From NCBI GenBank assembly GCA_024693345.1, contig JAILLB010000040.1:1-32303 (forward strand): a DNA stretch of 32,303 nt, read 5' to 3'. The notes under the pieces are model-generated. The model had not been told where the DNA came from. It searched no databases and saw only the letters and a list, made by a program, of their open reading frames with translations. How positions within the stretch are numbered: the stretch's first letter is position 1; every line of letters starts with the position of its first letter. The translations under genes and the position numbers were made by a program. This document shows, in pieces, positions 1 to 32,303 of this stretch. This stretch comes from Clostridiales bacterium. GTDB lineage: Bacteria; Bacillota; Clostridia; Oscillospirales; CAG-272.

Positions 1-436
1 ACTGGTAATTAATGGGCCGAACATCAATATGCTCGGAGTGAGAGAGCCCGACATATACGGAATAGAAACTTATAGCACTCTGACGGAAAGAATAAAAAAA
101 TATTGCGAGAAAATTGGCGTTGAAGTTGAGATTTATCAGTCAAATCACGAAGGAGATTTGGTAGATAAGATTCAGGCCGCATTTCCCGGTGTTGACGGAA
201 TAGTCATCAATCCGGGAGCATATACTCATACCAGTATAGCGATTCTGGATGCATTGAAATCAGTTTGCATTCCCGCAGTTGAAGTACATATTTCCAACGT
301 GGATGCAAGAGAAGAATTCAGACGATTCAGTTATGTCGGCCTTTACTGTTTCAAAACAATAAAAGGTCACGGAACAGATGGTTATTTAGAAGCAATAGAT
401 GAATTGGTAAAATACGACGGAGAGATTAAATGCTGA
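1..436 (+). CDS. aroQ: 3-dehydroquinate dehydratase, type II (5' partial; frame open from base 2)
   Basis: Reads LVINGPNINMLGVREPDIYG...NPGAYTHTSIAILDAL...VEVHISNVDAREEFR, type II dehydroquinase motifs; N-terminus cut by the window edge. Confidence 0.95.
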   Translation, partial: LVINGPNINMLGVREPDIYGIETYSTLTERIKKYCEKIGVEVEIYQSNHEGDLVDKIQAAFPGVDGIVINPGAYTHTSIAILDALKSVCIPAVEVHISNVDAREEFRRFSYVGLYCFKTIKGHGTDGYLEAIDELVKYDGEIKC

Positions 437-1632
437 CCAAAATATTTGCTGGAAAAGCAAAGGGTGAATTCATAGCACCGCCATCAAAGAGTATGGCTCA
501 CAGATATCTTATCTGTTCTGCACTGGCTGACGGGAAAGGCACAATTGAAAATGTTTCGCATTCCAATGACATTCTTGCCACAATCGACTGCCTTAAATCT
601 ATTGGGGTGGATGTGTCAGTAAGAAGACGAAAAGCAAGTATAGACAACAGGGGAAATTTCAACACCCAATGCACACTCCAGTGCAGGGAGAGCGGTAGTA
701 CTCTCAGATTTTTCATTCCGATTTGTCTGGCGCTTGGAATCGAAGCGACATTCAAGGGAAGCGAAAGACTTTTTGCGCGTCCTCTTGATGTATACGAGAA
801 GATATGCAGAGAAAACGGAATTGTTTTTGAAAAAAGCGGACAAGAACTGCATGTTTGCGGCAAACTCAAACCTGGGAAATATGTGATATCAAGTGAAGTT
901 AGTTCACAGTTTGCAAGCGGGTTGCTCTTCTCTCTGCCTCTTCTCAAAGAAGACAGTGAAATAGTTTTTGACGGCAGAGTTAACAGCAGGTCATATATCG
1001 ACATGACAATAAGTGCTTTGAAAGATTTTGGCATCAATGCGAACTGGACTTCGGAAAGCAGTATTGCAGTAAGTGGAAACCAAAAGTACCAGCAGAGACA
1101 GTGCAGAATTGAAGGAGACTACTCAAATGCAGCTTTCTTTGAAGCAATGAATTACCTCGGTTCTGAAATCACAATTACTGGCCTTAGGGAAGACAGCATT
1201 CAAGGAGATAGAGTTGCATTCGACTTCTTCAAAAAAATGAATGAAGGGTATTGTGAACTTGATATTTCAGACTGTCCGGATCTTGCTCCGGTTCTCATGG
1301 CACTCGGCGGAGCCCTTAATGGGGTTAAACTGACTGGGACCTCTCGTCTCAAAGTTAAAGAGAGTAACAGGGGAGAAGTGATGAAACAGGAATTGGAAAA
1401 GTTTGGCATAACGTGCGATGTTCGGGATGATACAATAACTGTTAACAAATCCCAGTTGAAAACACCGAAAAAGGCAATAGATTCACACAACGATCACAGG
1501 ATAGCAATGGCAACGGCAACACTTATGACTGTGACCGGAGGGGAAATTGAAGGATCTCAGGCGGTAGATAAGAGTTTTCCTGGATTTTTCGAAGAAATGG
1601 AAAAACTCGGAATAGGAGTGCAGAACTTTTGA
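430..1632 (+). CDS. aroA: 3-phosphoshikimate 1-carboxyvinyltransferase (EPSP synthase)
   Basis: APPSKSMAHRYLICSAL, ESGSTLRFFIPI, KESNRGEVM, SHNDHRIAMA motifs; overlaps aroQ stop. Confidence 0.95.
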   Translation: MLTKIFAGKAKGEFIAPPSKSMAHRYLICSALADGKGTIENVSHSNDILATIDCLKSIGVDVSVRRRKASIDNRGNFNTQCTLQCRESGSTLRFFIPICLALGIEATFKGSERLFARPLDVYEKICRENGIVFEKSGQELHVCGKLKPGKYVISSEVSSQFASGLLFSLPLLKEDSEIVFDGRVNSRSYIDMTISALKDFGINANWTSESSIAVSGNQKYQQRQCRIEGDYSNAAFFEAMNYLGSEITITGLREDSIQGDRVAFDFFKKMNEGYCELDISDCPDLAPVLMALGGALNGVKLTGTSRLKVKESNRGEVMKQELEKFGITCDVRDDTITVNKSQLKTPKKAIDSHNDHRIAMATATLMTVTGGEIEGSQAVDKSFPGFFEEMEKLGIGVQNF

Positions 1633-2501
1633 AACTCACAAAAGACAAGAAAATACTTATAGTCGGTCTGGGTGTAATCGGAGCTGCTTATGCTGATGCA
1701 CTTACGGAACAGGGCTATTGTGTATATGCTATAACGCGAAGCAAGGAAACCCTTGACATAGCAAAGGAAAAGGGAATCATTTTTAAAGGGATAAATAAAC
1801 CGGAAAAAGAATTTGTTGAACAGGCTGATCTCGTTGTATTTGCTCTTTATCCACATGTGTTTGAAGAGTGGATTGACAGCTATCAGTGGATGCTGAAAAG
1901 CGGTGCTGTCATTACGGATGTTACCGGTGTAAAAACATGCATTGTATATAAGATTCAGGAAAAACTGAGGGATGATGTCGAGTTCATACCTGCCCATCCA
2001 ATGGCGGGACGTGAGAGCAAAGGTATTCAGTTTGCAGACAAAAATGTTTTCAAAAAGGCAAACTATATAATCACTCCTACCGAAAAGAACACAGAAGACG
2101 CCATAGAGCTTTGTGAAGACCTTGGAAAAGTACTTGGATTTGAAAAGATATCAAGGCTGACTCCCGAAAAGCACGATTATATGATAGCGTTCCTTTCTCA
2201 GCTCACTCACGTTATTGCAGTATCCCTAATGACTGCAAGCAATGATGATTCATTGTACAATTATTCAGGTGACTCGTTCAAAGATCTTACACGTATTGCA
2301 AACATTAACGACGAGATGTGGAGCGAACTGTTTGCACTCAACAGAGAGGCTCTTCTTAAAGAAATAGATAAGTTTGAAACGCAAATGAGCAAAATGCGAG
2401 ATCTCATTGATGCGTCAGACAAAGACGGCATGCGTGAGATGATGAAAAAATCCACTGAAAACAAGCTTGCATTCGACGCTAAATTTCAAAAAAACAAGTA
2501 A
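1629..2501 (+). CDS. tyrA: prephenate dehydrogenase (TTG start overlapping aroA stop)
   Basis: N-terminal GLGVIGAAYADAL Rossmann motif, HPMAGRESKG, LTHVIAVSL; operon context. Confidence 0.88.
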   Translation: MKLTKDKKILIVGLGVIGAAYADALTEQGYCVYAITRSKETLDIAKEKGIIFKGINKPEKEFVEQADLVVFALYPHVFEEWIDSYQWMLKSGAVITDVTGVKTCIVYKIQEKLRDDVEFIPAHPMAGRESKGIQFADKNVFKKANYIITPTEKNTEDAIELCEDLGKVLGFEKISRLTPEKHDYMIAFLSQLTHVIAVSLMTASNDDSLYNYSGDSFKDLTRIANINDEMWSELFALNREALLKEIDKFETQMSKMRDLIDASDKDGMREMMKKSTENKLAFDAKFQKNK

Positions 2502-2515
2502 AGGAAGACATTTTT

Positions 2516-3544
2516 ATGAACATGGAGTTTATCAGGAAACTGCCGATTCCGAAAGAAATTAAGGAGCAGTATCCTCTCCCGGAAGAATTTTTAAAGGTCA
2601 AAGAAGAGAGAGATGCCGAGATTAAAAGCATTCTCGAGGGAAAGAGCAACAAGATGATTCTTGTTATCGGTCCTTGTTCCGCAGATTCAGTTGAACCGGT
2701 TCTCGACTATATACACAGACTCGCAAGGGTCAATGAACAGGTCAAAGACAAACTTGTCATTATTCCGAGAATATATACTGGAAAGCCCAGAACGACAGGA
2801 ACAGGATACAAAGGTCTCCTTCATCAGCCTGATCCTTCGGGAAAACCAAATGCTTTGAAAGGTCTCATTGCAATGAGACAACTCCATATGCAGGCGTTGA
2901 CCGAAACAGGTCTCTCTTGCGCTGACGAAATGCTTTATCCTGAAAACCACAGATATTTGTCAGACCTACTCTCATATGTTGCGGTTGGTGCCAGGTCAGT
3001 AGAAGATCAGCACCACAGACTGACATCAAGCGGATTGGATATTCCAGTCGGAATGAAAAATCCGACGAGCGGTGACTTGTCTGTAATGCTCAACTCAATT
3101 GTTGCTGCTCAGAGTCCTCAGGAATTTATCTACAGAGGATGGGAAGTAAGGTCTCACGGCAATCCTTATGCACACTGCATATTGAGAGGATATGTCAACA
3201 AGCATGGTGAATCTCATCCAAACTATCACTACGAAGATTTGATTCTTCTGAATGAGATGTACTCGAAGAGAGAATTGTCAAACCCTGCCGTGATTGTAGA
3301 TACCAATCACTCAAACTCAGGTAAAAAATATGAGGAACAGATAAGAATAACAAAGGAAGTACTACACAGCTGCCAATTGTCATCCGACATAAGAAAACTC
3401 GTTAAAGGATTCATGATAGAGAGCTATATTGAAGACGGATGTCAGAAGATAGGCGAAGGTGTGTACGGAAAATCAATTACTGACCCATGCCTTGGATGGG
3501 AAAAGAGTGAAAAACTGATTTATGACATCGCAGAATCAATCTGA
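2516..3544 (+). CDS. aroF: 3-deoxy-7-phosphoheptulonate (DAHP) synthase, AroF/G/H type
   Basis: IGPCSADSVEPVLDY, PRTTGTGYKGLLHQPDPSGKPNALKGL, GARSVEDQHHRLTSSGLDIPVGMKNPTSGD, DTNHSNSGK. Confidence 0.93.
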   Translation: MNMEFIRKLPIPKEIKEQYPLPEEFLKVKEERDAEIKSILEGKSNKMILVIGPCSADSVEPVLDYIHRLARVNEQVKDKLVIIPRIYTGKPRTTGTGYKGLLHQPDPSGKPNALKGLIAMRQLHMQALTETGLSCADEMLYPENHRYLSDLLSYVAVGARSVEDQHHRLTSSGLDIPVGMKNPTSGDLSVMLNSIVAAQSPQEFIYRGWEVRSHGNPYAHCILRGYVNKHGESHPNYHYEDLILLNEMYSKRELSNPAVIVDTNHSNSGKKYEEQIRITKEVLHSCQLSSDIRKLVKGFMIESYIEDGCQKIGEGVYGKSITDPCLGWEKSEKLIYDIAESI

Positions 3545-4499
3545 GCCAGAAAAACAAACAGGTTTTCTGGTATCCGTAATTCTTGTATTTCTGTGCAGTT
3601 CGATATGGGGCTGTGCTCCAATCTTCTGGAAACAGCTGACAACAAGAATTCTGGATCCGTGGTACACGTGTTGTACAAGAGTTGTCTTCTCATGCGTGTG
3701 GAGTTTTCTGATTGTACTGGCTACGAGAAAATTCGATGAAGTGAAGAAACTGCTAAAATCAAAACGCGACATATTCATAATTGCACTTGGCGGAGTTGCG
3801 ACAGCCGCCAACTGGGCGCTTTACATATTGTCAGTGTCGACTGACAGAATAAAAGATGCAAGTCTTGCATACTTTATTGGCCCGATATTCTTTGTTGTGA
3901 CAGGCTTGTTTTTCTTCAAGGAAAAGCCTACCATAGCACAATGGATATCTGTCGGTATAGCTGCAATCGGTGTATTGGTTGCAGTTATAGCCGGAGGAGA
4001 TTTTCCGATACTGGCCATTTTAATTGCAATCGCATATATCATTTACAGTTCAGTCATGAAACTTGTCAACGTCAGTCCGGCAGTACTTGTGTTTTTGGAA
4101 ACGCTGACGGTTTTGCCATTCACATTGGGTTACATGATATATGACGAAGTGACCGGAAAGGGAGCTTTCGCAAATCTGGAGGGAATACAGTTTATTCTGC
4201 TTCCGTGTGCAGGTCTCATCACCTTGATTCCGCTTTTATTCCTTGCAAAGGGTATAAAGGGTATTCACTATTCACTTTCGGGTATGATTGGCTATGTCAA
4301 CCCGACACTTCAGATGATAGTTGCAGTTTTCATCTACAACGAGATAATAGAAACAACAGACCTCATAACATATATATTCGTATGGGTGGCAGTTGTATTA
4401 TTTGTTGTTGATTCTTTCATTCAGAATCACAAACATCAAAAGCAGCTGCAGTCACAACAAATTTCAAATCAGCAAGAGATGTTAGGAGAAGAAAAATGA
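3522..4499 (+). CDS. EamA/DMT-superfamily transporter, about 10 TM (RarD-like)
   Basis: CSSIWGCAPIFWKQL...YTCCTRVVFS, repeated hydrophobic segments, duplicated EamA-like halves; 23-nt overlap with aroF. Confidence 0.82.
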   Translation: MTSQNQSEPEKQTGFLVSVILVFLCSSIWGCAPIFWKQLTTRILDPWYTCCTRVVFSCVWSFLIVLATRKFDEVKKLLKSKRDIFIIALGGVATAANWALYILSVSTDRIKDASLAYFIGPIFFVVTGLFFFKEKPTIAQWISVGIAAIGVLVAVIAGGDFPILAILIAIAYIIYSSVMKLVNVSPAVLVFLETLTVLPFTLGYMIYDEVTGKGAFANLEGIQFILLPCAGLITLIPLLFLAKGIKGIHYSLSGMIGYVNPTLQMIVAVFIYNEIIETTDLITYIFVWVAVVLFVVDSFIQNHKHQKQLQSQQISNQQEMLGEEK

Positions 4500-5626
4500 A
4501 CATTAAAAGAAACGTATTGCTTAACCCCGGTCCGTCAACAACAACAGATACAGTCAAGATGGCTCAGATAGTGCCGGATATATGTCCGCGAGAAAAAGAA
4601 TTTGCGGGACTGATGAAGGGATTGAGAACAGATATTACAAAGATTGTCCATGGCGACTTGAACAAATATACAACAGTTCTTTTCTGCGGATCAGGAACAA
4701 TCAATATTGACGTATGTCTGAACTCGCTTCTCCCTGAAGGAAAAAAGGTATTGGTTGTAAACAATGGTGCTTATTCGACAAGAGCAGTTCAGATCTGCGA
4801 GTATTACGGATTGCCTCATATTGACTTAAAATTTCCCGTCAACGAACAGCCTGATTTGGAAGCTGTTGAAGAGACTCTGAAAAACAATCCGGATATATAT
4901 CTTGTTCATACAACACACAACGAAACTGGAACCGGACTGCTTAACCCGATTAAGGAAATAGGTGCACTGGCTCATCAGTATGGTGCAATTTTCTCAGTCG
5001 ATACCACATCATCATTTGCTATGATTCCGATTGATATTGATGAGTACAATATAGATTTCTGCATGGCAAGTGCTCAAAAGGGACTGATGGCCATGACGGG
5101 ACTCTCTTTCATTGTCGGAAACATAAGTGAAATAGAGAAGAGCAGAGACTATCCGAAGCGCAGTTATTACTGCAACCTCTTCCGTCAGTATGATTATTTT
5201 GAAAAGACCGGAGAGATGAACTTCACACCTCCTGTTCAGACAGTCTATGCAACAATTCAGGCTCTCAAAGAGTATTACGCAGAGGGCGAAGAAGCAAAGT
5301 GGGCAAGACACACACGAGTTTTCAATGCTTTACATGCAGGACTCGACAAACTTGGATTTAAAGATTTTATTCCGAGAGAAATACAATCCGGTCTGGTCGT
5401 TGCTGCACTCTACCCGGATGATCCGAACTGGGACTTTTTCAAAGTTCACGACTATTGTTATGAAAGAGGATTTACAATTTATCCCGGAAAAGTGGAAAAG
5501 AAGGGTATGTTCAGATTGTGTGCTCTTGGCGCAATAGATGTTCCTGACATTGAGAACTTCTTCAAAGTTTTTGAAGAAGCCCTGAAAGTCAACAATATTC
5601 AGATTCCAGTTATATACAACAAATGA
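4496..5626 (+). CDS. class V aminotransferase, 2-aminoethylphosphonate:pyruvate transaminase (PhnW) family
   Basis: LLNPGPSTTTDTVK, FCGSGTINIDVCLNSLLP, HNETGTGLLNP, FSVDTTSSFAMIPID, ASAQKGLMAMTGLSFI (PLP Lys), TPPVQTVYA, FTIYPGK; extended resemblance to PhnW. Confidence 0.75.
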   Translation: MNIKRNVLLNPGPSTTTDTVKMAQIVPDICPREKEFAGLMKGLRTDITKIVHGDLNKYTTVLFCGSGTINIDVCLNSLLPEGKKVLVVNNGAYSTRAVQICEYYGLPHIDLKFPVNEQPDLEAVEETLKNNPDIYLVHTTHNETGTGLLNPIKEIGALAHQYGAIFSVDTTSSFAMIPIDIDEYNIDFCMASAQKGLMAMTGLSFIVGNISEIEKSRDYPKRSYYCNLFRQYDYFEKTGEMNFTPPVQTVYATIQALKEYYAEGEEAKWARHTRVFNALHAGLDKLGFKDFIPREIQSGLVVAALYPDDPNWDFFKVHDYCYERGFTIYPGKVEKKGMFRLCALGAIDVPDIENFFKVFEEALKVNNIQIPVIYNK

Positions 5627-5635
5627 GGTTTTGAG

Positions 5636-6676
5636 ATGAGTCAAGTATTTACCAAAGGTATCGAACAATTAGAACCACTGTTGAAAAAACTAAATGTAAA
5701 AAAGTTTTTGCTGGTATGTGATTCTTCGTTTCCATATCTGAACATCAAAGACTGTATCGAGTCAATCACAATCGATCATGTGGTATTCAACCAGTTTTCT
5801 TCAAATCCGCTCCACGACGATGCGGATAAAGGCATAGCGCTGTTTATTGACGAAAAATGCGACTGCATAATTGCGGTCGGCGGCGGAAGCTCGCTGGATG
5901 TGGCCAAGTGTATTAAACTGGATTCCGGATCAGTTGTTCCTCTCGTTGCAATACCAACTACGGCAGGTACCGGAAGTGAATCCACGAGGCACATTGTCGT
6001 ATATAGAGACGGTAAAAAAGAATCCCTTGGCAATGAATCCGTGATTCCGAATTATGTTGTATTCGAGCCTAAGGTTCTGAAGACTTTACCGGTGTACCAG
6101 AAAAAATGTACAATGCTCGATGCACTGTGTCAGGGAATTGAATCATACTGGTCAATAAATGCAAATTCGGAGACAAGAAAACTTTCCCGAAAAGCAATTG
6201 AACTTATTGTTGCCAATATGGATAAATATATTGGGGAAAACGACGAGAAAGCAGCTGAAAAAGTAATGGAGGGTGCAAATTTCTCCGGTCAGGCAATAAA
6301 TCTTACTCAAACTACTGCAGCTCACGCTATGAGCTATAAGATCACGTCGCTGTATAAACTCCCTCATGGTCATGCTGTCGCTGTTTGTCTCCCGGAGGTC
6401 TGGGAAACAATGCTTAAGTGTAACCCATCTGAGGAACTGATGAAGATTTTCACTGAAATATCTCTTGAGCTTGGATATGAATCTCCAAGCAAGGCAATAT
6501 CCGGATTCAGATCAATGATGACCAGATTCGGAATGAATAATCCAACATCTTTCGGAAACAGGGAAGATGAAATCAAAGAACTGACCACATCAGTTAATCC
6601 AGTAAGGTTAAAAAACAACCCAATTCAATTCAGTGAAGAGCAAATTGCCGGAATGTACGAAAGAATAGTTGGTTAA
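5636..6676 (+). CDS. iron-containing (group III) alcohol dehydrogenase, phosphonoacetaldehyde-reductase-like
   Basis: AVGGGSSLDVAKCI, PTTAGTGSESTRH, HAMSYKITSLYKLPHGHAVAVCLP; coupled to the PhnW-like gene. Confidence 0.7.
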   Translation: MSQVFTKGIEQLEPLLKKLNVKKFLLVCDSSFPYLNIKDCIESITIDHVVFNQFSSNPLHDDADKGIALFIDEKCDCIIAVGGGSSLDVAKCIKLDSGSVVPLVAIPTTAGTGSESTRHIVVYRDGKKESLGNESVIPNYVVFEPKVLKTLPVYQKKCTMLDALCQGIESYWSINANSETRKLSRKAIELIVANMDKYIGENDEKAAEKVMEGANFSGQAINLTQTTAAHAMSYKITSLYKLPHGHAVAVCLPEVWETMLKCNPSEELMKIFTEISLELGYESPSKAISGFRSMMTRFGMNNPTSFGNREDEIKELTTSVNPVRLKNNPIQFSEEQIAGMYERIVG

Positions 6677-6682
6677 TCGCAA

Positions 6683-6710
6683 GGGCACCGAATTGGTGCC
6701 CTGTTTTATA
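6683..6710 (+). terminator. Rho-independent terminator after the aro/phn-like operon
   Basis: GGGCACC-gaatt-GGTGCCC followed by TGTTTTAT. Confidence 0.8.
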
Positions 6711-6742
6711 TGCCTTGAAGCCGCGCGGAAAAGCATCAATAC

Positions 6743-6771
6743 TTGAAAAATATTTTATACTTGGATATAAT
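6743..6771 (+). promoter_or_regulatory. sigma-A-type promoter for the hprK operon
   Basis: TTGAAA (6743-6748) N17 TATAAT (6766-6771), upstream of the 6804 start. Confidence 0.75.
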
Positions 6772-6803
6772 TACCGTGAATAAGTATGTATTAGGAGCAG
6801 AAA

Positions 6804-7769
6804 ATGGCAGACTTTATGGGAAGTTCCGTTGTCGGATATGAAGAAAAACTAGGCGTAATTATTGACGAACAGAAGCTCGAAGTAGTATGGGGGCCCGAAA
6901 ATGTTCGCGATTATCACGTGAAGAGTTCTGATGTTAACAGACCGGGTCTTGCCCTAAATGGGTTTTATGATTGTTTTGATGCAAACAGAATTCAACTTCT
7001 CGGAAACGCAGAATTTGCTTATCTCAATTCCTGTACTTCTGCTGAAAGACAGGAAAAGTTCAATGCACTTTGCGCTCAGGGAATACCCGCTGTAATCATT
7101 ACAAGAGGATTACCCGCATTTGAAGAGCTCTTAAGAGCAGCAAAAGAATATGCTACTCCTATTTTGAGGACCCAGGAACACACTGCAAGATTCCAAGCCG
7201 GTTTGATTGCAAACCTAAACGTTAAGCTTGCTCCGAGAATTACAAGACACGGTGTGCTTGTTGACGTTTATGGCGTTGGAATACTTATCATGGGCGAATC
7301 CGGAATAGGCAAGAGCGAAACTGCAATTGAACTTGTCAAAAGAGGTCACAGACTTATAGCCGATGACGCAGTTGAAATCAAGAGAGTTTCTGAAAAGACT
7401 CTTGTTGGATCTGCTCCGGACATCATAAAGCACTATATTGAACTAAGAGGTATCGGAATAGTGGATATCCAGAGATTGTTCGGTGTTGGTGCGGTAGAAG
7501 ATACTGAAAAAATCGACCTTGTCATAAAACTTGAACCATGGGACAAGGAGAGATCATATGACAGACTCGGAGATGAAGATGAGAGAACGGACATTCTGGG
7601 AATCGAAGTTCCTACAATAACTATTCCTATCAGACCGGGTAGAAACTTGGCAATTATTCTGGAAATTGCAGCCATGGAGAGCAGACAAAAAGCCAATGGT
7701 TACAATACAATTGATGAGTTCAACAAGAGATTGGAAGAGCACATAAAGGCAGAACAGGAAAACGACTAA
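6804..7769 (+). CDS. hprK: HPr kinase/phosphorylase
   Basis: GVGILIMGESGIGKSETAIELVKRGHRLIADDAVEIKR Walker A region; ELRGIGIVDIQRLFGVGAV; PIRPGRNLAIILEIAAM. Confidence 0.95.
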   Translation: MADFMGSSVVGYEEKLGVIIDEQKLEVVWGPENVRDYHVKSSDVNRPGLALNGFYDCFDANRIQLLGNAEFAYLNSCTSAERQEKFNALCAQGIPAVIITRGLPAFEELLRAAKEYATPILRTQEHTARFQAGLIANLNVKLAPRITRHGVLVDVYGVGILIMGESGIGKSETAIELVKRGHRLIADDAVEIKRVSEKTLVGSAPDIIKHYIELRGIGIVDIQRLFGVGAVEDTEKIDLVIKLEPWDKERSYDRLGDEDERTDILGIEVPTITIPIRPGRNLAIILEIAAMESRQKANGYNTIDEFNKRLEEHIKAEQEND

Positions 7770-8884
7770 TGGATGAAAATACAGAAAAGAAGAGCGGCAC
7801 TAATCTTGCCCCGATACTCTCGGCAATAACAGCATTTTTGTGCTCGCTTTTGGCATCATATCTATTTTCGACTGTTTGGATTATTGCGGGAATCATTCCT
7901 TTGATGATAGCAGTATCGGAATACTCGAAATTGATAATAACCAGACAGTACGCACTGAGCATAATAGTTGGGCCTGTTGCGATTATCTGCATGGCAGTCA
8001 TTCAGATATTCGCTAAAGCAGGTGCCTACCCAGTTGTTATGGCAGGGTCATTTATAGTAGCAGCTGCATTTTTGGCCGTTGCCGCAGAACATAACTTCGG
8101 CAGATTAACGACAAATATTGTGATTGCAGTTATTTACGGGGCATTCTTCTTAATTGCCGGATTGATTGTTTATACCGGATTGGGGTACGAATTGACGATT
8201 GAATCGTTCAAAGAGTTTTTTAGTAACATATCGAATCAGGTTCAAACAACAATAAAAGATGTAGCAACAAACTTCATCAAGAACAGTATTTATGCTACGT
8301 CAATCGATGCAGACCAGTATGGACAGGAACTTGCAGAATCTCTTATTTTCTCAATAAAGGCAACATTCGCTGTCGTATTTGTGGCAATACTGGAATTCAT
8401 GGGCCACTGCACAACAGGCATTTACATATTTACGGCTAAGAGAACCGGATATGAGATTATAGTTCCGCTGGGCGGATGGATGATTGACATGTCACACATA
8501 TCGGCAATTGTATACTTTATTGCCGAAGCATCGTTTGCAGTCTTTTACATGTTGGAGATATTCGGTGTTGCAGTTGATGTTCCATACATTGTGATGATGA
8601 ATTTTGTAATCATCCTAATGCCAAACATGATATTCGTTGCATTTCAGAGAATGTTCAGAAAAAGACCGGAACAGACGAGACAGAGAAGATTCCCATTTAT
8701 ATTTTTCTTCGTCCTCTTGTTTTTCGCACCATTTTTCCTGCTGCTGTCTTTGGCAACTGTCGGAGCAATGCAGATATATGGTGAGTACAGAGCAAAAAAA
8801 CTGGAAGAATTGAAAAACAATGACGATGATCACTTTGATGATTTTAACAATGATGATAACAACGGAAACGATGATTTTCAGTAA
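7769..8884 (+). CDS. DUF2232/YybS-like polytopic membrane protein with acidic Asp/Asn tail
   Basis: Multiple TM segments; directly upstream of gdpP as yybS often is; C-terminus NNDDDHFDDFNNDDNNGNDDFQ. Confidence 0.65.
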   Translation: MDENTEKKSGTNLAPILSAITAFLCSLLASYLFSTVWIIAGIIPLMIAVSEYSKLIITRQYALSIIVGPVAIICMAVIQIFAKAGAYPVVMAGSFIVAAAFLAVAAEHNFGRLTTNIVIAVIYGAFFLIAGLIVYTGLGYELTIESFKEFFSNISNQVQTTIKDVATNFIKNSIYATSIDADQYGQELAESLIFSIKATFAVVFVAILEFMGHCTTGIYIFTAKRTGYEIIVPLGGWMIDMSHISAIVYFIAEASFAVFYMLEIFGVAVDVPYIVMMNFVIILMPNMIFVAFQRMFRKRPEQTRQRRFPFIFFFVLLFFAPFFLLLSLATVGAMQIYGEYRAKKLEELKNNDDDHFDDFNNDDNNGNDDFQ

Positions 8885-8935
8885 CAAAACTAAAGGAGTT
8901 TGAAGCCTTAATCAGGTTTCAGAAATTTAAAACAA

Positions 8936-11005
8936 ATGAAAGATACTAACAGAAAACAGATGAAGATGACGCGTCATCAAATAGATGCACTAATCGTCGA
9001 AATCGTGTCAGCGGTACTACTTGTGGCTGATTTAGCATTTGTCTATTTCAAGTTTTACCCGCTCTACGCGATTTTGGCATCTGTTGCCATTTATCTTATT
9101 GTTCTTGTGATTATCCTAATAAAAAACACGGCTTTCAGAAAAACCATGAGAGGGGTTGCAGAACAGAGAAACTCAGCTTTTGAAAATCTGACTCTAGAAT
9201 GTGTCAGACAGCTTTACATGCCTGTCATAATCTGTTCGGAAGACGGAAAGGTTATATGGCATAATGAAGTTATGTCAAGACTCAGAAAGGGATTGACACC
9301 GGCATACGGACAATTCCTCGATACTTTCTGTGATGCAACTCTGGATAAGATAATTATCGGAGAGACATCAACTGATGAAGAACCCAAAAATGAAGATGGT
9401 GTAGTAGTTCACTTCACAGACGCAACACATGCGGAATATCATCTCGGAAAAACATTTAAGGCAAAAGGTTATTCAGTGAGAACAGAAGATGAAGAATTGT
9501 TCATGGTTGTTTTCAGAGAGATAACCGATATTGTTGAACTGAACAAAGAACTTGTTGACAGGGATGTTGTTGTCGCATATGTTGTGATAGATAACGTTGA
9601 AGAGATTCAAAAACTCGAACAAACAGTGGATAGCACGGCAACTGTTGAAATAAACAGCATACTTAGAAGAGTTTTTGAAGATGAACTTCACGGAGTTATC
9701 AAAGAAAACGGCAAATACAGATATATTTGTGTGTTTGACAGGGAGAATCTTGGCATCCTGATAAACAATAAGTTTGCTTTTCTTGATGATGTCAAATCGG
9801 CTTCAAAGGACTCAGACAGCATTCCTCTAACAATCTCAGTTGGTGTCGGTGCAAATGAAGGAACACTTTTTGAAAAAGAATCATTTGCTCAATCAGCTCT
9901 CGAACTCGCTCTTCAGAGAGGCGGAGATCAGGCCGTAGTAAAGAAGAATGAAGAACTGGCATACTTTGGAGGAAGAGCAAAGACGGCTCCAAAGGGAAGC
10001 ACGGTTAGATCAAGAGTAATTGCAACAGAATTTGCTCAGATGATTAAAAAGAGTTCAAATGTTCTCGTAATGGGACACAAAAACGCCGATTACGATGCAC
10101 TTGGCTCTTGTCTGGCAGTTTCAAGAATTGCTAAATATCTTGGTGTAAAAGTTAATATTATATCCGATGTAAATGATGAAAACCTTGCGCCCGCGTTTGC
10201 AAAACTCACAGATTCTGAATATGACAATTTGTTCGTTGATGCTGTTGAAGCACAGGATCTTCTGAAAAGTGATACTTTGACAGTTGTGGTTGACGTTAAC
10301 AACATTCCTATCTGTGAAGCACCGGATGTCGTAGCAAATTCCAGCAACATCGTAATAATCGACCACCACAGAAAAGTTGCTGAATACGATTTCAAACCCA
10401 ATATTCAGTACATAGAACCGACTGCTTCATCCGCAACTGAACTTCTCTCTGAGTTTTTGCAGCAGTTGTTGCCCCCGAACGCACTTCCCAAGGTCGAAGC
10501 AGATATCATCCTTTCGGGTATTGTCCTTGATACGAAACGTTTCTCACACAATACTGGTATAAGAACATTTAACTCTGCATTGTATCTGAGAAGCCAGGGA
10601 GCGGATCCTGGTGAAGTTAACGAGATGTTCAAGACTGACATTAAGGATTTGATCAGAGAGGCTAAATACGAAAACAGCGTTGTTATTTACAAGTCAGTTA
10701 CTGCAATTGCTCTCAACGACAACGAAGATAACTCGCCTCTTGCAAGAATAAGTGCTGCCAAAGCAGCAGACAGGCTTTTGACAGTCAACGGAGTACAAGC
10801 TTCGTTTGCACTCTGTAAAACAAATGATACTGTGTTTATAAGTGCAAGATCTCAGGGTAATATCAATGTACAGCTCATTCTCGAAAAGATGGGTGGCGGA
10901 GGGCATTACGATGCCGCAGGTGCCCAGGTCACTGCAACTTCGACAAACTCAGTTTTAAAACAGCTTAAGGATGCAATAGACGAATACCTCGAAGAGAACA
11001 AATAA
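8936..11005 (+). CDS. gdpP: c-di-AMP phosphodiesterase GdpP (YybT): TM, degenerate PAS/GGDEF, DHH-DHHA1
   Basis: Two N-terminal TMs; VLVMGHKNADYDALGSCLAV; VIIDHHRK; GGGGHYDAAGAQ. Confidence 0.93.
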   Translation: MKDTNRKQMKMTRHQIDALIVEIVSAVLLVADLAFVYFKFYPLYAILASVAIYLIVLVIILIKNTAFRKTMRGVAEQRNSAFENLTLECVRQLYMPVIICSEDGKVIWHNEVMSRLRKGLTPAYGQFLDTFCDATLDKIIIGETSTDEEPKNEDGVVVHFTDATHAEYHLGKTFKAKGYSVRTEDEELFMVVFREITDIVELNKELVDRDVVVAYVVIDNVEEIQKLEQTVDSTATVEINSILRRVFEDELHGVIKENGKYRYICVFDRENLGILINNKFAFLDDVKSASKDSDSIPLTISVGVGANEGTLFEKESFAQSALELALQRGGDQAVVKKNEELAYFGGRAKTAPKGSTVRSRVIATEFAQMIKKSSNVLVMGHKNADYDALGSCLAVSRIAKYLGVKVNIISDVNDENLAPAFAKLTDSEYDNLFVDAVEAQDLLKSDTLTVVVDVNNIPICEAPDVVANSSNIVIIDHHRKVAEYDFKPNIQYIEPTASSATELLSEFLQQLLPPNALPKVEADIILSGIVLDTKRFSHNTGIRTFNSALYLRSQGADPGEVNEMFKTDIKDLIREAKYENSVVIYKSVTAIALNDNEDNSPLARISAAKAADRLLTVNGVQASFALCKTNDTVFISARSQGNINVQLILEKMGGGGHYDAAGAQVTATSTNSVLKQLKDAIDEYLEENK

Positions 11006-11009
11006 CAAT

Positions 11010-11042
11010 AAAGGCAAAGAACCGAAATGGCTCTTTGCCTTT
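11010..11042. terminator. bidirectional terminator between convergent gdpP and the epimerase gene
   Basis: AAAGGCAAAGA-N11-TCTTTGCCTTT. Confidence 0.75.
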
Positions 11043-11046
11043 CAAA

Positions 11047-11889
11047 TTAATGGACTGAAATAATCGATTCTGAAACAAATGCTTTTCCTGGGTCGATTTT
11101 TATTATTCCTTTTTTCTTTTCAAGTTCTCTTATTGAGAATCTTTCCATAGAACCAGACCATGGCTCAATGCAAACATATGGGGCTCCGGATATAGACCAA
11201 ATCCAAACAACTGTGTTCTTGCCGAATTCGTGCTTCAAAAAAACTCTTCCGGTTTTATCTTTGAGTAAAACCTGTGTTGACTTCGGATTTTCAACTGCTA
11301 TTGTTTTGTCTTCGTCGAAAGTGTGGTTGTCTATTTCCAGAATTCTGTTTTCTTTGAAGGAATAATTCTTGTCAGTCACAGGTGTTTCACCTCTGTAGAA
11401 GATAACGCTTTTCTCATCTTTGTTGAACTCGACTTCAGTTCCCATCTCAACATTAAACGCAGGGTGGAAGCCAACTGAAGTGAACATTGGACTATCACCT
11501 TTGTTTTCGACGTTGAATCTCACGTTCAGTGAATCGTCCGAGATTGAAAACAGAATTGAAAAAGAATAAATGAAAGGATACATCGATTTAGTTTCTTCAT
11601 CCTGAATCAAAGTCAATTCAACAGAAGAATCATCAAGTCTTTTACTCTTGAAAGATTTTGTGCTTGCAAATCCATGCTTTGGCATCATGTACTCTTTGCC
11701 ATTATACGAATATTTGTCTTCAAATACTCGTCCAACTGCGGGAAAGAGTATGGGTGCATGTCCTTCCCAGTAGGCTGGGTCGCCCTGCCAAATATATTCC
11801 TTGCCTTTCTCCAAATTTTTCAGAGAATTTAGTTCTGCGCCGAATTCATTGATAGTCGCAGACAGTCTGCCATTTGTTATGTTAATCAC
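11047..11889 (-). CDS. aldose 1-epimerase family protein (LacX/galactose-mutarotase-like), GTG start
   Basis: GRLSATINEFGAELNSLK, YIWQGDPAYWEGHAPILFPAVGRV, SVGFHPAFNV, YVCIEPWSG. Confidence 0.85.
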   Translation of the reverse strand: MINITNGRLSATINEFGAELNSLKNLEKGKEYIWQGDPAYWEGHAPILFPAVGRVFEDKYSYNGKEYMMPKHGFASTKSFKSKRLDDSSVELTLIQDEETKSMYPFIYSFSILFSISDDSLNVRFNVENKGDSPMFTSVGFHPAFNVEMGTEVEFNKDEKSVIFYRGETPVTDKNYSFKENRILEIDNHTFDEDKTIAVENPKSTQVLLKDKTGRVFLKHEFGKNTVVWIWSISGAPYVCIEPWSGSMERFSIRELEKKKGIIKIDPGKAFVSESIISVH

Positions 11890-11892
11890 GGA

Positions 11893-14388
11893 TCAGTCCT
11901 CAACGAGATTGGTTTCTTTTACTGTCTTTGATGCGGGATCGAGTTTTAGTGTCTTTACTTCGCATGGTCCGAGAACATAAGTTCCGGTAATTCCGATAGT
12001 TGGCAGTTCAAGTGTAATCTCTTTGTTTTTGAATGTAGAGTTGAACAGACGGATTATGAAGAACTCGCCTCTTTCTGCCTTCTTGAATACTGGCATCGTG
12101 ACTGACTCACCATGAAGAATAGCAAAGGGCTTAATTGTGTTTTCTTTATCTTTCTCACAGCCAATCGGGAAGAATGACATCGCACAAGGTGCTTCGGCAA
12201 ATACGGCAGAACTTCTTTCAATGTTGTCTTCGATAAACTCTCTGTCACCCGCTTTGAGAATGAACTCAAATGTGTGTTCACCCTGGTCAATCAAATCGGA
12301 GTATCTATCCTGTTCCATTATGTATGGCTTTCTGATAGAGAAGTCGCTCTTTCCTGCTGAATAACCTGGTGCTCTGAGCATTGTGATTCTTATTTCCCCA
12401 TCAAGAAAATCCGAACCATATGTTCCATTATTGATTACGGCAAATGCATTTGTTCTGTCAGCTGCCATAACCCACTTCTGAGAAACCATTTCCTCTCCGT
12501 TTGTGAGCAGAGATTCAGTTGAATAAGCGGTTTGTCCAAGATATTCTCCATCTATGGTGGTTGGAACTGAGAGCTTCAGCATCTTCATCTTTTCGTTCCA
12601 GAATACCTTTTCCTGAATCTTGATTTCGGAACTGAACTTGTCAAGATAGTATCTTCTTACAATAACGCTTCTGTTGTACTTGAAAATTGCTTCTATGATT
12701 GTTCTGACGTCGCCATCTTCAATGATTCTTACGGGTGCCAGTTCTTCTGCCTGCTGAATTCCGCAGAAATCAGCTGCTTCTTTAGCTGACATTATTTCAA
12801 ACTGTCCGACAATATCTCTAAAGGCTCTCTCTTTGAACGCCCATGAGTTTTCATCATCATGAACAACAAGAGGAGTAAGGGCTGATCTTGAAATATATTC
12901 TTTTCCGTCAACCACAAAACTTGTGAGAAGGCCTGTTTTATAGCTTATGGTTGCCTTGATTTTTCCGTTGTCAAAAACAAATTCCTCTTTTTGTTCCGGT
13001 TTTCTTTCTGCCGGAGACGGGATGAGTTTAATTGTTACATCATAACGCTGCATAGAAGAAGCGGGAAGAGTAGCTTTGAAAACACTCTTTACACGCCAGT
13101 CCACATTGAAGTTTGACACTTCGTGTTCTCTCTGAGATACAACGTGCTCACCATTGTGAGTGATAACAGGCATTGCGTAAAGGTCTCTGTTTTTGTTCTG
13201 ATCGGGAAGCTGGTATTCGACTTCGATTGTTTCTGTAACCGGATAAGGATGCGGGTTGTACACGAATACGGGAATTGTTCCGTCTTCTGCTTTTTTCTGG
13301 TCAGAGCAGAGTGAGAGGAACGCATGAATTCTTGTGTCTTTTAATTCTTTAAGACCGTGTCCTGCAACTGCTGTTGCATATTCTTCGACAGGCTTAATTG
13401 CTGATCCCGGAAGAATGTCATGGAACTCATCAAGCAAGAGGTCTTTTGTGACTGTTTTCATCGTGTCTGCAGGGTACTTCATTAATCCTGCAAAACTTGC
13501 ATGGGCTGACATTTTCTCGGTTTTAAACAAATCATTTTCGAGTTGTCTGTGGAGCATTTTGATTCTGCTCTGTGTTGTATAACAACCGGTGTATCTCGGA
13601 TTGAGAATTCCTCTGTATTCCGGAATATTTGTCTCTTTTTCAAGTAACTCTGCAAAGTATGATTCCGGGTCCGAATGAATTATGTTGTACTGGTTATTGG
13701 TCTCATTTAACTCTTTGATTTTCTGATAGTCAACTCTTGACGGGCCGCCGCCGTGGTTTCCGATTCCCCATAGTACAATTCCAACCTTGGCATTTGGATT
13801 TTTATCCATCCAGCCTTTGATTTTCTGATCAGCTTCACCTCTGTGTGATTCGTATGAGTTATATGCTCTGTGGCAGAGGATTTTTGAACCGTCGGGTCCA
13901 ACCCAGTAAAAGTCTTCAGCAGGGAGTTCCAGCATGTCTGGTTCAGGTCTGCAGAAAGTATATGACTTGAATCCGGATTTTGTTAGAATCTGGACAAGAC
14001 CTCTTGAGTGTCCGAAGGAGTCAAAGTTCATTGCATCAGTCGAAACTACGCCGAATTTTTCTTTGAAGTAATATCTTCCTTCGAGAATCTGACGAACAAA
14101 GCTTTCTCCTGACGGAAGGTTTGCATCCGGCTGGAGATACCATCCTCCCATAATGTGCCACTTTTTCTCTTTGACGAGTTTCTGAATTCTGGCAAAGAGA
14201 ACAGGGTCATATTCTTCTACCCACTGATACAGAATGGCCTCGTTGTGACAAAAAACAAATCCGTCATAATTGTCACAGAAATCTGCGGCAACACGGTAAG
14301 TTGAAAGAGTCTCGGCGACACCTTCCTCAATGTTCCACAGCCATACTACGTCAATGTGTGCGTTACAAACCAAATGCAAATTTTTCAT
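11893..14388 (-). CDS. alpha-mannosidase, glycoside hydrolase family 38
   Basis: CNAHIDVVWLWNIEEG, GGWYLQPDANLPSGESFVRQIL, NFDSFGHSRGLVQIL, LLDEFHDILPGSAI. Confidence 0.93.
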   Translation of the reverse strand: MKNLHLVCNAHIDVVWLWNIEEGVAETLSTYRVAADFCDNYDGFVFCHNEAILYQWVEEYDPVLFARIQKLVKEKKWHIMGGWYLQPDANLPSGESFVRQILEGRYYFKEKFGVVSTDAMNFDSFGHSRGLVQILTKSGFKSYTFCRPEPDMLELPAEDFYWVGPDGSKILCHRAYNSYESHRGEADQKIKGWMDKNPNAKVGIVLWGIGNHGGGPSRVDYQKIKELNETNNQYNIIHSDPESYFAELLEKETNIPEYRGILNPRYTGCYTTQSRIKMLHRQLENDLFKTEKMSAHASFAGLMKYPADTMKTVTKDLLLDEFHDILPGSAIKPVEEYATAVAGHGLKELKDTRIHAFLSLCSDQKKAEDGTIPVFVYNPHPYPVTETIEVEYQLPDQNKNRDLYAMPVITHNGEHVVSQREHEVSNFNVDWRVKSVFKATLPASSMQRYDVTIKLIPSPAERKPEQKEEFVFDNGKIKATISYKTGLLTSFVVDGKEYISRSALTPLVVHDDENSWAFKERAFRDIVGQFEIMSAKEAADFCGIQQAEELAPVRIIEDGDVRTIIEAIFKYNRSVIVRRYYLDKFSSEIKIQEKVFWNEKMKMLKLSVPTTIDGEYLGQTAYSTESLLTNGEEMVSQKWVMAADRTNAFAVINNGTYGSDFLDGEIRITMLRAPGYSAGKSDFSIRKPYIMEQDRYSDLIDQGEHTFEFILKAGDREFIEDNIERSSAVFAEAPCAMSFFPIGCEKDKENTIKPFAILHGESVTMPVFKKAERGEFFIIRLFNSTFKNKEITLELPTIGITGTYVLGPCEVKTLKLDPASKTVKETNLVED

Positions 14389-14455
14389 GATAAAATCCCC
14401 CTGTAAAAATACAATGAAATTATACCATCCGAAAAGACTCCAGTAAACACTGTGA

Positions 14456-14484
14456 TTGAAATATACAAAAAATAGTAGTATACT
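14456..14484 (+). promoter_or_regulatory. sigma-A-type promoter for the YwaF-like gene
   Basis: TTGAAA (14456-14461) N17 TATACT (14479-14484). Confidence 0.7.
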
Positions 14485-14548
14485 TATCGGGCACGACGCG
14501 CTCTCGCGTCAAACATTATGTATTTGTGGATTATTCCACTGAGGAGTT

Positions 14549-15334
14549 ATGAAAGAATTTCTAGGAATCGGGGGATATACAAGAATCCCTGAAGGAGCCT
14601 ACAGCTGGCAGCATTTAACATTCGTTTTTGTTTTGATGGGATTGATGATATTCCTTGCTGTATTTTTAGGACTGAGATATAGAAACAAAGACGATAAAAC
14701 AAAAAACAAAGTAATAATAGCAGCAGCAATACTGATTGATGCAATCGAAATATTCAAGTTGGTTGTTTTCTGCGTCAGAGGAAATGGCATTGCCGAACTT
14801 AGAACAAATCTGCCGCTTTTCCTGTGCAGTATTCAATTGATTGCAATCCCGCTTGCCGCATTTACAAAAGGAAGAGTCAAAGAGGCTTCAACTGATTTTG
14901 TTTTCATTTTCGGCATTCTCAGCGGAATGATGGGAATAATTGGAGCTGCTCAGAACTTCAATGCATATCCTGTTCTGGGAATTGATAACATGGCTTCCGG
15001 ACTAACTCACTCGATTGCGGGTTTTGCATCGCTTTATATAGGTGTGTCTGGAAGTGCGAGCATGAAGAAGAAAAACATCCCGTTTACATACGGAATTTTT
15101 GTTTTCTTTATGGGACTGGCGTTTCTTGCCAATACGCTTCTTGATTACAACTACATGTTCCTTAGAACTCCGGATGGAACTCCGTATCAGATATTCTATA
15201 ACCTGGTAGGCGGAAATCCGGTTATTTATCCGATGATAGTAATCGGTTTGTTCCTCGCATATATTGCGGTATTTTATCTTGTGTTCCTTGCAATCAAAAA
15301 GAAAAGATTGCAGAAAGAAGCAATTAGCGGTTGA
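14549..15334 (+). CDS. YwaF/TIGR02206-like integral membrane protein
   Basis: About 6-7 TM segments; YSWQHLTFVFVLMGL and C-terminal topology resemble the YwaF family. Confidence 0.6.
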   Translation: MKEFLGIGGYTRIPEGAYSWQHLTFVFVLMGLMIFLAVFLGLRYRNKDDKTKNKVIIAAAILIDAIEIFKLVVFCVRGNGIAELRTNLPLFLCSIQLIAIPLAAFTKGRVKEASTDFVFIFGILSGMMGIIGAAQNFNAYPVLGIDNMASGLTHSIAGFASLYIGVSGSASMKKKNIPFTYGIFVFFMGLAFLANTLLDYNYMFLRTPDGTPYQIFYNLVGGNPVIYPMIVIGLFLAYIAVFYLVFLAIKKKRLQKEAISG

Positions 15335-15358
15335 AAAATAAAAAGTTTTTGTTAGAAT
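15331..15358 (+). promoter_or_regulatory. promoter overlapping the upstream stop codon, for the DUF4364-like gene
   Basis: TTGAAA (15331-15336) N16 TAGAAT (15353-15358). Confidence 0.5.
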
Positions 15359-15388
15359 ATATGCACTAATCAAAAGAGGGAGGGTTAT

Positions 15389-15973
15389 ATGGCTTGGCTT
15401 ATTACGGATAAATCAGACGTTAAAATATTTATCCTTTATTTACTTACGCGCATTGATCGTCCCGTTGATTTTGTGACGCTCAATGATATAGCAGTCCAGG
15501 ATGGTTATGTCAGTCATTTTGATTTCATGATCGGTTTCGATGAATTGAAAGAGACAAAAGCCATTGAATCAAAAAAGGCTGACAACGGAGAAGAGATGTG
15601 GGTAATCACATCTGCAGGAATGACTGCGGCTCAGACACTCAAATCAAGCATTATGCCTGATATAATGGAGAAGGCCGCAAGATCTGCACTTGCTCTCATT
15701 TCATTCAAGCACAGAGACACAAAAATACACAGTTCAATAAAGAGAGTCAAAGCAGGTGAATATGTCCTCAACATGGTTGCCAGAGACGGCGACGATGAGT
15801 TTATGAACATTTCTCTGTCATTTGACTCTGAACACACGGCTGAGATTATGAAAAACAATTTCGACAGATCTCCGGAGCTCGTGTACAGAGGACTTCTCGG
15901 GGTACTGTCAGGAGACATAAACTATCTGGCGGATGCCTGGAGTTTCAAACCGGAGGAGGATGGCAATGGCTGA
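15389..15973 (+). CDS. DUF4364-like protein (predicted winged-helix N-terminus)
   Basis: DKSDVKIFILYLLTRIDRPVDFVTLNDI...HFDFMIGFDELKE architecture. Confidence 0.65.
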   Translation: MAWLITDKSDVKIFILYLLTRIDRPVDFVTLNDIAVQDGYVSHFDFMIGFDELKETKAIESKKADNGEEMWVITSAGMTAAQTLKSSIMPDIMEKAARSALALISFKHRDTKIHSSIKRVKAGEYVLNMVARDGDDEFMNISLSFDSEHTAEIMKNNFDRSPELVYRGLLGVLSGDINYLADAWSFKPEEDGNG

Positions 15974-16988
15974 AGAAAAGAAAAAACGCCATAACCTGTA
16001 TGACTTCGTTACCGGTGGAAAAAACAACAGAGCTGACGTTGATTTGAGAAGCCAGATTAAAGGCTTCAACACAAAAAACATGTTCAGACTGTACTTCAGA
16101 AGGTTCAGACAAATCACGATACTGAATATCATGATTATAATGTCCAATTTCCCTCTGATATTCCTTATTCTTGCAATAAGCGGACTTGTAAGTCATCAGA
16201 CTGTTGCACCTGTTAACCCGATTTATTCGGTTGTTTACGGAATAACCACTATTTCCGGACCAACACCCGCGACTGCTGCCATGAATGGTCTGTTTATGGA
16301 AAACTCTGTAATGTATTATCCGAGTGTATGGACATACATCTGCTACGGGTTAAGTTTTCTTGAAGTATTCACAATTGGACTCGGAAACGTAGGAATTATG
16401 TATGTTATGAGAAATCTGGTCAGAGGCGAACCATTGTTTTTGCCGAGTGATTTCTTTGATTCAATCAAAACCAATTTCAAACTTGGCTTGATAACAGGTG
16501 TAATAGATAGTGTTTTGCTTGTGCTCTGCGGATTCTCAATATATTCATACTGGGTCAACTACGGTAACTATTATATACTGTTCTTTGCGTCAGTTTTGAT
16601 GTTAATACTTTACCTAATACTTAGAAATCTGTTGTATTTGATGATTGTAACATTCGATCAAAAGTATAGGTATCTGATAAAAAATGCACTCATATTCACT
16701 ATTCTGGGATTCGGAAGAAATTTCCTTGCACTGCTTGGCGGAGCATTAATCTGTGTACTTTTCTACTCATTGTCTGTCACGGTGTTTATCCCGATAGGTG
16801 TAATTGCTTTCATTCTTTTCATTCCTGCGACCATAATGTACTTTATGACATACGTCGGATACTGGAAAATCAACGATATTATGATTGAGCCATATTATCA
16901 GAAACACCCGAACGAAAGACCAAAGGTAGAACCCGTTGATGACTATGTTGGCGAAACCGATGATCCGGGAGAAGAACCATTAGAGTGA
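15966..16988 (+). CDS. DUF624/YesL-like membrane protein (start 15960 or 15966 behind GGAGGA)
   Basis: MAEEKKKRHNLYDF...RLYFRRFRQITILNIMIIMSNFPLIFLI; several TMs; basic N-terminus. Confidence 0.5.
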   Translation: MAEEKKKRHNLYDFVTGGKNNRADVDLRSQIKGFNTKNMFRLYFRRFRQITILNIMIIMSNFPLIFLILAISGLVSHQTVAPVNPIYSVVYGITTISGPTPATAAMNGLFMENSVMYYPSVWTYICYGLSFLEVFTIGLGNVGIMYVMRNLVRGEPLFLPSDFFDSIKTNFKLGLITGVIDSVLLVLCGFSIYSYWVNYGNYYILFFASVLMLILYLILRNLLYLMIVTFDQKYRYLIKNALIFTILGFGRNFLALLGGALICVLFYSLSVTVFIPIGVIAFILFIPATIMYFMTYVGYWKINDIMIEPYYQKHPNERPKVEPVDDYVGETDDPGEEPLE

Positions 16989-16993
16989 ATTAT

Positions 16994-17027
16994 AAAAGGG
17001 AGATTTTAAAAAAGTCTTCCTTTTTTT
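16994..17027 (+). terminator. Rho-independent terminator
   Basis: AAAAGGGAGA-N-TCTTCCTTTTTTT. Confidence 0.65.
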
Positions 17028-17028
17028 C

Positions 17029-17052
17029 AACAAAAGTCAATTTTTAAACGTC
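17029..17052 (+). promoter_or_regulatory. candidate ECF-type (autoregulatory) promoter
   Basis: AAC (17029-17031) N17 CGTC (17049-17052), ahead of the ECF sigma gene. Confidence 0.4.
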
Positions 17053-17077
17053 TTAGTTAACAGAAGGGTGGTTGTGT

Positions 17078-17596
17078 ATGCAAAACAATGAGTTTGAATC
17101 AAAATTTGCTCTTATGTTGACCGGTGACGAAGAAGCATTCACGTATGTGTACAATGAAACGAAAAAACCTGTATATACAATAATCAACAGAATCGTTAAC
17201 AACAGATGCGAATCTGAAGATATTATGCAGGATTTATTTCTGCGACTCATTACAAAAACGGATTTGGATATAATCAAGAATCCGAGAGCATACATTTTCA
17301 TGATGGCCAGAAACATGGCAATCGACAGCCTCAGAAAGGATCATCCCGATTATCTCGATGAAGATGTAACTGACAGAGAGAATTCATCTTTTGATGAACA
17401 CATTTGCCTGACATCTTCCATCGAAGACGCTATTCTGCAACTTGACATAAAGGAGAGGGAAGTTATCTCCCTTCATATTAATGCAGGCATGAAGTTCAGG
17501 GAAATATCCGAATATCTGGGTGAACCGCCCGGGACATTGCGGAGCAGATATAGCTTGGCAATAAAAAAGCTCAGAAGCATAATGAAAGAAGGGTGA
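17078..17596 (+). CDS. RNA polymerase ECF-type sigma factor (sigma2 + sigma4)
   Basis: ESEDIMQDLFLRLITK, NPRAYIFMMARNMAIDSLRK, ILQLDIKEREVISLHINAGMKFREISEYLGEPPGTLRSRYSLAIKKLR; RBS AGAAGGGTGG. Confidence 0.85.
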   Translation: MQNNEFESKFALMLTGDEEAFTYVYNETKKPVYTIINRIVNNRCESEDIMQDLFLRLITKTDLDIIKNPRAYIFMMARNMAIDSLRKDHPDYLDEDVTDRENSSFDEHICLTSSIEDAILQLDIKEREVISLHINAGMKFREISEYLGEPPGTLRSRYSLAIKKLRSIMKEG

Positions 17597-17598
17597 TT

Positions 17599-18384
17599 AT
17601 GAAAAAGATTTTGATGTTTTCCTATATAATAATTCTTGCTGTTGTTTTGTGCATGAGTGCCTCAGCCGGATTTTTAGACGAATTGTTTCCAAATGGCGAA
17701 TATCCCGATGATGTCGGTGCATATTTTTACGGCATGACAGGATATAACGCCGAAACACCGGAAATAAAACCGCATCAGTTTTATGTGGTTTATATGGTTG
17801 AAGGAACAGGCAATGACAGGCTAGAAGAAATTAGAAGCTTTCTTGGTGAAGGTGAAACAATAGAGTTCAGGTATTGCAAAAGATCATATAACTTTTATTC
17901 AGATTTGGCTCAAAAAATTGGTTCCGAATTCAAACCAAGTGTAGGAGAAATTAAGAGTATTGGAGTTGGCATATCCAGCGATAATACATTCTTAGTAATT
18001 TATGTAACTGAAAATCCCGAAAAGATTCAGTCGGAAATTGATGCTGCCTATCCCAAATACAATGGCGAAATCCAAGTGAATTATTACGATGTAACAACAG
18101 GAATAGACGAGGTTGCAAATGAATTGTATTCTAATCCGGTTGTTTCAAGACCTGATAATTCAAATGGTTTGATTTGGCTTGTTGCAGTGGCATCTGTTGT
18201 TCTCATCGGTGCCGGTCTGGTTACATTTGTTCTCCTGAACAGAAGAAAGAGAGTTCTTGTCACGAGCAATGGTGACGAGATAACTGAAGGAAGTCTGTCA
18301 GCGAAAACTGTTGAAGATGCTGTCGCGGTCGGTCAGGAACCATCAGATAGAGTTTATGATGGAATAAAGAAAAGAATGAAATAG
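17599..18384 (+). CDS. hypothetical type I membrane protein (signal peptide, ectodomain, C-terminal TM, short cytoplasmic tail)
   Basis: MKKILMFSYIIILAVVLCMSASAGF signal; LIWLVAVASVVLIGAGLVTFVLLNRRKR stop-transfer; coupled to the ECF sigma gene. Confidence 0.8.
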   Translation: MKKILMFSYIIILAVVLCMSASAGFLDELFPNGEYPDDVGAYFYGMTGYNAETPEIKPHQFYVVYMVEGTGNDRLEEIRSFLGEGETIEFRYCKRSYNFYSDLAQKIGSEFKPSVGEIKSIGVGISSDNTFLVIYVTENPEKIQSEIDAAYPKYNGEIQVNYYDVTTGIDEVANELYSNPVVSRPDNSNGLIWLVAVASVVLIGAGLVTFVLLNRRKRVLVTSNGDEITEGSLSAKTVEDAVAVGQEPSDRVYDGIKKRMK

Positions 18385-18394
18385 AACAAAGCAC

Positions 18395-18431
18395 AAAAAG
18401 AGTCCTGAGGTTGTTGTCCCCAGGACTTTTT
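18395..18431. terminator. bidirectional terminator between convergent genes
   Basis: AAAAAGAGTCCTGAGG-ttgttgt-CCCCAGGACTTTTT. Confidence 0.85.
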
Positions 18432-18443
18432 CTTTGAGCTGTT

Positions 18444-19925
18444 TTATATTTTCCCGTTAATGTCGTTCAGAACATTTGCATTTCTTGTAACACTGACGCT
18501 TCCAAACAAACCATTCAACAAGTCATTATATTTCCCGTTGTATATTTCTTCGTAAATATCTCCTTTGTATGCCGGGAGTCCTTCACCTTCAAAGTATACT
18601 ATGTGATAACCATACGTTGAGGACAACAAATCTATGTCGCCTGTCCTTCTCTTGGGCTTAAATGTCCAATCATTAAATGACTCTACGAACGTGTTTTCCT
18701 TTACATTGCTGTATAGTCCGCCTTGAAATACTGAGCCTGAATCAGATGAATAAGCGCATGCAAGGTCTTTAAAAAATTCCAAGGTTTTGTTTGCTTTTAG
18801 TTTTTCATAAATAGTGTTTGCAAGTTGTTCGGCTTTTTCTTGTGAACCGTATTCATTTGAATCAAATAATATGTGTCTTACGCTCTTTGTGTTTGCTTCG
18901 TCAGGTGTAGGTTCTGCTGTTATGAAATAAACCGTCATCGAGTCAGTTTTGCTATCTCCGGTTGCTTTTGTCACAAAGGATTTGCAATCGTTAACATTTG
19001 ATGAGAACAGCCATTCAACCACTTCTTCAGATAATTCGTTATTTGTTTTTGTCACTTTGTCAGTGCTGTTGTCTATAACTGCGTCGACATCCAATGAACC
19101 ATCAAGCGTATAGTATTTTCTGAGGAGTTCAACAAATTCATCTTTTGTTGTGGCTTGTGTCAATGCATCAACTCTTGTATCAATTTTGTTCTTGTTTTCG
19201 TCCGTGTATGCATATATGACAGACATATATTCTATGTAGTCATATTCGTCTTTGTTGTTTGAATAATACTCGTCAATTTCTTCGTCAGTAACAACTATGC
19301 CTTCAGATACTTCTGTGATGTATTTGTTTGCCAACACTTTGAGTTTGAGACAATTTTCAACATCAGAAACGTTCACTCCGTTACCTATTACGGACAAATC
19401 TGTCTCTTTTGCTCTGATTGAAACAGCATTTAGGTCTTCATCACTCAAAGTAATATTATTTGCATATGCCAGTTCACAAGCTTTCAAAACATTGGTTGCT
19501 GATGATTCTGCATCAGCTGTAAAGAAATCAAACCATGTGCAGTTTCCTGTTCCCATGTCTGTTGTTGCATAGATGCATGCTTGTTCTTTCAGGTCTTTGT
19601 TCACATCTAAGAACGATGATAGGGAAGAAGCATAATACTCTTTGAATGAATTGTACGAGTCATGTATGAAATATGACATCATAGCTCCGTCAATCTTATA
19701 ATGTTCGGTTTCAATGAATGTCTGGCTTCGGATTTTTGCTCCGGAGTTGTTTATTATTGTGATTACAATGAAAACGAGTGCAACTGCAACGCAAATCGCA
19801 ATGAAAACGATAAGTGAAATCTTAAGAGCCTTTTTAGTGTTTTCTTTTTTCTGGATGGCCTGCTGTCTTTCTTTTTCTTTTCTTTTCTTTTTGGCAGTAA
19901 TGGCCTGTTTATCTTTTTTTGCCAT
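18444..19925 (-). CDS. membrane-anchored parvulin-type peptidyl-prolyl isomerase (SurA/PrsA-like)
   Basis: SVRHILF...LACAYSSDSGSVFQGGLYSNVKENTFVESFNDWTF...GYHIVYFEG PpiC motifs; one N-terminal TM; RBS before 19925. Confidence 0.85.
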   Translation of the reverse strand: MAKKDKQAITAKKKRKEKERQQAIQKKENTKKALKISLIVFIAICVAVALVFIVITIINNSGAKIRSQTFIETEHYKIDGAMMSYFIHDSYNSFKEYYASSLSSFLDVNKDLKEQACIYATTDMGTGNCTWFDFFTADAESSATNVLKACELAYANNITLSDEDLNAVSIRAKETDLSVIGNGVNVSDVENCLKLKVLANKYITEVSEGIVVTDEEIDEYYSNNKDEYDYIEYMSVIYAYTDENKNKIDTRVDALTQATTKDEFVELLRKYYTLDGSLDVDAVIDNSTDKVTKTNNELSEEVVEWLFSSNVNDCKSFVTKATGDSKTDSMTVYFITAEPTPDEANTKSVRHILFDSNEYGSQEKAEQLANTIYEKLKANKTLEFFKDLACAYSSDSGSVFQGGLYSNVKENTFVESFNDWTFKPKRRTGDIDLLSSTYGYHIVYFEGEGLPAYKGDIYEEIYNGKYNDLLNGLFGSVSVTRNANVLNDINGKI

Positions 19926-19940
19926 GTAATATCTCCTAAA

Positions 19941-19968
19941 AAACAATTCCCAGACTAAATCTGGGAAT
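19941..19968 (-). terminator. terminator of the upstream minus-strand CCCH-protein gene
   Basis: ATTCCCAGA-ctaaa-TCTGGGAAT; T-rich tract on the minus strand. Confidence 0.75.
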
Positions 19969-19976
19969 AAATGTTT

Positions 19977-20411
19977 TTACTCTGCTTTTTCTTCGCCAGT
20001 TTCTTCGGAAGCTTCTTCTTTGTGACAGCAGCATCCTTCTTCTTTTTTCTCTTCCTGCTCTGAACTTTCTTCGGTTTTTTCGGAATCATGACAGCAGCAA
20101 TGATCTTCGCCTTTGTGGCAGCAGCACTCTTCACTCTTTGTGAATGTCTTTTTTACAAAATCCACACCACTCTGAACTGCGCCGTTGACATTTTCCTTAA
20201 TTACTGAAAAATCACTCTGAGAAGGAAGTCCTGCAAAGTTTGCATCGAATTTCTTGTTGACCGTTCCGTCTTCATTAGTTGTTTTCTTGATAGTATATTT
20301 GAAGAGGAGTGAACGATACTCTGTTTCACCGTTTGTTTCGTCTGTTTTTGATTTGAACGGAGTCAATACCAAAGCAGCTGTTGCAGCTGCAGCAATCCAT
20401 AGTCCTTTCAT
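19977..20411 (-). CDS. small membrane-anchored/secreted protein with three CCCH clusters in an acidic tail
   Basis: Start 20411 has RBS AGGAGG; MKGLWIAAAATAALVLTPF...SEECCCHKGEDHCCCHDSEK...EEGCCCHKEE. Confidence 0.75.
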   Translation of the reverse strand: MKGLWIAAAATAALVLTPFKSKTDETNGETEYRSLLFKYTIKKTTNEDGTVNKKFDANFAGLPSQSDFSVIKENVNGAVQSGVDFVKKTFTKSEECCCHKGEDHCCCHDSEKTEESSEQEEKKEEGCCCHKEEASEETGEEKAE

Positions 20412-20493
20412 GATAATACCTCCTAATAAATTCTGCGTAAATATTATATCAAAATACAATAAAAAATCAAGTAGAATCGAATATCCAAAGTGG

Positions 20494-20522
20494 TTGTAAT
20501 CAAATGAGCGGTGTGCTAAGAT
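20494..20522 (+). promoter_or_regulatory. promoter for nrdG
   Basis: TTGTAA (20494-20499) N17 TAAGAT (20517-20522). Confidence 0.5.
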
Positions 20523-20537
20523 AGAAACAGAGAGAAG

Positions 20538-21239
20538 GTGATTGACTTGATTATATCCGGAGTACAGAAGCTTACATTGCTGGATTTTCCTGGAAGAACT
20601 GCATGTACAGTGTTCTTTGCAGGGTGCAATTTCAGGTGTCCCTTCTGCCATAACGCCATTTTGGTCGAAAGACCACAGGAAGCGGGATCGGTTCTTGAAG
20701 AAGATTTCTTTGACTTTCTGAAAAAGAGAAAGGGTCTTTTGGACGGAGTTGCCATAACAGGTGGAGAACCGACACTGAATAAAGATCTTCCGGAATTCAT
20801 GGCAAAGATAAAAGAACTTGGATATGCAGTTAAACTCGATTCCAACGGAACTAATCCGGAAATGCTGGAAAAGATCATATCAGATGGATGTGTTGACTAT
20901 ATAGCCATGGACATAAAGAACTGTAAAGAAAAGTATTCACAGACTGCTGGGGTAGACAATCGGTTCATGGAACGAATTGAAAGGTCAGTTGACCTTCTGA
21001 TGCAAAACAAAGTGGATTTTGAATTCAGAACGACAGTTGTCAAGCAGTTTCACACAGTTGAAGATATGATAAAGCTCAGCGAATGGATTAAGGGAGACGA
21101 AAAATATTTCATTCAGGCATTTAAAAACTCAGGTGATCTTATAGACGAGAACATGGAGAGCATTGATTATGATGACTATGCAAGATTCCTTGAAGCCATT
21201 AAACCTCAACTGCCAAATTCCTCAATAAGAGGGCTCTAG
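20538..21239 (+). CDS. nrdG: anaerobic ribonucleoside-triphosphate reductase activating protein (radical SAM); start GTG 20538 or TTG 20547
   Basis: CNFRCPFCHN CxxxCxxC motif; ITGGEPTLNKDL; adjacent nrdD. Confidence 0.9.
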   Translation: MIDLIISGVQKLTLLDFPGRTACTVFFAGCNFRCPFCHNAILVERPQEAGSVLEEDFFDFLKKRKGLLDGVAITGGEPTLNKDLPEFMAKIKELGYAVKLDSNGTNPEMLEKIISDGCVDYIAMDIKNCKEKYSQTAGVDNRFMERIERSVDLLMQNKVDFEFRTTVVKQFHTVEDMIKLSEWIKGDEKYFIQAFKNSGDLIDENMESIDYDDYARFLEAIKPQLPNSSIRGL

Positions 21240-21256
21240 AACACACAATATGTAGG

Positions 21257-21289
21257 GGCATTGCCAAACGAAGCAATGCCTGTTTTTTT
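21257..21289 (+). terminator. Rho-independent terminator after nrdG
   Basis: GGCATTGC-ccaaacgaa loop region-GCAATGCC then TGTTTTTTT. Confidence 0.8.
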
Positions 21290-21355
21290 GCTCAAAAATG
21301 GTAAAAAATATAGCAGTGATAAAGCAAAAACGGCAACTGTTATACGAAAGTATAA

Positions 21356-21371
21356 CATCTACATGTTGTGC
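21356..21371 (+). promoter_or_regulatory. NrdR-box-like site 1
   Basis: catCTAcATgTTGtgc fits the core of acaCwAtATaTwGtgt. Confidence 0.5.
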
Positions 21372-21397
21372 AAAAATGCGAAAATGTCGCATAAAAA

Positions 21398-21413
21398 ACA
21401 CAATATGTTGTGT
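21398..21413 (+). promoter_or_regulatory. NrdR-box-like site 2
   Basis: acaCAATATgTTGtgt, near-perfect match to the NrdR box consensus. Confidence 0.75.
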
Positions 21414-21421
21414 TTTAGGCC

Positions 21422-21450
21422 TTGACAGTGATAGACATATGTGTTATAGT
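21422..21450 (+). promoter_or_regulatory. strong sigma-A promoter for nrdD
   Basis: TTGACA (21422-21427) N17 TATAGT (21445-21450). Confidence 0.8.
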
Positions 21451-21492
21451 GTTAGTCGTTAAGATTTTTTGGAGAATTGGAAGGATATTTTT

Positions 21493-23859
21493 ATGTTTAG
21501 AGTAGTAAAAAGAGACGGAAAAGTTGCTGAATTTGATCTGTCGAAAATCAATGAAGCCATAAAGAAGGCATTTGATGCGACAAAGACCAATTACACTGAT
21601 CAAATTATCGACTTTATATCTCTCAAAGTAACAGCAGACTTCAACAAAAAGATTAAGGATGACAAGGTATCCGTTGAAGACATCCAGGACAGCGTTGAAA
21701 AGGTTTTGGGTGAAGCAGGATACGGAGATGTCGCAAAGGCATACATCCTTTACAGAAAGAACAGAGAAAAAATCCGTAACATGAATGCTACCTACCTTGA
21801 TTACAAGGCATTGGTTGACAGTTATGTTAAGGCAACAGACTGGCGTGTAAAAGAGAACTCGACAGTTACTTATTCAGTTGGCGGACTTATTCTCTCCAAC
21901 TCAGGTGCCATCACAGCAAATTACTGGCTTTCAGAGATTTATGACCAGGAAATTGCAGATGCACACAGAAACGGAGACATGCACATTCACGACCTCAGCA
22001 TGCTTACCGGTTATTGTGCGGGCTGGTCACTCAGACAGTTGATTAAAGAAGGTCTCGGTGGTGTTCCCGGAAAGATTTCAAGTTCACCTGCAAGCCACCT
22101 TGCAACTCTCTGCAACCAGATGGTTAACTTCCTCGGAATTATGCAGAATGAATGGGCAGGTGCTCAGGCATTCTCATCATTTGATACATATCTTGCACCA
22201 TTTGTACGTGCAGACAACCTTGACTATTCTGCAGTAAAGAAATGCATCGAGTCATTTATATATGGTGTAAATACTCCGTCTAGATGGGGTACGCAGGCAC
22301 CATTCTCAAATATCACTCTTGACTGGAAGGTTCCTGCAGACCTTGCAGACCAGCCTTGTATCGTTGGCGGAAAAGAGATGGACTACACATATGCTGACTG
22401 TAAGAAAGAAATGGATATGGTCAACAAGGCATTCATCGAAGTCATGATTGAAGGCGATGCAAACGGCAGAGGATTCCAGTATCCTATCCCGACATATTCA
22501 ATCACAAGAGATTTTGACTGGTCAGAAACAGAGAACAACAAGCTCCTGTTTGAAATGGCAAGCAAATATGGCACTCCATATTTCTCCAACTATGTCAACT
22601 CTGACATGGAACCTAGCGATGTCCGGAGTATGTGCTGCCGACTCAGACTCGACTTGAGAGAACTCCGCAAGAAATCCGGTGGTTTCTTCGGAAGCGGTGA
22701 ATCAACAGGTTCAGTAGGCGTTGTTACAATCAACATGCCGAGAATCGCATATCTCTCACAGAACGAAGAAGAATTTTACGAGAGACTCGACCATCTCATG
22801 GATATAGCTGCACGTTCACTTAAGACAAAACGTACAGTCATTACAAAGCTTCTCGATGAAGGTCTGTATCCTTACACAAAGAGATATCTCGGAACATTCA
22901 ACAACCACTTCTCAACAATCGGCCTTGTAGGCATGAATGAAGCAGGACTCAATGCCCGTTGGATTAAGATGGATATGACACATCCTGAGACACAGCAGTT
23001 CACAATCAATGTCCTCAACCACATGCGTGAAAGACTTAAAGATTACCAGGAAAAATACGGTGACCTTTACAACCTCGAAGCAACACCTGCAGAAGCTACA
23101 TCATACAGACTTGCAAAACATGATAAGGATAAATATCCAGACATCGTTACAGCAAGCATGAGCGAGACTCCGTACTATACAAACTCAAGCCACCTTCCGG
23201 TTGGATATACAGATGACATCTTTACAGCTCTTGACATCCAGGATGAACTACAGACTCTATACACATCAGGAACAGTATTCCATGCATTCCTCGGAGAAAA
23301 GCTTCCTGACTGGAAAGCAGCTGCAGATCTCGTCAGAAAAATATCTGAAAACTACAAACTTCCTTATTACACATTGTCACCTACATATTCAATCTGTATT
23401 GACCATGGTTATTTAACAGGTGAACAGTACACATGTCCGATATGCGGAAAGAAGACAGAAGTCAACAGCCGTATCACAGGTTACTATCGTCCTGTTCAGA
23501 ACTGGAATGACGGTAAGGCTCAGGAATTCAAACAGCGCAAAGAATATGTAATTGCAACATCCAAGCTTCGTCATCAGGGTGTAATCCAGCATGCAAGTGA
23601 CTGTCCGCCTGTAACAGAAGAGAAAATTGCTGAAGTATCCAGCGAACTCAAACTGTTCACAACAAAGACATGTCCGAACTGCAAGATTGCGAAACAGATG
23701 CTCGAAAAAGCAGGAATCTCATACGAGAATCTTTACGCTGACGAACACAAGGAAGAAGCGCTCAGTCTTGGAATCAATCAGGCACCGACTCTCGTAGTCG
23801 GCGGCAACAAGTACAAAGGCGTTCCGGAAATCAAGAAATATATCGAATCACTTTCATAA
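21493..23859 (+). CDS. nrdD: class III (anaerobic) ribonucleoside-triphosphate reductase with C-terminal glutaredoxin/thioredoxin-like domain
   Basis: N-terminal ATP-cone; CIDHGYLTGEQYTCPICG metal site and SRITGYYRPVQNWNDGK glycyl-radical region; last 70 aa LKLFTTKTCPNCKIAKQML...QAPTLVVGG...GVPEIKKYI (23647-23856). Confidence 0.93.
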   Translation: MFRVVKRDGKVAEFDLSKINEAIKKAFDATKTNYTDQIIDFISLKVTADFNKKIKDDKVSVEDIQDSVEKVLGEAGYGDVAKAYILYRKNREKIRNMNATYLDYKALVDSYVKATDWRVKENSTVTYSVGGLILSNSGAITANYWLSEIYDQEIADAHRNGDMHIHDLSMLTGYCAGWSLRQLIKEGLGGVPGKISSSPASHLATLCNQMVNFLGIMQNEWAGAQAFSSFDTYLAPFVRADNLDYSAVKKCIESFIYGVNTPSRWGTQAPFSNITLDWKVPADLADQPCIVGGKEMDYTYADCKKEMDMVNKAFIEVMIEGDANGRGFQYPIPTYSITRDFDWSETENNKLLFEMASKYGTPYFSNYVNSDMEPSDVRSMCCRLRLDLRELRKKSGGFFGSGESTGSVGVVTINMPRIAYLSQNEEEFYERLDHLMDIAARSLKTKRTVITKLLDEGLYPYTKRYLGTFNNHFSTIGLVGMNEAGLNARWIKMDMTHPETQQFTINVLNHMRERLKDYQEKYGDLYNLEATPAEATSYRLAKHDKDKYPDIVTASMSETPYYTNSSHLPVGYTDDIFTALDIQDELQTLYTSGTVFHAFLGEKLPDWKAAADLVRKISENYKLPYYTLSPTYSICIDHGYLTGEQYTCPICGKKTEVNSRITGYYRPVQNWNDGKAQEFKQRKEYVIATSKLRHQGVIQHASDCPPVTEEKIAEVSSELKLFTTKTCPNCKIAKQMLEKAGISYENLYADEHKEEALSLGINQAPTLVVGGNKYKGVPEIKKYIESLS

Positions 23860-23861
23860 TT

Positions 23862-24773
23862 ATGCATGACATTATAGTAATAGGCTCAGGGCCCGCGGGA
23901 TTAACCGCGGCTCTGTACGCCAGAAGAGCAGGAAAAAGCGTTCTCGTAATTGAGAAGGCAACTTTCGGCGGACAGGTCAACTATTCTCCTAAGATTGAAA
24001 ACTATCCTGGTTCAAAACAGATCAGCGGTTCTGAATTTGCAGATAAGTTTGTTGATCAGGTTATGACTCATGGCGGAGAATTTGAATTTGGCGAAGTTAT
24101 CGACGTTATCGATAACGGAAAGACCAAAACCGTAAAGACAGATTCAGATGAATTTGAAGGAAAAACAGTCATAATAGCAGCAGGTGTCAAACACAGACAT
24201 CTGGGAGTTCCGGGAGAAGAGAAATTCTCCGGTGAAGGCGTCTCATATTGTGCAATCTGCGACGGAGACTTCTTTGCAGGAAGAGACGTTGTGGTTGTCG
24301 GTGGAGGCAACAGTGCATTCCAGGATGCAATTTTGCTATCGGAAAAATGCAAGTCAGTCACCATGGTTCAGGATTTGCCGTACTTTACAGGTGAAGCCTC
24401 TTCACTGGAAGTACTCAAATCAAGAAGCAACGTAAAATTCATGACTTCATCCGGAGTGTTGGAATTCAAAGGTGAAGACAAACTGGAATCGGTTGTTGTA
24501 AAACACAAGGACACAGATGCAGTTGAAGAGATAAAGACGGATGGTGCTTTCGTCGCAATCGGTCTTGTCCCAGATAACAAAGCATTTGCAAAAGTTGCCG
24601 AACTCGATGAGAGAGGATATATCTCTTCAGATGAAAAGTGTGTCACAAAGACACCCGGTGTTTATGTTGCCGGAGACTGCAGAACAAAGAGCATAAGACA
24701 GATTACAACTGCTGTTGCAGACGGATCTGTGGCGGCACTGGCTGCTGTAAACTACATAGACAAAAACTGCTGA
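23862..24773 (+). CDS. trxB: thioredoxin-disulfide reductase
   Basis: IGSGPAGLTAALYARRA, CAICDGDFF, VVGGGNSAFQDA, GVYVAGDCR. Confidence 0.93.
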   Translation: MHDIIVIGSGPAGLTAALYARRAGKSVLVIEKATFGGQVNYSPKIENYPGSKQISGSEFADKFVDQVMTHGGEFEFGEVIDVIDNGKTKTVKTDSDEFEGKTVIIAAGVKHRHLGVPGEEKFSGEGVSYCAICDGDFFAGRDVVVVGGGNSAFQDAILLSEKCKSVTMVQDLPYFTGEASSLEVLKSRSNVKFMTSSGVLEFKGEDKLESVVVKHKDTDAVEEIKTDGAFVAIGLVPDNKAFAKVAELDERGYISSDEKCVTKTPGVYVAGDCRTKSIRQITTAVADGSVAALAAVNYIDKNC

Positions 24774-24783
24774 AAATAAAAAT

Positions 24784-24817
24784 TGCCATCGGCCTTTTTG
24801 AACCGATGGCAGTTTTT
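24784..24817 (+). terminator. Rho-independent terminator after trxB
   Basis: TGCCATCGG-cctttttgaa-CCGATGGCA-gttttttg. Confidence 0.85.
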
Positions 24818-24823
24818 TGTTTT

Positions 24824-25981
24824 CTATTGACTTTTTTGGAAGTTTTTGCAGTTATCAATGTTATTTTTCAAAAGACCTATTACAGCATTAGTTCTCGGAA
24901 TGTTCATAGTCTTTTTTGACAATCCGTACGTGTTGGTGGCAAATATTTCTATTGACTCAAGACGATCGAAATTGTATTTTGGCATGTTGTTAAGTAAATA
25001 CAATCTGTCTTCGGATTTCTTCGCAAAAGGAGTTCCTCCCCATACTGTCTTTGGATTCAATATGTCTTTGAAAGGCATATAGTACCCGAGAGAGTTGCCG
25101 CACCCGAATAACGGGGCATGCTTTATAAATTTCAATGTGTTGGCATCTCTTAAAAGACCGAAATCCGTGTAACTCCTGTCGTCGTTGTTCATTATTCTGT
25201 CAATAACGAACATGTTGCTCAAAAACGTGAACGTATCTGTGACACCGAGTTTTTCACAGCACTTTATATAGTGAACAAGATCTGAATCGGATTTTTCCTT
25301 TTTGAACATTCTCGTTACCTGAAGAGCGGGAATGAACTCGGTATCCTGATTTGTAAAACAATAGCAGACGCTTAAAGGCAAGTCTTTTTCCATTATAACA
25401 TCATACTGGACATGATCAATTCCGAGACGATTGCATATTTCAGAAAATAAAGAGTCATTTAAAGGTTGCTGCCTGTATGGAGGAGTGCCCATCTTGATGA
25501 GGCATATGTTTCCGTTATTGTATTTCCAGTACTTTTTCGTGTAGCCTGTTGTTGTGTTCTCTGGCGAACGCATGTTGAAACCATATGCTTCAACCTTCAT
25601 TCCGTATAGGACATCGGCTATGTCCTGTGTAAATTCGTTTTGGAAAAAGTTTACATTTTTCCATGACAAGTCCACATCAGCCTTTCTCATCCAATAGCAA
25701 TCCTGAAGGCTTAAAGCCATACCTTTAAGTTTCAGCTGTGAGAGATTTTTTAGACAAATGCAGCTAAGCATGTAGTCAATATTGGCTTTATCTTTCGGCA
25801 GCGAACGTTCTTCCCACCAGTTTAGAAAAGTCTTTTTTGTAAAGTTTCCTTGGGCATCATAAGAACCGGGAGGCAGTAGTTTTGAATCGACTACATTCGT
25901 AATCTTTTTTAATCCCGACCTTTTTTCATCAAAATCGAATTCTGCAACCGGATTGTCTTTATGCATCAATATGTATTTCAT
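24824..25981 (-). CDS. stand-alone HipA-like kinase-fold protein (divergent)
   Basis: LSNMFVIDRIMNNDDRSYTDFGLLRD...KHAPLFGCGNSLGYY resembles the HipA/CtkA catalytic and Mg-binding region. Confidence 0.65.
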   Translation of the reverse strand: MKYILMHKDNPVAEFDFDEKRSGLKKITNVVDSKLLPPGSYDAQGNFTKKTFLNWWEERSLPKDKANIDYMLSCICLKNLSQLKLKGMALSLQDCYWMRKADVDLSWKNVNFFQNEFTQDIADVLYGMKVEAYGFNMRSPENTTTGYTKKYWKYNNGNICLIKMGTPPYRQQPLNDSLFSEICNRLGIDHVQYDVIMEKDLPLSVCYCFTNQDTEFIPALQVTRMFKKEKSDSDLVHYIKCCEKLGVTDTFTFLSNMFVIDRIMNNDDRSYTDFGLLRDANTLKFIKHAPLFGCGNSLGYYMPFKDILNPKTVWGGTPFAKKSEDRLYLLNNMPKYNFDRLESIEIFATNTYGLSKKTMNIPRTNAVIGLLKNNIDNCKNFQKSQ

Positions 25982-25995
25982 AGAGCCACCCTTTC

Positions 25996-26027
25996 AAAAA
26001 AATGGTGACAAATACTAATGCCACCAT
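25996..26027 (-). terminator. terminator-like hairpin between two minus-strand genes, abutting the HipA-like gene RBS
   Basis: Minus strand: ATGGTG-gcattagtatttgt-CACCAT-TTTTTT. Confidence 0.6.
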
Positions 26028-26037
26028 AATCTGTTTT

Positions 26038-26598
26038 TCAGTCCGTAAATCCCCAGATGGAGTTAATTTTGTGAACTAGGTTTTTTATGTTAGCAGAATG
26101 AGCCTGATATACTTCCAAAGCTCTTTCGCTGTCTTCGTTTGTTGTTGAAATATAGTTTCCGTTTTTATCGACCTTAATGTAGTAAACAATTGTTCTAACA
26201 CTGCTGCCTTGAATAGATGTTGTAGTGATGTCCGCTGTATATTCAATCACTTTACCACCGGATACTTTGGCATTTACACCATCCGGATATAACGCCAATG
26301 CTTCTGATATAGATTCGCTTGGCATACTGATTACGAGATTTCCGGACCATGAAAGCCATGAGGGTCGTCCAATAAAATACTGGTATCTGGTTTTGTCAAA
26401 TCCATATGATGATGAGGCTGTATCTGTCCAGTTCTCTGCGCCCCTTTCTTTGATTGCATCAACGTACTTATTGAATGTGAAATAGGATGTCAACATCCAT
26501 ACTAGTGTTAGTACCAGCAGAACGGCAATAATGGATAATCCGACAATGAGAACAATCTTTGCTGTGTTATTGGTTTTCTGTTGTGCTTTTGAAGCCAT
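26038..26598 (-). CDS. hypothetical protein with one N-terminal TM and extracytoplasmic domain
   Basis: MASKAQQKTNNTAKIVLIVGLSIIAVLLVLTLVWML; start 26598 has a GAGGAAAC RBS. Confidence 0.75.
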   Translation of the reverse strand: MASKAQQKTNNTAKIVLIVGLSIIAVLLVLTLVWMLTSYFTFNKYVDAIKERGAENWTDTASSSYGFDKTRYQYFIGRPSWLSWSGNLVISMPSESISEALALYPDGVNAKVSGGKVIEYTADITTTSIQGSSVRTIVYYIKVDKNGNYISTTNEDSERALEVYQAHSANIKNLVHKINSIWGFTD

Positions 26599-26723
26599 TT
26601 TTGTTTCCTCTGATCGTGAAATATTACCCAATAATAATACACTATTTCAGTGTCAAAAACAATAATTGAGGCTGAACTTTCCCTTTTTTACCAAAAAGGT
26701 GTACATACGCGCGTAAAAAATGA

Positions 26724-26729
26724 TATAAT
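26724..26729 (+). promoter_or_regulatory. -10 element for nadE (-35 unclear)
   Basis: TATAAT at 26724-26729, 38 nt before the ATG. Confidence 0.4.
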
Positions 26730-26766
26730 TAACAAGACAATTAACTAAAAATCGAGGACGATTACC

Positions 26767-27507
26767 ATGTATAAATTCGATGTTGAAGATGCAACCAGAC
26801 AATGTGTTGAATGGATAAAAAACTGGTTTGACGAGAACGGAAAAGGATGCAATTCAGTATTGGGCATTTCAGGAGGAAAAGACAGTTCTGTAGTTGCTGC
26901 GCTATGCTGCAAGGCACTCGGAAAAGACAGAGTCATAGGTGTACTTATGCCTCAGGGTGTTCAGGAAGACATTGACTATGCATTCGGAATCTGTGATTTT
27001 TTGGGTATTAAACACTACGTCATAAACATAAAAGATGCTGTTGATGCAGTAAAACTTCAGGTTTTGCAATCACTTGAACTTACACAACAGGCTTCTCAAA
27101 ATCTTCCTGCAAGAATAAGGATGTCATCTGTTTACGCAGTATCTCAGTGTGTAAACGGAAGAGTGGCAAATACCTGCAACCTCTCAGAAGACTGGGTTGG
27201 ATATGCGACCAGGTATGGTGACGGAGCAGGAGACTTTTCTCCGATATCCCATTTTACAGTTACTGAAGTAAAGGCAATTGGAAGATATCTCGGACTTCCG
27301 GAAAAGTATATTGAGAAACCTCCGATAGATGGCCTGAGTGGAAAGACCGATGAAGACAATCTCGGCTTCACTTATGCAACTCTTGACAAATACATCAGAG
27401 AGGGAATTGAACCGGAACAGGAAACAAAAACAAGAATAGATACACTTCACAAAGCAAATCTTTTCAAAGTTAAGTATATGCCTTGCTTTGAATACAAGGC
27501 AGAGTAA
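26767..27507 (+). CDS. nadE: NH3-dependent NAD+ synthetase
   Basis: VLGISGGKDSSVVAAL PP-loop; ANTCNLSEDWVGYATRYGDGAGDFSPI; DGLSGKTDEDNLGFTY. Confidence 0.92.
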   Translation: MYKFDVEDATRQCVEWIKNWFDENGKGCNSVLGISGGKDSSVVAALCCKALGKDRVIGVLMPQGVQEDIDYAFGICDFLGIKHYVINIKDAVDAVKLQVLQSLELTQQASQNLPARIRMSSVYAVSQCVNGRVANTCNLSEDWVGYATRYGDGAGDFSPISHFTVTEVKAIGRYLGLPEKYIEKPPIDGLSGKTDEDNLGFTYATLDKYIREGIEPEQETKTRIDTLHKANLFKVKYMPCFEYKAE

Positions 27508-27520
27508 TGAGGGAAAACAT

Positions 27521-28168
27521 ATGGATAGTTCAAAATCCACACTCGAGAGACTTGGTAAAATAGGTATTGTACCGGTAGTGGTACTGGAAAACGCAGATGA
27601 TGCAATACCACTGGCGAGAGCGCTGATGAAAGGCGGGCTGCCTTGCGCAGAAGTCACATTCAGAACTGATGCTGCTGAAGAATCTATAAGGAGAATAGCC
27701 AAAGAATTCCCCGAGATGCTTGTCGGAGCGGGGACGGTTCTAACCACGGATCAGGCTGACAGGGCAATCGCAGCAGGTGCCAAATTTGTAGTTGCTCCCG
27801 GATTGAATCCCAAAGTGGTTAAACATGTACTTTCAAAAAATATACCAATGTGCCCAGGCACATGCACACCGAGCGACATTGAAGCGGCACTTGATTTAGG
27901 ACTGAATATTGTGAAGTTCTTCCCGGCAGAGCCTTCGGGAGGTCTTAAGATGATAAAAGCCCTGGGGTCGGCATACGTTAATGTAAAATTCATGCCTACA
28001 GGTGGCATCAATGCAGAGAACATCAGGGACTATCTTGCATACAACAAAATATTTGCGTGCGGTGGAAGCTGGATGGTAAAAGGTGAACTCATTAAAGCAG
28101 GCAAGTTTGATGAAATTGAAAGACTTGTCAGGGAAGCAGTTGAAATTGTTAAAGAAGTCAGAGGTTGA
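27521..28168 (+). CDS. eda: KDPG/KHG aldolase
   Basis: GIVPVVVLENADDAIPLARALMKGGLPCAEVTFRT; VGAGTVLT; PGTCTPSDIEAALDLG; KFFPAEPSGG; MPTGGI. Confidence 0.93.
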   Translation: MDSSKSTLERLGKIGIVPVVVLENADDAIPLARALMKGGLPCAEVTFRTDAAEESIRRIAKEFPEMLVGAGTVLTTDQADRAIAAGAKFVVAPGLNPKVVKHVLSKNIPMCPGTCTPSDIEAALDLGLNIVKFFPAEPSGGLKMIKALGSAYVNVKFMPTGGINAENIRDYLAYNKIFACGGSWMVKGELIKAGKFDEIERLVREAVEIVKEVRG

Positions 28169-28170
28169 TT

Positions 28171-29268
28171 ATGAATCTGAAAATAAAAGACAGAAATGAA
28201 TGCATGTATGATGCCGTTTCAATTGGTGAAATAATGCTTAGACTGGACCCCGGTGAGGGAAGAATAAGAACAGCAAGGGAATTCAAAGTGTGGGAAGGCG
28301 GAGGCGAATACAACGTGGTCCGCGGCCTCAGAAAATGTTTTGGTTTAAAGACTGGGGTAATAACTGCTTTTGCAGATAACGAAGTGGGAAAGCTTCTTGA
28401 AGATCTTATCCTTCAGGGTGGAGTAGATACTTCGCTGATTAAATGGGTGAAGACAGATGGAATAGGCAGAGTGTGCAGAAACGGTCTTAACTTCACTGAG
28501 AGAGGTTTTGGAATAAGGGGTGCCATCGGTTGCTCTGACAGGGCAAACACCGCAATTTCAAAAGCCATACCTGAAGATTTTGATTTTGAATACATTTTTG
28601 GAAAACTCGGTGTTAGATGGCTTCACACAGGTGGTATTTATGCTGCATTGTCAGAGCAGTCATCTAAGACTATCGTGGAAGCAATAAAGATTGCCAAAAA
28701 GTATGGAACAATTGTTTCTTATGACCTTAATTACAGGCCATCAATGTGGAGTGCAATAGGCGGAATTGATAAGGCTCGTGAAGTAAACAAAGAAATAGCC
28801 AAATATGTAGACGTAATGATTGGAAACGAAGAAGATTTCACTGCGTGTCTCGGATTTGAAATAGAGGGAAATGACAGTAACCTGAAGTCTCTTAATGTCG
28901 ACGGATACAAAAAAATGATAAACGAAGCTGCAAAAACTTATCCGAATTTCAAAGTTGTTGCAACTACTCTTAGAACTGTTAAAACTGCAACAATCAATGA
29001 TTGGAGTGCACTCTGCTGGGCAGACGGAGAGATATATAAGTCAAAGGACTACACAGGACTCGAAATACTCGACAGAGTTGGTGGCGGAGACTCTTTTGCA
29101 TCGGGGCTCATATATGGTCTCATGAGTACATCAGATCCGAAAATTGCAGTTGAATACGGAGCAGCTCACGGGGCGCTTGCCATGACAACTCCCGGTGATA
29201 CATCCATGGCCAGCAAAAAAGAGGTTGAAGCTGTTATGGAAGGTGCCGGAGCCAGGGTTAAAAGATGA
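28171..29268 (+). CDS. kdgK: PfkB-family sugar kinase, probable 2-keto-3-deoxygluconate kinase
   Basis: SIGEIMLRLDP, GGGEYNVVRGL, DRVGGGDSFASGLIYGL; follows eda. Confidence 0.85.
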   Translation: MNLKIKDRNECMYDAVSIGEIMLRLDPGEGRIRTAREFKVWEGGGEYNVVRGLRKCFGLKTGVITAFADNEVGKLLEDLILQGGVDTSLIKWVKTDGIGRVCRNGLNFTERGFGIRGAIGCSDRANTAISKAIPEDFDFEYIFGKLGVRWLHTGGIYAALSEQSSKTIVEAIKIAKKYGTIVSYDLNYRPSMWSAIGGIDKAREVNKEIAKYVDVMIGNEEDFTACLGFEIEGNDSNLKSLNVDGYKKMINEAAKTYPNFKVVATTLRTVKTATINDWSALCWADGEIYKSKDYTGLEILDRVGGGDSFASGLIYGLMSTSDPKIAVEYGAAHGALAMTTPGDTSMASKKEVEAVMEGAGARVKR

Positions 29269-30092
29269 GCAGAAAAAAGACGGTTGATTTATCCAAAAGG
29301 GTAACTGAACTTGACCTCATAAGAGGTATATGCATTCTGGGAATGGCGGTTGATCATGCATTTGCAATGACAATTTTTATGTTGCCATCAATATTCCAGA
29401 ACAGCGAGGCGACATATAGCATCTACCAGTTTGGGCTGAAGTATTGGAACAGTACACCGAGGATGATTATTCATTTGGTCGGACTCAGTTTGTTCCTCCT
29501 GCTCACGGGCGTATGTTGTTCGTTCAGTCGCAGCAACATCAGAAGAGGAACAAAGCTTCTCATCGTGTCTGTCATTTTTACTATTGTCACAATCATATTC
29601 ATGAATCTGATTGGAGAACAGGATGAAATCGTAACATTCGGTGTACTTCACTGTATAGCTGTTTGCCTCTTGATTGTCGGTGTTCTGGACAAGATTAACA
29701 CAAATAAATGGGTATATCTCGCAATTGGTCTCGTTATGATAGTTGTGGGAATATTGTTTGTGTCGGTCATAAACGAAAATGGCGATTACTACGTCAAATA
29801 TTCGTCGGAAAGCCTCTGGACCCTTGTTCCCAAAATCATATTGGGACTGTCATATGCGGGAGCAGACTGTATTCCATTGTTCCCATACGGCGGAGTTGTA
29901 TTTGTCGGTGTTTTCCTTGGAAGACAATTCTACAGCGAGAGAAAACCGCTGGTGTTCAAAAATTATCACAACAACATTATCACGATACTTGGAAGACATA
30001 CACTAGTTTTCTATTTGGTACACCTACTAATAATCGTTCCGATTTGGGTGGTTGTGTACCTGATTCTCGGTGCAAAGTTAACTATTTTTTGA
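29265..30092 (+). CDS. DUF1624/HGSNAT-like membrane acyltransferase
   Basis: RVTELDLIRGICILGMAVDHAF N-terminal signature; about 7 TM segments. Confidence 0.65.
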   Translation: MSRKKTVDLSKRVTELDLIRGICILGMAVDHAFAMTIFMLPSIFQNSEATYSIYQFGLKYWNSTPRMIIHLVGLSLFLLLTGVCCSFSRSNIRRGTKLLIVSVIFTIVTIIFMNLIGEQDEIVTFGVLHCIAVCLLIVGVLDKINTNKWVYLAIGLVMIVVGILFVSVINENGDYYVKYSSESLWTLVPKIILGLSYAGADCIPLFPYGGVVFVGVFLGRQFYSERKPLVFKNYHNNIITILGRHTLVFYLVHLLIIVPIWVVVYLILGAKLTIF

Positions 30093-30102
30093 CATAAAAA
30101 AA

Positions 30103-30120
30103 GTCTGACCAAAGTCAGAC
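30103..30120 (+). terminator. hairpin after the acyltransferase gene
   Basis: GTCTGAC-caaa-GTCAGAC with A-rich 5' and weak T-rich 3' flank. Confidence 0.6.
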
Positions 30121-30126
30121 AATTTA

Positions 30127-30202
30127 TGGCGCGCCCGGGGGGATTCGAACCCACGACCTACCGGTTCGTAGCCGGGCACTCTATCCACTGAGCTACGGGC
30201 GC
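30127..30202 (-). tRNA. tRNA-Arg (anticodon ACG), CCA encoded
   Basis: GCGCCCG/CGGGCGC acceptor, CTACGAA anticodon loop, GTGGGTTCGAATCCCCC T-arm, G73 then CCA. Confidence 0.95.
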
Positions 30203-30285
30203 TTTTTTACAATGGGTTATTCTATCACATTACATTTTTAGTGTCAATAACAAAATATGTGAGCGGATGATACGAAAACCGACAC

Positions 30286-30314
30286 TTGAATATATAGACT
30301 TCATTTGGTAAAAT
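30286..30314 (+). promoter_or_regulatory. promoter for the RCC1 gene
   Basis: TTGAAT (30286-30291) N17 TAAAAT (30309-30314). Confidence 0.55.
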
Positions 30315-30350
30315 TATACAGTACGAAAACGATGTGAAAGAAGGGGTTTT

Positions 30351-31778
30351 ATGTCAGATTTGGGCAAAAAAATTAAAATAGTCGGAACAATCCTGTGCGT
30401 TTTGTTTGCGGCCGCTTCAGTTGTTATGGCGGTCAGATCATTTGGACAGGCTGACATATTCGGCGGGGCTATCTGGCTTTTGTTTGCATGCATTTCCACC
30501 GCTTGTATTTACATCGTTTTTGCAGTATCCAACATGGCATCTGAGTATACGGAAAACCACAAGAAACTGCGTATGGTTGTAGAAAAAGCAGCCAGACTTG
30601 AAAAGAAGTTGAACAGTTTACAGAGTTCTGGTGTAGATAAGTATTCTCCAGTTAACGGAACTGTTACAATTGGTCCGGAACAACACTCAGGTGACACAAT
30701 GGGAGTTACCACAGCAATGAGAAAAGCGTTGGGTAACGATTATACAAAGAAGTTCAATTCAACCGGAACCATAGAAGTAAAAGCCCAGAATGATCAGGTC
30801 GGTTCACTTTCAGGCGTTTTTTCAAACGAAGCGACAAGAACCAACACCATGATGAACAGCTCTGCAAGAAACCTTATAGAGGAAGCATTCAATACAACAA
30901 GCACTGACACTTATCATGTAAATGTCGGGACGAATTCTGCAACAAAGTATTTCTATCACAAGAACAGAACAATCGCAGCAGGTGGGCTGCATACACTTGC
31001 ACTCACAAACAGCGGAAGCGTTCTTGCATTCGGTTTCGGCGAGTACGGACAGATTGAAGTGTCGGGATGGAGAGATCTTGTTCAGATAGCGGCAGGGGCG
31101 TATCACACGATAGGACTAAAATCAAACGGAACAGTTCTCGCAGCCGGATACAATGGTTACGGACAATGCAATGTTTCCGGATGGAAAAATATATGTTCTG
31201 TAGCAGCAGGCACTGGTCATACAGTTGGTCTGAAATCCGATGGAACGTGTGTGGCTACTGGTGACGGAACATATGGCCAGACAGATGTAGGTGACTGGAC
31301 AGATATAATTGCAATATCTGCGGGCAATAATTATACAGCAGGACTTAAGGCTGACGGAACAGTTGTAGGCGTAGGAGCCAATACAGACGGAAACTGGGGA
31401 GCAGCAAAGTGGGGAAGCATTAACATGATTGCCTCGGGCGGAATCCACATTCTCGGACTCAAAGCTGATGGAACATGTGTTGCTGTGGGTAACAACTCAA
31501 ACGGCCAGTGTGAAGTATCATCCTGGAAGAACGTAGTATCGATTGCCGCAGGCAACTATCACTCAGTTGGTCTTTTGTCTAACGGAAAGGTTGTATCAGT
31601 AGGATATAACGGATATAAGCAGTGTGAAGTATCTCAATGGACTGACGTAATTGCAATAGCTGCAGGTAGAAACCACACAATCGGTTTAACAAAATACGGT
31701 ACGCTTGTGTCAACTGGTGACAATCAGTATGGACAATGCTCAGTCGCATCTGCGCAAAACCTGCGCATTTCCGAGTAA
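30351..31778 (+). CDS. membrane-anchored RCC1-repeat protein, seven tandem repeats
   Basis: Two N-terminal TMs, coiled-coil-like segment, then repeats of W..(I/V).IAAG..HT.GL..(N/D)GT.(V/L).A.G.N.YGQC.V. Confidence 0.85.
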   Translation: MSDLGKKIKIVGTILCVLFAAASVVMAVRSFGQADIFGGAIWLLFACISTACIYIVFAVSNMASEYTENHKKLRMVVEKAARLEKKLNSLQSSGVDKYSPVNGTVTIGPEQHSGDTMGVTTAMRKALGNDYTKKFNSTGTIEVKAQNDQVGSLSGVFSNEATRTNTMMNSSARNLIEEAFNTTSTDTYHVNVGTNSATKYFYHKNRTIAAGGLHTLALTNSGSVLAFGFGEYGQIEVSGWRDLVQIAAGAYHTIGLKSNGTVLAAGYNGYGQCNVSGWKNICSVAAGTGHTVGLKSDGTCVATGDGTYGQTDVGDWTDIIAISAGNNYTAGLKADGTVVGVGANTDGNWGAAKWGSINMIASGGIHILGLKADGTCVAVGNNSNGQCEVSSWKNVVSIAAGNYHSVGLLSNGKVVSVGYNGYKQCEVSQWTDVIAIAAGRNHTIGLTKYGTLVSTGDNQYGQCSVASAQNLRISE

Positions 31779-31813
31779 TTAAAGATTATATGTTCCAAAC
31801 CCGAAAATGAGTA

Positions 31814-31842
31814 TTGATTTTTTGGTTTGGAACTATTATAAT
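31814..31842 (+). promoter_or_regulatory. promoter for tRNA-Leu
   Basis: TTGATT (31814-31819) N17 TATAAT (31837-31842). Confidence 0.6.
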
Positions 31843-31852
31843 TCAATGGCAT

Positions 31853-31939
31853 GCCGGTGTGTTGGAATGGCAGACGAGGAGGACTCAAAATCCTTTGGGC
31901 TCAAAACCCGTGCGGGTTCAAGTCCCGCCACCGGCACCA
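31853..31939 (+). tRNA. tRNA-Leu (anticodon CAA), CCA encoded
   Basis: GCCGGTG/CACCGGC acceptor; anticodon loop CTCAAAA; long variable arm; CGGGTTCAAGTCCCG T-arm; ACCA 3' end. Confidence 0.95.
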
Positions 31940-31947
31940 CAATTTCC

Positions 31948-31988
31948 AATCTTGATACGAGAAAACTCAAGTATCAAGATTATTTTTT
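31948..31988 (+). terminator. Rho-independent terminator after tRNA-Leu
   Basis: AATCTTGATAC-N12-GTATCAAGATT followed by ATTTTTTT. Confidence 0.85.
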
Positions 31989-32095
31989 TATGGTGGCAAA
32001 AACGGTTGCGTTTTGTCACTTTACCTTCCCTGAACGAAGATATACAATATAGGCAAAGATATCTTTTGGAATATAATGAGAAAGGAGGCGAATAC

Positions 32096-32303
32096 TTGGA
32101 TATCGCAAGAGCAATTTACAATCTGAGAGTCAATAAGGAATGGTCGCAACAAGAACTTGCAGACAAACTTTTTGTATCGAGAGATCTTGTGTCAAAATGG
32201 GAAACAAGACAGAGACGTCCTGATTGGCAGACAATTGAAAAAATAGCTGAAATCTTTTGTGTTCAAACCTCAGTCATTGCTGATAAAAATGAATTGTTGT
32301 TTT
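32096..32303 (+). CDS. XRE-family HTH transcriptional regulator (3' partial; TTG start)
   Basis: DIARAIYNLRVNKEWSQQELADKLFVSRDLVSKWETRQRRPDWQTIEKIAEIF HTH_3; RBS AAAGGAGG; truncated by the window end. Confidence 0.85.
   Translation, partial: MDIARAIYNLRVNKEWSQQELADKLFVSRDLVSKWETRQRRPDWQTIEKIAEIFCVQTSVIADKNELLF

Follow-up and report, generated by a model that had tools for sequence, protein, structure and literature searches.

The window, the whole 32,303-nucleotide stretch of DNA that was analyzed, comes from a rumen-type gut bacterium and contains a gene for a real and unnamed small protein with a Cys-rich acidic tail. This protein most likely works in the manner of a metallothionein or phytochelatin, and we give a probability of roughly 55% to the reading that it is membrane-tethered and that its disordered tail binds metal ions as such a buffer, probably facing the cytoplasm. 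The combination of three adjacent Cys with acidic residues recurred on unrelated proteins, and this order-wide Cys3-acidic module is a more interesting result than the single protein.

The gene (positions 19977 to 20411, minus strand) encodes an anchored protein of 144 aa whose acidic tail carries three CCCH units, and each of the five genus genomes had a homologue. The ORF finder ran the same frame further upstream, to 224 aa; judged from the sequence, the start is the ATG at 20411, which has a ribosome-binding site and is used by the orthologues. This site, AGGAGG (20419 to 20424, minus strand), lies 7 nt upstream of the ATG, and a consensus scan (10/12) predicted a promoter-like site, TTGATT-16-TATAAT with an extended TG, at 20443 to 20470 on the same strand. 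Scanning and folding placed an intrinsic terminator with a 10-bp stem followed by TGTTTTTT at 19946 to 19968 (minus strand; z = -3.6), before the ribosome-binding site of the downstream PrsA-like gene. The first-pass annotation had given the gene its own ribosome-binding site and terminator; both were recovered and, together with the promoter-like site, they support a monocistronic gene. The downstream gene (18444 to 19925, minus strand) encodes a PrsA-like membrane foldase with a PPIC rotamase domain and is kept in two orthologue neighborhoods (L010, L011). The neighbors of the gene were this foldase and the divergent nrdG/nrdD, and no metal-related gene lay beside it in the window. The anaerobic ribonucleotide reductase NrdD (21469 to 23859) has a C-terminal glutaredoxin domain (residues 728 to 780) and stands beside nrdG and trxB. 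Further along, a 385-aa protein (24824 to 25981, minus strand) had no Pfam match at E up to 1.

The protein consists of a hydrophobic anchor (MKGLWIAAAATAALVLTPF), a core of ∼70 residues and the tail (SEECCCHKGEDHCCCHDSEKTEESSEQEEKKEEGCCCHKEEASEETGEEKAE). The anchor covers residues 3 to 19 (GLWIAAAATAALVLTPF; 20355 to 20405, minus strand), with a hydropathy of 1.73 over 17 residues and a predicted helix at residues 4 to 16. The core (residues 20 to 90; 20142 to 20354, minus strand) has homologues elsewhere and was predicted by AlphaFold2, in a model built with three sequences, to be folded, with a pLDDT of about 90 for residues 21 to 80, strands at 20-24, 29-33, 37-45 and 51-59, and a helix at 65-90. 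The tail (residues 93 to 144; 19980 to 20135, minus strand) was predicted to be disordered, and its pLDDT fell below 50 at residues 109-128 and 132-144. Hydropathy, AlphaFold2 and tail composition thus agreed on the anchor, small core and acidic tail described previously, and the earlier statement that the protein belongs to no recognized family held against Pfam and NCBIfam, where no family was matched at E up to 1. A sequence profile search gave no match of note, and the model matched no PDB structure at E < 0.001.

The 52 tail residues include 18 Glu, 2 Asp, 9 Cys, 4 His and 6 Lys, with a net charge of -14. The three CCCH units with their nine Cys, as first annotated, were exact in the translation: residues 96-99 (20115 to 20126; TGC TGC TGC CAC), 105-108 (20088 to 20099; TGC TGC TGT CAT) and 127-130 (20022 to 20033; TGC TGC TGT CAC), all located by pattern search on the minus strand. 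When the tail was shuffled 200,000 times, three CCCH units arose in none of the shuffles and two in four; the three-cluster tail is not a product of chance. The CCCH codon pattern occurred at 27 places in the genome of the window, three of them in this gene, and at each of the other 24 a longer open reading frame ran across the site in a different register. The gene appears to be the only one of its genome with in-frame CCCH. A further candidate, CCCH on a CobW-type gene of the same genome (L108/L003), was rejected, as the site was out of frame and in a different GTPase gene.

Comparison within the genus redefined the repeated unit. Two of the orthologues come from public MAGs, Clostridiales bacterium Tb.RUG.188 and uncultured Ruminococcus RUG13708, where RUG stands for rumen genomes. 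CCC clusters were present in four of the five genomes, two to five in each: CCCK, CCCC and CCCS with 19 Cys in all in L010, CCCK, CCCN and CCH with 14 Cys in L011, and CCCG twice in L013. The fifth orthologue (L012) kept the acidic tail and lacked Cys clusters, so the family can do without them. Repeat conservation, on which the earlier proposal had been staked, therefore stood in that clusters occur in most of the genus, and did not stand in cluster number, which varied down to none. The CCCH unit itself had to be given up: with K, N, S, G or C following the three Cys, the His is not conserved, and the unit is better described as Cys3 plus acidic residues. As far as the sequences tell, acidity is constant in these tails, Cys3 clusters are usual and His is incidental. 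Among the three closest orthologues the core was 60-73% identical and the tail about 50% with many indels; gap columns in the alignment numbered 13-21 in the tail vs 0-2 in the core. A search of genome contigs with the window protein alone found nothing, and a search with a three-sequence alignment matched only two genus members already known.

Within the order, profile searches traced the anchor-core to further genera and families. Its motif is x-P-(Y/F)-x-V...(K/R)-(S/A)-L, and the window protein fits the TPF/VPY anchor-core family that we define here by a short hydrophobic anchor ending in x-P-(Y/F)-x-V and a (K/R)-(S/A)-L core. In profile-profile comparison, the genus set matched a set from g35 and family f14 with a probability of 97.1 at full length and 96.4 with the tails removed. 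CCC-acidic tails stood on the same core in a g35 member (L037, ECCCEEPCESAECC) and in members of f14 (KEECCCEDEACCCGEDDCCCDEE in L138, DEECCCCGEE in L054). In two g35 genomes, an anchor-core paralogue adjoining gyrA ended in a DNA-binding FtsK_gamma domain (L131:1438-2073, minus strand; L130:991-1809, plus strand).

The module was also found outside this family. A three-cluster DNA pattern was run over 340 genomes of the taxonomic family and located CCC-acidic stretches on a MEKKNCPCKG single-TM protein in five g103 genomes, on a TM plus zinc-ribbon-like protein in g34, on a coiled-coil zinc-ribbon-like protein in g46 and, as (CCCDDD)n ahead of a zinc-ribbon-like end, on a CD1247 N-terminal domain protein (NF045650) in g90. 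A further single-TM carrier of a CCC-acidic tail (L104, g38) was found by profile. The CD1247-type protein with (CCCDDD)n (L097) and a second CD1247-type protein with a CCC-acidic stretch (L133) have no anchor. A strict pattern (CCC, two acidic residues, up to 30 bases, an acidic residue and CCC) matched in 13 of 192 genomes of the order, spread over nine genera and seven families, and in none of 210 genomes drawn from the phylum (Fisher p = 5e-5, an optimistic and only indicative value because genomes within the order are related and not independent). All 16 strict matches were in frame, with lengths divisible by three, and lay in small acidic Cys-rich ORFs, most of them with a single hydrophobic anchor; the reversed-pattern control gave 0 matches. 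The window gene falls outside the strict pattern because His, Lys or Gly flank its clusters, and at least two CCC runs, in frame and with acidic residues between them, were found in the window protein, L010, L011 and L013. A tail-only profile, which was too insensitive, matched in two genomes only and carries no weight in the argument. The tail had originally been treated as a feature of one protein; its presence on unrelated carriers across the order makes a portable module the better description. No account of CCC/acidic tails turned up in literature searches. Separately, a conserved protein of ∼280 aa containing about eight consecutive Cys (CCCCCCCCDEIPQGVCC) was observed at L061, L064, L066, L096 and L102, and the L102 protein had no Pfam or NCBIfam match. 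Such proteins in g9 and g32 (L061, L096, L102) were considered as relatives and set aside as a different family.

The clusters also occurred in a setting associated with metals. In COG0523 proteins, His-rich stretches have been interpreted as an indication of metallochaperone activity (PMC2770081). The three-cluster pattern also located a COG0523 GTPase in g53 (L092:2103-3314, minus strand; genome G227) with (HHHHDHDEECCCHEHE)n in the loop between its cobW and CobW_C domains, where six CCCH units alternate with HHHHDHDEE repeats. The genome of the window itself encodes a COG0523 GTPase with a long and extremely His/Asp/Glu-rich loop at the homologous site (L105:1471-2664, contig C105). Metal chelation or thiol buffering, the function first put forward for the tail, is still the best idea for its putative role, and it gains independent support because CCCH sits in the His-rich loop of a COG0523 metallochaperone from the same bacterial family. 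We infer metal binding, the identity of the metal, the membrane side and transfer to partners as follows. The N-terminal helix and the small beta-plus-helix core would hold the tail at the membrane, most likely on the cytoplasmic side. The cytoplasm of an anaerobe is reducing, and there the tail's nine thiols, four His and about 20 carboxylates could capture soft or borderline metal ions, with Zn, Cd, Cu(I) and Fe(II) as candidates, and hold them as metal-thiolate clusters. The tail would buffer such ions or pass them on, in the manner of a metallothionein or an encoded phytochelatin.

The encoded phytochelatin analogue EC20 consists of repeated Glu-Cys units. Phytochelatins and EC20 resemble the tail as repeated polymers of an acidic residue and cysteine; the window protein, with putative metal binding, differs in that it is encoded by a natural gene, has its Cys in CCC runs with irregular spacers and carries a membrane anchor. 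Directly translated EC20 has served as a chelator of Cd, Hg, Zn, Pb, Cu and Ni (PMC4611968). Bacterial metallothioneins (SmtA/BmtA and those of Pseudomonas) are likewise small and Cys-rich with some His, and one from Pseudomonas binds Zn3 or Cd4 through Cys9His (PMC7387436). The window tail, with 9 Cys and 4 His in 52 residues, has the same number of Cys. However, classical metallothioneins space their Cys as C-x-C and C-x2-C, whereas the window protein has three adjacent Cys, an acidic disordered tail and an N-terminal anchor with a core, and by the profile tests applied here (Pfam, NCBIfam, E up to 1) it is no member of a known metallothionein family. The likeness to COG0523 (CobW-type) proteins lies in the L092 loop; the window protein lacks the G3E GTPase domain with its CXCC motif and had no cobW match in Pfam. 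PF12669 proteins of Firmicutes (PMC8749426) are also small membrane proteins with a Cys-rich motif, but this motif is Cx3-5Cx2-3Cx6-8C rather than CCC runs; the window protein had no Pfam match and no feoB lay nearby. CD1247 proteins (NF045650), some of which carry the CCC-acidic stretch in this order, are coiled-coil proteins that lack an anchor and are unrelated to the anchor-core of the window protein.

The protein is likely at the membrane, and the cytoplasm is the favored side for the predicted tail. With an N-in/C-out anchor the tail would instead be exposed on the surface, where it could catch metals or become disulfide-linked to wall or host material; some distant relatives with long N-termini (L025, L029, L051), which have the strongly positive segments KRRRKIR or KKKK ahead of the anchor, agree with such a topology. 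We regard it as improbable, since FtsK_gamma binds DNA after the same anchor-core in two g35 genomes, which places that side in the cytoplasm, and since positive charges follow the TM segment in other CCC-acidic carriers (L091, L101, L104) and some carriers have no anchor at all. Neutral drift of an unconstrained, acidic, disordered tail, in which slippage produced TGC/GCA runs and functionless Cys, would account for a cluster number of 0 to 5 among close species and for the TGC-rich codons of several carriers, yet it is at least as improbable as an outward tail. Both TGC and TGT occur in the clusters, and the L010 orthologue uses 9 TGC and 10 TGT codons, so the clusters are not simply a GCA/TGC triplet expansion; the even use in L010 points to selection on the amino acids. 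Drift is also opposed by the Cys frame kept across the spacer in every strict match, by the empty reversed-pattern control, by the concentration of the strict pattern in one order and by the rarity of Cys in the other genes of the window (1.6% of codons).

A polymeric, membrane-tethered store of thiols that scavenges oxidants or electrophiles, linked to nrdG, nrdD with its glutaredoxin domain and trxB, is a more serious competitor, if still an unlikely one. The divergent nrdG, nrdD and trxB adjoin the gene, the nrdG neighborhood is kept in L010 and L011 with nrdG also near in L012, and proteins rich in Cys are able to scavenge reactive oxygen species (PMC7387436). The idea of a redox operon is weakened because this neighborhood is not kept in L013, where the neighbors are a CPBP protease and infC, or in other genera; a promoter-like site and a terminator of its own flank the gene, and redox buffering leaves CCCH in a metallochaperone loop unexplained. 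Redox buffering, an outward tail and neutral drift are thus weaker than the metal buffer.

For the module as a whole we suggest, tentatively and with less confidence than for the metal-buffering tail of the window protein, that it may be a gene-encoded, portable 'peptide phytochelatin' gained repeatedly by unrelated anchors and soluble proteins, which would form a putative, so far unrecognized and distributed system of metal or thiol buffering in one anaerobic gut order. Its short length and its disorder hide this low-complexity module from profile libraries. It gives predictions on stoichiometry, metal specificity and membrane side for which short peptides suffice. Little has been described of how strictly anaerobic gut Firmicutes buffer metals; if the suggestion is true, the Cys3-acidic module would offer a new route for metal capture at the membrane, and engineered phytochelatins would have a counterpart in nature.
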